From the NCBI GenBank assembly GCA_035504415.1, contig DATJRY010000017.1:310001-374000 (forward strand): a stretch of 64,000 nucleotides of DNA, read 5' to 3'. The notes under the pieces were generated by a model, which was given only the letters and a program-made list of their open reading frames with translations, was not told the origin of the DNA and did no database searches. The position numbers were made by a program, and so were the translations under genes. This stretch comes from Candidatus Sulfotelmatobacter sp. GTDB taxonomy: Bacteria > Vulcanimicrobiota > Vulcanimicrobiia > Vulcanimicrobiales > Vulcanimicrobiaceae. Within the stretch, counting starts at the first letter, position 1. The number at the start of each line of letters is the position of its first letter. Below are positions 1 to 64,000 of this stretch, one piece after another.

Positions 1-1008
1 CTGCCGTCGTTGAACCACAGCGTGCTCGACACGCAACCGGTGGGCTTGGGCCCCTTCCGCCTCACGCGCTGGGTGCGCGGGCAGCGGTTGGAGTTCGAGC
101 GCAACCCGTACGCGTGGCGTCACGCGCGCAGCGACCGAGTCGTCGTGCAGATCGTCCCGGCGGCGCCGACCCGTCTGGTCGAGCTGCTGGCCGGCGACCT
201 CGATGCGGTGCCCCTGACCGGGCTGCAAATCGACGCCGCGCGCGCCCGCGGATTGCGGCTCGTCGCGACCACGACCAACCTGATCGACTATCTGGAATGC
301 AACCTGCGTCGGCCGGCGCTGCGCGCGGCACGGGTGCGCCGCGCGCTGGCGCAGGCGATCGACCGCGCCCGCTTGGCACGCACGATCTATCGCGACGCGC
401 TGGTCCCCGGTGACGGCGTGCAGCTCGATCGCACCTTCGACGGCCGGCGTCCGCTGCCGCGCTACGATCCGCTCGCCGCTGCGCGCGTGCTCTCGCCGTT
501 GCACCTGCATCTCGACCTCGCGATCGCCGGCGACTGGCGGCGCAGCGCCGACGCCGCGATCGAGATCGCCGACGACCTGCGGCGGGCCGGCGTGGCGACG
601 ACGATCCGCTCGTCGACCGAAGCGACGTTCTGGGGCGCGCGCGACGCGGGCGGTGTGCTCGAAAACGGCCGCTTCGATCTGGCGTTGACGTCGTGGTCGC
701 CGACGCTCGATCCCGACCGTTCGTACCTGTTCGGCTGCGCCGCGGTTCCGCCGCTGGGCGGCAACGCGATGGGCTGGTGCGATCCGGCCTTCGATCGCGC
801 CGAAGCGGCGGGTGCGGCGGCCTACGATCCGGCCGTGCGCGCGCGCTGGTATCGCACGGCCGGCGACATCCTGGCCGACCAGGTCCCGATCATCCCGCTC
901 GGACTCGAGCGCAGCGTGTACGCCGTCGCGCCGCGTCTGTTCGACTTTCGGCCAAACCCGCTGGGCCGCGATTTTTGGAACGCATGGGAGTGGGCGGTCG
1001 CCCCCTAG
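1..1008 (+). CDS. ABC transporter substrate-binding protein, family 5 (oligopeptide/dipeptide type), 5' truncated
   Basis: The frame is open from base 1 and ends with TAG at 1006-1008, so the N-terminus, including any signal or lipobox, lies outside the window; the TTG at base 10 is not a credible start. The visible 330 or so residues match the middle and C-terminal lobe of SBP_bac_5 proteins (DppA/OppA): a GPFRLTRW stretch, a FERNPYAW segment, the VRRALAQAIDR helix near residue 115 (the canonical R-A-hydrophobic-DR motif), and a C-terminal QVPIIPLG segment. By family it would bind peptides or similar solutes outside the membrane and pass them to an ABC permease. No permease is visible; two matching ATPases lie far away at 55.6-57.7 kb. 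Ligand unknown. Confidence 0.85.
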   Translation: MPSLNHSVLDTQPVGLGPFRLTRWVRGQRLEFERNPYAWRHARSDRVVVQIVPAAPTRLVELLAGDLDAVPLTGLQIDAARARGLRLVATTTNLIDYLECNLRRPALRAARVRRALAQAIDRARLARTIYRDALVPGDGVQLDRTFDGRRPLPRYDPLAAARVLSPLHLHLDLAIAGDWRRSADAAIEIADDLRRAGVATTIRSSTEATFWGARDAGGVLENGRFDLALTSWSPTLDPDRSYLFGCAAVPPLGGNAMGWCDPAFDRAEAAGAAAYDPAVRARWYRTAGDILADQVPIIPLGLERSVYAVAPRLFDFRPNPLGRDFWNAWEWAVAP

Positions 1009-1023
1009 GCGAAAGGACGCCGG

Positions 1024-2402
<1,379 letters not shown>

Positions 2403-2406
<4 letters not shown>

Positions 2407-3038
2407 CGAACCGTCCCCGGTGTGCGGCGCGCGACGTACGCGATCGCCAGCACGATCGGAACCACGAGCAGCAGGGCGTGCTCGAGCCGTGCGGCCGACC
2501 ACGCCGCCGCCGCGCCGCCGCCGCAGTAGAAGACGACGAGGGCGGCCAGGATGACCAACCGCCGCTGCGCTCCATCGCGGTCCTTGCCGAGCAGCATGTC
2601 GCCGATGGCGACGCCGATTTGCGTGTAGTGCCCGGTGACGAAGCTCGTGTTGAGCTTCACGCCGGCAAAGGTCGTGATCGCCTGATTCTGCAGGCCCATC
2701 GCGAACGCGATGACGTCGAGCTGCACCGCGTGTCCGTGTACGAACGAGGCGGCGGCGAGCGTCGCCGCTTCGGCTGAGAGCGGGACGACACACGAGGTGC
2801 GCGTGCGCAGCAGCGAGGCGATCGTCGCGCCGACGGCCAGCGATGCGATCGCGCCTAACGACCGCTCGATCATCGTCGCGTCGCCGTGATAGGCCGCGAT
2901 GCCGAGCAGGACGGTGTTGCCGGTCTGGTTCGCGGCGAAGGCGCCCCAGCGCACGTAGGCGATGCCGTCGCAGAAGCCGGCCACCAGCGCCAGCGCTGCC
3001 GCGAGTGCGGCCGCCTGCCGCGTCTGGGGTGCGGTCAT
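2403..3038 (-). CDS. YoaK-family (DUF1275) integral membrane protein
   Basis: The 211-residue product starts best at ATG 3038 (MTAPQTRQ); the longer open frame upstream lacks a ribosome site and is low-complexity Arg/Pro. DUF1275 hallmarks are present: a GFCDGIAYVRWGAFAANQTG segment in the first helix and, in the fifth, MGLQNQAITTFAG followed by TSFVTG. About six membrane helices are predicted by eye. The family is very widespread and its biochemical function is unknown. The gene diverges from the secreted DsrE-like gene at 3080 with only 41 bp between them, so promoters must lie there. Its stop overlaps that of the purine permease in the palindrome CTAG. Confidence 0.88.
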
Positions 3039-3079
3039 GGTGGAGCGGTTCTCGATCGCCTCCGGCGAAGCATCCGCAC

Positions 3080-3784
3080 ATGACGACACGAGGAGCATTC
3101 CTGGGGGCCGGCACCGCCACGCTGGCCGCGGCGTCGGCGCTCGCCGGGACGCCGGCGACGGCGTTCGCCGCGAGCGGGCCATCGCCGTTCGACTTTCCGG
3201 CGATCGCCGCCGCGTTGGCGCGGCCGGCGACCCACCGGCAGGTCATCGGCACGGCGAAAGTGGCCGACGGCGACGTGCTGCACTATGCGCTCAACACGCT
3301 CAACGCCTACGACTTCGACTACGGCGAGCCCGGCGTGACGCACGTCGCGGCCGTGTGCTACGGCTCCGGCGTCGCCTTGCTCGTCGACGACGCGGCGTGG
3401 GCGAAGTATAAAATCGCGAGCATCCTGCAGCGCCGTGGCGACGCGGTGTCGCGGCCCGGGTCCGCGACGGCGAACCCGTTTCTGGCAGCGACCTCGTCGC
3501 TCGACCCGCACGACGCGCCGAGCGCGCCGCACGGGTTCTATCACGACGGCTCGCTGACGGCGCTGGCCAAGCGCGGCGCGTCGTTCTTCGCCTGCAACAA
3601 CGCCCTGACCGGACTGGCGAACGCGATCGCGCTGACCTACAGCATCTCGAGCGACCCGGTCGAGGTCGTGCTGGCCGACCTGCGCCGGCATCTGGTCCCG
3701 GGCGCGCTGCTCGTTCCGGCCGGCGTCGCCGCCGTCAACCAGGCGCAAGAGGCGAAGTTCACCCTGTTCTTGGTGACCGCGTAG
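3080..3784 (+). CDS. Secreted DsrE/DsrF-like protein
   Basis: The 234-residue product begins at ATG 3080 with a hydrophobic Ala-rich export signal (about 30 residues, cleavage near ATAFAASG). The start resembles a Tat motif, but only one Arg is present (TTRGAFLG). The mature part has the features of COG1416/DsrE-like sequences: a VAAVCYGSGVALLVDD strand-loop-strand, a FFACNNAL segment carrying the conserved Cys, and a C-terminal PAGVAAVNQAQE stretch. Such proteins are often annotated as sulfur-relay-like or Tat-exported proteins of unknown function; enzymatic sulfur transfer is not implied. The neighbour on the opposite strand (3794-4555) is another Tat-type secreted protein, ending 9 bases away. 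Confidence 0.7.
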   Translation: MTTRGAFLGAGTATLAAASALAGTPATAFAASGPSPFDFPAIAAALARPATHRQVIGTAKVADGDVLHYALNTLNAYDFDYGEPGVTHVAAVCYGSGVALLVDDAAWAKYKIASILQRRGDAVSRPGSATANPFLAATSSLDPHDAPSAPHGFYHDGSLTALAKRGASFFACNNALTGLANAIALTYSISSDPVEVVLADLRRHLVPGALLVPAGVAAVNQAQEAKFTLFLVTA

Positions 3785-3793
3785 CGGTCGCGC

Positions 3794-4555
3794 CTACTGC
3801 GCGAGCACCGGGACGTCGCCGGTGTTCCCGGTCAGCAGCCGCACCGTGTCGAGCGACATCGCCAGCGAGGTCTTGAAGGCGCGTCCGAAGGTGTAGAGCG
3901 AGAGGCTGTAGGGATCGAGGCCCGGTGCGGTCGCATCCATGCGCACCAGCGCCAGCGGGACGTCGGGCGAGAGCCACAGCTCGAAGGTGTGCAGCCGTCC
4001 GTCCAGCGCGTGGTCGTAGCGGCCCGCGACGCGCGTCGTCGTCACCGTCGTGTTGCGCATCGTGAGGCGCTCGTGCCCGACGGCGGTGACCCGCGCCGGT
4101 CGCGGATCGTAGAGCGTCTTCGCGTCCAACAGCAGGAGCGGCGCCGCCGCCGGACCGACGCCGTCGCCCCAGCGGGTCATCATGTTGCTCGAACGGGCGA
4201 CGTAGACCGCGGCCGCGTACGGCGTGAAGACGTTCGAAAAGTGCCGCTGGCTGAGGTAGATCTTCTTGAGCGTGTTGGGATTGCACGCGTGATCGCCGTT
4301 GCCGACCTGCGTCTCGACGTACCGGCGCGCGACGTCCCGGTCGTGCTCGTCGCCGAAGCCGATCTGCTTGTCGTACTGCGCGCCGAAGCCGAGCTCGTAT
4401 TGCACGACGTCGCCGGCGGTCGCGCTCGGATAGGCGGCCAACAGACCGGCCAGGGTCACGCGTGTTCCCAGCCGCGGCGTCTGCGCCATCGCCCTGCCGC
4501 CGGCCGTCAGGGCCAGCGTCGCCGCCGTTCCGCCGATGAAGCTCGCTCGCCGCAT
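3794..4555 (-). CDS. Tat-exported protein of unknown function
   Basis: The 253-residue product starts at ATG 4555 with a good GGGAGGG ribosome site. The N-terminus MRRASFIGGTAATLALTAGG is a convincing twin-arginine signal, cleaved near RAMAQTP. The mature protein resembles secreted all-beta proteins: alternating strands, several Tyr/Phe-rich turns, and the repeated phrases VTAVGHERLTMRNTTVTTT and LWLSPDVPLALVRMD, reminiscent of proteins whose C-terminal half reports the outcome of a polymer modification. I do not recognise a named family. It lies downstream of the TlpA-like gene on the same strand (19 bp gap), so it is probably part of the hom-tlpA operon and could be an envelope partner of that thioredoxin; this is inference. 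Confidence 0.75.
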   Translation of the reverse strand: MRRASFIGGTAATLALTAGGRAMAQTPRLGTRVTLAGLLAAYPSATAGDVVQYELGFGAQYDKQIGFGDEHDRDVARRYVETQVGNGDHACNPNTLKKIYLSQRHFSNVFTPYAAAVYVARSSNMMTRWGDGVGPAAAPLLLLDAKTLYDPRPARVTAVGHERLTMRNTTVTTTRVAGRYDHALDGRLHTFELWLSPDVPLALVRMDATAPGLDPYSLSLYTFGRAFKTSLAMSLDTVRLLTGNTGDVPVLAQ

Positions 4556-4574
4556 GGCCGCGCCCTCCCGCGGC

Positions 4575-5036
4575 TTACGTTCCCGCGATCAGCGCCAGGT
4601 CCCGCTCGAGGACGTCGACCGGGATCGGGCCCTTGTAGTAGGCCCGGACCACGCCGCGGCGGTCGACGAAGATGCTGGTCGGGATCTGGTGTGCTCGGTA
4701 GCTCGCCTCCAACTGGCCCTGGTCGATTCCGAGCGGGTAGCGCATCCCCATCTGGTGCGCGAAGCGGCTGACGGTCTGGGGCGGCTCTTGCTCGTCGACG
4801 CCGAGGTACGCGACGCGCGGCCCGTAGCGCGCGTAGCTGCGCACGATGCCGGGCAGCTCGATGCGACACGGCCCGCACCAGCTGGCGAAGACGTTGATGA
4901 ACAGTGGCCGGCCGCGAAAGCGACGCGCGCTGACCGGCGTGCCGTCGAGGCCGTCGACGACGAAGTTCGGCGCCGGCCGTCCGACCGCCGCGACCAGCGG
5001 CGCGGCGAACGCGACCTGCGCGGCGTCGGCGTTCAC
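4575..5036 (-). CDS. TlpA/ResA-family thioredoxin-fold protein
   Basis: The 153-residue product carries a WCGPC redox site (FASWCGPCRIELPG) and the cis-Pro loop QIPTSIFVDRRG typical of TlpA/ResA/AhpC-like proteins. Family members reduce or isomerise disulfides outside the cytoplasm, often for cytochrome c maturation, or act as cytoplasmic thiol enzymes. The start is GTG 5036, inside the last codons of hom (GTGA overlap), so the two are translationally coupled. No clear signal peptide follows this start (it begins MNADAAQVAFAAPLVAAVG), so membrane anchoring is uncertain; a weak hydrophobic stretch spans residues 5-20. Several c-type cytochromes elsewhere in the window could use such an activity. 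Confidence 0.85.
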   Translation of the reverse strand: MNADAAQVAFAAPLVAAVGRPAPNFVVDGLDGTPVSARRFRGRPLFINVFASWCGPCRIELPGIVRSYARYGPRVAYLGVDEQEPPQTVSRFAHQMGMRYPLGIDQGQLEASYRAHQIPTSIFVDRRGVVRAYYKGPIPVDVLERDLALIAGT

Positions 5037-6343
5037 CCCAGATCCTCGCGGCGAATGCGCGTGTACTCCGGGCGGATCGCCGGCAACTGCACGAGCTTGG
5101 CGAGCGCGGCGTCGAAGTTGCGCTCGCGGGTGCGGTGGGTGAGGATGACGATGTCGGTCTCGCCGAGCGTGTCGCCCGGGCCTTGCTGCAGCATCGCGTC
5201 GATCGAGATGCCGGCGTCGGCCAGCGTGCGCGCGATGTCGGCCAGCACGCCGACCTGATCGGTGACGCGCACCCGCAGATAGTAGGACGTCTCGACGTCG
5301 CCGATCGGCAGGATGCGCACGTCGCTGAGCGACTCGGGCTGGAACGCCAGGTGCGGGACGCGCTCTTCCGGTTCGGCGCGCATCAGCCGGGTGACGTCGA
5401 TGACGTCGGCCAGCACCGCCGACGCGGTCGGATCGGCGCCGGCACCGGCGCCGTAGTAGAGCGTGACGCCGGCGGCGTCGCCCTTCACGAGCACGGCGTT
5501 CATCGCGCCGTTGACGCTGGCGATGAGCCGTTCGGCCGGAATCAGCGTCGGATGGACCCGCAGCTCGATCCCCTCGGGCGTGCGTTTGGTGATCGCCAGC
5601 AGCTTGATGCGGTAGCCGAGCTCTTCGGCGTAGGTGATGTCGCGATCGGTCAGCTGCGTGATGCCTTCGACGTAGGCCTTGTCGAACTGCACCGGGATGC
5701 CGAACCCGATCGCCGAGAGCAGCGTGAGCTTGTGCGCCGCGTCAATCCCCGCGACGTCGAAGGTCGGATCCGCTTCGGCGTAGCCGAGGCGCTGCGCTTC
5801 GGCCAGCACGGTCGCGAACGGCAGCTTCTTGGCACGCATCTCGGAGAGGATGAAGTTGCTGGTACCGTTGACGATGCCGGCGATCCACTCGATGCGGTTG
5901 GCGGCCAAGCCTTCGCGGATGACCTTGATGGTCGGGATGCAGCCGGAGACGGCTCCTTCGAACGCGACCATCACGCCGTTGGCGCCGGCGGCGGCGAAGA
6001 TCTCGTTGCCGTGGAGCGCGAGCAGCGCCTTGTTGGCGCTCACGACGTGCTTGCCGTGCGCGATCGCCGCCAGCACGGCGTCCTTGGCAACGGTCGTGCC
6101 GCCGATCACCTCGACGACGATGTCGATCGACGGATCCGCGACCGCGCGCACGAGATCGGTGACGATCGGGACGTCGGGTCCGACGACGGCGCGCGCCTTG
6201 GCCACGTCGCGCGCGCCGACCCAGGCGACCTCGATCCGTCGTCCGGCGCGCCGGGCGATCTCTTCACGATTGCGCTCGAGGACGCGATACGTACCGCCGC
6301 CGACGGTCCCGATCCCGAGCAGGCCGATTCGCACCGGTTGCAT
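5033..6343 (-). CDS. hom: Homoserine dehydrogenase with C-terminal ACT domain
   Basis: The 436-residue product catalyses NAD(P)H-dependent reduction of aspartate semialdehyde to homoserine, the branch point to threonine and methionine. The N-terminal Rossmann motif is LLGIGTVGGG (residues 7-16); the catalytic and substrate-binding region includes NKALLALHG, VNGTSNFIL and AEADPTFDVAG; and a C-terminal ACT domain (DQVGVLADIARTLADAGISI) implies threonine feedback control. Start ATG 6343 gives MQPVRIGLLG; the upstream extension of the open frame is a shadow of the neighbouring gene. It overlaps the TlpA-like gene by 4 bases. It supplies homoserine to the methionine branch, of which a cystathionine gamma-synthase lies at 24.8 kb. 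Confidence 0.96.
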   Translation of the reverse strand: MQPVRIGLLGIGTVGGGTYRVLERNREEIARRAGRRIEVAWVGARDVAKARAVVGPDVPIVTDLVRAVADPSIDIVVEVIGGTTVAKDAVLAAIAHGKHVVSANKALLALHGNEIFAAAGANGVMVAFEGAVSGCIPTIKVIREGLAANRIEWIAGIVNGTSNFILSEMRAKKLPFATVLAEAQRLGYAEADPTFDVAGIDAAHKLTLLSAIGFGIPVQFDKAYVEGITQLTDRDITYAEELGYRIKLLAITKRTPEGIELRVHPTLIPAERLIASVNGAMNAVLVKGDAAGVTLYYGAGAGADPTASAVLADVIDVTRLMRAEPEERVPHLAFQPESLSDVRILPIGDVETSYYLRVRVTDQVGVLADIARTLADAGISIDAMLQQGPGDTLGETDIVILTHRTRERNFDAALAKLVQLPAIRPEYTRIRREDLG

Positions 6344-6380
6344 CGGGCGCTTCTTCCGGAGGCGACGCGGCCGACCTTGT

Positions 6381-7364
6381 TCAGCGTGCGAGGTGCTCGC
6401 CGAGCGCGTCCAGGAATGCGTCGGCGTCGAACAGCTCGCCCAGCGCGCGGGCACCCGGCGCGCCGGCGCCCGCGCACAGACGGGTCGCGGTTTCCACCAC
6501 CAGCGGCGCGCTGACCGCGTAGATGTCGCGTCCGCGCACGCGCGCGCGGCGTTCGGCGCCGTCCTTGCGCGCGAGCGCTTCCAGCACGAAGCGTTGCGTG
6601 GAGCGCCCGCGTTCGTCGGCGGCGAGCGGCTCGGGCGTCGCGCCATCGCGCACGTCGCGCAGTGCGTTCTCGCTCAGGAAGCTGCGCAGCGTCGACACGT
6701 TGAGATGGTGCGCCATCAGGACGATCTCGCTGAACGGCATCGGCACCAGCTGCACGGTGCCGAACGGCGCGCCGGCGTCCCACCCGCCGTGCCTGCCGGG
6801 CTGCAGCACCGCCAGGGTTCCGTGCTCGCGAACCAAACGCGCGAACGCGTTGCGCGCGCCGGTCTCGCGGGTGCCGCGCGTCGGCCACCAGTGGTCGAGC
6901 GCGATCCGCAGCTCGACCTCGTCGGCTTGCGCCCAATCGCCCAGCGCGCTGGTCGCCACCAGATCGCCCAGGCCGCCGAAGAAGCCCGCGGCGGGCGCGA
7001 GCACGATGCCCGCCGCGCGCGCCGGCGCGTCGAACGCAAGGAAGGTCGAGAGCGCGCTCATCTGCTCGGCGGTCAGGTCGACGTAGTGGATGCGCGCGCG
7101 CAGGGCGGCAGCGATAACGGGCACGGCCGTGTCGAGGAACGGTCCGGCGCAGTGGATGACCGCGTCGGTGCCGGCGAGCGCGCGATCGAGCGCGAGCGGG
7201 TCGTCGATCGCCGCCACGCGGGTCTGCACGCCGGGCGCCGCGGCGAGCGCCGCCAGCTTGGCCGGGACACGGCCGATGGCCACGGCGGGGATGCCGCGCC
7301 GCACGAGCTCCGCCAGGACGAAGCGGCCGGTGTGTCCCGTCGCGCCGACGACTGCGATGGTCAT
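6381..7364 (-). CDS. NAD(P)-binding Rossmann oxidoreductase, saccharopine dehydrogenase-like
   Basis: The 327-residue product starts at ATG 7364 (GGGAGGG ribosome site 6 bases before it) with VVGATGHTGRFVLAELVRRG, a textbook Rossmann dinucleotide loop. VIHCAGPF and the following HYVDLTAEQ match the saccharopine-dehydrogenase-like / trans-acting enoyl reductase group, many of which act on unidentified substrates. It faces the TetR gene at 7440 across a 75-bp intergenic region with two operator palindromes, so it is the likely regulated target. A role in detoxification or lipid-like substrate reduction is plausible from this arrangement but is inference. Confidence 0.82.
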   Translation of the reverse strand: MTIAVVGATGHTGRFVLAELVRRGIPAVAIGRVPAKLAALAAAPGVQTRVAAIDDPLALDRALAGTDAVIHCAGPFLDTAVPVIAAALRARIHYVDLTAEQMSALSTFLAFDAPARAAGIVLAPAAGFFGGLGDLVATSALGDWAQADEVELRIALDHWWPTRGTRETGARNAFARLVREHGTLAVLQPGRHGGWDAGAPFGTVQLVPMPFSEIVLMAHHLNVSTLRSFLSENALRDVRDGATPEPLAADERGRSTQRFVLEALARKDGAERRARVRGRDIYAVSAPLVVETATRLCAGAGAPGARALGELFDADAFLDALGEHLAR

Positions 7365-7378
7365 GGAACCCTCCCGAT

Positions 7379-7392
7379 ACAGACCGGTCTGT
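7379..7392. promoter_or_regulatory. TetR-type operator O1 (perfect 14-bp palindrome)
   Basis: ACAGACCGGTCTGT is a perfect inverted repeat 15 bp upstream of the oxidoreductase start codon. It would lie in the 5' untranslated region of the minus-strand transcript. Together with O2, 35 bp away centre to centre, it is the likely binding site of the adjacent TetR-family protein. Confidence 0.75.
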
Positions 7393-7403
7393 TGCGCTGG
7401 AGC

Positions 7404-7432
7404 TTGCATTAAAACAGACAGGTCTGTATCAT
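7404..7432 (+). promoter_or_regulatory. Putative tetR promoter
   Basis: TTGCAT (7404-7409), a 17-bp spacer containing most of O2, and TATCAT (7427-7432, five of six consensus bases). The ATG at 7440 is only 7 bases after the -10 box, so the transcript would begin at or next to the start codon and be leaderless. No ribosome site is seen. Confidence 0.55.
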
Positions 7433-7437
7433 ATCAA
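7408..7437 (-). promoter_or_regulatory. Putative promoter of the saccharopine dehydrogenase-like gene
   Basis: On the minus strand TTGATA (7437-7432), an 18-bp spacer containing O2, and TTTAAT (7413-7408, five of six consensus bases). It overlaps the proposed tetR promoter face to face. Confidence 0.5.
7414..7427. promoter_or_regulatory. TetR-type operator O2 (near-perfect 14-bp palindrome)
   Basis: ACAGACAGGTCTGT differs from O1 at one central base. It falls inside the -35/-10 spacers of both proposed divergent promoters, so a bound repressor would block both directions at once. Confidence 0.72.
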
Positions 7438-7439
7438 GC

Positions 7440-8003
7440 ATGGCCACGACCGATCCGCGCGAGCGCATCCTCGCCACCGCCGCGGAGCTGTTCTATCGCG
7501 AGGGGGTCCACGCGGTCGGGGTCGACCGGGTCGTCGAGGTCGCCGGGGTCGCCAAGACGAGCCTGTACCGCCACTTCGGCACCAAGGACGAGCTGATCGC
7601 GGCCTTCCTGCGTCGCGAGGACGAGGACTTCTGGGCGCACTGGGACGCCGTCGCGCGCGCGCACGCGGGCGACCCGCACGCCGAGCTCGACGCGCACATG
7701 GCCTGGATCGGGGAGCGCCTCGCGCGGCCCAACTACCGCGGCTGTCCGCAGTTGAACGTCGCGGCCGAGTTCCCGGCCGCCGATCACCCCGCCCGCGTCG
7801 TCGCGGCCGCCCACAAACAGGCCCTGCGCGGGCGCCTCGAAGCGATCGCGCGCCGGCTCGAGGTCGCGCATCCCGCCGAGCTCGCCGCGCAGCTGCTGGT
7901 GCTGATCAACGGCGCCTTCGTCAGCGCGCAGGTGCTCGCGGCCGACGAGGCCACGCCGGTCCTGCGCGCCGCGGCTCAGGCGCTCGTCGCCGCCGCCCGC
8001 TGA
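7440..8003 (+). CDS. TetR/AcrR-family transcriptional regulator
   Basis: The 187-residue product has an N-terminal helix-turn-helix of the TetR type: ERILATAAELFYREGVHAVG, then VAGVAKTSLYRHFGTKDELI with the conserved YRHF turn. The C-terminal all-helical ligand domain contains NYRGCPQLNVAAEF, seen in TetR proteins of the YxaF/LmrA-like group. It likely represses itself and the divergent oxidoreductase through O1 and O2; the ligand is unknown. Its last 28 bases overlap the 3' end of the convergent acetoacetyl-CoA synthetase gene. Confidence 0.93.
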   Translation: MATTDPRERILATAAELFYREGVHAVGVDRVVEVAGVAKTSLYRHFGTKDELIAAFLRREDEDFWAHWDAVARAHAGDPHAELDAHMAWIGERLARPNYRGCPQLNVAAEFPAADHPARVVAAAHKQALRGRLEAIARRLEVAHPAELAAQLLVLINGAFVSAQVLAADEATPVLRAAAQALVAAAR

Positions 8004-9979
8004 CGCGCCGCGAAGTCGACGTACCAGTCGAGCGCGCGCGGGTCCATCATCGCGTCGGGACTGGCGGCTTTGTCCGGCGGCGTCCCACCGAGGATGCGGC
8101 GGACCGGAATCTCCATCTTCTTGCCGGTCAGCGTGTAGGGGATCGCGTCGACGGCGTGCACCTCGTCGGGGACGTGGCGCGGGCTGCAGTCGGCGCGCAA
8201 GGTCGCCGCGATCCGCGCGCGCAGCTCGTCGTCGAGCACCGCGCCCGGCGCGAGCCGCACGAACAGCGGCATCCAGAACGCGCCGCCGGGCTGCTCGAGG
8301 CAGACGATCAGACTGTCCGCGATCGCGTCGAGCCGTTCGATGGCGCGATAGATCTCGGCCGAACCGATGCGCACGCCGAACCGGTTGAGCGTCGCGTCGG
8401 ACCGGCCGTAGATGTACGCGCCGCCGCGCCGGTTGATCTTGATGAAGTCGCCGTGCCGCCACACGCCCGGGAAGCGCTCGAAGTACGTTTCGCGGTAGCG
8501 CCGGTCGCCGGGATCGTTCCAGAAGAAGAGCGGCATCGAGGGCGCGGGGCTGGTCACGACCAGCTCGCCGACCTCGTCGATCACTTCCTGGCCGTCCTCG
8601 TTCCAGGCGTGGACGTCCATGCCGAGCAGTCGCGCTTGGATCTCGCCCGCGCGCACCGGCAGCATCGGCGTACCGCCGACCAGGCCCGCGCACAGCTCGG
8701 TCCCGCCCGAGGGTGAGGTCACGGCGAGATCGGCCTTGACGTTCTGGTAGAACCACGCGGTCGATTCCGGCGTCACCGGCGAGCCGGTCAGCAGCACGCC
8801 GCGCAGCGCGGAGAGATCGAAGCGCTCGCGCGGCACGATGCCGGCTTTCTGCATGATCTGCACGTAGGTCGGGCTGGCGCCGAAGGTGGTCGCGCGGCTT
8901 TGTTCCGCGAGTCGCCAGAGCAGCTCCGGTCCCGGATACGCCGGATGACCGTCGTAGAGCACGATCGACGAGCCGGCCAACAGCGCCGAGCACAGCGCGT
9001 TGAACATCATCCAGCCGGTCGTGGTGTAGAAGAACATCCGCGTCGCGGGGCTGAGGTCTTGCGCCAGCACCGTGCTCTTGAGGTGCTCGGCGACCAGGCC
9101 GGCATGACCGTGCACGATCGCCTTCGGCAAGCCGGTCGTGCCGGACGAGAACAGGATCCACAGCGGGTGCTGCGCGTCGACGCGCTCGAACGCGAACGCG
9201 TCGGCCGCGACCGGCGCGCCGGCGAGCAGCTCGTCCCAGCGCAGCGCACCGTCGACCGGCGGCGTGGTCGCGTCGGGGCGCAGGTACGGCAGCCACACCA
9301 CCGTCCGGACCGTCGGCAGCTCGGCGAGGATGGTGCGAATCTCGGCGGCGCGATCGAAGTCCTTGCCGCCGAAACGGTACCCGTCGGCGACCAGCAGCAC
9401 GGCCGGCTCGATCTGCGCGAAGCGGTCGATGACGGTGCGCGCGCCGAACTCCGGCGCCGCCGACGACCAGACCGCGCCGATCGCGATCGTCGCCAGCATC
9501 GCGACCACCGTCTCGGGAATCGTCGGCATGTACGCCGCGACGCGGTCGCCGGGCTGCACGCCCAGCGCGCGCAGGTGCGTCGCGACCTGTCGCACCTGCG
9601 CCGCCAGCTCGTGCCAGGTCGTCGTCGCCAGCGGGCGCAGCTCGGAGCTGTGCACGAGCGCCACCTCGTCGGCGGGCGCGCTCTCGGCGCGGCGCAACGC
9701 GTGCTCGGCGTAGTTGACGCGCGAGCCGGCGAACCAGATCGCGCCGGGCATCGTGCGGCGGTCGACGACCTGCGCGTACGGCGCGTCGGAGCGGATCGCG
9801 AAGAACGCCCAGATCGCGCTCCAGAAACCGTCGAGGTCGGTCACCGACCAGCGCCAGAGCTCTTCGTACGACGCGACGCGCACGCCGCGTTCGGCGGCCA
9901 GCCAGCGCACGAATCGTGCGACCTGGCTGGCCTCCACCGCCGCGGGGTCCGGGGTCCAGAGGAGCGTCCCTTCCGTCAT
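7976..9979 (-). CDS. Acetoacetyl-CoA synthetase
   Basis: The 667-residue product is an ANL-superfamily ligase that activates acetoacetate with ATP and CoA. The AMP-binding signature is LFSSGTTGLPKAIVHGHAG; GGTELCAG and YGRSDATLNRFGVRIGSAEI match the motifs after the nucleotide site, and the C-terminal TLTGKKMEIPVRRILGG carries the catalytic Lys. Length and the acetyl-CoA-synthetase N-domain (FAGSRVNYAEH) fit acetoacetate-CoA ligases closely. It would feed ketone bodies or poly-hydroxybutyrate breakdown products into central metabolism. The start is ATG 9979. With the malonyl-CoA decarboxylase at 23.2 kb it suggests active acyl-CoA turnover. The 3' end overlaps tetR by 28 bp. Confidence 0.94.
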   Translation of the reverse strand: MTEGTLLWTPDPAAVEASQVARFVRWLAAERGVRVASYEELWRWSVTDLDGFWSAIWAFFAIRSDAPYAQVVDRRTMPGAIWFAGSRVNYAEHALRRAESAPADEVALVHSSELRPLATTTWHELAAQVRQVATHLRALGVQPGDRVAAYMPTIPETVVAMLATIAIGAVWSSAAPEFGARTVIDRFAQIEPAVLLVADGYRFGGKDFDRAAEIRTILAELPTVRTVVWLPYLRPDATTPPVDGALRWDELLAGAPVAADAFAFERVDAQHPLWILFSSGTTGLPKAIVHGHAGLVAEHLKSTVLAQDLSPATRMFFYTTTGWMMFNALCSALLAGSSIVLYDGHPAYPGPELLWRLAEQSRATTFGASPTYVQIMQKAGIVPRERFDLSALRGVLLTGSPVTPESTAWFYQNVKADLAVTSPSGGTELCAGLVGGTPMLPVRAGEIQARLLGMDVHAWNEDGQEVIDEVGELVVTSPAPSMPLFFWNDPGDRRYRETYFERFPGVWRHGDFIKINRRGGAYIYGRSDATLNRFGVRIGSAEIYRAIERLDAIADSLIVCLEQPGGAFWMPLFVRLAPGAVLDDELRARIAATLRADCSPRHVPDEVHAVDAIPYTLTGKKMEIPVRRILGGTPPDKAASPDAMMDPRALDWYVDFAARQRAAATSA

Positions 9980-10010
9980 CGGGACCCGGACTTCGCGGCG
10001 GTCGGGGTTG

Positions 10011-11708
10011 TTACTGCGCCGACGCGGTGGTCGCGGGCAGTGCGTAGGTGAAGACGGCCGAGGTCGGCGGAACGTTCTTCAGCCACGGGGTGAACGGCAG
10101 GAAGACGAGCGGGAAGACGCCGCCCTGTCCGACCGATACCGCGATGTACTGCTTGCCGCCGAGCAGGTAGCTGATCGGCGGAGCGGTGATGCCGCTGCCG
10201 GTCGGCGCCGACCACAGCTCCTTGCCGGTTAGCTCGTCGAACGCGTCGAGCTTGCCGTCCATCTCGCCGACGAAGACGAGCCCGCCCTTCGTGGCGAGCG
10301 CGCCGCCGAACGCCGGCGAGCGGAAGTGGTGTTTCCACACCTTCGTGCCGGTGGTCAGATCCCAGGCCGAGATGCTGCCGGCGAACGCGCCCGGTCCGCC
10401 CGGCAGGCCGCCGAAGTTCAGCGCGCCTTTCTTCGGGTGCAAGTCGACGGTCTTCTCGGGCGTGACCGTCTGCCAGCTCTCCAGGGCCGGAACGAACAAC
10501 AGGTGATGGACCGGATCGTATGCGGGCGGCTCCCAGTTCGCGCCGCCGATCACGGCCGGGTAGAGCGCGAACGGCTTGTGCGCCTTCGCGGTCGCGAGCT
10601 GTTGCCGGTTGATGGTGATGACGCCGTCGCGCGAGACGCTGGCCCAGTTGACCTTGTCCAGGTACTGCACCGCGTACACCAGCTTGCCGGTATGGCGGTT
10701 GAGCACGTAGAGGTAGCCGTTGCGATCGGCTTGCACCAGCGCGGGAACCCGCTTGCCGGCGATCGGAATGTCGGCCAGCACCGGTTGCCCGACCGCATCG
10801 TAGTCGTAGAAGTTGTGCGGGGTGAACTGGTAGTACCACTTCATCGCGCCGGTGTCGGCGTTGAGCGCCAGCATCGAGCTGGTGTAGAGCAGCGAACCCT
10901 TGATGCCGTTGGGATCCCAGTCGGGATTCGGATTGCCCACGCCCCAGTAGAGGGTGTTCGTCTTGGCGTCGTACGCGCCCGGCAGCCAGGTCGCGCCGCC
11001 GCCGCGTTCCGCGTTGCCCGGGATACCCCAGGTGTCGTAGCCCGGCTCGCCCTTGGACGGGATCGTGTAGTGCTTCCAGAGCAGCTTGCCGGTCGCGCCG
11101 TCGTACGCCGCGATGAAGCAGCGGGTCGGGAACTCACCGCCGCCGACGCCGGTGATCAGCATGTTCTTGACCGGCAGCGGTGGGCTGGTGATCGTGTAGG
11201 CGTCGTTGACGTTGGCGACCGTCGTGTTCCACACGACCTTGCCGGTCTTCTGGTCGAGTGCGACCAGATGCGCGTCGAGCGTGCCCATCACGACGGTGTT
11301 GCCGAACGGCGTCACGCCGCGGTTGTCGTAGTTGCAGCACGAGTGCGGGAACGCGGCCGGCGAGAGCGGATAGACGTAGCTCCACAGCTTCTTGCCGGTC
11401 TTCGCGTCGAGCGCGTAGACGGCGGATTTGCCGGTCGTCACGAACATCACGCCGTGGATGACGATCGGCGTGGCTTCCATGCCGATCGGCGGACCCAAGA
11501 CGTTCTTCCACGCCGTTCCGAGCGTGTTGACGTTCGCGGTCGAGATCTGGGTGAGCGGACTATAGCGGTGGCCCGAGAGCGTGCGGGCGTAGACCGGCCA
11601 GGTGGCGCCGTCGCCGCTGGTGGTCTGCGCGAGCGCGCTGCCGGCGGGGACGAGCAGCGCGCCGGCGATCACGGTGGAGAGAACGGATCGTAGGAGTGAT
11701 GCGGTCAC
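10011..11708 (-). CDS. Periplasmic PQQ-dependent alcohol dehydrogenase-type quinoprotein
   Basis: The 565-residue product starts at GTG 11708 (AGGGAGA ribosome site) with a clear Sec signal ending near GSALAQTT. It is an eight-bladed propeller of the methanol/ethanol dehydrogenase family: repeated Trp-docking motifs such as LDAKTGKKLW and YDGATGKLLW, adjacent cysteines Cys124-Cys125 (SCCNYDNRG, the vicinal disulfide over PQQ), Glu192 in GGGEF as metal ligand, and NWEPPAYDP near the pocket. The presumed catalytic Asp302 is followed by Asp304 (YDYD), the pattern used by lanthanide-dependent members. At 565 residues it is a little short for the family. The divergent cytochrome c at 11856 is a natural electron acceptor. 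The alcohol or aldehyde substrate is unknown. Confidence 0.9.
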   Translation of the reverse strand: MTASLLRSVLSTVIAGALLVPAGSALAQTTSGDGATWPVYARTLSGHRYSPLTQISTANVNTLGTAWKNVLGPPIGMEATPIVIHGVMFVTTGKSAVYALDAKTGKKLWSYVYPLSPAAFPHSCCNYDNRGVTPFGNTVVMGTLDAHLVALDQKTGKVVWNTTVANVNDAYTITSPPLPVKNMLITGVGGGEFPTRCFIAAYDGATGKLLWKHYTIPSKGEPGYDTWGIPGNAERGGGATWLPGAYDAKTNTLYWGVGNPNPDWDPNGIKGSLLYTSSMLALNADTGAMKWYYQFTPHNFYDYDAVGQPVLADIPIAGKRVPALVQADRNGYLYVLNRHTGKLVYAVQYLDKVNWASVSRDGVITINRQQLATAKAHKPFALYPAVIGGANWEPPAYDPVHHLLFVPALESWQTVTPEKTVDLHPKKGALNFGGLPGGPGAFAGSISAWDLTTGTKVWKHHFRSPAFGGALATKGGLVFVGEMDGKLDAFDELTGKELWSAPTGSGITAPPISYLLGGKQYIAVSVGQGGVFPLVFLPFTPWLKNVPPTSAVFTYALPATTASAQ

Positions 11709-11855
11709 ACGATTCTCCCTGATAGAACGAGTGCGCGGCGAGCGGGCCGTGAGTGAAACCCGTCACCGCCGGCTGCCGCAGGAAGAGGAAACTTCCTTCG
11801 CCGGATGCCTTCGCGTCGAAGAGGGCGGCTCCCCCGCACGGCGTACAAGGGCGCG

Positions 11856-12248
11856 GTGCATCGCTCGTTCGTGCCCCTGACGGCGCTGGGCGCCGTCCTG
11901 CTCTCGGCCGCCGCGCTCGCCGCGACGCCCGCGCCCGCTCCGTACACGGCCGCGCAAGCGGCGCAGGGTGCCAAACTGTTCGCCGCCCGCTGCAGCACGT
12001 GTCACGGCGCCCAACTGCAAGGTGTGAGCGCACCCTCACTGCTGAGCGCGAACGTGGCCGGGTCCCCGAGCGCGTCCGAAGTGTACGCCGTCCTTTCGAC
12101 CCAGATGCCGGCCGACGCGCCGGGTTCACTCAAACCGGCGTCATACGCGGCGATCATGGCGTTCTTGCTGAAGGCGAACCACCATCCGGCGAGCGGCACC
12201 TCGCCGCTCACGGACGCAAAAGCGAAGGCGCTCACGTTGCCGTACTAG
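11856..12248 (+). CDS. Secreted mono-heme cytochrome c (class I)
   Basis: I choose GTG 11856 because AAGGG lies 5 bases upstream and a clean signal peptide follows (hydrophobic core FVPLTALGAVLLSAAALAAT); longer starts add Arg-rich residues before the signal. The mature domain has one heme site, CSTCH (about residue 47), with the preceding QGAKLFAARC helix typical of class I cytochromes, and a Met in TQMP as the likely sixth ligand. It faces the PQQ dehydrogenase gene across about 150 bp and probably accepts its electrons in the periplasm, passing them to a terminal oxidase not encoded here. Confidence 0.88.
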   Translation: MHRSFVPLTALGAVLLSAAALAATPAPAPYTAAQAAQGAKLFAARCSTCHGAQLQGVSAPSLLSANVAGSPSASEVYAVLSTQMPADAPGSLKPASYAAIMAFLLKANHHPASGTSPLTDAKAKALTLPY

Positions 12249-12271
12249 CCGCGGCTGGGTACGCCGACTGC

Positions 12272-12517
12272 ATGCGTTCTGTGAAAATCCCCACGATGCG
12301 AGCACTCGCCGTTGCCGCGGCCCTGGCCGCGGCGCCGTCGGTCGCGTTCGCGCAAACGACGATCTTCACGCAAGATCCGCCGCCGAAGGCCGTGCAGCAA
12401 GCCGCGCAGCGATCCGCGACGCAGCCAACCGCGATGAAGAAGAAGGCCCCCGCGAAGGCGACGACGACCGCCAAGGCGCGCACCGCCGCGAAGGCGGCGC
12501 GCCCCGCGAGCGGTTAG
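12272..12517 (+). CDS. Small secreted Ala/Lys/Thr-rich protein
   Basis: The 81-residue open frame starts at ATG 12272 or at ATG 12296. A signal peptide (RALAVAAALAAAPSVAFAQT) is followed by a short linker and a basic tail of repeated K-A-P-A-K and T-A-K-A units. Nothing like a folded domain is visible. Position and codon use are compatible with a real gene 23 bp after the cytochrome c gene, but homology cannot be judged from sequence alone. Its stop (TTAG) shares bases with the coxG stop. It could be an acid- or polyanion-binding envelope peptide; this is speculative. Confidence 0.5.
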   Translation: MRSVKIPTMRALAVAAALAAAPSVAFAQTTIFTQDPPPKAVQQAAQRSATQPTAMKKKAPAKATTTAKARTAAKAARPASG

Positions 12518-12954
12518 AGCAGCTTCGCCAAGTTGGCGGCGAACTCGGCGACGGTCTTCTTGGCGACGCCCTCGATGAGGCGGCCGCCGACCGTCGCCAC
12601 GATGCCGCTGATCTGCGCGTCGGTGTGCAGGGTGACGTGCGTTTTCCCGCCGGTGTCGGTCGCCTGCGAGACGACGCTGGCCTTGACGCCGCCGCGCCCC
12701 CGCGACTCATTGCCCTGCACGCGCAAGCGTGCGGTGTGCGTCGCCTCGTCGAACTCCTCGACGTAGATCGTCGCGCCGTAGTCGACCGCGACCGGGCCCG
12801 CCTTGACCTTGACCGTCGCCTTGTACGTCTTGTCGTCGACGACGTCGGTGATCTTGGCGTTGGGGATGCAGCTCGCGACCTTGGTGACGTCCTTGAGCAG
12901 CGGCCAAACTTTGTCGACCGGGGCATCGACGTCGAACGAGTCGTCGATGATCAT
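12514..12954 (-). CDS. coxG: CoxG-like SRPBCC protein (carbon monoxide dehydrogenase subunit G family)
   Basis: The 146-residue product has the CoxG/SRPBCC start (FDVDAPVDKVWPLLKDVTKVASCIPNA) and the family's C-terminal helix ending in AANLAKLL. CoxG-type proteins bind membranes or quinone-like lipids and help dock Mo hydroxylases to the membrane. It is the last gene of the minus-strand accessory operon and overlaps coxI by ATGA at 12951-12954. The convergent small ORF shares its stop codon bases. Assignment is secure at family level; the partner enzyme is inferred from the divergent coxSLM. Confidence 0.92.
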   Translation of the reverse strand: MIIDDSFDVDAPVDKVWPLLKDVTKVASCIPNAKITDVVDDKTYKATVKVKAGPVAVDYGATIYVEEFDEATHTARLRVQGNESRGRGGVKASVVSQATDTGGKTHVTLHTDAQISGIVATVGGRLIEGVAKKTVAEFAANLAKLL

Positions 12955-13745
12955 GACAGGCTGACCGTCGAGCGCGGGACGTGCACGGGCAAACTCCCTT
13001 CGGAGAGGCGGCCGCCGCTGCGACCCTCGCGCAGGGCGACGATCTCGGCGGCGATCGAGATCGCGGTCTCTTCCGGCGTGCGCGCCCCGATGTCCAGGCC
13101 GATCGGCGCGCTGACGCGCGCGATGTCGGCTTCGCCGATCCCGGCCGCGCGCAGCGCTGCGAGCCGGTTGGCGTGGGTGCGGCGGCTGCCCATGGCACCG
13201 ATGTAGCCGGCGCTGGTGCGCACGGCGACCTCCAGCAGCGGGATGTCGAACTTGACGTCGTGCGTGAGCACGATCAGCGCGCTGCGTTCGTCGACGCGCG
13301 CGCCGCGCAGGTACTCGTCGGGCCACGCGACGACGATCTCGTCGGCGTCCGGGATGCGCTGCTTGGTGGCGAAGATCGGCCGGGCGTCGACGACGACGAC
13401 GCGATAGCCCAGGTATTTGCCGATGCGCGCCATCGCGCGCGAGAAGTCGATCGCGCCGAAGATGTACATGCTCGGTGCCGGCGCGTAGGCGGCGATGAAG
13501 ACGCGCACCTCCATGCCGATCGGCTCGCCGTCCTCGCCGAAGCTGCGCAGCGTGTTCTGCCCCAGCGCGAGCTGGGCGCGCGCTTCGGCGACGGCCGCTT
13601 CGTTCAGCCCCCTGGTCCCCAGATCGCCGAACACCTCGTCCTTGAAGACGAGTAGCTTGGCGCCGGCGTGCTCGCCGTCCAACCGCGTGACCAGCGCGAC
13701 CGGCGTGTCGGTGCGCAGCGCGGCCGCGAAGCGGTCGAAGATCAC
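12951..13745 (-). CDS. coxI: XdhC/CoxI-family molybdenum cofactor maturation protein (with Rossmann domain)
   Basis: The 264-residue product starts at GTG 13745, overlapping the upstream XdhC-like gene by GTGA. An N-terminal XdhC-like half (FDRFAAALRTDTPVALVT, then LGTRGLNEAAVAEARAQL) precedes the C-terminal Rossmann domain MYIFGAIDFSRAMARIGKYLG, with YIGAMGSRRTHANRLAAL and IGLDIGARTPEETAISIAAE completing the XdhC_C signature. The family binds Mo cofactor and inserts or sulfurates it in xanthine-dehydrogenase-type enzymes. Many CODH loci carry such a tandem pair of XdhC proteins. Here it serves the coxSLM enzyme. Confidence 0.9.
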   Translation of the reverse strand: MIFDRFAAALRTDTPVALVTRLDGEHAGAKLLVFKDEVFGDLGTRGLNEAAVAEARAQLALGQNTLRSFGEDGEPIGMEVRVFIAAYAPAPSMYIFGAIDFSRAMARIGKYLGYRVVVVDARPIFATKQRIPDADEIVVAWPDEYLRGARVDERSALIVLTHDVKFDIPLLEVAVRTSAGYIGAMGSRRTHANRLAALRAAGIGEADIARVSAPIGLDIGARTPEETAISIAAEIVALREGRSGGRLSEGSLPVHVPRSTVSLS

Positions 13746-14056
13746 CAGTCCAACCGTTCGACGAAGACGTGGATGGTGCCGCCGCAGGTCAATCCGACCG
13801 AGATCGCGTCGGCGTCGCTGATGCCGTAGGTCACCAGGCGCGGGCGGCCGGTCGCGATCGCGTCCTGCGCCTCTTCGTAGACGGCCGACTCGACGCACCC
13901 GCCGCTGACCGAGCCGGCGACCTCGCCGCGCTCGTTGACGGCCAGCGCCGAGCCGGGATCGCGCGGCGCGGAGCGCTCGACCCCGACGACGGTCGCGATC
14001 GCGACCCGCTGGCCTTCCCCTCGCCAGCGCTCGATCGCGTCCAGCACGTCGGTCAT
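13742..14056 (-). CDS. Stand-alone XdhC/CoxI N-domain protein
   Basis: The 104-residue product consists only of the XdhC_CoxI N-terminal module: the opening IERWRGEGQRVAIATVVG, the PGSALAVNERGEVAGSVSGG core, and GCVESAVYEEA carrying the conserved Cys, with GLTCGGTIHVFVE at the end. It lacks the Rossmann half present in the next gene, so the two together would resemble a full XdhC dimer. It overlaps coxE (ATGA, 14053-14056) and coxI (GTGA, 13742-13745), so all three are translationally coupled. Confidence 0.9.
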   Translation of the reverse strand: MTDVLDAIERWRGEGQRVAIATVVGVERSAPRDPGSALAVNERGEVAGSVSGGCVESAVYEEAQDAIATGRPRLVTYGISDADAISVGLTCGGTIHVFVERLDW

Positions 14057-15198
14057 ACGGTGGTTCTCCCTTCGATGGCGTCGGCCACGGCGTCCAACGT
14101 CCGCACGTTATGACCCGAGACGAAGGCGTCGAGATACGGCAGAGCGGCCGCCATCCCGCGCGCCAACGGCTCGTACGCCGGATGCCGCTTGTGCGGGTTG
14201 ACCCACACGATGCGGCGGGTCAGCCGGCGCAGGCGCTCCATCTCTCGGCGCACGAGCTCGGGGTCCTCTCGCTCCCACCCGTCGGAGAGGATGACGACCG
14301 TGCCGCCGCGGGCGAGGCCGCGCTGGGCGTAGCCGTCGTTGAAGGCGCGCAGCGCGGCGCCGATGCGCGTGCCGCCGCCGAAGTCGCGGATCGTCTGGGC
14401 CAGCGTCGCCATCAGCCGGCGGTCGTCGGCCCGGCGCAGCGAGGGCGCCAGGTCGGTCAGCCGGGTCGCGAACGCGAAGGCGCGCACGCGCGGCCGCGCG
14501 ATCGCGTTGACGCGCGCGTACTGCAAGAGCGCGCGCGCGAACGGTTCCATCGAGCCGGAGACGTCGAGCAGGAAGACCAGCGGGCGCAGCGTGTGGCGGC
14601 GCGCGGTCGCGCGGCGCCGCAGCAGCTCGCCGTGCGTGCGCGCCGCGCCGCGCAGCGTGCCGCGAAAGTCGAACCGGTCGCCGCCGCGGCTGGCGCGGCG
14701 GCGGCGCGACTCGCGCGCCTCGGCGGCGACGCGCACGCGCGAGATCAGCCGCAGGATGGCGGCCTGCTCGTCGGCGCTGAGCGCTTCGAAGTCGCGTTCG
14801 GCCAGCCGTTCGTCGGAGGCGGCCAGCACCCACTGCTCGGGCGCTCGGCGCGCGTCCTCACCCTGCGCGCGGTCCTCGGACGGCGCGGGCGGCAGCGAGG
14901 GCCGCCGCGCCGCGTCCTCGGGCAGCGGCGGGGGCGCCGGGACCGACTCGGTCAGCCGGCGCAGCGCGTCGTCGTCGCCGGGCGCGAAGCAGCGCACGAA
15001 CGCGGCGTGAAAGCGCTCGAGATCGTCGATCGAGGGCAGCATCGCCGCGCGGGCGCGCCAATAGAGATCGGCCGTCGAGCGCGGCGGCAGGGCGTGCAGC
15101 ACCTCGGCGAAGGTCAACGCGCGGCGCGCGCCGGCCACCACGCCTTGGGCCCGCAGCGCGCCGTCGAAGGCGGCCGCCAGCGCGGCGGCGTCGCTCAC
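14053..15198 (-). CDS. coxE: CoxE-like von Willebrand factor A domain protein
   Basis: The 381-residue product starts at GTG 15198 within the stop region of coxD (GTGA). The C-terminal VWA domain has an intact MIDAS: DVSGSM about residue 217, a second Thr in GGGTRIG, and an Asp in ILSDGWERED. An Arg-rich, low-complexity linker (residues 95-190) separates it from an N-terminal helical region. CoxE partners with the MoxR ATPase CoxD to activate the [CuSMo] or Mo active site of CODH-type enzymes. Its position between coxD and the XdhC pair fits this. Confidence 0.93.
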   Translation of the reverse strand: MSDAAALAAAFDGALRAQGVVAGARRALTFAEVLHALPPRSTADLYWRARAAMLPSIDDLERFHAAFVRCFAPGDDDALRRLTESVPAPPPLPEDAARRPSLPPAPSEDRAQGEDARRAPEQWVLAASDERLAERDFEALSADEQAAILRLISRVRVAAEARESRRRRASRGGDRFDFRGTLRGAARTHGELLRRRATARRHTLRPLVFLLDVSGSMEPFARALLQYARVNAIARPRVRAFAFATRLTDLAPSLRRADDRRLMATLAQTIRDFGGGTRIGAALRAFNDGYAQRGLARGGTVVILSDGWEREDPELVRREMERLRRLTRRIVWVNPHKRHPAYEPLARGMAAALPYLDAFVSGHNVRTLDAVADAIEGRTTV

Positions 15199-16082
15199 GC
15201 CGCGCCTTCGCCGCGCGCGCGAGCGATGATCGCGCCGGCCACGCTGCGCGCCAGCGCGACGTCCTCGGGATACTTGAGCACCGCGCCCAGCGAGGGCTCG
15301 AAGACCTCGGCGTCGAGCCGGTTCGCGCCGAGCAGCTGCAGGGTCTGCGCCCAGTCGAGCGACTCGGCGATCCCGGGCGGCTTACGCAAGCCTTGCTCGC
15401 GCAGCGCCGCGGTGCCGCGCGCGACGTCGGCGGCCAGTTCGGGTGCGACCGCGGGCAAGTGCAGGCGCAAGATCTCCAGCTCGCGGGCGACCGACGGATG
15501 TCCGATCCAGTGGTAGAAGCAGCGCCGCTTGAGCGCGTCGTGCAGGTCGCGGGTGCGATTCGAGGTCAGCACGACGATCGGCCGGTGGACCGCGGCGATC
15601 GTCCCGCGTTCCGGGATCGTGATCGCGTAGTCGGACAAGAACTCGAGCAGGAACGCTTCGAACTCGTCGTCGGCGCGGTCGATCTCGTCCACCAGCAGAA
15701 CGATGCCGCGCTCGCGGTTCGCCCCCAGCGCGGCGAGCAGCGGCCGGCGAATCAAGAAATCGTCGGCATACAGATCGGGCGGCCGTTCGTGCGCGCCTTC
15801 GGCGCTGCGGATCGCCAGCAGCTGCTTGCCGTAGTTCCAGTCGTAGGCCGCGCTGGCCAGGTCCAGGCCCTCGTAGCACTGCAGGCGCAGCAGCTGCGCG
15901 TCGAAGACGCGAGCCAGCGCGCGCGCCGCGTCGGTCTTGCCCACGCCCGCGTCGCCCTCCAACAGGACGCCGCGTTCGAGGCTGACCGCGCAGGCGAGGG
16001 CGGTCGCCAGGCCCACGTCCGCGACGTACCCGGCCTGCAACAGACGGTGACGGAGGTCCTCGACGTCGACCGCGTGCGCCAT
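15195..16082 (-). CDS. coxD: CoxD-like MoxR AAA+ ATPase
   Basis: I take ATG 16082 ([10 protein letters not shown]) as start; an in-frame ATG at 16133 would add 17 atypical residues. Walker A is [15 protein letters not shown], Walker [21 protein letters not shown], and sensor I is [17 protein letters not shown], all typical of MoxR ATPases such as CoxD. These act with VWA proteins as chaperones that remodel or activate metalloenzymes. It is the first gene of the accessory operon, divergent from coxS over 133 bp, so one regulator could control both operons from that gap. Confidence 0.92.
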
Positions 16083-16215
16083 GCGCGAGGCTTCGCAGCC
16101 GCCCGGACCGATCCTGGAATCCGCTTGCTTCATGCATGCCGCTGGGCGGCAAGGAGATTCGAGTCACCCCAGGGGAACTTCGGCGTCCGCTACTTTTCAG
16201 GGAGAGAAGCGTCTG

Positions 16216-16794
16216 ATGCAGACGATCGAGCTGACCGTCAACGGAAAGCGCGCGTCGATCCAGTGCGAGCCACGTTTGCTCCTGGTCCACGCCATCCGTG
16301 ACTACCTCGGCCTGACGGGAACGCACGTCGGCTGTGACACCTCGAGCTGCGGCGCGTGTACCGTGCTGCTCGACGGCGTGTCGGTGAAGAGCTGCACGGT
16401 CCTCACCGTCCAGGCCGCCGGCCGCGAGGTCACCACCATCGAGGGGATCGGGCACAGCGACGCGCTGCACCCGATGCAAGAAGCGTTCTGGGCCAAGCAC
16501 GGTCTGCAGTGCGGCTACTGCACGACCGGCATGATCATGAGCGCGATCGACCTGATCGCGCGCACGCCTGACCCGAGCGAAGAGGAGATCCGTTCCGGGC
16601 TCGACGGCAACCTATGCCGTTGCACCGGCTACGAGAACATCGTCAAAGCGGTCAAGGCCGCCGCCGACGCGGTGCGCGCGTCCGCGCCGCGCCATTCGAT
16701 CGCCGAGCTGTTGTCGCTGACGCCGCCCGCCGAGAAGCCGCCGCTGACCGGCGAGCAGATCGAACACCCCGAGCTGAGCCCGGAGACCGTCTGA
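16216..16794 (+). CDS. coxS: CODH-type Mo hydroxylase, small [2Fe-2S] subunit
   Basis: The 192-residue product starts at ATG 16216 behind GGGAGAGAAG. The plant-type [2Fe-2S] cluster site is [16 protein letters not shown] (about residues 40-55) with a later Cys in the KSC motif; the second cluster in the all-helical domain uses [12 protein letters not shown] and [12 protein letters not shown]. This is the standard small subunit of the xanthine oxidase/CODH family, shuttling electrons from Mo to FAD. A C-terminal Pro-rich tail extends beyond the usual length by about 25 residues. Its stop overlaps the coxL start (TGATG). Confidence 0.95.
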
Positions 16795-19136
16795 TGGCGT
16801 TCACCACGATGGTCGGCGCGCGCGTCACGCGCCGCGAAGACCCCCGCCTCATCACCGGGCGCGCGACCTACGTCGACGACGTCAAGATGGTCGGCCTGCT
16901 GCACGCCGCGTTCGTGCGCTCGCCGTACGGCCACGCCAAGATCACCGGCATCGACAAAGACGCCGCGCTGGCACTCGACGGCGTCGTCGCGGTCTACACC
17001 GCCGAGGACTTGGTCAAAGGCGGGATCACCGCCTCGCTGCCGTGCAACAACGCGATGCCCGACCTCAAGCGGCCGCCGCACTACGCGCTGGCGACCGACG
17101 AGGTACGCTTCGTCGGCGAGCCGGTCGCGATCGTGATCGCCGAGGACCGCTACGTGGCGCGCGACGCGGCCGACCTGGTCGGCGTCGGGTACGAAGAGCT
17201 GCCGGCCGTCGTCGACGCGGTCAAAGCCAAGGCCGGCCCGCCCTACGTCCACGCCGATCTCGGCACCAACGTCGCCTACACGCTGCCGGCGGTGTTCGGC
17301 GACCTCGACGCGGCGTTCGCGAACGCGGACAAGATCGTCAAGGGCCGCATCGTCAACCAGCGGTTGGCCGCGATCCCGATGGAGACGCGCGCGACGCTGG
17401 CCAGCTGGAATCCGGGCGAGGCGCAGCTGACGATCTACGTCTCGACCCAGATCCCGCATCTGTTGCGCACGCAGCTGGCGATCATGCTGGGCTTGGGCGA
17501 GAACCGCATCCGCGTCATCGCCCCGGAAGTCGGCGGCGGCTTCGGCGCCAAGCTGAACGTGTACGCCGAGGACGTCGCGCTGGCGTTCGCCTCGCGCACG
17601 CTCGAGCGGCCGGTCAAGTACGTGGAGACGCGCTCGGAGAACCTGCAGGCGATGACGCACGGCCGCGATCAGGTCGACGACGTCGAGGTCGCCGTCAAGA
17701 ACGACGGCACCGTGCTCGGCCTCAAGGTCGAGATCACCGCCAATCTGGGCGCGTATCATCAGCTGCTCACCCCGACCGTGCCGACGCTCACGATGCTGAT
17801 GCTGGCCGGCTGCTACAAGTATCCCGCCATTGGCTGCACGGTCCACGGCGTGTTCACCAACACGATGGCGACCGACGCCTATCGCGGCGCGGGGCGGCCC
17901 GAAGCGACCTTCTTGGTCGAACGCGCGCTCGATCTGGTCGCGCACGATCTGGGCCTCGATCCGGTCGCGGTGCGGCGCAAGAACTTCATCCAGCCCGGCG
18001 ACTTCCCGTACGCGACGCCGACCGGCTTGACGTACGACACCGGCAACTACGTGCCGGCCCTCGAGAAGGCGCTGGCGATCGTCGACTACGACGGGCTGCG
18101 CGCGAAGCAGAAGAAGCTGCGCGCCGAGGGGCGTTATCTGGGCATCGGGGTCTCGACCTACGTCGAGGTCTGCGGCATGGGCCCGTCCAAGGCGCTGGGC
18201 GGCGCGGGGTGGGACTCGGCGACGGTGCGCGTCGAGCCGACCGGCTCGGTCACCGTGCTGACCGGCGTCTCGCCGCACGGCCAGGGCCAAGAGACGACGT
18301 TCGCGCAGATCGTCGCCGACGAATTGGGCGTCCCGATCGACCAAGTGACGATCGTGCACGGCGACACCGACAAGGTGCAGTACGGCGTCGGCACGTTCGG
18401 CTCGCGCGGCACGCCGGTGGGCGGCGCGGCGCTGATGCTGGCGATCGGCGACATCCGCGCCAAGGCGATCAAGATCGCGGCGCACCAGTGGGAAGCGAAT
18501 CCCGACGACGTCGAGTACCGCGAGGGCAAGCTGCAGATCAAAGGCGACCCGTCGAAGTCGATGAAGATCGCCGAGGTCGGTTTCCTCGCGTTCCTCGCCA
18601 CCAACTTGCCCGACGGCGTCGAGCCGGGCCTGGACGCGACGCGCCGCTTCGAGCCGCCCAACTTCGTGTTCCCGTTCGGAACGCACGTCTGCGTGGTCGA
18701 GGTCGACGCGCGCAGCGGCGAGATCGCGTTCGTCAAGTACGTCGCGGTCGACGACTGCGGCAAGGTCATCAACCCGCTGATCGTCGAGGGACAGCTGCAC
18801 GGCGGCCTCGCGCAAGGGATCGCGCAAGCGCTGTTCGAGGAGGTCGTGTACGCGCCGGACGGTCAGCTCCTGACCGGCACGCTGCTCGACTACGCGGCGC
18901 CGCGCGCCTCGATGTTGATCTCGCCCGACCTCGACTCGACGGTGACCCCGACGACGGTCAATCCGCTGGGCATCAAGGGGATCGGCGAGGCCGGCACGAT
19001 CGGCTCGACGCCGGCCGTCGCCAACGCCGTCATCGACGCGATGGGCGCCTTCGGCGTTCGCCACCTCGACATGCCGCTCAAACCGGAGAAACTCTGGGCG
19101 GCGATGCAAACGAAGCAGAACGGAACGGTGCGATGA
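16794..19136 (+). CDS. coxL: Form II CoxL-like molybdenum hydroxylase, large subunit
   Basis: The 780-residue product starts at ATG 16794. It is the Mo-cofactor-binding large subunit of the xanthine oxidase superfamily: RREDPRLITGRATYVDD opening, EVGGGFGAKLNVYAED, SPHGQGQETTFAQI and GIGEAGTIGSTPAV with the catalytic Glu. The active-site loop reads AYRGAGR (in TDAYRGAGRPEATF), the form II signature; form I CO dehydrogenases have AYRCSFR with the Cu-binding Cys, which is absent. CO is therefore not the assured substrate; purine, aldehyde or N-heterocycle oxidation is equally possible. Gene order S-L-M also matches form II. It overlaps coxM by ATGA. Confidence 0.93.
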   Translation: MAFTTMVGARVTRREDPRLITGRATYVDDVKMVGLLHAAFVRSPYGHAKITGIDKDAALALDGVVAVYTAEDLVKGGITASLPCNNAMPDLKRPPHYALATDEVRFVGEPVAIVIAEDRYVARDAADLVGVGYEELPAVVDAVKAKAGPPYVHADLGTNVAYTLPAVFGDLDAAFANADKIVKGRIVNQRLAAIPMETRATLASWNPGEAQLTIYVSTQIPHLLRTQLAIMLGLGENRIRVIAPEVGGGFGAKLNVYAEDVALAFASRTLERPVKYVETRSENLQAMTHGRDQVDDVEVAVKNDGTVLGLKVEITANLGAYHQLLTPTVPTLTMLMLAGCYKYPAIGCTVHGVFTNTMATDAYRGAGRPEATFLVERALDLVAHDLGLDPVAVRRKNFIQPGDFPYATPTGLTYDTGNYVPALEKALAIVDYDGLRAKQKKLRAEGRYLGIGVSTYVEVCGMGPSKALGGAGWDSATVRVEPTGSVTVLTGVSPHGQGQETTFAQIVADELGVPIDQVTIVHGDTDKVQYGVGTFGSRGTPVGGAALMLAIGDIRAKAIKIAAHQWEANPDDVEYREGKLQIKGDPSKSMKIAEVGFLAFLATNLPDGVEPGLDATRRFEPPNFVFPFGTHVCVVEVDARSGEIAFVKYVAVDDCGKVINPLIVEGQLHGGLAQGIAQALFEEVVYAPDGQLLTGTLLDYAAPRASMLISPDLDSTVTPTTVNPLGIKGIGEAGTIGSTPAVANAVIDAMGAFGVRHLDMPLKPEKLWAAMQTKQNGTVR

Positions 19137-19969
19137 TTCCGGCAGCGTTCGACTACGTCCGCGCCAAGAGCGTCGAGGAAGCGATCGCGCTCCTGAGCGA
19201 GCACGGCGAGGACGGCAAGCTCCTCGCCGGCGGCCACAGCCTCATCCCGGCGATGAAGCTGCGCCTCGCGACGCCGGCGACGTTGATCGACATCGGCGGC
19301 ATCCCGCAGCTCGACGCGATTCGCGTCGAGGGCAACCGCGTGCGCATCGGCGCGCTCACCAAGCACGCCGCCATCGCGGCCAGCGCGGCGCTGGCCAAGA
19401 GCGCGCCCGCGCTGTGGGACGCGGCCAACGAGCTCGGCGATCCGCAGGTCCGCAACCGCGGCACGATCGGCGGCTCGAGCGCGCACAACGATCCGGCCGC
19501 CGATTATCCGGCCGTGCTGCTGGCGCTCGATGCGACCTTCACCGTGATCGGCAAGCGCGGCAAACGCGAGGTCACGGCCGGCGAGTTCTTCCGCGGCTTG
19601 TTCGAGACGGCGCTCGCGCCGGACGAAGTCCTGACCGAGATCGCGTTCGACGCCGCGCCCAAGTCGGCGTACGTCAAGTACCACCATCCGGCCTCGCACT
19701 ACGCCGTCGTCGGCGCGGCCGCGGTGCTGGCGCCGAGCGGCGCGCGCATCGCGGTCACCGGCGTGGGCGACCGGGCGTTTCGTGCCGCCGGCGTCGAGAA
19801 GGCGCTCGCGGGCGTCTCGCCGGGTGATGCCAAAGCGGTGCAGGCGGCGACGGCCGGAACGGCGGCGGGCGTCGACGCGCGCGGCGACGTGTTCGCCTCG
19901 CCGGCGTACCGCAGCGCGATGGCCGACGTGTACGCCGCACGCGCGGTCGCCAAGGCCGCGGCGCGCTAA
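19133..19969 (+). CDS. coxM: CODH-type Mo hydroxylase, FAD-binding medium subunit
   Basis: The 278-residue product begins MIPAAFDYVRAKSVEEAIAL, typical of CoxM. FAD-binding motifs are LAGGHSLIPAMKLRLA (near residue 32) and TIGGSSAHNDPAADYPA (near residue 111), followed by the CO_deh_flav_C domain. It receives electrons from CoxS. At 278 residues it is of normal length. The start lies within the coxL stop (ATGA, 19133-19136), and a strong hairpin terminator follows 26 bp after the stop, marking the operon end. Confidence 0.94.
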   Translation: MIPAAFDYVRAKSVEEAIALLSEHGEDGKLLAGGHSLIPAMKLRLATPATLIDIGGIPQLDAIRVEGNRVRIGALTKHAAIAASAALAKSAPALWDAANELGDPQVRNRGTIGGSSAHNDPAADYPAVLLALDATFTVIGKRGKREVTAGEFFRGLFETALAPDEVLTEIAFDAAPKSAYVKYHHPASHYAVVGAAAVLAPSGARIAVTGVGDRAFRAAGVEKALAGVSPGDAKAVQAATAGTAAGVDARGDVFASPAYRSAMADVYAARAVAKAAAR

Positions 19970-19995
19970 GCGGGATTTCCGGCGTTCGACCCCAA

Positions 19996-20020
19996 GAGCC
20001 CGGCGTGATCCGCCGGGCTC
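19996..20020 (+). terminator. Rho-independent-type terminator after coxSLM
   Basis: A perfect 9-bp stem GAGCCCGGC / GCCGGGCTC with a 7-base loop, followed by CCTCGTTTCC. The T-run is short, so efficiency is uncertain. It lies between the coxM stop and the GTG start of the acyltransferase gene. Confidence 0.7.
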
Positions 20021-20032
20021 CCTCGTTTCCGC

Positions 20033-22612
20033 GTGCCTGACCGCGGCTGGCGTCGCCTCGCGGTCGTGGCGGGAGCGACCGCGCTGCTACTGGCCCTCGC
20101 CAACCTCGTCCTCTTCTACGCGCCGGTGTACCGGCGCGTGCTCGATCCGGCTTCGAGCACCGCGATCTTCGAGCGCGCGCTCGCGCAGCTCGGCGCGTGG
20201 CGCCCCGATCCGGCGCGCGACGTGCTGGTGCTGGGCGACTCGCGGATCTACGGCGGCCTCGACCCGCTCGTCGCCGGCGCCGCGAGCGGCGGACTGCGGT
20301 TCGTCAACGCCGGCGTTCCGGGGACGACGCCGCGCACGTGGTACTACTTCGATCGATCGCTCGATCCCGATCCGCGTCGCTATCGCGCGCTCGTCGTTCC
20401 GTTCGACAGCTACGGCGACGACACGAGCGCGATCGGCAGCCTCGACGCCGACGATCACCCGGTCGACGCGCGCATGCTGGTCGACACGCTGACGCCGACG
20501 GAGGTGCCGCGCTTCGCCGGCTCGTTCGGCAGCCCGCCGCTGCAGCTCGAAGTCGGCGCCGACATGACGCTGCGCGGCCCCGAGCTGCGCCAAGACGCGC
20601 AAGAGCTGCTGGCCGATCCGGAGGCCCGCGCCGCCGCGCTGCGCGCGCCGCCCGCCGACGAGTTCCCGCCGCAGGGCGCGCATCCGTTCACCACCACGCT
20701 GACCGGTTTGCGGGTCGACTTCGCGCGCGGCACGATCGTCGAGCCGGCTTGGGTCTCGCCGGCGGAAGCGACGGAGATGGAACGCCAGGTGCTGCCGGTC
20801 CCCCAGGACAGCCCCACCTACGCCGCCTATCGCCGCCGCTGGCTCGGGCCGCTGATCGCGCGATATCGCGCCGCCGGCGTTCCCGTCGTCTTCGTGCGCA
20901 TCCCGACCCGCCCGGTGCATCGCGCGTTGCCGCCGCCGCCCAGCGGAACCGTGCTCGCGTTCGCGCGCGCCGGCGACGTGCACGTCATCCCGCAGGACGC
21001 CTACGTCGCGCTCGAGCGCCCGGCGCTGTTCGCCGACCACGATCATCTCGACCGCGCGGGCAGCCGGCGCTTCAGCGAGCTGCTCGGACGCGACGTCCGC
21101 GCCGCGCTCGGCGCGCCGCCGACCGCACCGCCGCCCGTTCCGGCGGCCCCCGCCGCCGCGCCGCGGCCGGTCCTGCCGCCGCTGCTGCACGCGCTGCGCG
21201 CGGCGCTCGAGATCGGCGTGCCGCTCCCGCCGCAGTCCTACGACTACGTGCTCTTCCTGCTGCTGGTGGGATTGGTGTTCTACGCCTTGCCGCGGCGCCT
21301 GCGCTGGAGCTGGCTCTTGCTGGTGAGCTATTACTTCTACGCGCGCTGGAACGCGTCGTACGTGCTCCTGCTGCTGACCTTGACGCTGAGCGACTTCGTC
21401 GTCGCGCTGCTGCTGGCGCGGCCGGGCATACGCGCTCGCCGCTGGCTCTTGGCGGCCGGGGTCGGGGCCAACGTGGCGTTTCTGGCCAGCTTCAAGTACG
21501 CGAACTTCGTGACCGCGAACCTCGCGCTCGCGCTCCACCTGCCGAGCGATCCGTGGGCGGTCAGCTGGCTGGTTCCGGTCGGGATCAGCTTTCACACCTT
21601 TCAGAGCATCTCGTATCTGGTCGACGTCTACCGCGAGCGGGTGAAGCCGGAGTCGAACCTGCTGCACTACGCGCTCTACATCGGGTTCTTTCCGCAGCTG
21701 CTGGCGGGGCCGATCGTGCGGGCGGGGCGCTTCTTGGGCGAGCTGCACGCGTGGCGCGCGCCCGACGCCGATCAGGTCGAGCGCGGGGTGCGCGAGATCG
21801 TGCTCGGCATGATCAAGAAGCTGGTGATCGCCGATCAGTTCGCGCCGATCTCCGACGCTTACTACGGCGCGGTCGCGGCGCACCCGGGCGCGCCGGCGGC
21901 GTGGTGCGCGACGGTCGCGTTCGCGCTGCAGATCTATTTCGATTTCTCCGGCTACAGCGACATCGCGATCGGCAGCGCGCGCCTGTTGGGGTTCGTCTTT
22001 CCGGAGAACTTTCGCCGCCCGTACTTGGCGGCCGGCATCACCGCTTTCTGGCGGCGCTGGCACATCACGCTCTCGACCTGGCTGCGCGACTACCTCTACA
22101 TCCCGCTGGGCGGCAATCGCGGCGGCACGCTCGCGACGCTGCGCAACCTGATGATCACGATGCTGCTGGGCGGGCTCTGGCACGGGGCGAACTGGACCTT
22201 CGTCGCCTGGGGCGGCTATCACGGCGCGCTGTTGTGCATCGAGCGTCTGGTGCGCGGCCGGCGGCGTCTGATCGAGCCGCGCGGGCTCGCGCGGGTCGCG
22301 GCGGTCGGCGTGACGTTTCTGCTGGTGACGGTGGGCTGGGTGCTGTTTCGCGCGCAGTCGTTCGCCGACGTCGTGACCGTCGCGCACGCGCTGGTCGCCG
22401 GCGGCGCCGGGCCGAGCGGCTTGGTGGTGTGGCCGTTGGTGCCGGTCGCGGTCGCGCTCGGGATCGGGATCGCACAGGAGCGCGGCGCACGCTGGGACTG
22501 GCGCGCCATGCCGGTCGCCGTGCAGGCCGCGGCGGCGGCAACGGCGCTGTTCGCGCTCGAGCTGTGCGCGTGGCCCGGTCAGTCCGAGCCGTTCATCTAC
22601 TTCCGGTTTTGA
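20033..22612 (+). CDS. SGNH-hydrolase / MBOAT O-acyltransferase fusion protein
   Basis: The 859-residue product begins at GTG 20033. Residues 10-30 form a membrane anchor. Residues 60-355 are an SGNH/AlgX-like domain: LVLGDSRIYGG (Gly-Asp-Ser at 68-70) and ADHDHLDRAGS (the Asp-x-x-His block, 335-338). After a Pro/Ala linker (about 362-390) comes a full MBOAT domain like AlgI: SYYFYARWN, GISFHTFQSISY, FDFSGYSDIAIG, FWRRWHITLSTWLRDY and LLGGLWHGANWTF with the catalytic His 717. AlgI-type enzymes transfer acyl (usually acetyl) groups through the membrane and normally pass them to a separate AlgJ/AlgX partner. Here both halves are joined in reverse order. The acceptor could be an exopolysaccharide or peptidoglycan. 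Confidence 0.9.
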   Translation: MPDRGWRRLAVVAGATALLLALANLVLFYAPVYRRVLDPASSTAIFERALAQLGAWRPDPARDVLVLGDSRIYGGLDPLVAGAASGGLRFVNAGVPGTTPRTWYYFDRSLDPDPRRYRALVVPFDSYGDDTSAIGSLDADDHPVDARMLVDTLTPTEVPRFAGSFGSPPLQLEVGADMTLRGPELRQDAQELLADPEARAAALRAPPADEFPPQGAHPFTTTLTGLRVDFARGTIVEPAWVSPAEATEMERQVLPVPQDSPTYAAYRRRWLGPLIARYRAAGVPVVFVRIPTRPVHRALPPPPSGTVLAFARAGDVHVIPQDAYVALERPALFADHDHLDRAGSRRFSELLGRDVRAALGAPPTAPPPVPAAPAAAPRPVLPPLLHALRAALEIGVPLPPQSYDYVLFLLLVGLVFYALPRRLRWSWLLLVSYYFYARWNASYVLLLLTLTLSDFVVALLLARPGIRARRWLLAAGVGANVAFLASFKYANFVTANLALALHLPSDPWAVSWLVPVGISFHTFQSISYLVDVYRERVKPESNLLHYALYIGFFPQLLAGPIVRAGRFLGELHAWRAPDADQVERGVREIVLGMIKKLVIADQFAPISDAYYGAVAAHPGAPAAWCATVAFALQIYFDFSGYSDIAIGSARLLGFVFPENFRRPYLAAGITAFWRRWHITLSTWLRDYLYIPLGGNRGGTLATLRNLMITMLLGGLWHGANWTFVAWGGYHGALLCIERLVRGRRRLIEPRGLARVAAVGVTFLLVTVGWVLFRAQSFADVVTVAHALVAGGAGPSGLVVWPLVPVAVALGIGIAQERGARWDWRAMPVAVQAAAAATALFALELCAWPGQSEPFIYFRF

Positions 22613-22615
22613 GGC

Positions 22616-23146
22616 TCACGGCGTCGGCGTCGCGGCGTTGTAGTCGTCTCGCTGGTCGCCGATGATGTGACGCCCCAGCGCGGCGCGCACCCGGTCGGTG
22701 TCGCCGGCGTGCGTTTGCACGACCATCACCAAGGAGCCGTCCTCGACGGCCTGGGCGCACGTCTGCGCCGTTCCGTCCGGCAATCCGGCGCCGAGGAGCA
22801 ATCCGACCACGCCGCCGATCGCGGCCCCCGCGACCAGTCCGACCGGCCCGAGAAACGCCGCGCTGCCGAGGCTGACGGCTCCGACGACCGCACCCAGGGA
22901 ACCGGCTCCGGCACCGCCGACGGCGGCGCCGCCGAGCGCCATCCGTGCCCAGTGGCTGCCCGGGTCGGTGAACGTGGCCGAGCATTTCTCGGGATTGGCA
23001 ACGTACGAGACTTCTTCGGGAGAGTAGCCCATCGCTTCGATCTTCGTGCGCACGGCGTCGGCCTCGGTTCGGTCCTGGAAGCGCGCCGCCACCACGTCGG
23101 CCGGTCCGACGAAGTCAGCCTTGTCGATGTTCGCCATAGCAGCCAT
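22616..23146 (-). CDS. Glycine-zipper stress-type protein (general stress protein 17M-like)
   Basis: The 176-residue product starts at ATG 23146 or 23137 (MANIDK). An N-terminal domain, VAARFQDRTEADAVRTKIEAMG, resembles the ferredoxin-like heat-induced domain found in GspM/17M proteins, with VVQTHAGDTDRVRAALGRH as its C-terminal half. Between them lies a long Gly/Ala zipper with repeated G-x-x-x-G units (residues 68-120) predicted to insert into or span a membrane. Such proteins are stress-induced in many soil bacteria; function is unknown. It converges on the acyltransferase with 3 bp between stop codons. Confidence 0.75.
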   Translation of the reverse strand: MAAMANIDKADFVGPADVVAARFQDRTEADAVRTKIEAMGYSPEEVSYVANPEKCSATFTDPGSHWARMALGGAAVGGAGAGSLGAVVGAVSLGSAAFLGPVGLVAGAAIGGVVGLLLGAGLPDGTAQTCAQAVEDGSLVMVVQTHAGDTDRVRAALGRHIIGDQRDDYNAATPTP

Positions 23147-23239
23147 CGTAGGCAGCGTTTTTCGTGCCGCCTACAAACGGGGGCCCGCCTGGTGGGGGCC
23201 GAGAACCTCTTCGGGGCGGCGGGCGGTTAGGAGTGGTGC

Positions 23240-24616
23240 ATGCGTCGTGACGTCGAGCGTTCGATCGAGGCCCTGCGACATCTGCCGGCCGGCGATCTCG
23301 CCGCGCGCGAGCACGTGGTGGTGGTGCGCGACGCGATCGCGTCCGCCGGCGACGACGAGCTGCTCGCGTTACTGCGCCGGTTGGACGCGCTCGACGTCGA
23401 TCCGGCCCACGTCGAGATGGCGCTCGAAACCGTGCACCTGGCCGCCGAACCGGTGGCTTGGCGGCGCGCGTTGGGCGAGCTGCGCGTCGCCCTGGAGCCT
23501 GCGCGCGACCGCGTCCTGGGTCACCTGGCCGGACCGCCGGGCGAGCTGCGGCTGATCTTGACCTTGCGCGCCGGCCTGCTGCGCCTCGCGCCGGGCGGCG
23601 AGAAGGCCGAGCTGGCCGCGCTCGACGACGACCTGCGGCGCTTCTTGGCCTCGCGCTTCGACGTCGGCATCCTCGAGCTGCGCCGGCTGACGTGGCAAGA
23701 CTCCGCCGCGCTCCTCGAGCGCCTGGCGCGCTCCGAAGCGGTGCACGCCGTGCGCGGCTGGTTCGACCTCAAGGACCGGCTCGACGAGGACCGGCGCGTC
23801 TACGCGTTCTTCCATCCCGCGCTCCCCGACGTGCCGCTCGCGTTCACCGAGGTCGCGTTGACCGAAGAGACGCCGGCCACGATTCGCGCCATCCTCAACC
23901 GCGACGCACCGCGCGTCGATCCGGCGCAGGCGCGCGCCGCGACCTTCTACTCGATCACCAGCGCGGAGCCCGGGTTGACCGGCATTCCGCTCGGCAACGC
24001 GCTGATCAAGCGCTGCGTCGAGCGGCTGCGCAACGACCTGCCGAAGCTGCGCACGTTCGCGACGCTCTCGCCGATGCCGGGCTTCGCCGCGTGGCTGCGC
24101 TCGCGCGGCGACGCCGTGCCGGCGTTCGTGCGCCAGGCGCTGGCGACGCCGGGCTGGCAGCGCGACGCGACGCTGACGGCCGAGCTGCGCGAGCCGATGC
24201 TGCGGCTGGGCGCGCAGTATCTCGTCGCGGCGAAGCGCGCCGACGGCGCGCCGCGCGACGCGGTCGAACGCTTCCACCTCGGCAACGGCGCCAGCGCCGA
24301 TCGCGTCAACTGGCTCGGCGATCCGAGCCAGCACGGGGTCGAGCAATCGTACGGGTTGATGGTCAACTACCGTTACGCGCTCGACCGGGTCGGCGCGAAC
24401 CAGGTCGCCTACGCCGCCGAGCACCGCATCGCGGCGTCCGCCTCCGTGCGCGGCCTCGCGACCGCCGCGGAAGAAGAGCAAGCGGCGGCCGCCGCGACCG
24501 AGCGCCGCTCGCCGCTCGACCGCTTGCTGGGCGCCGTGCGCGCGCTGCCGGCACGCTGGCGGCGGCGTTCGTCCCTTGACGCGGCGTCGGCCGACGTGGT
24601 ACCGTCCCCGCAATGA
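23240..24616 (+). CDS. Malonyl-CoA decarboxylase
   Basis: The 458-residue product has the MCD N-terminal helical domain and C-terminal acetyltransferase-like domain. Diagnostic stretches are FYSITSAEPGLTGIPLGNAL, LRTFATLSPMPGFAAWL and FHLGNGASADRVNWLGDPSQ, then QSYGLMVNYRY; the catalytic Ser and His (SPMPG, FHLGNG) are present. It converts malonyl-CoA to acetyl-CoA and CO2, limiting fatty-acid synthesis or degrading malonate. A basic 40-residue tail ([17 protein letters not shown]) extends beyond the family core. The start is ATG 23240 after GGCGGTTAGGAG. The Met-rich leader peptide below starts inside its stop codon. Confidence 0.95.
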   Translation: MRRDVERSIEALRHLPAGDLAAREHVVVVRDAIASAGDDELLALLRRLDALDVDPAHVEMALETVHLAAEPVAWRRALGELRVALEPARDRVLGHLAGPPGELRLILTLRAGLLRLAPGGEKAELAALDDDLRRFLASRFDVGILELRRLTWQDSAALLERLARSEAVHAVRGWFDLKDRLDEDRRVYAFFHPALPDVPLAFTEVALTEETPATIRAILNRDAPRVDPAQARAATFYSITSAEPGLTGIPLGNALIKRCVERLRNDLPKLRTFATLSPMPGFAAWLRSRGDAVPAFVRQALATPGWQRDATLTAELREPMLRLGAQYLVAAKRADGAPRDAVERFHLGNGASADRVNWLGDPSQHGVEQSYGLMVNYRYALDRVGANQVAYAAEHRIAASASVRGLATAAEEEQAAAAATERRSPLDRLLGAVRALPARWRRRSSLDAASADVVPSPQ

Positions 24617-24693
24617 TCCGCACGACCGCCGCGTCCATGATGCGAATGATGCGCACCCGCACCAGCGGTCGGCGGTACTTCGTCTTGCGATAG
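24613..24693 (+). CDS. Methionine-rich leader peptide (26 aa)
   Basis: ATG 24613 overlaps the decarboxylase stop (ATGA) and opens a 26-codon frame that ends TAG 24691-24693. It reads MIRTTAASMMRMMRTRT followed by SGRRYFVLR. Two Met-Met pairs (24637-24642 and 24646-24651) sit in mid-peptide, the place where control codons of attenuator leaders lie. A terminator follows at 24719-24752 and a cystathionine gamma-synthase gene at 24794. TTGACG (24575) with an 18-bp spacer and TACCGT (24599) could promote a nearly leaderless start, but the -10 is weak. It is probably a regulatory translation product with no protein function. Confidence 0.75.
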   Translation: MIRTTAASMMRMMRTRTSGRRYFVLR

Positions 24694-24730
24694 CGGCGCT
24701 CGCGCGCTTCGCACCACGAAGGTCCTCGCC
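24625..24730 (+). promoter_or_regulatory. Mutually exclusive leader hairpins (protector and antiterminator)
   Basis: Segment 1 ACCGCCG (24625-24631) can pair with segment 2 CGGCGGT (24670-24676). Segment 2 can instead pair with segment 3: GGCG plus CTTCGT (24671-24674, 24678-24683) with ACGAAG plus CGCC (24716-24721, 24727-24730). Segment 3 is also the left arm of the terminator. Thus 1:2, 2:3 and 3:4 are alternatives, as in trp-type attenuators. Confidence 0.6.
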
Positions 24731-24752
24731 GACGGCGAGGGCCTTTTCGTTT
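24719..24752 (+). terminator. Attenuator terminator upstream of the cystathionine gamma-synthase gene
   Basis: A 12-bp stem, AAGGTCCTCGCC / GGCGAGGGCCTT, with a GAC loop and one G-T pair, is followed by TTCGTTT. It lies 26 bases after the leader stop and 42 before the gene start. Confidence 0.8.
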
Positions 24753-24793
24753 CCCCGCGTGCCTTCCTCACCCACCGCCACGGAGTGCCTCTC

Positions 24794-26023
24794 ATGCCGA
24801 CCCCGACCGCCGGCCACTCTACCCCCGACACCAGCACCCGCCGTCGCGCCGGCGACGGCTTCGCGACCCGCGCGATTCGCGCCGGCCAGGATCCCGATCC
24901 GACCACCGGCTCGACCATCGTCCCGATCTACCAGACGGCGACGTTCACGCAGGACGCGGTGGGCGTCGACCGCGGCTACGACTACTCGCGCACCGGCAAC
25001 CCGACCCGACTCGCGCTCGAACGGCAGCTGGCGGATCTCGAAGGCGCGCGCTTCGGGTTCGCCTTCGCCTCGGGGATGGCGGCGGTCTTCGGCGCCTGCG
25101 CGATCGTGCGCGCGGGCGACCACGTCGTCGCGACCAGCGACCTGTACGGCGGAACGTACCGGCTGTTCGTCGACGAGCTGGCGCGGTGGGGCGTCGAGAC
25201 GACCTTCGCCGACACGACCGACGTCGAAGCGGTGCGCGCCGCGCTGCGGCCGACGACGCGCATGCTGTGGATCGAGACGCCGACCAACCCGCTGCTGCGG
25301 ATCGCCGATCTGCGCGCGCTCGCGGCATTGAAGCGACCGGGGCTCGTGCTGGCGGTGGACAACACGTTCTGCTCGCCGTACTGTCAGCGGCCGCTCGAGC
25401 TGGGCGCCGACCTGGTGGTGCACTCGACGACGAAGTACGTCAACGGCCACAGCGACGTCGTCGGCGGCGCGGTCGTCACCAGCGACGACGCGCTCGCGGA
25501 ACGGATCGGTTTTCACCAGAACGCCGTCGGTGCGGTGCCGGGACCGCAGGACGCGTACTTGACGCTGCGCGGCGCCAAGACGCTGGCGGTGCGGATGCGC
25601 CAGCACGAGCGCAACGCGCTCGCGCTCGCGCAGTGGCTGGAAGCGCAGCGCGACGACGTCGCGACGGTGTTCTATCCGGGCCTGGAATCACACCCCGACC
25701 ACGAGCTGGCGAAGCGGCAGCAGCGCGGCTTCGGCGGCGTCGTCTCGTTTCGCGTTCGCGGCGGCGCCGAACGCGCGGCGGCGTTGGCGAGCACGACCCG
25801 GCTGTTCAACCTCGCCGTCTCGCTGGGCGGCGTCGAGTCGCTGATCTGCGTACCGGCCGCGATGACGCACAAGACGGTGCCGCCCGAACGCAAGGCGCAG
25901 CTCGGCATCACCGACGACTTGTTGCGCCTCTCGGTCGGCCTCGAGGACGTCGAGGACCTGATCGCCGATCTGAGCGAGGCCTTCGTGCAGACGGCGCCGT
26001 TGGCGCAAGCGGCCCTCGTCTGA
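24794..26023 (+). CDS. metB: Cystathionine gamma-synthase/lyase-family PLP enzyme
   Basis: The 409-residue product starts at ATG 24794 (GGAG 8 bases upstream); the GTG at 24785 is less good. Cys/Met metabolism PLP-family motifs are [51 protein letters not shown], and the PLP-Lys motif [33 protein letters not shown] and [15 protein letters not shown] close the domain. The family includes gamma-synthases, gamma-lyases and methionine gamma-lyase, which sequence alone separates poorly. The upstream leader peptide with tandem Met codons argues for a biosynthetic (MetB) role controlled by charged tRNA-Met. Hom (5033-6343) provides the precursor. Confidence 0.93.
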
Positions 26024-26060
26024 GGGCCGCGAGGGCGCGCACCGGCCGGCGGTCGAACCC

Positions 26061-27112
26061 GTGGGCTTCATGCGTTGGGCCCTCCGCGCCGCACCCCTCG
26101 TCGTGCTCGAGGTGCTCCTCATCGCCGCTCCGCCCGCCGCCCCGCAGAACGTGCCCTGGTCGCTGCAGCAAAGCGGAACGACCGCCGGGCTGCGGGGCAT
26201 TCATGCCGTCGACGACGAGGTCGCCTGGGCGAGCGGAACGGGCGGGACGGTGCTCCGAACGACGGACGGCGGTGCACGTTGGCAGGTGTGCGCCGCACCG
26301 CCCGGCGGGGAGAAGCTCGATTTCCGCGGGGTGTGGGCCTGGGATGCGAACGACGCGATCGTGATGTCGAGCGGGCCGGGCGCCGCGTCCCGGCTCTACG
26401 CGACGAGCGACGGCGGTACGTCGTGGACGTTGCTGGCGACGAACGCCGATCCGGCCGGCTTCTGGGACGCGCTCGTGTTTCGGTCGCGCGGCGAGGGTTA
26501 CGTGCTCGGCGATCCGCTCGCGGGTCGCTTCGTCGTGCTGCACACCACCGACGGCGGGCACACCTGGTCGCGGCTGCAGACGCGCGGCCTCGAAACGGAC
26601 GGCGTCGCGACCGGTGCGTTCGCGGCCAGCAACTCCTCGCTGCTCGCGCTGCGCGACGGGACGCTGCTGTTCGGGACCGGTGGCGCGCGCGCGTACGTCC
26701 GGCGACCCGGTGCGGACCGATGGACGCATGCCGAGCTGCCGCTCGCGCGCGACGGTGAGGCGGCCGGCGTGTTCGCACTCGCCGCGCGCACGGACGGCGC
26801 GCACCCCGTGCTGCTGGCGGTCGGCGGCGACTACGAACAACCGGGCGTGCGTGCCGGCACGGCGGCCTGGAGCGCCGACGGCGCGCAGTGGACGGCGGCG
26901 GCCGCGCCGCCGCACGGCTATCGCTCGACCGTCGCGTGGGCGGCACGCAGCGGCGTCTGGATCGCGGCCGGGACCAACGGCTCCGACCTCAGCCGCGACG
27001 ACGGGCGCACGTGGCAGCCCTTGGACGAGGGCACCTGGAACGCGCTGGGCCTGCCGTGGGTCGTCGGCCCGGGCGGCCGCATCGCCAAGCTCGCGCCGGA
27101 CGCGCTGCGCTG

Positions 27113-27113
<1 letters not shown>
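26061..27113 (+). CDS. Secreted Ycf48-like beta-propeller protein
   Basis: The 350-residue product starts at GTG 26061 (or ATG 26070) with a hydrophobic signal peptide (LRAAPLVVLEVLLIAAPPAA). It has repeated Asp-Gly-Gly-x-x-Trp turns (TTDGGARW, TSDGGTSW, TTDGGHTW, SRDDGRTW), the hallmark of BNR/sialidase-like propellers related to Ycf48 and to the photosystem assembly/oxidoreductase family. No sialidase catalytic residues are evident, so a binding or assembly role is more likely. It overlaps the ABC-F gene (TGATG). Confidence 0.83.
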
Positions 27114-28935
<1,822 letters not shown>

Positions 28936-28939
<4 letters not shown>

Positions 28940-29346
28940 AGGGCGACCATCGCCCAGGTTCCGACCCCGAACGCGACGACGAAAAAGAGCCAAAACGGTC
29001 GCACGTCCGCTTTCCCCGTCCGCGCGGCCTCCAGCACGAGTCGCTGGGTGCGCCAGAGCAGCGCGAGAACGGCGAAAGCGAAGATGGGGAAGCCGGCGCC
29101 GTGGCCGCGGCCTGGCGCCGCCTGCGTCGCCAGAAGCCACCCGACGACGAGGAAGAGTCCCGCGGTGCCCAGCTCCACCGCGACGAGCGTCCAAATCGCC
29201 GCTCGCGGGCCATACCTGTCCGGCACGCCGTTCAGGCCCACGTGGATCGGGACGCGGTCCGGCAAGCTGCCGTACCGCGCCGCCGTTTCGACGATCGAGG
29301 CGAGGATCATCACGAGGCCGGCGCCGATTCCGATCCCGATCAGCAT
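28936..29346 (-). CDS. DUF1648-domain small membrane protein
   Basis: The 136-residue product starts at ATG 29346, one base after the AKR stop, so it is probably coupled to it. It has about four hydrophobic helices and the DUF1648 signature LPDRVPIHVGLNGVPDRYG in the first loop. The family occurs as an accessory domain in SdpI-like immunity proteins and in membrane proteins of unknown function. Its stop shares bases with the ABC-F stop (28936-28939). Confidence 0.85.
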
Positions 29347-29347
29347 C

Positions 29348-30340
29348 TCAGCGCTCGCTGTCGAGCATCGCCATCTGCGCGGGGACGTAGCGTTCGCCGG
29401 CGGCGGCGCCTTTGGGGACCGCGCGCTCGATGGCGGCGAGATCGTCGGGTGAAAGCAGCACGTCGAGCGCGCCGAGCGATTCGGTGAGCTGGTCGCGGCG
29501 GCGCGCGCCGATCAGCGGGATGATGTCTTCGCCCTGCGTCATCACCCAGGCGATGGCGATCTGCGTGACCGTGACGCCCTTGGCGTTCGCGATCGCGCGC
29601 AGCGCGTCGACCAGCGCGAGGTTCCTGTCCGCGTTCTCGCCCTGGAAGCGCGGGCTGTGCGCGCGGAAGTCGCCGGGCCGGGCGGCGTCCTTCGTCCAGT
29701 GGCCGCTGATGAGCCCGCGCGAGAGGACGCCGTAGGCGGTGATGTCGATCCCCAAGCTGCGGCAGGTGGGCAAGATGGCGTCTTCGATGCCGCGCGAGAT
29801 GAGCGAGTACTCGATCTGCAGGTCGCAGATCGGATGCGTCGCCGCGGCGCGGCGGATCGTGTCGACGCCGGCTTCGGAGAGGCCGATCGCGCGGACGTAG
29901 CCGGCCTGGATCATCTCGGCGATCGCGCCGACCGTCTCTTCGATCGGCACGTTGGGATCGACGCGCGCCGGCCGGTAGACGTCGATGTAGTCCACGTCCA
30001 GCCGCCGCAGCGTATACGCCAGGAAGTTCTTGACCGCGGCCGGACGGGAGTCGTATCCGTGCCAACCGTTGGCCGGGTCTCGCAGCGCGCCGAACTTCAC
30101 GCTGATGACGGCGCTCTCGCGCTTGCGTCCGCGCAGCGCCTCGCCGATCAGCAGCTCGTTGTGCCCCATCCCGTAGAAGTCGCCCGTATCGAGCAGGGTG
30201 ACGCCGGCGTCGAGCGCGGCGTGGATCGTCGCGATGCTCTCCGCGCGGTCGGCCGGCCCGTACATCCCCGACATCGCCATGCAGCCGAGCCCCACGACCG
30301 AGACCAGCGGGCCGTTCGTTCCGAGCGACGTGTAGTCCAT
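29348..30340 (-). CDS. Aldo/keto reductase lacking the catalytic His
   Basis: The 330-residue product is a (beta/alpha)8 aldo/keto reductase: VVGLGCMAMSGMYG at the start, LLDTGDFYGMGHNE with the catalytic Asp and Tyr, SVKFGA with the Lys, and a C-terminal NADPH motif near IIPLIGARRRDQL. The canonical catalytic His in the D-L-Y-Y-Q-H-R context is replaced: DVYRPARVDPN has Ala where the sister gene at 51536 has His (WYQHRVDPK). The start is ATG 30340. Substrate unknown; activity or cofactor handling may differ from typical AKRs. Confidence 0.93.
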   Translation of the reverse strand: MDYTSLGTNGPLVSVVGLGCMAMSGMYGPADRAESIATIHAALDAGVTLLDTGDFYGMGHNELLIGEALRGRKRESAVISVKFGALRDPANGWHGYDSRPAAVKNFLAYTLRRLDVDYIDVYRPARVDPNVPIEETVGAIAEMIQAGYVRAIGLSEAGVDTIRRAAATHPICDLQIEYSLISRGIEDAILPTCRSLGIDITAYGVLSRGLISGHWTKDAARPGDFRAHSPRFQGENADRNLALVDALRAIANAKGVTVTQIAIAWVMTQGEDIIPLIGARRRDQLTESLGALDVLLSPDDLAAIERAVPKGAAAGERYVPAQMAMLDSER

Positions 30341-30446
30341 GCGAGCCGGTTCGGCGCTCGGGGCGTCCCCACTTCCGCGGCTGCCGGATTAGAAATCGTA
30401 CAAAGCCGTGCGCTGACGCGCCCGTTTCGCCGACAACCCCTACAGA

Positions 30447-31619
30447 ATGATCGCTGTTGCCGGCTCGTCCTCTCGGACGGGTCTGTTGCTCGTGTGCTTC
30501 GGGCTCGCGGCGTGCGTCGCCGGATGTGGCGGCGGCGGCAGCGTGCCGCACGCCGTGGCCACGGTCGGCCCCAGCCTGGCGACCGCGGCGCCGGCCCCCA
30601 CGTCGCAGACGACGGCGTACGCGGTGGACGAGTCGACCGACGCCGCGGCGCTCGTTGCCGACGACGTGCTTGCGGACGGCGCGATCATCTACAGCAGCAC
30701 CGAGATCGAACCGTACTTCGCGAACGGTGCCGCCATCGGGCTGGCCAAGACGAAGTCGCATCTGAGCGCGGTGCAGGGCTGGATGGCCTGGTATCTGCGA
30801 CACCTCAACAGCCCCGACCAGTGGGGACTCACCGGCACGATCTACGACTATGCCGTCAGCGCGTCCGGAACCGAGACGTCGACGGGGAACTGCGATTCGA
30901 CCGACTCCTACGCGGCGACGTTCCTGACGCTCGCGCGCGCGTACTACGACACCGGCAACGCCTCGGCGCAAGCGTACGTGAAGAGCATCCAGACGCAGCT
31001 GACGGCGATCGGCGGGGTGATCGTCGCCACGCAGCAATCCGACGGCCTGACGATCGCCAAGCCCGACTACGCGGTGCGCTATTTGATGGACAATAGCGAG
31101 GTCTATCGCGGCGTCAGCGATCTCGCGTATCTGTTCGGGACCGCGTTCGACGACCCGACCGGTGCAGCGTACTGGCAAGGCGTGGCCAATCGGGTCGCCG
31201 CCGGGATCGCCGCCGACTTGTGGAATGCCGGCGCGGGCGATTATGCGCCGGCGGAGTTCGCCGACGGTTCGGCGCCCGCCGCCAACCTGTCGAATTGGTA
31301 CCCGGACGCGACCGCGCAGCTCTATCCGGTCGTCAACGGCGTCGTCGCGCCGACCTCGCCCCAAGCGACGTCCGTCTACGCGAAGTTCAACGCGGCGTTC
31401 CCGGGCTGGGACGACTTCGGCTTCCCCGATCAGTTTCCGTGGGCAATCGTGTTCGATGCCGCCGCCCGCATGGGCGACACGGCGCGCGCCGGCGTCTACG
31501 AGCAGAAGGTGCAGAGCACGTACGGCACGAGCGGCTATTCGTGGCCGTGGTACGACGCCGAGGCCGGCTGGTACATGCGCTCCAACGTGATCCTGGCCGG
31601 GAACACGACCTACCCGTAG
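30447..31619 (+). CDS. Secreted lipoprotein with glycoside-hydrolase-like alpha/alpha fold
   Basis: The 390-residue product starts at ATG 30447 and has a lipoprotein signal: hydrophobic core LLLVCFGLAACVAG followed by a Cys. Downstream, YDYAVSASGTETSTGNCDS, DSYAATFLTLARAYYD, WLRLW-like repeats and FPWAIVFDAAARMGD suggest paired helices of an (alpha/alpha)6 toroid like those of GH8/GH76-type enzymes. A specific family is not assigned. It may trim a polysaccharide at the cell surface. A bidirectional hairpin follows the stop at 31633-31670. Confidence 0.65.
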   Translation: MIAVAGSSSRTGLLLVCFGLAACVAGCGGGGSVPHAVATVGPSLATAAPAPTSQTTAYAVDESTDAAALVADDVLADGAIIYSSTEIEPYFANGAAIGLAKTKSHLSAVQGWMAWYLRHLNSPDQWGLTGTIYDYAVSASGTETSTGNCDSTDSYAATFLTLARAYYDTGNASAQAYVKSIQTQLTAIGGVIVATQQSDGLTIAKPDYAVRYLMDNSEVYRGVSDLAYLFGTAFDDPTGAAYWQGVANRVAAGIAADLWNAGAGDYAPAEFADGSAPAANLSNWYPDATAQLYPVVNGVVAPTSPQATSVYAKFNAAFPGWDDFGFPDQFPWAIVFDAAARMGDTARAGVYEQKVQSTYGTSGYSWPWYDAEAGWYMRSNVILAGNTTYP

Positions 31620-31632
31620 CTCCGGCGTCGCG

Positions 31633-31670
31633 GCACGACGGCGAACGGAACGCTCCGTCCGCCGTCGTGC
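31633..31670. terminator. Bidirectional hairpin between convergent genes
   Basis: An 11-bp stem GCACGACGGCG / CGCCGTCGTGC encloses a further ACGGA / TCCGT stem. It lies between the stop of the lipoprotein gene and the stop of the 99-residue gene on the opposite strand. There is no strong T-run, so termination is likely but not certain. Confidence 0.65.
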
Positions 31671-31678
31671 GCTCGCGG

Positions 31679-31978
31679 TCAGTTGTAGATGTACTGGATC
31701 TTCGCGCTGGCGTTGTTGCCGAAGATGTACAGCACGTCGCCGTAGCCGACGTTGTACTGGCCCGAGCCGGGTGGCACGTTGGTCTGCCCGCCGCCTTGAT
31801 GGTAGATGACGACGCTGGTCGGGGCGGGATTGCCGACGCCGTACACCAGCTGCACGCTGCCGGTTTGCGGGAACGTGAAGAGCGAAATGCCGGGCGAGTA
31901 GTTCGGCGAGTAGAGCGTCACGCCGGACGCTGCCAGGTCGAGACCGAGCTCTTTGAGGTCGGTGGTCGCGGTTGCCAT
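31679..31978 (-). CDS. Small beta-rich protein of unknown function (99 aa)
   Basis: Start ATG 31978 (MATATTDLKELGLDLAASGV) is preceded by a strong GGAGGG ribosome site, so this is a real gene though unrecognised. After a short helix the protein is all-beta and rich in Tyr, Gly and Asn (TLYSPNYSPG, FTFPQTGSVQLVYGVG, GYGDVLYIFGNN), without Cys and without a signal. It may be a lectin-like or self-assembling intracellular protein. It diverges from lhr across 177 bp. No relation to its neighbours is evident. Confidence 0.75.
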   Translation of the reverse strand: MATATTDLKELGLDLAASGVTLYSPNYSPGISLFTFPQTGSVQLVYGVGNPAPTSVVIYHQGGGQTNVPPGSGQYNVGYGDVLYIFGNNASAKIQYIYN

Positions 31979-32073
31979 GAGGGAGCCCTCCGTCACACGA
32001 TGCACGGACTCCGACAGCACACGTAAAAACGGTCTCCGTTCGTCCCGCCCACACCCGCTGTCGGAAACGTCCG

Positions 32074-32092
32074 GTCGCCTCGGGGAGGCGAC
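32074..32092. other. Stem-loop upstream of lhr
   Basis: GTCGCCTC / GAGGCGAC forms an 8-bp stem with a GGG loop, 63 bp before the lhr start. It could be a 5' leader element or a terminator for an unseen transcript; role unknown. Confidence 0.4.
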
Positions 32093-32155
32093 GAAGCTCG
32101 ATTTCGCGGCGGGGGCGCAAATCCATCTCTCGAACCGGTGTTCGAGGAAAGGCAG

Positions 32156-35100
32156 ATGTTGGGCGAGTTTCACCCGCTGGTCGGGGAGTGGTTCGAGGAG
32201 CGATTCGGGCAGCCGACCGAGCCGCAAATTCACGGTTGGCCGCTCATCCGGGCAGGCGAGGACGTGCTCATCTCCGCGCCGACCGGCTCCGGCAAGACGC
32301 TGGCCGCCTTCACCCTCTGCCTCGACAGCCTGGTGCGCGAGGCGGCTGACGGCACGCTGCCCGACGAGGTCGTCGCGGTCTACGTCTCGCCGCTGAAGGC
32401 GCTGACCAACGACGTTCGCATCAACCTCGAGACGCCGCTGGCCGAGCTGCAGGCGCGCGGCGCCGCCCGCGGGCTGCCGTTGACCGCCATCCGAACCGCC
32501 GTCCGCACGGGCGACACGCAGACGGTCGAGCGCGCCCGGATGCTGCGCAAACCGCCGCACATCCTGGTCACCACGCCCGAGTCGCTGTTCATCCTCATGA
32601 CGGCCGAGAAGTCGCGCGCGGTGCTGCGCAACGTGCGGACCGTCGTCGTCGACGAGATCCACGCCCTGGCGGCCGACAAGCGCGGCTCGCACCTGGCGCT
32701 GACGCTGGCCCGCCTCGACGCTCTGGTCACCGGCGCCGGCGGGAAGAAGCCGCAGCGCATCGGCCTCTCCGCGACGGTCCGCCCATTAGAGGAAGTCGCG
32801 CGCTTCCTGAGCCCCGCGGCGCGGGTGGTCAACGTCGGCGACCGGCGCCCGATGACGCTGACCGTCGACGTTCCGCAGAGCGACGAGCTGGGTCCGGTCG
32901 CCAGCGGCGAGATGTGGGCCGAGCTGTACGACACGATCGCGCAGTGGATCGGCGAGCACCGCACGACGCTGATCTTCGTCGCCACCCGGCGCGCCAGCGA
33001 ACGGGTCGCCTTCGCGCTGACCGAACGGCTCGGCGAAGGCGTCGTGCTGCCGCACCACGGCAGCCTCTCGCGCGAGAAACGCTTCGAAGCGGAGCAGAAG
33101 CTCAAGGCCGGCGAGCTGCGCGCGGTCGTCGCGACCGCGTCGCTCGAGCTGGGCATCGACGTCGGCGCGATCGATCTGGTCGTGCAGCTGGGCTCGCCGC
33201 GCGCGATCGCGACCGCGCTGCAGCGCATCGGCCGCTCCGGCCACTGGATCGGCGCGCGGCCCGAAGGCCGGCTGGTCGCGACGACGCGCGACGAGCTGCT
33301 CGAGTGCGCGGCGCTGGTGCGCGCGATGCGCACCGGCGCGATGGACGCGCTGACGATCCCGCCGGCGCCCCTCGACATCCTCGCGCAGCAGATCGTCGCC
33401 GCCTGCGCGGCCGAGGAGTGGAGTACCGACGCCCTTTTCGCGCTCGTGCGCGGCGCCTATCCGTACCGCGCCCTCGAGCGCAAGGCGTTCGACGACGTCG
33501 TCGCCATGCTGGCCGACGGCATCGCCAGCTCGCGCGGCCGCAGCGGCACCTACTTGCATTACGATCGCGTCAACGGGCGCCTGCGCGGCCGGCGCGGCGC
33601 GCGCATCGCGGCCATCACGTCCGGCGGCGCGATCCCGGAGACGGCGAACTTCAACGTCATCGCCGAGCCCGACGGCCAGCTGGTCGGCACGCTCGACGAG
33701 GACTTCGCGGTCGAGAGCATGGCCGGCGACGTGTTCTTGCTGGGCACGACGTCGTGGCAGATCCGGCGGGTCGAGAACGGCGTCGTGCGCGTGGTCGACG
33801 CGCACGGCGCGCCGCCCTCGATCCCGTTCTGGAACGGCGAAGGCCGCGGCCGGACCGTCGAGCTCTCGTTCGAAGTCTCGCAGGTGCGGCGCGCGATCGA
33901 CGAGCGCAACGACGCCGACGCCGTGGCGTGGCTGCAACAGGAGTGCGCCATGGACCGTGCCGCCGCGGAGCAGGCCGTCACCTACGTGCGCGCGGGGAAA
34001 GCGATCCTCGGCGTCGTCCCGACCGACACGACGCTGGTCGCGGAACGCTTCTTCGACGAAGGCGGCGGGATGCAGCTGATCCTGCACACGCCGTTCGGCG
34101 CGCGCATCAACCGCGCGTGGGGCTTGGCGCTGCGCAAGAAGTTCTGCCGCTCGTTCAACCTCGAGCTGCAGGCGGCCGCGACCGACAACGGCCTGGTGCT
34201 CTCGCTCACCGATCAGCACGCCTTCCCGCTCGACGTCGTCTGGGAGTACGTCAAATCGGCCAGCGTCGAGGAGACCCTGCGCCAAGCGCTGTTGACGGCG
34301 CCGATGTTCGGCGCGCGCTGGCGTTGGAACGCCACCCGGGCGCTGGCGGTGCTGCGTTGGATGGGCGGACGAAAAGTGCCGCCGCAGCTGCAGCGGATGC
34401 GTTCGGACGATCTGCTCGCCGCCTGCTTCCCCGATGCCGCGGCTTGCCAAGAGAACATCACCGGACCGATGCGCATCCCCGATCACGTGCTCGTCAACGA
34501 GACGATGACGAACTGCCTGCACGAAGCGATGGACCTCGAGGGCCTCACGGCGATCCTCCGGCGCGTCGAGGCCGGCGAGCTGCGCACGGTCGCGGTCGAC
34601 ACGCCCGAGCCCTCGCCGTTCTGTCACGAGATCCTCAGCGCGAACCCCTACGCCTACCTCGACGACGCGCCGCTCGAAGAGCGCCGCACGCGCGCCGTCA
34701 CGCTGCGCCGCACGATTCGCACCGACCTCGACGGCAGCGGCATCCTCGATCCGGCCGCGATCGCCGAAGTCGCCGAGTCGGCGTGGCCGCTGGTGCGCGA
34801 CGCCGACGAGCTGCACGACGCGCTCGCGACGCTGGTCGTGGTCGCGCCGCTCGCGGGTTGGCGCGACTGGTACGACGAGCTGGTCGCGCAGCGGCGCGCG
34901 ACGACGCTGACGACCGCCGGCGGCACCGCGCTGTGGACGTGCGCCGAACGGCTGGAGCTCGCGCGCCTGGCGTATCCCGATGCGACGCTCGCGCCGGAGA
35001 TCGCGGCCGTGCCGACCCCGGCGTTGCCGGAGCGGCGCGAGGACGCGTTCGCCGAGATTCTGCGCGGCTGGCTCGAGTCGAGCGGCCCGGCGACCGTCGC

Positions 35101-36265
35101 CGAGCTGGCGGCGCGCTTCGCGGTCGACACCGCCACGATCGAGGTCGCGCTGGTGCGGCTCGAAGTCGACGGGCAAGTGCTGCGCGGCCGCTTCCGCGGC
35201 GGCAGCGACGAAGAGTGGTGCAATCGCCGTGTGCTGGCGCGCATCCATCACCTCACGCTGGGCAAGCTGCGGCGCGAGATCGAGCCGGTCACGACCGCGG
35301 AGTACGTCCGCTTCCTGTACCGCTGGCAGCACGTCGCGCCGGGCACGCGGCTGCACGGGCTCGACGGCACGATGCAGGTCATCCGGCAGCTGGCCGGCTA
35401 CGAGATCCCGGCCGCGGCGTGGGAAGCGTCGATCTTGCCGGCGCGCGTCAACGGTTACAAGCGCGAATATCTCGACCGCCTGTGCTACAGCGGTGATTTG
35501 ATGTGGGGCCGGCTCGCGCCGCACCCGACGCTGCGCAGCGAGGACGACGAGCGTGCGCGCAAGATTCGGCCGACGAAGCTGGCGCCGATCGCGCTCTTCC
35601 CGCGCGAGGACGCCGAGGCGCTGATCGTTCATCGCGACGCCGAGGATACCGCCGGCCTCACGCCGGCGGCACGCGAGGTGCTCGAGGAGATCGTGCGCCG
35701 CGGCGCCCCGTTCTTCACCGACGTCGTGCGCGGCACGAAGCGTCTCCCGGCAGAGGTGGAAGAGGCGCTCTGGCAATTGGTGGCCGCCGGTTTGGTGACG
35801 GCCGACGGCTTCGACGCGCTGCGCTCGCTGATCGACGCCAAGCGCCGCCTGGGCGAGAAAGGGCATCGCGCGCGACCGCGCTCGTCGAGCGGGCGTTGGA
35901 CGCCGCTCAACGCGCCCACGCCGGCCATCGACGCCGAAGCGTTCGCGCGCCGGCTGTTGGCGCGCTGGGGCGTCGTCTTCCGCGACGTCGTCGCGCGCGA
36001 GACGCTGGCGCCGTCGTGGCGCGAGCTGCTCGGCGCGCTGCGCCGAATGGAGTCGCGCGGCGAGATCCGCGGCGGGCGCTTCGTCGCCGGCTACGTCGGC
36101 GAGCAGTACGCGCTCCCGGAGGCGCTCGACGCGCTGCGCGCGGCACGCCGGGCCGGCGACGGCGGCGAGGTCGTCGCGGTCAGCGCCTACGATCCCCTCC
36201 AACACGCCGCGGCCCTGCTACCGGGAGCTCCGGCGCGGCCGAAGAAGCTCGTCGCCATCTCGTAA
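32156..36265 (+). CDS. lhr: Lhr-family superfamily 2 helicase
   Basis: The product is 1369 residues from ATG 32156, chosen because AGGAAAGG precedes it (a GTG at 32138 is also open). Helicase motifs: Q-type start TEPQIHGWPLIRAGE, motif I SAPTGSGKTLAAF, motif II VVDEIHAL, motif III IGLSATV, and motif VI ALQRIGRSGHWIG. Lhr-specific winged-helix and C-terminal regions follow, with LQRMRSDDLLAACFPDA and FRDVVARETLAPSWRELLGA typical of the full-length (about 1400-1500 residue) bacterial Lhr, whose C-terminal domain in E. coli has DNA glycosylase activity. Probable role: DNA repair with RNA-DNA hybrid unwinding. No partner genes are adjacent. Confidence 0.95.
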   Translation: MLGEFHPLVGEWFEERFGQPTEPQIHGWPLIRAGEDVLISAPTGSGKTLAAFTLCLDSLVREAADGTLPDEVVAVYVSPLKALTNDVRINLETPLAELQARGAARGLPLTAIRTAVRTGDTQTVERARMLRKPPHILVTTPESLFILMTAEKSRAVLRNVRTVVVDEIHALAADKRGSHLALTLARLDALVTGAGGKKPQRIGLSATVRPLEEVARFLSPAARVVNVGDRRPMTLTVDVPQSDELGPVASGEMWAELYDTIAQWIGEHRTTLIFVATRRASERVAFALTERLGEGVVLPHHGSLSREKRFEAEQKLKAGELRAVVATASLELGIDVGAIDLVVQLGSPRAIATALQRIGRSGHWIGARPEGRLVATTRDELLECAALVRAMRTGAMDALTIPPAPLDILAQQIVAACAAEEWSTDALFALVRGAYPYRALERKAFDDVVAMLADGIASSRGRSGTYLHYDRVNGRLRGRRGARIAAITSGGAIPETANFNVIAEPDGQLVGTLDEDFAVESMAGDVFLLGTTSWQIRRVENGVVRVVDAHGAPPSIPFWNGEGRGRTVELSFEVSQVRRAIDERNDADAVAWLQQECAMDRAAAEQAVTYVRAGKAILGVVPTDTTLVAERFFDEGGGMQLILHTPFGARINRAWGLALRKKFCRSFNLELQAAATDNGLVLSLTDQHAFPLDVVWEYVKSASVEETLRQALLTAPMFGARWRWNATRALAVLRWMGGRKVPPQLQRMRSDDLLAACFPDAAACQENITGPMRIPDHVLVNETMTNCLHEAMDLEGLTAILRRVEAGELRTVAVDTPEPSPFCHEILSANPYAYLDDAPLEERRTRAVTLRRTIRTDLDGSGILDPAAIAEVAESAWPLVRDADELHDALATLVVVAPLAGWRDWYDELVAQRRATTLTTAGGTALWTCAERLELARLAYPDATLAPEIAAVPTPALPERREDAFAEILRGWLESSGPATVAELAARFAVDTATIEVALVRLEVDGQVLRGRFRGGSDEEWCNRRVLARIHHLTLGKLRREIEPVTTAEYVRFLYRWQHVAPGTRLHGLDGTMQVIRQLAGYEIPAAAWEASILPARVNGYKREYLDRLCYSGDLMWGRLAPHPTLRSEDDERARKIRPTKLAPIALFPREDAEALIVHRDAEDTAGLTPAAREVLEEIVRRGAPFFTDVVRGTKRLPAEVEEALWQLVAAGLVTADGFDALRSLIDAKRRLGEKGHRARPRSSSGRWTPLNAPTPAIDAEAFARRLLARWGVVFRDVVARETLAPSWRELLGALRRMESRGEIRGGRFVAGYVGEQYALPEALDALRAARRAGDGGEVVAVSAYDPLQHAAALLPGAPARPKKLVAIS

Positions 36266-36292
36266 GACGCCCGCCGGCGAGGTGACAAGGCC

Positions 36293-36490
36293 ATGAGCGA
36301 TTCTCACGTCCTGCGACTCGGTGACCACGTGCGCGTCATCGACGAGGATGCCGAGGCACGGGTCACCGCCGTGCACCCCGACGCGCAGGTCGAGGTCGAG
36401 TTCCTGCACACCGGCGGATCGGGGCCGCGCCGGCACCGCTACGCGCGCGAGGCGCTCGAGTACGTCGCGCCCGAACACCATCGGCACTGA
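36293..36490 (+). CDS. Small SH3/KOW-like protein (65 aa)
   Basis: ATG 36293 is preceded by an AAGG ribosome site. The sequence (VLRLGDHVRVIDEDAEARVT, then AQVEVEFLHTGG) has alternating strands like a small SH3-type barrel, with a basic His-rich end. No homologue is recalled. It ends 10 bases before the next gene, with which it may form a bicistron. It could bind nucleic acid; this is inference. Confidence 0.6.
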   Translation: MSDSHVLRLGDHVRVIDEDAEARVTAVHPDAQVEVEFLHTGGSGPRRHRYAREALEYVAPEHHRH

Positions 36491-36500
36491 GGAGACGGGG

Positions 36501-37103
36501 ATGTCGCGCTTTCACCAAGGGACGGCCACGACGCACGTGCGTCCGCACACGACCGTCGACCATCGTCCGGGCGGCTTGGACGTCGACATCGAGGCGTCGA
36601 GCGCGTGGATCGCGGTCGGCGTCTTCGACGCGAAAGCCGGTCGCGAACCGGCCGTGCTGTCCTCGGTCGAGACGATGATCGAGCAGTTCGCACGCGAGCG
36701 GCCGGTGCCGTCGGCGTTCGTCATGGCCTCGCGCGACGGTCATCGCGTGGTCGCCTTCCTGTGGCTGGCCGGACACGACGCGTTCCGTGCGCTGCAGAGC
36801 GCGTGGGATCAGCACCACCTGCACTTGGCGCGCGAGGACAAGGCGGAATCGATGCGGCTCGCGCTCTGTCACTGCACCGCGACCAGCGGTGATCCGCTGT
36901 TCGAGATCGGCACGACCGAGGTCGTCACGTTCGAGGAGCACACCGGCGCGAACGCCGTGCTGCCGAGCGGCGACGACGACACCGTGCTCGGGCGCGCGCT
37001 GCTGGTCGACGACGTCGCGCAGCACAGCTTCGTCCTCTCGCGCTTCTCGCGCTACGACGGCAACGCTCGGCGCTACGCGATCGCGCGCTCGTGGGGTTCT
37101 TGA
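36501..37103 (+). CDS. Conserved-looking hypothetical protein (200 aa)
   Basis: Start ATG 36501 follows GAGGAGACGGGG. The product is soluble and mixed alpha/beta with no signal, and carries His/Asp-rich stretches such as HVRPHTTVDHRPGG and SAWDQHHLHLARED, which could hold metal. AFVMASRDGHRVVAFLWLAG resembles a ferredoxin-like (ABM-like) strand-helix, but I cannot assign a family. It overlaps nothing and precedes the TonB receptor by 79 bp. Its promoter is shared with the 65-residue gene or absent. Confidence 0.65.
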   Translation: MSRFHQGTATTHVRPHTTVDHRPGGLDVDIEASSAWIAVGVFDAKAGREPAVLSSVETMIEQFARERPVPSAFVMASRDGHRVVAFLWLAGHDAFRALQSAWDQHHLHLAREDKAESMRLALCHCTATSGDPLFEIGTTEVVTFEEHTGANAVLPSGDDDTVLGRALLVDDVAQHSFVLSRFSRYDGNARRYAIARSWGS

Positions 37104-37109
37104 CTACGG

Positions 37110-37148
37110 TGTAGACGACCGGGGCCCGAAATGACTTCGTTGTAGACG
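37110..37148. repeat. Direct repeat TGTAGACG upstream of the TonB receptor
   Basis: TGTAGACG occurs at 37110-37117 and 37141-37148 (31 bp apart, three helical turns). The first copy is also part of CTACGGTGTAG, a short inverted repeat. It is a possible regulator site for the receptor gene that starts 34 bp further on; the regulator is unknown. Confidence 0.4.
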
Positions 37149-37182
37149 GCTCGAGTAGGCCGTTTACGCGTACCATGGGCAC

Positions 37183-39495
37183 GTGCTGGTCGTGCTCTTG
37201 CTGACCTCGGCGACATTTGCCGTTGCCGCCGTTACGCCGGCTCCGAACGCGGCGGCATCGCCGTCGCCCTCGCCGCGTGCGACGCTCTCGACGATCGGGA
37301 CGACCGCGACGGCGAGCCGTTCGACGAACCTGGTCGGCACGGCCGACTCGGCCTCGGCTGGGACGATCGGCGCCGAGCAGATCGCGACGCGTCCGCTCTT
37401 GCGGCCCGGCGAGCTGCTCGAGCAGATTCCCGGCCTGGTCATCAGCCAGCACAGCGGCGAGGGGAAAGCCAACCAGTACTACTTGCGCGGATTTCAGCTC
37501 GACCACGGCACCGATCTCGAAGGCACCGTCGACGACGTCCCGGTCAACATGCCGACCCATGCGCACGGGCAAGGCTATTCCGACATCAACTGGTTGATCC
37601 CCGAGCTGGTCCAGTACGTCAGCTTCGAGAAGGGCCCGTACTACGCCGACGAGGGCGATTTCGCGACGGCCGGTTCGTACGATCTCACCTATCGCGACAC
37701 CATCGCCCCGATCGAGGAGTTCGCGATCGGTGACTACGGATACGATCGCTACCTGGTCGCGGGCTCGCGTTCGGCGGGCGGCGGCAACCTGCTGGGCGCG
37801 TTCGAGTACGATCGCGACAACGGGACGTTCATCAGTCCCGACGAGTACGAGAAGTTCAACGGCGTGCTGCGCTGGAGCCGGCAAACGGCGAACAGCTACG
37901 TCGACGTCGACGCGATGGCATACCATGGTGCGTTCGACTCGACCGATCAGATCCCGCAGCGACTCGTCGACGCGGGCGTGCTGAACCGCTATTCGGCGTT
38001 CGACCCGAGCGACGGCGGCACGACCGATCGATACGTGCTGGACGGCAAGTGGGTCCACGCCGACGCCGAGGGCGTCTCCCAGGTCAGCGCGTTCGGTGAG
38101 CTCTACGGCCTCGACCTGTTCTCCGATTTCACCTACGATCTCGACGACGCGACCGACTACTACAACGTCACGGCGAATCCGGTCACCTGCAACCCGCTCT
38201 ACACGACCTGCAAGCCGGGCGCGAACCACGTCGGCAGCTACGTCTCGTACTGCCCGGCGAACGATACGCCGACCGGCGGCGCGACGGTGGCGGGATCGGT
38301 CTCGCCCGCGCCGTTCACCTACGCCTGCGGCGATCAGCGCGAGCAGCTCGACCAACGGTTCGTCACCGGCCTGACGGCGAAGCGCACGTATACGAGCCGG
38401 CTGTTCGAGACGACGATCGGCACCGGCTTTCGCAACGATAACATCCCGGTCGTCGGACTCTTCCTCACCAGCGATCGCCTGCGGTACCCCGAGGGCACCC
38501 TGAGCGACGATCACGTCGCGGAGTTCGACCAGTTCCTATGGCTGCAGTCGCAGTACCGCATCGGGCCGAGGCTGCGCTTGATCGGCGGCGTGCGCGAGGA
38601 CGCGTACCGGATCGACGTCCAGGCGTACCTGCCGGGGAACTCGGGACTGGTCCACGCCGCGCTGGTGAGCCCGAAACTGATGGCCGCGTATGCGTTCGAT
38701 CGGCACCAGGAGCTCTACGTCGACGCGGGCGACGGCTTCCATTCGAACGACGGCCGCGAGACGACGCAGACGCTCGACCCGCAGACGCACGCCGACATCG
38801 ACCCGAGCGGCGATCCGGTCACGAAGTACTCGCCGCTCAACCGCGCGCAGGGGTCCGAGGTCGGCTACCGCTACTCGAACGGATTGCTGACCAGCACGGT
38901 CTCGGCCTGGCAGCTGCACATGAACTCGGAGCTGGTCTTCGACGGCGACAACGGTACGACGGCCCCGGCCGGACCGACGATCCGGCGCGGTCTCGAGTTC
39001 GCCAACTTCTACACGCCCGACCATTGGCTGACGCTCGACCTGGACGTCGCGACCTCGACGGCGCGCTTCACGTCTAACTTCAACGGCCAGGGAACCTACG
39101 TTCCCGAGTCGCTCAACGCGGTGACGTCGGCGGGGATCACGCTCGACCGACCGGCCTTCGCGGCCTCCCTGCGCTACCGCTATTTCGGCCCGCGCGCGCT
39201 GGACCAGGCGGGCGACGCGTTCTCCACGCCCTCGAACATCGTCAACCTGCAGCTGACCCGTAAGCTCCCGCGCGGGCGCCGGCTCACGCTCGACGTCCTC
39301 AACCTGTTCGACAACACGCAGGCAGACGACGTCGAATACTACTATCAATCCTGGGTCCCCCAGGACGCGCTGAACCCCGCCTACGCGAAGGATCCCGCGA
39401 TCAATCCGCTGCTGGGTGGCCAGGGCGTCAACGACTATCATTTCCATCCGACCGAACGGCGCATCGTACGGCTGAGCTACGCGCTGCCGCTCTGA
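37183..39495 (+). CDS. TonB-dependent outer-membrane receptor
   Basis: The 770-residue product starts at GTG 37183 with a short signal (LVVLLLTSATFAVAAVT). The plug domain shows LLRPGELLEQIPGLVISQHS and YYLRGFQLDHGTDLEGTVDD; the rest is a barrel of about 22 strands with aromatic girdles, ending RRIVRLSYALPL. An extracellular loop carries four Cys within about 50 residues (VTCN, TTCK, SYCP, YACGD). Family members import siderophores, vitamins, metals or carbohydrates, energised by TonB-ExbBD, which is not in this window. The gene proves an outer membrane. The direct repeat just upstream may be an operator. Confidence 0.92.
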   Translation: MLVVLLLTSATFAVAAVTPAPNAAASPSPSPRATLSTIGTTATASRSTNLVGTADSASAGTIGAEQIATRPLLRPGELLEQIPGLVISQHSGEGKANQYYLRGFQLDHGTDLEGTVDDVPVNMPTHAHGQGYSDINWLIPELVQYVSFEKGPYYADEGDFATAGSYDLTYRDTIAPIEEFAIGDYGYDRYLVAGSRSAGGGNLLGAFEYDRDNGTFISPDEYEKFNGVLRWSRQTANSYVDVDAMAYHGAFDSTDQIPQRLVDAGVLNRYSAFDPSDGGTTDRYVLDGKWVHADAEGVSQVSAFGELYGLDLFSDFTYDLDDATDYYNVTANPVTCNPLYTTCKPGANHVGSYVSYCPANDTPTGGATVAGSVSPAPFTYACGDQREQLDQRFVTGLTAKRTYTSRLFETTIGTGFRNDNIPVVGLFLTSDRLRYPEGTLSDDHVAEFDQFLWLQSQYRIGPRLRLIGGVREDAYRIDVQAYLPGNSGLVHAALVSPKLMAAYAFDRHQELYVDAGDGFHSNDGRETTQTLDPQTHADIDPSGDPVTKYSPLNRAQGSEVGYRYSNGLLTSTVSAWQLHMNSELVFDGDNGTTAPAGPTIRRGLEFANFYTPDHWLTLDLDVATSTARFTSNFNGQGTYVPESLNAVTSAGITLDRPAFAASLRYRYFGPRALDQAGDAFSTPSNIVNLQLTRKLPRGRRLTLDVLNLFDNTQADDVEYYYQSWVPQDALNPAYAKDPAINPLLGGQGVNDYHFHPTERRIVRLSYALPL

Positions 39496-39607
39496 GGGCG
39501 AATCGTGCGCCGATCGCGTACAGTCACGACGTGCCGCAGTGGACCGCCGACATCGAGGTCGCGCTGAGCGGAGGGCCGGCCGGTATCGGCGAGAAGCCAG
39601 TGCGGCG

Positions 39608-40606
39608 ATGCGGACGGTGCGGCTGGGGCGGACGGGGCTGAAGATCTCCGAGATCTGCCTGGGGACGATGACCTTCGGGCTCCAGACGGACCGGGACGAA
39701 GCGTTCCGGATCATGGACGTCGCGGCCGAGGCGGGCGTCGATTTCTTCGACGTCGCCGACGTGTACCCGGTGGGCGGGACGCTCGAGACGGTCGGGCGCA
39801 CCGAGGAGATCGTCGGCGACTGGCTGGCCGGCAAGCGCGCGCGCTTCGTGGTGGCGACCAAGGTCTACAATCCGGTCGGGCCGGGACCGAACGACGAGGG
39901 CAACTCGCGCCGGCACGTCATCGACGCCTGCGAGCAGTCGTTGCGGCGGCTGAAGACCGACTTCATCGATCTCTACTACATCCACCGCTGGGACACGCAG
40001 ACGCCGATCGACGAGACGCTCGGGGCGTTCGACGATCTGCGCCGTGCGGGCAAGATCCGCTACGCCGGGTGCAGCAACATCGCGGCCTGGCAGATGATGC
40101 AAGCGCTGTGGACCGCCGACGCGAACCGGACGGTGCGCTTCGACGCGGTCCAGCCGCGCTACAATCTGCTGTATCGGAACATCGAGGCGGAGCTGCTGCC
40201 GGCGGCGCAAGCCAACGGCGTCGGCGCGGTCGTCTTCAACCCGCTGGCCGGCGGCGTGCTGACCGGAAAGTACAAGCCCGGCGAACGCCCGCAGGAGGGG
40301 ACGCGCTTCACGCTCGGCAGCGCGGCGCAGCTCTACCAGGCCCGTTACTGGCAAGACGCGCAGCTCGACGTCGTACAGAAGCTGGCCGCCGACGTCGCCT
40401 CGCGCGGGAAGTCGATCACTCACGTCGCGCTGCGCTGGGCGCTCGAACAGCCGGGCGTCACCGCGGCGATCGTCGGCGCCAGCCGGGCCGATCAGCTGCG
40501 CGACTCGTTGGGCGCGCTGGCGATCGAGCTCGACGACGCCGACCGGCGCGCTTGCGACCAGGCGTGGTACGCCCTGCCGCGCCGGCGGCCCGAGGAGGAA
40601 CGCTGA
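39608..40606 (+). CDS. Aldo/keto reductase
   Basis: The 332-residue product starts at ATG 39608. It carries the full AKR tetrad: Asp and Tyr in FFDVADVYPVGG, Lys in VATKVYN, and His in LYYIHRWDTQTP. The C-terminal cofactor motif is AAIVGASRADQLRDSL. It resembles the potassium-channel-beta / YajO-like AKR group that reduces aldehydes or ketones with NADPH. It is the first of three genes sharing 1-10 bp gaps with the fatty-acid-hydroxylase-like and DoxX genes (the TGATG overlap at 40604-40608 couples it to the next). Confidence 0.94.
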   Translation: MRTVRLGRTGLKISEICLGTMTFGLQTDRDEAFRIMDVAAEAGVDFFDVADVYPVGGTLETVGRTEEIVGDWLAGKRARFVVATKVYNPVGPGPNDEGNSRRHVIDACEQSLRRLKTDFIDLYYIHRWDTQTPIDETLGAFDDLRRAGKIRYAGCSNIAAWQMMQALWTADANRTVRFDAVQPRYNLLYRNIEAELLPAAQANGVGAVVFNPLAGGVLTGKYKPGERPQEGTRFTLGSAAQLYQARYWQDAQLDVVQKLAADVASRGKSITHVALRWALEQPGVTAAIVGASRADQLRDSLGALAIELDDADRRACDQAWYALPRRRPEEER

Positions 40607-41205
40607 TGGGATGGACGTTTCTGCGCCACGGCAGCAACACGTTGCTGCTGGCGCTGATCGCGGTCGTCGCGATCGTGCTGGCGATCGGTGTCGCGCCGTT
40701 CCACTGGCTCGGTGCGGTCATCGGCGCGCTCGTGTTCTTCGGTTCCGAGTACACGACGCACCGTTTCCTCTTGCATGCGCCGCCGATGAAGAATCCCACC
40801 GTGCTCAAGCTCCAACACCGCTTGCACTACGATCATCACGTCGCGCCGACGCAGCTCGACCTGCTCTTCCTGCCGCCGTGGTTCGTCGTCCCGGTGACGC
40901 TCCTGACGGCGGGCATCTACGCGGCGATCACTCGCGATGCGGGCTGGACGCTCTCACTGCTGTTCGGCAGCCTGGCGGGGCTGTTCTACTACGAGTGGGT
41001 CCACTACGTCGCGCACATCCCGTTCCAGCCGGTCACCGGCTACGGCCGCTGGATCAAGAAGTACCACCTCTGGCACCACTACAAGAACGAACACCTGTGG
41101 TTCGGCGTGACCAACCCGAGCACCGACGTTCTCGGCCTCACGTATCGCGACGTGACCGAGGTCGACAAGTCGGGGACGACGCGCGTTTTGTTCCCGAAGG
41201 AGTAG
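40606..41205 (+). CDS. Fatty acid hydroxylase / sterol desaturase-superfamily membrane protein
   Basis: The 199-residue product starts at ATG 40606, with GAGGAGG as ribosome site. It has about four membrane helices and the di-iron His clusters of this superfamily: THRFLLH, LHYDHH, VHYVAH, and LWHHYKNEH near the end. Members hydroxylate or desaturate lipid chains or carotenoids with O2. It is coupled to the AKR, whose product or electrons may be used; that link is an inference from overlap. Confidence 0.88.
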   Translation: MGWTFLRHGSNTLLLALIAVVAIVLAIGVAPFHWLGAVIGALVFFGSEYTTHRFLLHAPPMKNPTVLKLQHRLHYDHHVAPTQLDLLFLPPWFVVPVTLLTAGIYAAITRDAGWTLSLLFGSLAGLFYYEWVHYVAHIPFQPVTGYGRWIKKYHLWHHYKNEHLWFGVTNPSTDVLGLTYRDVTEVDKSGTTRVLFPKE

Positions 41206-41212
41206 AGCGCTG

Positions 41213-41599
41213 ATGTTCCATCTCGAACAGTTCACCAGCCTCGGGCTGCTGCTCATGCGCATCATGGTGGGCGTGGTCTACGCCGGCAGCGGCCTCAAGG
41301 ATCTCAAGGACCCCGCCGCGCGCGCCAAGAGCATCGGCCAGTCGCAGGGCTTCACGATCTTTCTCTCGGTCGCGGAGATCGCCGGCGGCGCCGGCATCAT
41401 CCTGGGCGTCCTGCAGCAGCTCGCCGTGCTCGGGCTGCTCGCGATCATGGCCGGCGCGATCCAAAAGAAAGTCGTCGTCTGGAAGACGGGCTTCTGGGGC
41501 AAGGACGGCGGTGAAGGCTGGTACTACGACCTCACCTTCGTCTCGACGTTGCTCGTCATTCTCTTCACCAACGGCGGCGACTACGTCCTGATGCACTGA
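41213..41599 (+). CDS. DoxX-family membrane protein
   Basis: The 128-residue product starts at ATG 41213, 7 bp after the hydroxylase stop. Its four hydrophobic helices and the signature LLLMRIMVGVVYAGSGLKDL are typical of DoxX proteins (MhqP/YphA-like), which associate with redox enzymes and oxidative stress functions. It presumably acts with the AKR-hydroxylase pair in the membrane. Confidence 0.87.
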   Translation: MFHLEQFTSLGLLLMRIMVGVVYAGSGLKDLKDPAARAKSIGQSQGFTIFLSVAEIAGGAGIILGVLQQLAVLGLLAIMAGAIQKKVVVWKTGFWGKDGGEGWYYDLTFVSTLLVILFTNGGDYVLMH

Positions 41600-41666
41600 C
41601 GCCGAGGAGTCCCGTCCGCCGGCGTCGCAAGCAGCCTCACACCTGCTCGTCGCCGGAGGTAGCGGG

Positions 41667-44471
41667 ATGCGTTCGGTGGTGCTCGGTCTCGGCGTGGTCG
41701 CGGCGGCGTTCGTTCTCGCCGCGCAGCTGCCGCACGTCGCGGCGACCGCGGCGGTTCCGCTCCCGGCGGACCCGATGCCATGCCCGCACGAGCAAGCCGT
41801 GCCGGCCGCGCTGACCCTCCCCAAGGACGTCCCGCCCGGCGATCCGGTCGCGCTCGAACAGCACATCCTCGCCTATTTGGGCAGCTACAAGTACCGCGAG
41901 CTGGGCTGGTGCGTCGACAAGTCGGTGCGCGACACCGGCCCCTACGTCCACGGACAGTACTTCGGCACGCATCCGGCGGTGCGCATCTACTATTCGCCCG
42001 AGGTCATGGCGTGGCTGCGCAACGGCCGCCGCGGCGAGATCGCGGACGGCGCGGTCATCATCAAGGAACAGTACAGCCCCACGCCGGCGGCGCGCTACGT
42101 GGGATTGCCCGAGCGCGCGCTCAAGCCGACCGACTGGACCTTCATAATCCGCCGCAAAGGCGCCTCACGCGACGGCTGGTTCTGGGGCGAGGTGTGGACG
42201 ACGATGTTCTCCAACCCGCCTTCCAAGACGGCGTACCAGAACGCCGGCTTCGGCCTATACTGTCTGCGCTGCCACGGTTCGGCCGACAAGCTCTCGACCT
42301 TCGCCGCGACCGAGAACATCAAGGGCTTCCCCGGCGATCCGATCACGTTCTACGTCGACGACAGTTGGCGTACGCCGCCGCCCACGCTCGCGCAGGCGCC
42401 CACCCCGCAGCCGACGAGCCTCGAGCGCGAGCACGAGAAGAACGCGGCGCCCTCGCTGCGCGTGGCGCGCGCGATCGAGGCCGAGCAGACGCCCGAGCCG
42501 GTGCAGACGTTCCCGGCCGAGCCGCTCGACACCGTCGTCGCGACCATCCACGGCCCGCATCCGTTCATCACCTCCGACCAGTGCATGGGCTGTCACAGCG
42601 CGGCGTCCGGTGCGCCGTCCGGCCCGCTGATGTGGCTGACGCCGCCGCCGTTCGCGCCGCCCACGCCGGCCCCCGCGGCGAACGCGGGACCGATCGGCGT
42701 CAACGTCTCCGAGTACGGCGAATGGCGCTGGTCGCCGATGGGGCTGGCCGGACGCGATCCGGTGTTCTTCGCGCAGCTCGAGAGCGAGAAGGCCTTGATC
42801 GCCGCGATCCCGAGCAAGGAGATCGCCGGCGACGATCCGGCCCGCACCCGTGCGATCCTGCAGCAGCAAGTCGTCGACACCTGCATGCGCTGTCACGGCG
42901 TGATGGGAAAGCGCACGCTCGATGCGCTCCACGGCCCGGACGCGCACTTCAACGAGGCATGGGTGTTCCGGGCCGATCCGTCCTCGCCCGACTTCCACTA
43001 CGGCGGCCTCGCGCGCGACGGCATCAGCTGCGCGGTCTGTCATCGCATCACCCAGACGCCGCGCGAGAAAGCCTCGTTGGCGTACGTGCTCGAGACGCGC
43101 TCGACCGGGCTGTTCTCGGTCGGCCCGCCCGACAAGTACCACGGACCGTTCTCGAACGACGGACTGGCCACCGCGCCGATGAAGAACGCCATCGACGTCA
43201 CGCCGGAGTACGACCCCCTCACCAAGTCCGCGCGGCTGTGCACCAGCTGCCATAGCATCAATTTGCCGGTCATCGACGCGCCGCCGAAGATCCATCCGAT
43301 CGTCCCGGCGATGGAGCACGACGTCGAGCAGAACACCTACGTCGAGTGGGTCAACAGCCGGTTCCAGACCGAGTACAAGCCGCTCGCCGGCGCCAAATCG
43401 TGCCAAGACTGTCACATGCCGCCGTCGGTCGCCAACGCGCGGCTGCACGTCGACGATCCGGCCATTCAGACCCGCATCGCGCTGGTCGAGGATCAGACCT
43501 ACCCGCAGGCGGAGCATCACGCGCCGCTCTCGGACATCACCGTCAGCTATCGCCGGCAGGACTTCCGGCGCCACGAGCTGCTCGGCCTCAACGCGTTCCT
43601 GTTGCAGACGTTCCGTACCGATCCGAACGTGCTGGGCGTGCGGCTGGGCGACTACATGTCGGGCTCGATCAACGATCTCCCCGACGCGATCGCCAACGTT
43701 ATGCGCCAGGCCACCGAGTCGACCGCGCGGCTGCGCGTCAGCTCGCGCACGGAGGGCGGGACGCTGGTCGCGACGGTCGACGTCGAGAACCTGACCGGCC
43801 ACCGCTTCCCCAGCGGCGTCGGCTTCCGTCGCGCCTTCATCGAGCTCGACGTCACCAAGCCCGACGGCACGCCGGTATTCGAGTCGGGTCACAGCGACGA
43901 CCACGGCGTCATCGTCGACGGCGGCAAGCCGCTGCCCAGCGAGTTCTTCACCCGTCTGCCCGACGGGAAGCAAGCGTATCAGCCGCACTACGACGCGCGG
44001 CATCCGATCACGCGGCCCGACCAGGTCCAGATCTTCGAGGAGCTGGTCGCGAACAAAGCGGGCCAGTTCACCGACAGCTTCGTGATGCGCGACCACACCG
44101 TCAAGGACAACCGGCTCCTGCCGCAGGGCTGGCGCCGCGACGGACCGCCGGGCGTCGTGCTGCCCGCACACTGGCTCAACGCGACGCGGCCGGTCGGCGT
44201 GGGCGACGATCCGCGCTACGCCGACGGCTCGGGCAGCGCGCAGACCGTGTATCGCATCGCGCTCCCAAGCGGCGTCGATCCGACGACGCTGCGCGTGCAC
44301 GCGACGCTGTGGTACCAGTCGTGGCAACCCGACTTCCTCCACCAGCGCACGGCCGGCGACGGTCCGGCGGCAACGCGGCTGCGCGCGCTCGTCGCGTCGC
44401 TCGGCACGCTCGAGGGTACGCCGCTCGCCGGTTGGAAGATCAAGATCGCCAACGCCACCGCACGACAGTAA
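41667..44471 (+). CDS. Cytochrome P460-multiheme cytochrome c fusion (6 CxxCH)
   Basis: The 934-residue product starts at ATG 41667 after a GGAGGTAGCGGG ribosome site, with a signal peptide ending near HVAATAAV. Residues 75-205 have the cytochrome P460 pattern: HPAVRIYYSPEVMAW, VIIKEQYSP, KTAYQNAGFGLYCLRCH with the heme site at the domain end. Five more heme sites follow: CMGCH (306-310), CMRCH (406), CAVCH (455), CTSCH (525), CQDCH (579), then about 350 residues of beta-rich sequence with no hemes (MSGSINDLPDAIANVM). P460 proteins oxidise hydroxylamine or nitric oxide. The fusion suggests a periplasmic N-oxide/one-electron conduit, though neither substrate nor partner is shown. Confidence 0.88.
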   Translation: MRSVVLGLGVVAAAFVLAAQLPHVAATAAVPLPADPMPCPHEQAVPAALTLPKDVPPGDPVALEQHILAYLGSYKYRELGWCVDKSVRDTGPYVHGQYFGTHPAVRIYYSPEVMAWLRNGRRGEIADGAVIIKEQYSPTPAARYVGLPERALKPTDWTFIIRRKGASRDGWFWGEVWTTMFSNPPSKTAYQNAGFGLYCLRCHGSADKLSTFAATENIKGFPGDPITFYVDDSWRTPPPTLAQAPTPQPTSLEREHEKNAAPSLRVARAIEAEQTPEPVQTFPAEPLDTVVATIHGPHPFITSDQCMGCHSAASGAPSGPLMWLTPPPFAPPTPAPAANAGPIGVNVSEYGEWRWSPMGLAGRDPVFFAQLESEKALIAAIPSKEIAGDDPARTRAILQQQVVDTCMRCHGVMGKRTLDALHGPDAHFNEAWVFRADPSSPDFHYGGLARDGISCAVCHRITQTPREKASLAYVLETRSTGLFSVGPPDKYHGPFSNDGLATAPMKNAIDVTPEYDPLTKSARLCTSCHSINLPVIDAPPKIHPIVPAMEHDVEQNTYVEWVNSRFQTEYKPLAGAKSCQDCHMPPSVANARLHVDDPAIQTRIALVEDQTYPQAEHHAPLSDITVSYRRQDFRRHELLGLNAFLLQTFRTDPNVLGVRLGDYMSGSINDLPDAIANVMRQATESTARLRVSSRTEGGTLVATVDVENLTGHRFPSGVGFRRAFIELDVTKPDGTPVFESGHSDDHGVIVDGGKPLPSEFFTRLPDGKQAYQPHYDARHPITRPDQVQIFEELVANKAGQFTDSFVMRDHTVKDNRLLPQGWRRDGPPGVVLPAHWLNATRPVGVGDDPRYADGSGSAQTVYRIALPSGVDPTTLRVHATLWYQSWQPDFLHQRTAGDGPAATRLRALVASLGTLEGTPLAGWKIKIANATARQ

Positions 44472-44496
44472 GACCTGACCGGTCCGCGTCGAAGTC

Positions 44497-47400
44497 GTGC
44501 GCATGGGACCGGCCACGGAGTCAGGGCCGGACGGGTCGCACTCCGAGTCGTCGCGCCGCGCGTATCTGACTCGTACCGTCGCGCACGTCCTGGCCGCCGA
44601 CGTACCGCTCGACGAGTTGTGGTCGCGCTGCGCCGTGCCGCTGGCACTCTTGGCTGACGCCCGGCGCGTCGTCGTCATTCTGTCCGACGGCGACGACGAA
44701 CGGGTCGTGCACGACTCGACGCCCGACGAGCCGGCCGATCCCGGGGCCCTGGTCGTCCCGATCCGCTTCGCCATGCAGACACTGGGGACGCTGCGTTTCG
44801 AGGGCGTCCGCGACCCGGCGAATCCGGTGCTGGTCTCGCTGCTCGACTCGTGCGCGCTGTTCGTCGGGGCGCGGCTGCACCACGAGGGGACGCTGCGCAA
44901 CACGCGGCGCTACGCCGAGCTGGCCTTCACCGACGCGCTGACGGGGCTCGCCAACCGGCGCCGTTTCGACGAAGCGCTGGCACTCGAGTGGACGCGCGCG
45001 CTGCGCGAGCGCTCGCCGCTGACGGTGCTGATCGCCGACCTCGACCACTTCAAGGCCTACAACGACACCTACGGCCACGCCGCCGGGGATCTGTGCTTGC
45101 GCCAGGTCGGCGGGCGGCTCGGGGCGTGCGTGCAGCGGCCGGCCGATCTGGCCGCGCGATACGGCGGCGAAGAGTTCGTCGCGCTCTTGCCGGACACGGA
45201 TCTCAAAGGCGGGATCGCGCTCGGCGAACGCTTGCGCACCGAACTGGCGAGTCTCACGCTGGTCCACGCCGGCTCGTCGCTGGGCCGCGTGTCGGCCAGC
45301 ATCGGGGTCGCTTCGATCGTCCCGGACAGCTCGATCGGGGCCGAGCAGCTCTTGCGCCGCGCCGACGAAGCGCTCTATCGCGCGAAGCGCGGCGGCCGCG
45401 ACCGCGTCGTCGCCGGTACCTACGTCTCCGACGCCGCCGGCGCGCGGCGCGAGCGCACCGCCGTCCCCAACAACCTGCCGATCGAGCTGACGCGGATGAT
45501 CGGCCGGCGCAGCGAGATCGCGGCGGTGCGCACGCTGGTCGAAGACCGCCGACTGGTGACCGTCGTCGGCGCGGGCGGGACGGGCAAGACGCGCGTCGCG
45601 CTCCACGCCGCGACCGAGCTGGCAGAGCGGTTCACCGACGGCGCGTGGTTCGTCGACCTGGCGCCGCTGGCCGATCCGGCACTGGTCGGCACGACGATCG
45701 GTGAGGTCTTCGGCATTCCGCTGGCGCCCGATCCGAGCGCGATCCCGACGCTGGTCGAGGCGCTGGCCGGGCGGCGCGCGCTGCTGGTGCTCGACAACTG
45801 CGAGCACCTCATCGGTGCGGCCGCCGACGCCGCCGCGGCGCTGCTGCGCGGGCGGCCGGAGATCGCGATCCTGGCCACCAGCCGCGAGCCGCTCGGGATC
45901 GCGGGCGAGACCCTCTACCGTCTGCCGCCCCTCGACGCGCACGATGCCGCCGAGCTGTTCGTCGATCGCGCGCGCGCGGCCACGCCGAGCTTCACGCTGA
46001 GCGCCGGCGACGACGCGCTGGTCGAGGACATCTGCCGCCGGCTCGACGGGATCGCGCTGGCGATCGAGCTGGCGGCCTCGCAGGTCGGCGTGCTGGGCCT
46101 GGCCGCGATGGCCGAGCGGCTGCGCGCGCGCTTCCGGTTCCTGACCGGCGGCGACCGCAGCGCGCTGCCGCGCCACCAGACGGTGCGCGCGCTGTTCGAT
46201 TGGAGCTACGATCTGCTCGCGCCGGCCGAGGCGGCGGTGCTGCGACGGCTGTCGGTCTTCGCCGGCGGGTTCGACCTCGAAGCCGCCTGCGCGGTGTGCG
46301 AAGACGACGTCGCCGACACGCTGACCGCGCTGGTGCGCAAGTCGCTGGTCGAAGACATCGGCCTGGCGCAGCGGCGCTACCGGCTGCTCGAGTCGACGCG
46401 CGAGTACGCGCGCGAGCAGCTGCTGGCCTCGGGCGAGCGCGACCAGACCGCGCGGCGCCATGCGAACGCGGTGCTCGACGTCGCGCGCGCGGGGGCGGCG
46501 ATCTATCGGACGACGCCGGCCGACGCGTGGATCGCCGCGCGGCGTCCCGACCTGGACAACTACCGCGAGGCGCTGGAGTGGTCGCTCGGCGAGGGCAACG
46601 AGCCGGTCCTGGGCGCGCAGATCGCGACCGCGCTGCGCTCGTTCTTCGACGACGTCGCGCCCGCCGAGGGCGCGCAATGGTACGAGCGCGCGTTGGTCGC
46701 GCTCGGCGAGGGCGAGCCGGCGCTGCAAGCGCAGCTGCTGATGGCGCTGCACTCCGGCCGGCGCGACCGTCCGGCGACCACGATTCGCGCCTCGCTCGAA
46801 CGTGCGGTCGCGATCTGCCGCGAGCTGGGCGACGACGCCCTGCTGGCCGAGGCGACGCGCATGCTGGCGCAGATCATCGGCTGGTACTTTCGGGCCGAGC
46901 GCGAGCTGGCCGACGCGTACGCGCAAGAGTCGATCGCGCTGGCGCGCAAGCTGGGCGATCCGTATCAGCTGGCGGTCTCGCTGCGCACGCGCGGGCTGAC
47001 CATCGACATCGCCGATTTTCCCGCCAAGCGGGCCGCGCTCGAGGAGGCGATCGTCTTGCTCGAGCGGCTCGGCAACATGCGGATGGTCGGTTCGGCGCTG
47101 ACGTGGCTGAGCGAGATGGAGTTCTCGGCCGGCGACGAGGCGCGCGCGCTGACGCTAGGCCGCGAAGCGCTGCGCGCCGCCGAGCAGACCGGTTCGACCG
47201 CGCTCGACATGAACGCGTCCTCGAACCTCGCCCTCTACGCCGCCGCGCAGGGCGATTGGGAGCTGGCGCGCCGGATGGCCGAGCGGGCGCTGCAACGGGC
47301 CCGCGAGGCGCGCGATCCCGAGCACCTGACCTGGTCGGTCCAGGCGCTGGCGATCATCGCGGCCGGGCGGTACGATCCGGGCCGCGCCGCGCGCTTGCTG

Positions 47401-47589
47401 GGCTTCTGCGCGACGCGGGCGGGGATCGTCCACGCGCCGCGGCAAGCCGACCAGAGCGAAGACCTCACCTATCGGCGGCTGGCACAGCGGCTGTGCGAGA
47501 CGCTTGGTGAGGACGGCTACCGGTTCGAGCTCGCGATCGGCGGTCAGTACGGCGAGGACGAGGCCATCGCCGAGGGGTTGGCCGGCTAG
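44497..47589 (+). CDS. GAF-GGDEF-STAND ATPase-TPR regulator
   Basis: The 1030-residue product starts at GTG 44497 or ATG 44503. Residues 30-130 look like a GAF sensor (ALVVPIRFAMQTLGTLRFEG). Residues 140-305 form a GGDEF domain with DALTGLANRRRFDEAL, IADLDHFKAYNDTYGH and an intact active site RYGGEEF (223-227); RPAD at 214-217 matches the RxxD inhibitory site for c-di-GMP. From 330 follows an AfsR/LuxR-type ATPase: P-loop VVGAGGTGKT (357-365), ALLVLDNCEHL, LATSREPLGI, RLDGIALAIELAASQVGVLG. The rest is TPR-like (LGDPYQLAVSLRTRG, SNLALYAAAQGDWEL). No DNA-binding domain is visible. It probably makes c-di-GMP and/or senses via STAND oligomerisation. Confidence 0.92.
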   Translation: MRMGPATESGPDGSHSESSRRAYLTRTVAHVLAADVPLDELWSRCAVPLALLADARRVVVILSDGDDERVVHDSTPDEPADPGALVVPIRFAMQTLGTLRFEGVRDPANPVLVSLLDSCALFVGARLHHEGTLRNTRRYAELAFTDALTGLANRRRFDEALALEWTRALRERSPLTVLIADLDHFKAYNDTYGHAAGDLCLRQVGGRLGACVQRPADLAARYGGEEFVALLPDTDLKGGIALGERLRTELASLTLVHAGSSLGRVSASIGVASIVPDSSIGAEQLLRRADEALYRAKRGGRDRVVAGTYVSDAAGARRERTAVPNNLPIELTRMIGRRSEIAAVRTLVEDRRLVTVVGAGGTGKTRVALHAATELAERFTDGAWFVDLAPLADPALVGTTIGEVFGIPLAPDPSAIPTLVEALAGRRALLVLDNCEHLIGAAADAAAALLRGRPEIAILATSREPLGIAGETLYRLPPLDAHDAAELFVDRARAATPSFTLSAGDDALVEDICRRLDGIALAIELAASQVGVLGLAAMAERLRARFRFLTGGDRSALPRHQTVRALFDWSYDLLAPAEAAVLRRLSVFAGGFDLEAACAVCEDDVADTLTALVRKSLVEDIGLAQRRYRLLESTREYAREQLLASGERDQTARRHANAVLDVARAGAAIYRTTPADAWIAARRPDLDNYREALEWSLGEGNEPVLGAQIATALRSFFDDVAPAEGAQWYERALVALGEGEPALQAQLLMALHSGRRDRPATTIRASLERAVAICRELGDDALLAEATRMLAQIIGWYFRAERELADAYAQESIALARKLGDPYQLAVSLRTRGLTIDIADFPAKRAALEEAIVLLERLGNMRMVGSALTWLSEMEFSAGDEARALTLGREALRAAEQTGSTALDMNASSNLALYAAAQGDWELARRMAERALQRAREARDPEHLTWSVQALAIIAAGRYDPGRAARLLGFCATRAGIVHAPRQADQSEDLTYRRLAQRLCETLGEDGYRFELAIGGQYGEDEAIAEGLAG

Positions 47590-47607
47590 GGGAGCCGGCG
47601 GTGGGCG

Positions 47608-47703
47608 CTAGACGTCCTGGTCCGGCGCTTCGCGGTGGAAGAAGTCCCACGCGAAGCCGGCGACGACGCCCGCGGCGCCGATTCCGATTGCGATTTCGAG
47701 CAT
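47608..47703 (-). CDS. Possible 31-residue single-span membrane peptide
   Basis: ATG 47703 is preceded by AGGG at a good distance and encodes MLEIAIGIGAAGVVAGFAWD followed by FFHREAPDQDV. One hydrophobic helix with Gly residues and a charged end fits known small membrane proteins. It lies between the regulator gene (ends 47589) and the IF-1 paralogue. Too short for confident calling; conservation would decide. Confidence 0.4.
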   Translation of the reverse strand: MLEIAIGIGAAGVVAGFAWDFFHREAPDQDV

Positions 47704-47849
47704 GACGCACCCTACAACCGGCGTACCGGAGGGGGAGTTCACTACCACGCGGCCGTGCCCGGGCTGAATCCGAGCACCGCGCCGAGCGGCGAATCCGAGT
47801 CGGACGCCGAAGGTGTCTCTTGCCTGCAGAGCAGCTACCGCTAGTAACG

Positions 47850-47863
47850 AAGGAGCTCCCATT
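47850..47863 (+). promoter_or_regulatory. Shine-Dalgarno AAGGAG with an ATT start codon
   Basis: AAGGAG (47850-47855) lies 5 bases before the in-frame codon ATT (47861). There is no ATG in the frame before the conserved IF-1 core. AUU is the start codon of infC (IF3) in E. coli, where it permits autoregulation. Confidence 0.6.
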
Positions 47864-48160
47864 CCCCCTCCGCGCAGAAAGGGAGGCGGCGGCAAACGCC
47901 GGCGCCGCGCCCCGCTCGAACAATCCGCCCCGAAAGAAGACACGCTGAGCCTGGTCGGCCGCGTGATCGAAACGTTCCCCAGCTCGACGTTCAAGGTCGA
48001 GCTCGAAAACGGTCACACGATCCTCGCCAGCCTGGCCGGCCGGCTCCGCCGCTTTCGCATCCGCATCACCCCGGGTGACGACGTCGACGTCGAGCTCTCG
48101 CCGTACGATCTGACGCGCGGCCGCATCACATATCGCCGACAGGGGCGTAACGCGACGTAG
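47861..48160 (+). CDS. Translation initiation factor IF-1 paralogue with basic N-terminal extension
   Basis: The 99-residue product uses the proposed ATT start at 47861; an alternative GTG at 47813 (16 residues longer) has its ribosome site directly abutting the codon and is less good. Residues 28-95 are the OB-fold S1 domain of IF-1: [20 protein letters not shown], then [20 protein letters not shown] and [16 protein letters not shown] aligns with the N-terminus of standard IF-1. The preceding 25 residues are Pro/Arg/Lys/Gly-rich ([17 protein letters not shown]) and atypical. It is not in a ribosomal protein operon, so it is probably a second infA copy. It could tune initiation on rare starts or in stress. 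Confidence 0.87.
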
Positions 48161-48206
48161 CGCGGCGGGCGAACGTCTAGGGCGCGACGAACGTTTGCAC
48201 TCCAAG

Positions 48207-48713
48207 ATGCGAGCGTCGCGCGCCTTGGCGCTGATCGCCCTGTTCTTCGTTGCCGTGGCGGCGGCGTGGTGGGCGACCCACCGTACGACCACGCCGGGTG
48301 TCGGCGACGCGGTGACGGTGTATTACGCGAAAACGGACGGCACGACGCTCGTGCCGTGGCGCGTCTCGCTCGGCTCGGCCCGCGACCGGTCGAGCGTCGC
48401 CTTCTACGCCGCCACCCAGTGCCTCGCCGGTCCGCCGCCGAGCGTGGAAGCCGTGCGCTTCCCGGCCGGCACGCGCGTGCGCAGCCTCGACCTCGACGGG
48501 ACGACGGCCGACGTCGACCTCTCGCGCGAAGTCGACAGCTCCGCCGAGGGCGGCTTCGTCGAGGCGGCGGAGTTCAAAGCACTCGTCTGGACCCTCACGC
48601 AGCCCGGGCTCGGCATCGACGCCGTGCGCGTGCGCGTCGAGGGTTCCCGCATCGCGACGCTTCCCGGAGGGCACCTCGAGCTCGATGAACCACTCTCGCG
48701 CTCGTCTTTCTGA
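48207..48713 (+). CDS. GerMN-domain membrane-anchored protein
   Basis: Start ATG 48207; residues 1-25 include a membrane anchor (ALALIALFFVAVAAAWWA). The GerMN domain follows (DAVTVYYAKTDGTTLVPWRV, VRFPAGTRVRSLDLDGTTAD, EFKALVWTLTQPGL), a beta-rich fold found in sporulation/germination lipoproteins but also in non-sporulators near peptidoglycan amidases. The stop lies 29 bases inside the following amidase gene (out-of-frame overlap), so the two are coupled and the pair is likely envelope-associated. Confidence 0.87.
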   Translation: MRASRALALIALFFVAVAAAWWATHRTTTPGVGDAVTVYYAKTDGTTLVPWRVSLGSARDRSSVAFYAATQCLAGPPPSVEAVRFPAGTRVRSLDLDGTTADVDLSREVDSSAEGGFVEAAEFKALVWTLTQPGLGIDAVRVRVEGSRIATLPGGHLELDEPLSRSSF

Positions 48714-50727
48714 TCGCGTTCTCGCCGCGCTGGCGTGCGCGGTGCTCGCGTTCTCGATCGCGCCGCCGGCGCGCGCGCAGCAGACGCAACCACTCTGGTT
48801 CCAAGGGACCCAGCTGATCCTCGCGCGGGCGATTCCGCTCGACGACGACCTCGCGGTCCCTACCCGCGACCCGGGGATGCAACGCTTCCTCCAACGGCTC
48901 GGCGCGACGGTCTCGTACGACCCGCAACAGAAGTACGTCGTCGTCACCGCTCAGGACCGGCGCACGATCGTGTTCACGGTCGGCGACGCCGCCTACACGG
49001 TCGGCGGCGTGCGGGCGCGCGCACCGTTCGCGCCGCACGCCGACGGCGACGACGTCGATCTGCCGTTCTTCACGCTGGCGCGCGCGCTGTACGTCGACCC
49101 CGTGCCCGGCGAGGGTGAGACCGTCTTGCAGCCGCGCATCGGCGCGCTCGAGGTGCGCACCGACGGCGGCCGCACGACGGTGACCGTGCGCGCGGCGATG
49201 CCGCTGGTCACCAGCAGTCAGAGCGACACGCCCGAGCAGCTGCAGCTGGCGTTCGTCGGCCAGGGCAGCGCGGTCGGGCCGCTGCAGAGCGCGCTCGGCC
49301 CCGCCGTCCGCGCCGTCGACGTCGGCGTCGGCGGCTCGGCCCGCGTGCCGACCACGACGCTGACGATCGTCGGCGCGCCGGGTTCGACGCACCGCATCCT
49401 GCAAGGCTCGACGCCGGCGACGCTGACCGTCGTGTTCGACGCCGCCGGCGGCGCGGGCGGCGTGTTCTCACGCACGCCGCCGACGCCGCCGCCGCTGGGC
49501 ACCGAACCCGCCACCGAACCCGGTACGGACCAGACGCCCTCGTCGAGCTATCCGCAGACGCCGCCGACGGCGGCGCCGCCCCTGGTCGCCGGCCGTGCGA
49601 CGGTCACCGACCTGCAGATCACGCCCGGTGCCGACGATGCGCTCACGGTGCAGGTCGCGCTCAGCGGCGCGGTCTCGTACACCTGGCACCGCTTGGCCGA
49701 CCATCGCTGGTACGTCGACCTCGCCAACACGACGCTGACCGGACCGGGACGCAACGAGCAGCCGTCCTTCGGTGCGGTGCAGTCGGTGCGGGTCGCGCAG
49801 ATCGGCAGCGACGATGCGCCCGCGGTGCGCATCGCCTTCTCGCTCAGCGGCGACCAGCAGATCGATCTCGCCCCGGTCGCCACCGGCCTCGCCATCACGG
49901 TCGAGACGGCCACCACGACCGACGTGGCGCGCAGCGGCGGCGGTCGCACCGGCGGCGCGCCGCTGGTCGCCAGCGCCGTGCCGACCGGTTCGCCGCCCAG
50001 CGAGATGATGAACCCCGACGGCACCTGGAAGTACGGCGCGGCGGCGTCGCCGACACCGGCGCCGGCGCCGGTGGCCCCGTACGCGCCGGTGGTCTTCGGC
50101 AACGGCTCGCGCATCATCGTCATTGATCCCGGGCACGGCGGCGAGGACCACGGCACCGAGCACAACGGCCTGACCGAGAAAACCCTGACCCTCGAGATCG
50201 CCGACCGGCTCAAGACGCTGCTGATCGCGCAGGGCTGGACCGTGCGCATGACGCGCGACACCGACATCGACCCGGTCAGCCAGGCGAACTTGGTCAAGAT
50301 GCGCGCCGACGGCCTGCCCAACCCGACCGATCGCGCCTACCTGCAGACCCGCTGCGACGTCGCCAACGACGTGAACGCGCGCTTGTTCATCAGCATCCAC
50401 GTCAACAGCGCGCCGATCGTCAGCGCGCGCGGCACGACCTTCTTCTGGTACAAGCCGCAGGATCTGCCCTTCGCCCAGGCGCTCGAGAAGAGCGTCATCG
50501 CCGCCGCCGGCACGCCCGACGACGGCACCCGACACGCGAACTTCTACGTGATCAGACATACGACGATGCCCGCCGTGCTGATCGAGACGGCCTTCATCAC
50601 CAACCCCGAGGACGTCGCGCTGTTGCGCGAGTCGTCGTTCTTGCAGCACGTCGCGCAAGGGATCGCCAGCGGCGTGCGCAGCTTCGCCGGCTCGCAGCAG
50701 CAGAGCTCGCTGAGCGCGCCGCAGTGA
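48685..50727 (+). CDS. N-acetylmuramoyl-L-alanine amidase (AmiC-like) with N-terminal AMIN-type domains
   Basis: The 680-residue product starts at ATG 48685, with signal peptide ending near PPARAQQT. The N-terminal half contains two AMIN-like beta domains (TDLQITPGADDALTVQVALS among others), joined by Pro/Thr linkers. The C-terminal amidase_3 domain has zinc ligands and catalytic residues: VIDPGHGGEDHG, ADRLKTLLIAQGW, LFISIHVNSAP, MPAVLIETAFITNPED. It cleaves the amide between MurNAc and the stem peptide during daughter-cell separation. The copper amine oxidase-like N-domain (QQTQPLWFQG start) adds wall affinity. It overlaps murI by GTGA. Confidence 0.94.
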   Translation: MNHSRARLSDRVLAALACAVLAFSIAPPARAQQTQPLWFQGTQLILARAIPLDDDLAVPTRDPGMQRFLQRLGATVSYDPQQKYVVVTAQDRRTIVFTVGDAAYTVGGVRARAPFAPHADGDDVDLPFFTLARALYVDPVPGEGETVLQPRIGALEVRTDGGRTTVTVRAAMPLVTSSQSDTPEQLQLAFVGQGSAVGPLQSALGPAVRAVDVGVGGSARVPTTTLTIVGAPGSTHRILQGSTPATLTVVFDAAGGAGGVFSRTPPTPPPLGTEPATEPGTDQTPSSSYPQTPPTAAPPLVAGRATVTDLQITPGADDALTVQVALSGAVSYTWHRLADHRWYVDLANTTLTGPGRNEQPSFGAVQSVRVAQIGSDDAPAVRIAFSLSGDQQIDLAPVATGLAITVETATTTDVARSGGGRTGGAPLVASAVPTGSPPSEMMNPDGTWKYGAAASPTPAPAPVAPYAPVVFGNGSRIIVIDPGHGGEDHGTEHNGLTEKTLTLEIADRLKTLLIAQGWTVRMTRDTDIDPVSQANLVKMRADGLPNPTDRAYLQTRCDVANDVNARLFISIHVNSAPIVSARGTTFFWYKPQDLPFAQALEKSVIAAAGTPDDGTRHANFYVIRHTTMPAVLIETAFITNPEDVALLRESSFLQHVAQGIASGVRSFAGSQQQSSLSAPQ

Positions 50728-51497
50728 TCGGTCTCTACGACTCGGGGCTGGGCGGCTTGACCGTCCTGCGCGCGCTACGCGGTGCCGGCGTCGACCAGGA
50801 CGTCGTCTACTTCGCCGACCAGGCCCACGTCCCGTACGGCGACCGCACCGACGCGCAGATCCTCGGGTACCTGAGCGAGAACCTCGCGCTGTTGGCCGAG
50901 CTGGACGTGGCGGCGGTGGTGACGGCCTGCAACACCAGCTGCGCGATCGCGCAGCGCGCCGGCTGGCCGGCGACGGCGTTCCCGGTGCTCGACATCGTGG
51001 CGACCGCCGGCGCCTCGTTCGCGGGCTCGCCGCTGCGCAAGATCGGCGTCGTCGCGACCGCCGCCACCGTGCGCAGCGGCGCCTACGGCCGCGCGATCCG
51101 CGCCGCCGCTCCGCACGCCGAGGTCGTCGAGCTGGCCGCGCCGCCGCTGGTACCGCTGGTCGAACGTGGTGCCGCGGACAGCGATGCGGCGCGCGACGCC
51201 GTCGCGGCCGTCGTCGCCGCGCTGCCGGACGACCTCGACGCGCTCGTCTACGGCTGCACGCACTACCCGCTGCTCGACGCCTGGTTCGCGGGCGCGCTCG
51301 GCCCGAACGTCGCCCGCATCGACCCCGCGCACGCGCAAGCCGCTGCGACGAACGCGCTCGTCGCGCGGCTGGGTCTGCCGGCGGGCAACGGAACGACGAC
51401 CTACTACACCAACGGCGATCCGGTCGCGTTCGAAGCATCGGTGCGCCGCTGGACCGGCGATCTGACCGGACGCGTGGCAGGCCTGGTCGCTCGTTAG
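50724..51497 (+). CDS. murI: Glutamate racemase
   Basis: The 257-residue product starts at GTG 50724, within the amidase stop. It opens with IGLYDSGLGGLTVLRAL; the two catalytic Cys are in VTACNTSCAIAQ and LVYGCTHYPLL; VPYGDRTDAQI is the conserved N-domain loop. It interconverts L- and D-glutamate for peptidoglycan. Position after an amidase supports a wall gene cluster. Confidence 0.96.
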   Translation: MIGLYDSGLGGLTVLRALRGAGVDQDVVYFADQAHVPYGDRTDAQILGYLSENLALLAELDVAAVVTACNTSCAIAQRAGWPATAFPVLDIVATAGASFAGSPLRKIGVVATAATVRSGAYGRAIRAAAPHAEVVELAAPPLVPLVERGAADSDAARDAVAAVVAALPDDLDALVYGCTHYPLLDAWFAGALGPNVARIDPAHAQAAATNALVARLGLPAGNGTTTYYTNGDPVAFEASVRRWTGDLTGRVAGLVAR

Positions 51498-51535
51498 CGC
51501 GCATCCGCGCGAAACGTGCCGGTGTCGAACCGGGC

Positions 51536-52533
<998 letters not shown>

Positions 52534-52537
<4 letters not shown>

Positions 52538-53130
52538 ACGACGTGAAAGATTCGAAAGAACAGCAGGGTCGTCACCAGCGCTAGGAGCGTTCCGGCGACG
52601 ACTTGCAGGACGGTGTGGGCGCGCAGGTAGACGCGCGCCCAGCCGACCAGCGGGATCAGGACGTAGAACGGCACGGGGCGCTCGCCGAAGAGCACGGTGA
52701 GCGCGACCAGCGGCGCGGTGATGCCGAGCGCGTGCGTCGAGATCTTCCAGTAGCGCGTGATCCACTGCACGACCAGCGCGCTGGCGGCGTAGCCGGCCAT
52801 CGAGGCGGTCATGATCGCCGGCGCGTGGATCGCCCACAGATCGAGCGCACCCAGCGCGTAGAAGATGACGAACGCGATGAAGACCCGCTCGCGCTCGGAA
52901 CGGATCGACATGTCCAGGTCCGAGATCCGGTCGGTCGCGTACAGGTAGAAGATGAACAGCATCGGCGCGATCGAGGTGAAGAACGCGCTGTTGAAGAGCA
53001 GGACCAGGAAGTCGTGTGTCCCGGTGGACCGGGCCCCGGCCAGAATGACGAACAGTGCGAGCGAGGTCAGGAAGGGGTTGCAGACCGTCGAGAGGATCCG
53101 CGCCACGTCGGTCCATGCTCGCTTGCGCAC
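52534..53130 (-). CDS. PAP2-like membrane phosphatase family protein
   Basis: I take GTG 53130 (a GTG at 53106 is the other choice); either gives about 190-198 residues with five or six membrane helices. Motifs of the PAP2 superfamily are visible: KISTHALGITAP (Ser-x-His loop) and the last conserved stretch ARVYLRAHTVLQVVAGTLLA, the R-x-x-x-H-x-x-x-D/Q helix. The family includes lipid phosphatases and undecaprenyl-pyrophosphatases; the Gln instead of Asp in the third motif makes catalysis uncertain. It diverges from dxs over 75 bp. Confidence 0.78.
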
Positions 53131-53205
53131 GCGCAGCGACGCCGGCTGCGGGGGGAGGGCCTGCACGGGGACGGGCCTTCGGCCCTTGCCGTCGAACACC
53201 CCCGG

Positions 53206-55089
53206 ATGATCCTCGAGCGCATCGCCTCGCCGGCCGACGTCAAGCGGCTGACGCGCCCTGAGCTGGACCAGCTCGCGCGCGAGATTCGGGAGACGCTGAT
53301 CCGGGTCTGCGCGGCCAACGGGGGCCACTTGGCCCCGAACCTCGGGGTCGTCGAGCTGACCATCGCGCTGCACCGCATCCTCGACCTGCCGCGCGACGTC
53401 GTCGTCTGGGACGTCAGCCATCAGAGCTACGTCCACAAGCTGCTGACCGGCCGTGCGTCGCGTTTCGACACGCTGCGCCAGGGCGGCGGCATCAGCGGTT
53501 TCACCATGCGCAGCGAGTCCGAGTACGACCACTTCGGCGCCGGCCACGCCTCGACCGCGATCTCGGCGGCGCTCGGCATGGCGACCGCGCGCGATCTGGC
53601 CGGCGGCCGCGAGACCGTCGTCGCCGTCATCGGCGACGGCGCGATGACCGGCGGACTGGCCTACGAGGCCATCAACAACGCCGGGCTGCTGAAGAGCAAC
53701 TTCATCGTCGTGCTCAACGACAACGAGATGTCGATCGCCCCCAACGTCGGCTCGATCGCCTCGTACCTGGGCGTGCTGCGCTCCAAGCCGCTCTTCACGC
53801 GCGGCCGCGAGTTCGTCAAGGGCGTGCTCGACCACGTCCCCCTCGGCGAGACCGCGCGCAAGGCGCTCTCGACCGCCGAGATGGCCGGGATGCGCTTCGT
53901 CTCCGCGGAGCACAAGGCGCCGGTCATCTTCGAGGAGATGGGCTTCCGGTACATCGGCCCGATCGACGGTCACGACGTCGACACGCTGCTCGACGTGCTC
54001 TCCAACGCGCGGCGCATCCCGGGTCCGGTGCTGCTGCACGTCAAGACCGTCAAGGGCAAGGGCTTCGGCATCGCCGAGGACGACAGCCGCACGTTCCACG
54101 GCGTCGGGCCCGGCGTCTACCATCCCGACGAAGGAAAGCTGGAGAAGAAGAGCGCCCGGCCGACGTTCGCGCAGGCCTTCGCCGACGCGCTGATCGCCGC
54201 GGCCGAGCGCGATCAGCGGGTGGTCGGCATCACCGCGGCGATGCCGGACGGCACGGGCCTGGCGAAGTTCGCCAAGCGGTTCCCCGACCGGTACTTCGAC
54301 GTCGGGATCGCCGAGGCGCACGCCGTCTGCTTCGCCGCCGGCGCCTCGACCCGCGGGCTACGACCGGTCGCCGCGATCTACTCGACGTTCTTGCAGCGCG
54401 CCTACGACCAAGTCGTGCACGACGTCGCGATCCAAGGGCTGCCGGTCGTCTTCGCGATGGACCGCGCCGGCTTCGTCGGCGACGACGGCCCGACGCACAT
54501 GGGCCTCTACGACGTCGCCTATCTGCGCACGCTGCCGGGCATCACGATCATGGCGCCGCGCAACGAGGCCGAGGTCGCGCCGATGCTCGACCTCGCGCTG
54601 ACGCTCGACGGACCGGCCGCGCTGCGCTATCCGCGCGGCACCACCAGCGGGAAGCACGACGAGCCGCTCGCACCGCTGGTGCTCGGGCGCGCCGAGGTGC
54701 TGCGCGCCGGCAGCGAGGTCGCCATCCTCGCGCTCGGCAACACGGTCGACGTCGCGCTCGACGCGTACGCGCTGCTCGAGGCGGACGGCGTCGAGCCGAC
54801 CGTCGTGAACGCGCGCTTCGTCGCGCCGCTCGACGAGACGCTGCTGCTGGAGCTGGCCGAGACGCACTCGCGCTTCATCACGCTCGAGGAGCACAGCCTC
54901 GCGGGCGGTTTCGGCTCGGCGGTGACGGAGTTCCTCAACGACCGCGGGATCGCGGTCGGCGTCGAGCGGATCGGCGTTCCGAACGTGCTCATCCAGCACA
55001 ACAAGGTCGAGCTGCAGCGCGCCGCCGTCGGCCTCTCCGCCGAGAACGTCGCCGCGCGCGTGCGGGCCCTCGCTCCGAGTCGAACCTGA
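53206..55089 (+). CDS. dxs: 1-deoxy-D-xylulose-5-phosphate synthase
   Basis: The 627-residue product starts at ATG 53206. It condenses pyruvate and glyceraldehyde-3-phosphate, the first step of the MEP isoprenoid pathway. The TPP motif is [20 protein letters not shown] with [17 protein letters not shown]; the transketolase pyrimidine domain has [18 protein letters not shown] and [19 protein letters not shown], and the C-domain ends with [17 protein letters not shown] large hairpin terminator follows at 55108-55136. The MEP pathway fits bacterial carotenoid/quinone synthesis; the PAP2 neighbour may handle polyprenyl phosphates (inference). Confidence 0.97.
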
Positions 55090-55107
55090 GCCGAACGCGA
55101 GGCGAAC

Positions 55108-55136
55108 GGGCGAGCCGCCTTGGCGGCCCGCCCTTT
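55108..55136 (+). terminator. Terminator after dxs
   Basis: GGGCG plus GCCGCC pair with GGCGGC plus CGCCC (one A-C mismatch) across a TT loop, followed by TTT. Strong GC hairpin 18 bp after the dxs stop. Confidence 0.7.
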
Positions 55137-55145
55137 CGGGCAAGA

Positions 55146-55174
55146 GGGGTTTAGCCGGGCCGAGGCCAAACCCC
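55146..55174 (+). other. Hairpin in the secG leader
   Basis: GGGGTTT (55146-55152) pairs with AAACCCC (55168-55174), leaving a 15-base loop. It lies 31 bp before the secG start and could be a leader structure or a second terminator part. Role unknown. Confidence 0.4.
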
Positions 55175-55205
55175 GGCGGTTCTTCTCACCCAGGAGTCCC
55201 CTATC

Positions 55206-55619
55206 GTGCTGCCCGCCCTGCTCGCCGCCGCGACGACCGCGCTCACGCCGGCCACCACCGCTGCCGGTCACGCCGTCGCCCACGCCGCCAAGACGGCTGG
55301 AGGCGCCGCCGCCAAGACCGTTCCGCTCACGCTGCCGCCGGGCCTCACGTTCGATACGACGCCGCACTCGCCGATCGCGACGCACGCGCCCTGGCTGACG
55401 CACGGTTTGGCCGGGCTCTTCATCATCCTGGGGGTGCTGCTGGTGACGCTGCTCGCGCTCCAGACCACCAAGCAAGAAGGGCTCAGCGGTACGCTGGGCG
55501 GCCGCGTCGAGTCCTCGACGCGGCGGCTGGGTCTGGATCAGCAGATCGCGCGCGTCACGCAGTTCGTCGCCGTCTCGTTCGTCGTCGTGGCCACGATCGT
55601 TTCACTGACCGGGATCTAG
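55206..55619 (+). CDS. secG: SecG preprotein translocase subunit with long N-terminal extension
   Basis: The 137-residue product starts at GTG 55206 (AGGAG at 55191 is a little far). Residues 65-137 are a full Sec[21 protein letters not shown], then [20 protein letters not shown] and [20 protein letters not shown], two helices with the conserved Gly-rich loop. The first 64 residues are Ala/Thr/Pro-rich, and standard SecG (70-80 residues) begins at the first helix; the addition has a signal-like start ([12 protein letters not shown]). It is followed 3 bases later by oppD. SecG supports SecYEG-driven export. Confidence 0.88.
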
Positions 55620-55622
55620 CTC

Positions 55623-56627
55623 TTGGCGCTGCTCGAGGTCCACGACCTCAAGACGATCTTCAAGACGGACGACGGCGACGTCGCCGCCGTCAACGGGCTC
55701 TCGTTCTCGGTCGAGCCCGGCTCGACGCTCGGGATCGTCGGCGAGTCCGGCTCGGGCAAATCGGTCACCTCGCTCTCGATCATGCGCCTGTTGGCGTCCA
55801 ACGGCCGGGTCGAGCACGGTCGCGTGCTCTTCAAGGGCGAGGACCTGTTGAAGAAGAGCGAGGCCGAGATGCGACGCATCCGCGGCCGCGACATCGCGAT
55901 GATCTTCCAGGACCCGATGACCTCGCTCAACCCGGTCCTGACGGTCGGCGAGCAGATCGCCGAAGCGACGCGGCTGCATTTGGGCCTTTCGAAGAAAGAC
56001 GCCGTCGACAAGGCGATCGACATGCTGCGGCTGGTGCGCATCCCGGCCGCCGAGAAGCGCGTGCGCGACTACCCGCACCAGTTCTCGGGCGGGATGCGGC
56101 AGCGCGTCATGATCGCGATGGCGCTCTCGTGCGACCCGGCGGTCCTGATCGCCGACGAGCCGACGACCGCGCTCGACGTGACCATTCAAGCCCAGATCAT
56201 CGAGCTGATGAACGAGATGCAGGAGCGGTTGGGCTCGGCCATCATCCTGATCACCCACGACCTGGGCGTCGTCGCCGAGACCTGCGAGAACGTGCTGGTC
56301 ATGTACGGCGGCAACATGGTCGAGTACGGCAGCGCCCAGCAGATCTTCGATGCGCCCAAGATGCCCTACACGGTCGGCCTGCTGGAGTCGCTGCCGCGCT
56401 TGGATCAGGCCGGCGACCGGCTCGTTCCGATCGAAGGCCAGCCGCCGAACCTGCTGCGCATGCCGCCGGGCTGCGCGTTCGCGCCGCGCTGTCCGCAGCG
56501 GATGCCGATCTGCGACGAGCCGGTGCCGTTGTTCGACTTCGGCGCCGGGCACGTCGCGCGGTGCTTCCTGTACGATCCGCGCGCCGAGGGACAACCGAAG
56601 ATCGCCCAGCCCGGGATCGTGCCGTGA
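55623..56627 (+). CDS. oppD: Oligopeptide/dipeptide ABC transporter ATPase, OppD/DppD type
   Basis: The 334-residue product starts at TTG 55623, 3 bases after secG. Walker [14 protein letters not shown]-loop [13 protein letters not shown], signature [15 protein letters not shown], Walker [13 protein letters not shown] and the H-loop [10 protein letters not shown] are complete. The C-terminal oligo_HPY domain with four Cys ([14 protein letters not shown], then ARC) binds an iron-sulfur cluster in OppD/DppD proteins. Together with OppF it powers peptide import, but no permease genes are adjacent. Confidence 0.95.
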
Positions 56628-57685
56628 GCGCCGCGATCGAGCCCGCGGCCGGCGCCGCCGTCGACGATCTGGTCGTCGTCCGCGACCTCAAGAAGTACTT
56701 CCCCATCACCGCCGGGCTGCTGCAGCGCCACGTCGCCGACGTCAAAGCGGTCGACGGCATCGACTTCGAGATCCGGCGCGGGGAGACGCTGGGTCTGGTC
56801 GGCGAGTCCGGTTCGGGCAAGACGACGGCCGGCCGGGTCATCCTCGGTCTCGCCCCCGCGACCTCGGGCAGCGTGACCTTCGCCGGGCGCGAGCTGATCG
56901 GGCTCTCGCGCAACGAGCTGCGTCCCTTGCGCAAGGAGATGCAGATCATCTTCCAAGACCCGTATGCGTCGCTCAACCCGCGCATGACGGTCGGCGCGAT
57001 CGTTCGCGAGCCGCTCGAGATCCACGGGATCGCGCACGGCAAGGCGGCCGATGCGCGGGTCCAAGAGCTCTTGCGGCTGGTCGGGCTCCAGCCGTACCAC
57101 GCCAACCGCTATCCGCACGAGTTCTCCGGCGGGCAGCGTCAGCGCATCGGGATCGCGCGCGCGCTGGCGGTCGATCCGAAGTTCATCGTGGCCGACGAGC
57201 CGGTCTCGGCGCTCGACGTCTCGATCCAGGCACAGGTCATCAACCTGCTCCAAGACCTGCAGCAGCAGCTGGGGCTGACCTACCTGTTCATCGCGCACGA
57301 CCTCTCGGTCGTCCGCCACATCTCGAACCGGGTCGCGGTGATGTACGTCGGCAAGATCGTCGAGCTGGCCGATCGCGACCGTCTCTACACCAACCCGCTG
57401 CACCCCTACACGCAGGCGCTGCTCTCGGCGATCCCGATCCCGGATCCGGCCGTCGAGCGGCGCCGCAAGCGGATCATCCTGACCGGCGACATCCCCTCGC
57501 CGGTGAATCCGCCCTCGGGTTGCCGCTTCCACACCCGCTGCCCGGTTGCGTTCGACCGCTGCTCGGTCCAGGTGCCGGCGTTCATCGAATACGAGCCCGG
57601 ACATCGCGCCGCGTGCCATTGGGTCGAAGAGCACGGCGGCAAAGCGCCGGACTTGAGCGCCGGGCCGGCGGTCATCAGCGGCTAG
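56624..57685 (+). CDS. oppF: Oligopeptide/dipeptide ABC transporter ATPase, OppF/DppF type
   Basis: The 353-residue product starts at GTG 56624 within the oppD stop (GTGA). Complete ABC motifs: [68 protein letters not shown]; the oligo_HPY Cys motif is [15 protein letters not shown]. It pairs with the preceding ATPase. A binding protein of the matching family is at 1-1008. A bidirectional terminator follows at 57708-57740. Confidence 0.95.
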
Positions 57686-57707
57686 CGCCGGCGAGGCGAA
57701 AAAAGAA

Positions 57708-57740
57708 ACGAGGGGAGCGCGAGCTCCCCTCGTCCGTTTT
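57708..57740. terminator. Strong bidirectional terminator between oppF and the histone-like gene
   Basis: An 11-bp stem ACGAGGGGAGC / GCTCCCCTCGT with a GCGA loop; on + it is followed by CCGTTTT, on - by TTTCTTTTTT, so it can end both transcripts. Confidence 0.88.
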
Positions 57741-57742
57741 GG

Positions 57743-58144
57743 TCAGGCCTTCTTCTTGCGAGAAGCCTTCTTGCGGGTCGTCTTCTTCCGGGTGGTCTTC
57801 TTGCGACCGCCGGTCTTCTTGGCGGCCTTCTTGCGTCCGGCGGTCTTCTTCCGACCACCGGCCTTCTTCCGGCCACCCGTCTTCTTCGCGGTCTTCTTAC
57901 GTCCCGCCGTCTTCTTGCGGCCGCCGGTCTTCTTACGCGCCGTCGACTTCTTGGCGGCCTTCTTACGCCCGCCGGTCTTCTTGCGCGCCGTCGTGGACTT
58001 CTTGGCGGCCTTCTTGCGACCGCCGGTCTTTTTCCGGGCGGTGGCTTTCTTGCGGGTACCGGCTTTTTTCCGGCTGCTCTTCCGGCGTCGCGGCGCTGCC
58101 GCAGCCGGCGCCGCATCCGGCATGCCGGTGTCCATGTCCGTCAT
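57743..58144 (-). CDS. Histone H1-like Lys/Ala/Arg-rich nucleoid protein
   Basis: The 133-residue product starts at ATG 58144 (GAGGAGG ribosome site). After a short acidic start (MTDMDTGMPDAAPAAAAP) the rest is repeats of KKTGGRKKAAKK-like units, about 35 percent Lys, no hydrophobic core. Like bacterial AlgP/HctB and eukaryotic H1 tails it would be disordered and bind DNA. It faces topA over 220 bp that contains two perfect palindromes. Gene-level repeats in this region come from the repeated peptide, not from a CRISPR. Confidence 0.85.
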   Translation of the reverse strand: MTDMDTGMPDAAPAAAAPRRRKSSRKKAGTRKKATARKKTGGRKKAAKKSTTARKKTGGRKKAAKKSTARKKTGGRKKTAGRKKTAKKTGGRKKAGGRKKTAGRKKAAKKTGGRKKTTRKKTTRKKASRKKKA

Positions 58145-58154
58145 TCAACCTCCT

Positions 58155-58168
58155 CGTCCGCGCGGACG
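58155..58168. promoter_or_regulatory. Perfect 14-bp palindrome near the histone-like gene
   Basis: CGTCCGCGCGGACG is fully self-complementary and lies 11 bp upstream of the histone-like start, next to its ribosome site. It may fold in that mRNA's leader or act as an operator. Confidence 0.4.
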
Positions 58169-58185
58169 GAGTGTCGTATCGGTAC

Positions 58186-58205
58186 TGCGCCGACGCGTCG
58201 GCGCA
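58186..58205. promoter_or_regulatory. Perfect 20-bp palindrome in the histone-topA gap
   Basis: TGCGCCGACGCGTCGGCGCA is fully self-complementary and sits between the divergent genes. It is a plausible dimeric-regulator site or cruciform-forming supercoil sensor. Confidence 0.45.
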
Positions 58206-58286
58206 TTTGATCGCAGAATACACGCATTTCGCGTTTCGTGCAACTCTTGGGCCGCGGCGGCGGTTCTACGCGCGCCCGCGAAAGCG

Positions 58287-58316
58287 TTGGAGACGCTTGA
58301 CGTCCGGGTTTATACT
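58287..58316 (+). promoter_or_regulatory. Putative topA promoter
   Basis: TTGGAG (58287), 18-bp spacer, TATACT (58311, five of six consensus). It lies about 50 bp before the GTG start. Confidence 0.5.
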
Positions 58317-58364
58317 GTGGCCCGAAGCTCGTTCCTGACCGAGCCGCACCCACGGGAGACCGCA

Positions 58365-60515
58365 GTGGCGAAGCCCCTGATCATCGTCGAGTCGCCGACC
58401 AAAGCGAAAACCATCAAGAAATTCTTGCCTGCGCGCTTCGTCGTGAAGGCGTCGGTGGGCCATGTCCGGGACCTCCCGAAGTCGACGCTCGGGGTCGACG
58501 TCGAGAACGAGTTTCTGCCGCGCTACCTGACCATCAAAGGGAAGGGCGACATCATCAAGGAGCTCAAGGCGGCGGCCAAAACGGCGACCGACGTCTACCT
58601 GGCGACCGACCCCGATCGCGAGGGCGAGGCGATCGCGTGGCATCTCGCCGAGCTCCTCAAGCTCGAGAATCCCAAGCGCATCGAGCTCCACGAGATCACC
58701 AAGGACGCGGCACTGGCGGCGTTGCGCGACCCGCATCCGATCGACATGCCGCGGGTCAACGCGCAGCAGGCGCGCCGCATCCTGGACCGGCTGGTGGGCT
58801 ACAAGATCTCGCCGCTGCTGTGGGCCAAGGTGCGCGGCGGCCTGTCGGCCGGGCGCGTGCAGTCGGTCGCCGTGCGGTTGATCGTCGACCGCGAGCGCGA
58901 GATTCGGGCCTTCGTCCCCCGCGAGTACTGGACCATCACGGCGCAGCTGGCGTCGGAGGGATCGCCGATCGTCTTCGCTGCCGACCTGTATCAGGTCGAC
59001 GGGAAGAAGGCCGAGATTTCCACCGGCGAGCAGGCGCAGGCGATCGTCGACGCCGTCACCGGCGCCCCGTTCCGCGTCGCGTCGGTCAAGACGCGCGAGA
59101 CGCGCCGCAACCCGGCGGCTCCGTTCACGACCTCGACCCTGCAACAGGAAGCCTCGCGCAAGCTGAAGTTCCGCGTGCGCAAGACGATGCAGATCGCCCA
59201 GGCTCTGTACGAAGGCGTCGATCTGGGCGGGTCCGAGGGGACGCAGGGCCTCATCACCTATATGCGCACCGACTCGACCCGCATCGCGGACTCGGCGCGC
59301 GAGGCCGCGCGGGAATACGTCGTCGGTCGCTTCGGTGAGGCCTATCACAGCGGCGGCCGGCAGTTCAAGGTCAAGGAAGGCGCGCAGGACGCCCACGAGG
59401 CGATCCGCCCGACCGCGGCGATGCGCACGCCCGACTCGTTGGCCGGCATCCTCAAGCGCGACGAGATGCGCCTGTACCAGTTGATCTGGGAGCGCTTTAT
59501 CGCCTCGCAGATGGCGCCGGCGGTCTACGACCAGACGACGGTCGACATCGCGGCGACCGCGCGCTATACGTTCCGGGCCACCGGCAGCGTGCTCAAGTTC
59601 GCCGGCTACACCGCCGTCTATGAGGAAGGCGTCGACGACGCGCCGGCCGATCCGGCGCAAAACGGCAAGGGCGCGAAGCGTCCGCTGCTGCCGGCGCTGG
59701 CCGAGAACGAACAGCTCGAGACGAAGGCGATCGAGCCCAAGCAGCACTTCACCGAGCCGCCGCCGCGCTTCACCGAAGCCTCGCTGGTTCGCGCGCTCGA
59801 GGAGAACGGCATCGGCCGTCCCTCGACGTACAGCGCGATCGTCGAGACGATTCAGGCGCGCGGCTACGTCGAGCAGATCGAGCGCCGCTTCCAGCCGACC
59901 GAGATCGGTGAGGCGGTCAACGACCTGCTGGTCGAGCACTTCAAGGAGATCGTCGACCTGACGTTCACCGCCTCGATGGAGTCACAGCTCGACGCGCTGG
60001 CCGAGCAGGGCGGCGATTGGGGCGAGACCGCCAAGCTGCTGGGCGAGTTCTACGGCGGGTTCTCCAAAGAGCTCGAGGAGGCGGAGCGCAAGCTCCCCAA
60101 GGTCGAGCAGCGCGACGAGCCGACGGACGAAGTCTGCCCGAACTGCGGCAAGCCGATGGTCATCAAGACCGGACGCTTCGGCCGGTTCATGTCCTGCACG
60201 GGCTATCCCGAGTGCAAGACGACGAAGCCGATCCTCAAGGACAGCGGCGCGATCTGCCCCAAGTGCGGCGGCATGATCGCCGAGCGGCGCTCGCGCAAGG
60301 GCCGCACGTTCTACGGCTGCGCCAACTATCCGAAGTGCGACTTCGTGTCGTGGGACAAGGTCGCCAAGGAGCGCTGCGCGGTGTGCGGCGATTACGTGAC
60401 CGAGAAGACCCGCCGCGGTGGTCAGGTGATCTACACCTGCCACACGGACAAGGCGCACGCGACCGGCCTGGGCACCGCCGAGGACGCCGACGAGGCCGAG
60501 CTGGAGACGGTCTAG
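58365..60515 (+). CDS. topA: DNA topoisomerase I
   Basis: The 716-residue product starts at GTG 58365 (GGGAG site); the open frame upstream is a shadow of the antisense histone-like gene. Toprim domain: LIIVESPTKAKTIKKFLP, ATDPDREGEAIAWHL; the active-site Tyr 299 is in ITYMRTDSTRIADS; GGLSAGRVQSVAVR matches the family. Three C-terminal Zn ribbons follow (CPNCGKPM...CTGYPEC, CPKCGGMIAERR...CANYPKC, and a third with CAVCGDY where the second pair is partly lost). It relaxes negative supercoils. Its stop overlaps the trmFO start. Confidence 0.96.
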   Translation: MAKPLIIVESPTKAKTIKKFLPARFVVKASVGHVRDLPKSTLGVDVENEFLPRYLTIKGKGDIIKELKAAAKTATDVYLATDPDREGEAIAWHLAELLKLENPKRIELHEITKDAALAALRDPHPIDMPRVNAQQARRILDRLVGYKISPLLWAKVRGGLSAGRVQSVAVRLIVDREREIRAFVPREYWTITAQLASEGSPIVFAADLYQVDGKKAEISTGEQAQAIVDAVTGAPFRVASVKTRETRRNPAAPFTTSTLQQEASRKLKFRVRKTMQIAQALYEGVDLGGSEGTQGLITYMRTDSTRIADSAREAAREYVVGRFGEAYHSGGRQFKVKEGAQDAHEAIRPTAAMRTPDSLAGILKRDEMRLYQLIWERFIASQMAPAVYDQTTVDIAATARYTFRATGSVLKFAGYTAVYEEGVDDAPADPAQNGKGAKRPLLPALAENEQLETKAIEPKQHFTEPPPRFTEASLVRALEENGIGRPSTYSAIVETIQARGYVEQIERRFQPTEIGEAVNDLLVEHFKEIVDLTFTASMESQLDALAEQGGDWGETAKLLGEFYGGFSKELEEAERKLPKVEQRDEPTDEVCPNCGKPMVIKTGRFGRFMSCTGYPECKTTKPILKDSGAICPKCGGMIAERRSRKGRTFYGCANYPKCDFVSWDKVAKERCAVCGDYVTEKTRRGGQVIYTCHTDKAHATGLGTAEDADEAELETV

Positions 60516-61870
60516 TGGCCTACGCGCCCGACGTCGTCGTGATCGGGGGCGGTCTGGCGGGAAGCGAGGCCGCGTGGCAAGCCGCGCGCCAGGGCGCACG
60601 GGTCGTCCTCTACGAGATGCGCCCGCACAAGTTCGGGCCGGCGCATCATACCGGCGCGCTGGCCGAGCTGGTCTGCTCGAACTCGCTGCGCGGCGCGGCG
60701 CTCGAGAACGCCGTGGGCTTGCTGAAAGAAGAGCTGGCGCGGCTGGGGTCGCTGATCGTCACCGCGGCGCGCGAGGCGGCCGTCCCGGCCGGCGGCGCGC
60801 TGGCGGTCGATCGCGAGCGGTTCGGCGCGCTGGTCGAAGCGCGGCTGCGCGAGCTCCCCAACGTCGAGATCCGGCGCGAAGAAGTCACCGCGATCCCGGC
60901 CGCCGGCACGGTGATCGTCGCCTGCGGCCCGCTGCCCTCCGAGCCGCTCGCCGCGGCGATCGACGCGCTGGTCGGTGGGCGTCTGCACTACTACGACGCG
61001 GCTGCGCCGATCGTCGCGCTCGATTCGCTCGACCTCACCCCGATGTACCGCAAGTCGCGCTACGACAAGGGCGACGGCGACGACTACCTCAACATTCCGC
61101 TCGACCGCGAGACGTATCTGCAGTTCGTCGCCGACTTGCGCGCGCTGCCGCGCCATCAGCCCAAGGGCTTCGAGCTCGACGCGGCCACCGGCGACGTGCC
61201 GTATTTCGAGGGCTGTCTGCCGATCGAGGAGCTGGCCGAGCGCGGCGAGGACACGCTGCGCTACGGGCCGCTCAAGCCGGTCGGCTTGCGCGATCCGCGC
61301 ACCGGCGTCGCACCGTACGCGGTCGTCCAACTGCGCAAGGAGAATGCCGCGGGCACCGCGCTCAACCTGGTCGGCTTCCAGACGCGGTTGACGTGGCCGG
61401 CGCAGAAAGAGGCCTTCGGCAAGTTGCCGGGACTCGCCAACGCCGAGTGGCTGCGGCTGGGCGTCATGCACCGCAACACGTTCCTGGACGCACCGCGCCT
61501 GCTCACCCCCGAGCTGCGGCTGCGCGCCGAACCGCGCGTGTTCTTCGCCGGCCAGATCACCGGCGCCGAGGGCTACGTCGAGGCGGCCGCGTGCGGCACC
61601 ATCGCGGGACTCGCCGCGGCCCGCGAGCGGCTGGGGCTGACGGCGGTACCGGTTCCCGCCGACACCGCGCTCGGCGCGGTCGTCGCGCACCTGCAGAACA
61701 CGCAGACCAACGACTTCCAGCCCGCAAATGTGACCTGGACCTTCTTTTCGCCTCTCGAGACCACCATTCGCGACAAACGTCTGCGAAGGGTCAAGATGGC
61801 GGAGCGCGCGCTGGCTCATATCGACGCGTTCGCGGCCGCGCTGGCCCCGCGCGCGCTCACCAACGCGTAG
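60515..61870 (+). CDS. trmFO: Methylenetetrahydrofolate-tRNA-(uracil-5-)-methyltransferase
   Basis: The 451-residue product starts at GTG 60515, inside the topA TAG. It has the FAD Rossmann loop VVVIGGGLAGSEAAWQAARQ, LYEMRPHKF, the LVCSNSLRG Cys motif, YFEGCLPIEEL with the second Cys, and GQITGAEGYVEAAACG near the C-terminus. It methylates U54 of tRNA using folate and FADH2, as in Firmicutes and other lineages; topA-trmFO adjacency is a recurrent pairing. Confidence 0.96.
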   Translation: MAYAPDVVVIGGGLAGSEAAWQAARQGARVVLYEMRPHKFGPAHHTGALAELVCSNSLRGAALENAVGLLKEELARLGSLIVTAAREAAVPAGGALAVDRERFGALVEARLRELPNVEIRREEVTAIPAAGTVIVACGPLPSEPLAAAIDALVGGRLHYYDAAAPIVALDSLDLTPMYRKSRYDKGDGDDYLNIPLDRETYLQFVADLRALPRHQPKGFELDAATGDVPYFEGCLPIEELAERGEDTLRYGPLKPVGLRDPRTGVAPYAVVQLRKENAAGTALNLVGFQTRLTWPAQKEAFGKLPGLANAEWLRLGVMHRNTFLDAPRLLTPELRLRAEPRVFFAGQITGAEGYVEAAACGTIAGLAAARERLGLTAVPVPADTALGAVVAHLQNTQTNDFQPANVTWTFFSPLETTIRDKRLRRVKMAERALAHIDAFAAALAPRALTNA

Positions 61871-61879
61871 CGTTTTGTA

Positions 61880-61902
61880 AAGGGACGCTCAAGTCGTCCC
61901 TT
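61880..61902 (+). terminator. Hairpin terminator after trmFO
   Basis: AAGGGACG / CGTCCCTT forms an 8-bp stem with a CTCAAGT loop, 10 bp after the trmFO stop. The following bases (GTCCCGG) lack a T-run. Confidence 0.6.
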
Positions 61903-61927
61903 GTCCCGGCCGATACGCCAAGCAAGA

Positions 61928-61962
61928 GTCACGGGGACGTGACGGACCTGGGTGTTCGGTCC
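61928..61962 (+). other. Two abutting hairpins in the chemoreceptor leader
   Basis: GTCACG / CGTGAC (6 bp, GGGA tetraloop of GNRA type, 61928-61943) is directly followed by GGACC / GGTCC with a 9-base loop (61944-61962). The start codon lies 19 bp later. Possible structured leader; no named riboswitch core was recognised. Confidence 0.4.
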
Positions 61963-61981
61963 TGTAAGGGTGTAAAGCGGG

Positions 61982-64000
61982 ATGTGGTTCAAGAAATCGG
62001 TTGCTGCGCGATTGTACGCGCAGGCCGCGGTGGCGGCGCTCGCGCTGCTGGCCGTGGTCGGAGTCGCCGTCGGCGAGATGCGCGCGATGGGCGATCGGGT
62101 CGCGGCGATCAGCGCCGCGCACGACTTCGATCAGACCGTGGCCGACTTGCGCCTCGCGCTGACGTTCAAGGTCAGCTTGGTGCGCGTGCTCGGCTACCGC
62201 GGCGAGACGCCGATCTGGGTCACCGCGTACACCAACGTCACGCAGCAGATCGCCGACGATACGGATAAGCTCACCACGCAAGCGGTCGCGATCCCCGGCA
62301 TGCCGGCCGCGGTCGCCGCGGTGCGCCCCGAGATCGTCAAGAGCGATCAGCAGATCGACGCGCTGCGCACGATGGCGCGCGCTCGCGCGCCGGGACTCGT
62401 TCCCGCGCTGGTCAAGATGAAGGTCGCGCTGGTGATGTCGCGGCTGCAGAAGCTGACCGACGCGTCGGCCCAAGCTGCCGCCGACGCGCGCACGGAGTTC
62501 AGCGCCGCGCAGCGCGGTGCGTTGGTGGGGATGAGCGCGGTGGGCGCCGTCGCCATCATCGTCTTGTTGGCGATCGCACTGGGCACGGCGCGCAGCCTGA
62601 CTCGGCGCCTGCAGCGGGTCAGCGCCGGGATGCGCGAGATCGCGACCACCGCGTACGCGGCGCTCGGCGCCGCGTACGACGGTCTGGCCGCCGGCGATCT
62701 GCGGCCGCGCGAGTTTCCGCGGCTCGAGCCGCTGGCGCGCGGCGGCGGCGACGAGATCGCCGCGCTGGTCGACAGCTACAACCTGCTGGCCGAGGAGTCG
62801 CACGCCAACGCCGAGCGGTTCACGGCCACCACCACGCGCTTGCGCGATACGATCGCCGCGATCGCGCACTCCTCGCAGCAGCTCTCCGCCGTCGGCGAGC
62901 AGATCGGGATGGCGGCACGAACCTCGAGCGAAGCGGTCGCATTCGTGGCGCAGGGCAGCGACGGGGTCGCGACCGCCTCGCGCGAGCAGGCCACCGGCGT
63001 CGCCGAGATCGACAACGCGGCACGCGAGCTGGCGGTGACTGCGCAGCAGATCGGCAACGGCGCGGCCGAGCAAGCCGAGGCGGTGCGCGCCGCCGGCAGC
63101 GAGGTCGCGCTGCTCGACGAACAGATCGCGCGGCTGGCGTCGACGGCGACGGAGTTCCTCGACGCGGCGACGCGCGTCGAGCGCGAGACGAACAACGCCA
63201 GCCAGGTCGTCACCCGGACGGCCGAGGCGATGGCCCGTTCGTCCGATCAGGCCCGCGCGACCGAACAGGCGATGGCGACGCTGGCGCAGCGCTCGGCGGC
63301 GGTCGCCGACGTCCTCTCCGCGATCGACGAGATCGCCGATCAGACGAACCTGCTCGCGCTCAACGCCGCGATCGAAGCGGCGCGGGCCGGCGAGCACGGC
63401 CGCGGCTTCGCGGTCGTCTCCGACGAGGTCCGCAAGCTCGCCGAGCGCGCCGCCCAGTCGACGCGCGAGAGCGGCACGATCCTGCAAGAGATCCGCGCCG
63501 AGACGGCGCGCGTCGCCGAGGCGATGCGCAGCGCCGCCTCGACGATGAACGAGGGCCGCAGTCTGGCCGAGGACGCCTCGCGGACGCTCTCGGGCGTCGG
63601 CGACGCGGTCGGGCGGACGCGCGAGCTGGCCGAGTCGCTCTCGGCCGACGGGACGCGCATGCAGCACGTCAGCCGCGAGCTGAGCGCACACGTGGGCAAC
63701 GTCTCGGGGATCGTCGAGGAGAACGCGACGGCGGCGCGCGAGCTGGCGATGACGACCGGCTCGGTGGCGCAGACGGTCGGCACGCTGGCGTCGGCCGCCG
63801 AGCAGCAGTCCTCGGCCGCCAAGTCGCTCTCGACCTCGTCGGTCGAAGTGACGGCGCAGATGGACCAGCTGACCGCGGCGACGGAGACGATTCGCGCCGA
63901 GGCCACCTCGCTGGCGCGCATCGTCGGTACCTTCCGCGTCGGGGACGCGGAGGCGGCCCCGGAACCGCGCCGGCGCCTCCACGGCCCCTACCGCGGCCCC
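61982..64000 (+). CDS. Methyl-accepting chemotaxis protein, 3' truncated by the window
   Basis: ATG 61982 opens a frame with no stop through 64000 (673 codons). Residues 5-32 and about 178-205 are membrane helices ([35 protein letters not shown]) flanking a helical 4HB-like ligand domain. A HAMP-like stretch ([15 protein letters not shown]) and a long coiled coil follow. The signalling tip is [20 protein letters not shown], then [20 protein letters not shown] (residues 448-490). It senses something periplasmic and signals to CheA/CheW, which are not in the window. Since only the very C-terminus is missing, the methylation helices are visible. Confidence 0.92.

Follow-up and report, generated by a model that had tools for sequence, protein, structure and literature searches.

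A conserved leader with methionine control codons, probably a methionine-sensing attenuator, precedes cystathionine gamma-synthase in Candidatus Eremiobacterota

Why does a short open reading frame with four internal methionine codons and a terminator behind it precede a cystathionine gamma-synthase (CGS) gene? The locus lies in a stretch of 64,000 nucleotides (hereafter the window) of the genome of an uncultured soil bacterium from the Candidatus Eremiobacterota (G000, C17:310001-374000), and the initial annotation took it for a trp-style attenuator with methionine as the control residue. Leader-peptide attenuation is textbook material for Trp, His, Thr, Phe, and the branched-chain amino acids; met genes, in contrast, are mostly governed by riboswitches or repressor proteins. 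Our results show that the window leader is a genuine, conserved attenuator with methionine control codons. In cells, it very probably acts as a ribosome-mediated transcription attenuator of the trp type that would respond to the supply of methionyl-tRNA.

All features of the locus are on the plus strand. The leader ORF (24613-24693) consists of 26 codons, encodes the peptide MIRTTAASMMRMMRTRTSGRRYFVLR, and has methionine at codons 9, 10, 12, and 13; it ends with a UAG at 24691. The putative control codons AUG AUG CGA AUG AUG occupy positions 24637-24651. Downstream lies an intrinsic terminator (24719-24752), a hairpin of 12 bp with one G-U pair (24719-24745) and then TTTTCGTTT, with the U tract at 24744-24752. 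The regulated gene follows at 24794-26023. It scores 526.5 bits against the CGS family NF005871 of NCBIfam, whose curated cut-off is 513, and its ribosome-binding site GGAGTG (24782-24787) is kept across N-extended CGS orthologues (GAGTG in one of them). On re-reading the sequence, we found every coordinate given by the initial annotation for the leader, its two pairs of methionine codons, the stop codon, the pairings, and the terminator to be correct.

One could argue that the hairpin is an ordinary intergenic terminator of the upstream malonyl-CoA decarboxylase gene and that the ORF in front of it arose by chance. The hairpin stands just past the end of that gene, and GC-rich DNA yields many short ORFs: the 64-kb window contains 201 ATG-started ORFs of 12-40 codons, nested starts counted. 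Among those 201, the leader alone has at least four extra methionine codons. Its reading frame is the only one in the window in which a terminator lies within 110 nt of a Met-rich short ORF, and of the nested ORFs in that frame only the full-length leader has a promoter. Four methionines in 25 leader codons have a probability of about 1e-5 under the local base composition and of 1.4e-3 if a methionine usage of 2% is assumed. Its fold is also 3.3 s.d. more stable than those of dinucleotide shuffles. A chance ORF is further contradicted by a consensus promoter between the gene and the terminator.

This promoter is of the sigma-70 type (24576-24605), with the −35 element TTGACG at 24576-24581, an 18-nt spacer, and the −10 element TACCGT at 24600-24605. 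It lies within the 3'-terminal part of the gene for malonyl-CoA decarboxylase (PF05292), whose stop codon is overlapped by the leader ORF, and the leader ATG follows 7 nt past the −10 element. A promoter of its own with a −10 element ending just before the ATG makes the leader probably leaderless. In the 11 genomes of the genus, we counted 168 instances of TTGAC-N17-19-TAnnnT-N6-8-ATG, compared to six of a reversed control. Some of these sites stand before full-length genes and others before leader ORFs. Leaderless starts hence seem to be a common feature of this genus. The overlap with the upstream stop codon had been attributed to coupled or leaderless translation; the promoter inside the gene end favors the leaderless reading and speaks against coupling. 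Most likely, the leader is translated from a leaderless mRNA that would start at or beside its AUG, and is not coupled to the upstream gene.

The three alternative pairings proposed for the leader are real at the level of sequence. Segment 1 (24625-24631, ACCGCCG) is fully complementary to CGGCGGT at 24670-24676, and the two form a protector 1:2 helix. Segment 2, the predicted 5' half of the antiterminator (24671-24683), lies in the last leader codons. It can pair with segment 3 (24716-24730), the 3' half, which overlaps the 5' arm of the terminator; the stalled-ribosome fold contains this 2:3 pairing. In the ribosome-free minimum free energy fold, the segment 1 region is paired and the terminator is formed. 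When we modeled the fold codon by codon, sequestration of the terminator amounted to 14-17 kcal/mol with the A site on the methionine codons and to 18 kcal/mol at codon 14, and to 2-7 kcal/mol from codons 17-18 to the stop codon. The antiterminator formed at a modeled methionine stall is stronger than in 300 shuffles (p=0.003-0.007). In the models, the antiterminator is thus favored by a ribosome at or near the methionine codons and lost when the ribosome is at the stop codon. Such a dependence on the modeled ribosome position is not what one would expect of a chance ORF.

The proposed mechanism is as follows. Transcription would start at or beside the leader AUG, and a ribosome would load on the leaderless 5' end and translate the leader. 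With ample methionyl-tRNA, the ribosome would reach the UAG at 24691 and cover segment 2, the terminator hairpin would form, and CGS would not be transcribed. With scarce methionyl-tRNA, the ribosome would stall on the AUG codons 9-13, segment 2 would pair with segment 3, the terminator would be blocked, and CGS would be made. If no ribosome were present, the upstream helices and the terminator would form and CGS would be off. Methionine is a peculiar residue to sense in this way. One synthetase charges both the initiator and the elongator methionine tRNA, and methionine starvation should therefore also hit initiation on the leader; a lowered supply of initiator fMet-tRNA could blunt it.

To what extent is the arrangement conserved? 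For CGS relatives in the 99 genomes of the family, we scanned the sequence upstream of the gene; the genomes compared belong to uncultured lineages. A Met-rich leader with a terminator precedes the orthologous CGS gene in seven Eremiobacterota genomes from five genera (G000, G010, G025, G031, G011, G072, and G074). The leader ORFs have 23-26 codons, and the CGS start lies 166-186 nt from the leader ATG. All seven share the TTGAC-17/18-TAnnnT promoter, and the distance from the end of its −10 element to the leader ATG is about 7-8 nt. The peptides (MIRTTAASMMRMMRTRTSGRRYFVLR in the window genome and MNFSAGLMMRMMRTRESGRRCFRSG, MIRSQFAMSMRMTGCAPRGLVLLHVR, MMPAPITSMLSMRFMPESRIFRAG, MSTTFAMTSGLSCRMQMHRWGSL, MLEPSSLFMQMRNMMSRAEGHAWG, and MLEPSPFFMRMRNMMSRPAGRAWG in the others) have almost nothing in common except their methionine codons, which are in excess in each leader (P between 1e-5 and 3e-3 under the base composition). 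Despite this low similarity, the six further leaders retain at least three internal methionines, a terminator, and an upstream pairing that competes with it, as expected if the annotation was right. Terminator hairpins occupy the equivalent place in all seven, and in each an upstream segment can pair with the 5' arm of the terminator. This repetition contradicts the idea of a chance ORF before an ordinary terminator, which, together with the methionine excess, we now regard as very unlikely.

The CGS leaders are too divergent to be aligned for a covariance model, so we relied on shuffles and ribosome-position profiles. With the stall at the methionine codons, the antiterminator is stronger than in shuffles for G010 (p=0.013-0.027) and G031 (p=0.003). 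Four leaders (L007, L019, L043, and L045) have antiterminators that are individually weak or borderline and not significant alone when the stall is fixed at the last methionine. Fisher's combined p for the seven leaders, not all of which are independent, is about 7e-4 or about 3e-5, depending on the methionine chosen. The mutual exclusion of antiterminator and terminator in the fold models is strong for the window leader and for the metY leaders described below, and weaker in some CGS leaders.

The leader is not universal. It is missing from about as many N-extended CGS orthologues (L008, L009, L010, L012, L036, L037, and L038), and our upstream scans of the family turned up only one other ORF of this kind, which is unrelated and lies about 670 nt away. 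Two CGS genes of deltaproteobacteria (L056 and L063) have Met-rich ORFs nearby, but these come with neither promoter nor terminator and were discounted as chance occurrences. Upstream regions of metH contained no Met-rich leader. A separate observation concerns the CGS start itself: the DNA around it (24782-24830), with GGAGTG(n)ACTCATG and an in-frame GGCCACTC, is conserved with or without a leader (L006-L012 and L035-L045). Base pairing between the CACTC and the ribosome-binding site could provide control at the level of translation. At 27098-28936, two genes beyond CGS, an ABC-F type ATPase (two ABC domains with an extension) is encoded.

The reading of the window leader as a methionine-codon attenuator gains from a second leader, which contains methionine and cysteine codons and precedes O-acetylhomoserine sulfhydrylase (metY) and metX. 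It is found in all 11 genomes of the genus and in G120, which belongs to another genus (L285 at G000:C16:1000-1522, L223, L229, L231, L232, L235, L236, L241, L299-L301, and L361); in G003 it stands directly before metX. Its antiterminator is conserved: across 11 leaders, 90.9% of the cells at its 16 positions are paired, as opposed to 24-53% when the pairing is slid. In G008, a C-G pair of the antiterminator has become U-A, and the partner strand in the terminator has changed as well, which keeps both alternatives. This covariation is modest, with one pair changed on both sides among close sequences. In the fold model, sequestration in the 11 leaders is 9-25 kcal/mol with a stalled ribosome versus 3-6.5 kcal/mol with the ribosome at the stop codon, and the antiterminators beat shuffles in 11 of 11 cases (p between 0.005 and 0.03).

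The metY leaders also bear on the question of whether it is the peptide itself, rather than codon supply, that stalls the ribosome. Similar peptides of the MA(I/M)MAMCA type recur in several close relatives, as one would expect of a nascent-peptide arrest sequence. Yet the metY leaders fall into two subgroups, one with MAIMAMC and the other with MMMMCC or MMMCCC, and these and the seven CGS peptides share no motif beyond their methionine and cysteine codons. We consider arrest by the peptide to be extremely improbable.

It is equally hard to believe that the true sensor is a riboswitch for SAM or another metabolite, or a T-box, with the ORF being incidental. In other phyla, RNA control of met genes usually takes one of these forms (PMC6230763), which is a reason to consider them. 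First, no Rfam family matched in the window, a search that covered the SAM riboswitch classes other than SAM-I in the window only. Second, SAM-I riboswitches (RF00162) were found neither in the window nor in 10 related genomes, and T-boxes (RF00230) neither in the window nor in 12 related genomes, whereas the positive controls of both searches matched. Third, the seven CGS leaders do not share a conserved aptamer-like core.

Attenuation by leader peptides extends beyond these sulfur genes. A covariance model of the metY leader led us to a third kind of leader, Thr-rich with isoleucine and methionine codons and followed by a terminator. Each of the 11 genus members has it in front of the homoserine dehydrogenase gene, as do two genomes of another genus. 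In the window genome, this leader reads MTRCRMMTTTTMTTTLGEGRSRSTYA (L356, G000:C8:11300-12000); the others are L349-L355, L357, L358, L360, L362, and L363. Weak matches of the model outside clear leaders (e.g., L365 and L366) are not leaders. In four of the homoserine dehydrogenase leaders, the codon-by-codon profile of sequestration peaks on the Thr/Met/Ile run, a peak that comes without a shuffle control. Most of them are no better than shuffles when the stall is fixed at the last control codon, because a ribosome at this position already covers the antiterminator; the profile peaks one to a few codons earlier. Threonine, isoleucine, and methionine are the products of the branch point at which this enzyme acts.

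Leaders with cysteine or with cysteine and methionine codons precede sulfite reductase, PAPS reductase, and an SsuA-like sulfonate transporter (L293, L297, L359, L364, L367, and L368). Ile/Leu/Val leaders with a strong GC hairpin precede a branched-chain aminotransferase-like gene (L292 and L302-L305) and contain no internal methionine. The sulfur-assimilation and aminotransferase sets were picked by eye from promoter or model matches, so percentages for these sets are descriptive. Methionine makes up 15.8% of the CGS leaders and 14.5% of the metY leaders, which also contain 11.4% cysteine, and threonine makes up 29.0% of the homoserine dehydrogenase leaders. The enriched residues track the pathway product across five gene classes, and CGS, metY, metX, and hom all belong to the pathway of the amino acid that their leader would sense. 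Two further leaders were noticed. A poly-Cys leader, MFETGRSAMCCCLCRPRTGRPGFSLA, with a terminator stands before an AhpC/TSA peroxiredoxin gene (L291/L318, G000:C19:22081), an unexpected target for cysteine control, and a Cys-rich leader, MLPNLRCCCPCRVSSCSTRWLGLLLL, with a terminator stands before a gene that by eye resembles a LuxR-type regulator (L307, G010:C334:18140).

Could the CGS attenuator nevertheless mainly answer a signal other than methionine, such as a general slowing of translation, antibiotics, arginine (through its CGA and CGC codons), or the supply of formyl-Met for initiation? CGS leaders are also rich in arginine (17%), and leader-peptide attenuators can sense drugs. Moreover, the antiterminator is also strong over several codons other than methionine, since any early stall frees segment 2. 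We still think such a signal unlikely. Arginine is as common in the metY leaders (16.5%) and is spread through GC-rich codons, whereas methionine is clustered just ahead of the masking point, and leader codons agree with pathway products in five gene classes.

The leaders with methionine codons belong to a larger set of attenuators that covers several amino acids. It is probable that this Eremiobacterota lineage relies mainly on leaderless leader-peptide attenuators, rather than on SAM riboswitches and T-boxes, to control the aspartate family and the sulfur amino acids, with a codon mix that matches the products and elongator methionyl-tRNA as the signal for methionine. The Met-rich leader before CGS is very probably a built-in sensor that would switch on methionine genes when methionine is short. 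The codon mixes are a readable statement of each enzyme's product, which is useful for annotating uncultured bacteria.

How does this system compare with those already described? With attenuators of the trp/thr/leu/his type (trpL, thrL), it shares tandem control codons, the 1:2, 2:3, and 3:4 helices, an intrinsic terminator, and the masking of segment 2 by a ribosome at the stop codon. It differs from them in the control residue, methionine, which is also the initiator, in the probable leaderless initiation, and in its Eremiobacterota lineage. The thrL attenuator of E. coli responds to threonine and isoleucine. The homoserine dehydrogenase leaders follow the same multi-amino-acid logic with their threonine and isoleucine codons, and unlike thrL they add codons for methionine, which completes the three products of the branch point.

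Probably closer in its start is the leaderless polycysteine system of mycobacteria, called translation attenuation in PMC13236596 (Canestrari et al. 2020, PMID 32181921, as cited there). As with our probably leaderless leaders, a short ORF enriched in codons for a sulfur-containing amino acid lies ahead of genes for sulfur metabolism. For the mycobacterial leaders, an earlier survey of Actinobacteria did not see conserved terminator hairpins, and at methionine operons it detected no control by RNA (PMC1262725). Our leaders have both an intrinsic terminator and an antiterminator that matches it, and the codons in the CGS leader are those for methionine. Within the open-access literature, to which our search was confined, the only precedent for a methionine leader peptide is the metL prediction in Streptomyces lividans, a leader predicted to be leaderless, with methionine (and cysteine) codons, before metNIQ for which termination is unclear (PMC8079986). 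Both systems combine a Met/Cys leader, predicted or probably leaderless, with a methionine-related operon downstream. However, metL is one predicted locus with no comparative test, whereas the leaders described here come with a terminator, an antiterminator, and conservation at several genes. Hence, the class of mechanism is known, and it is the sensed residue, the probable leaderless start, and the lineage that are unusual.
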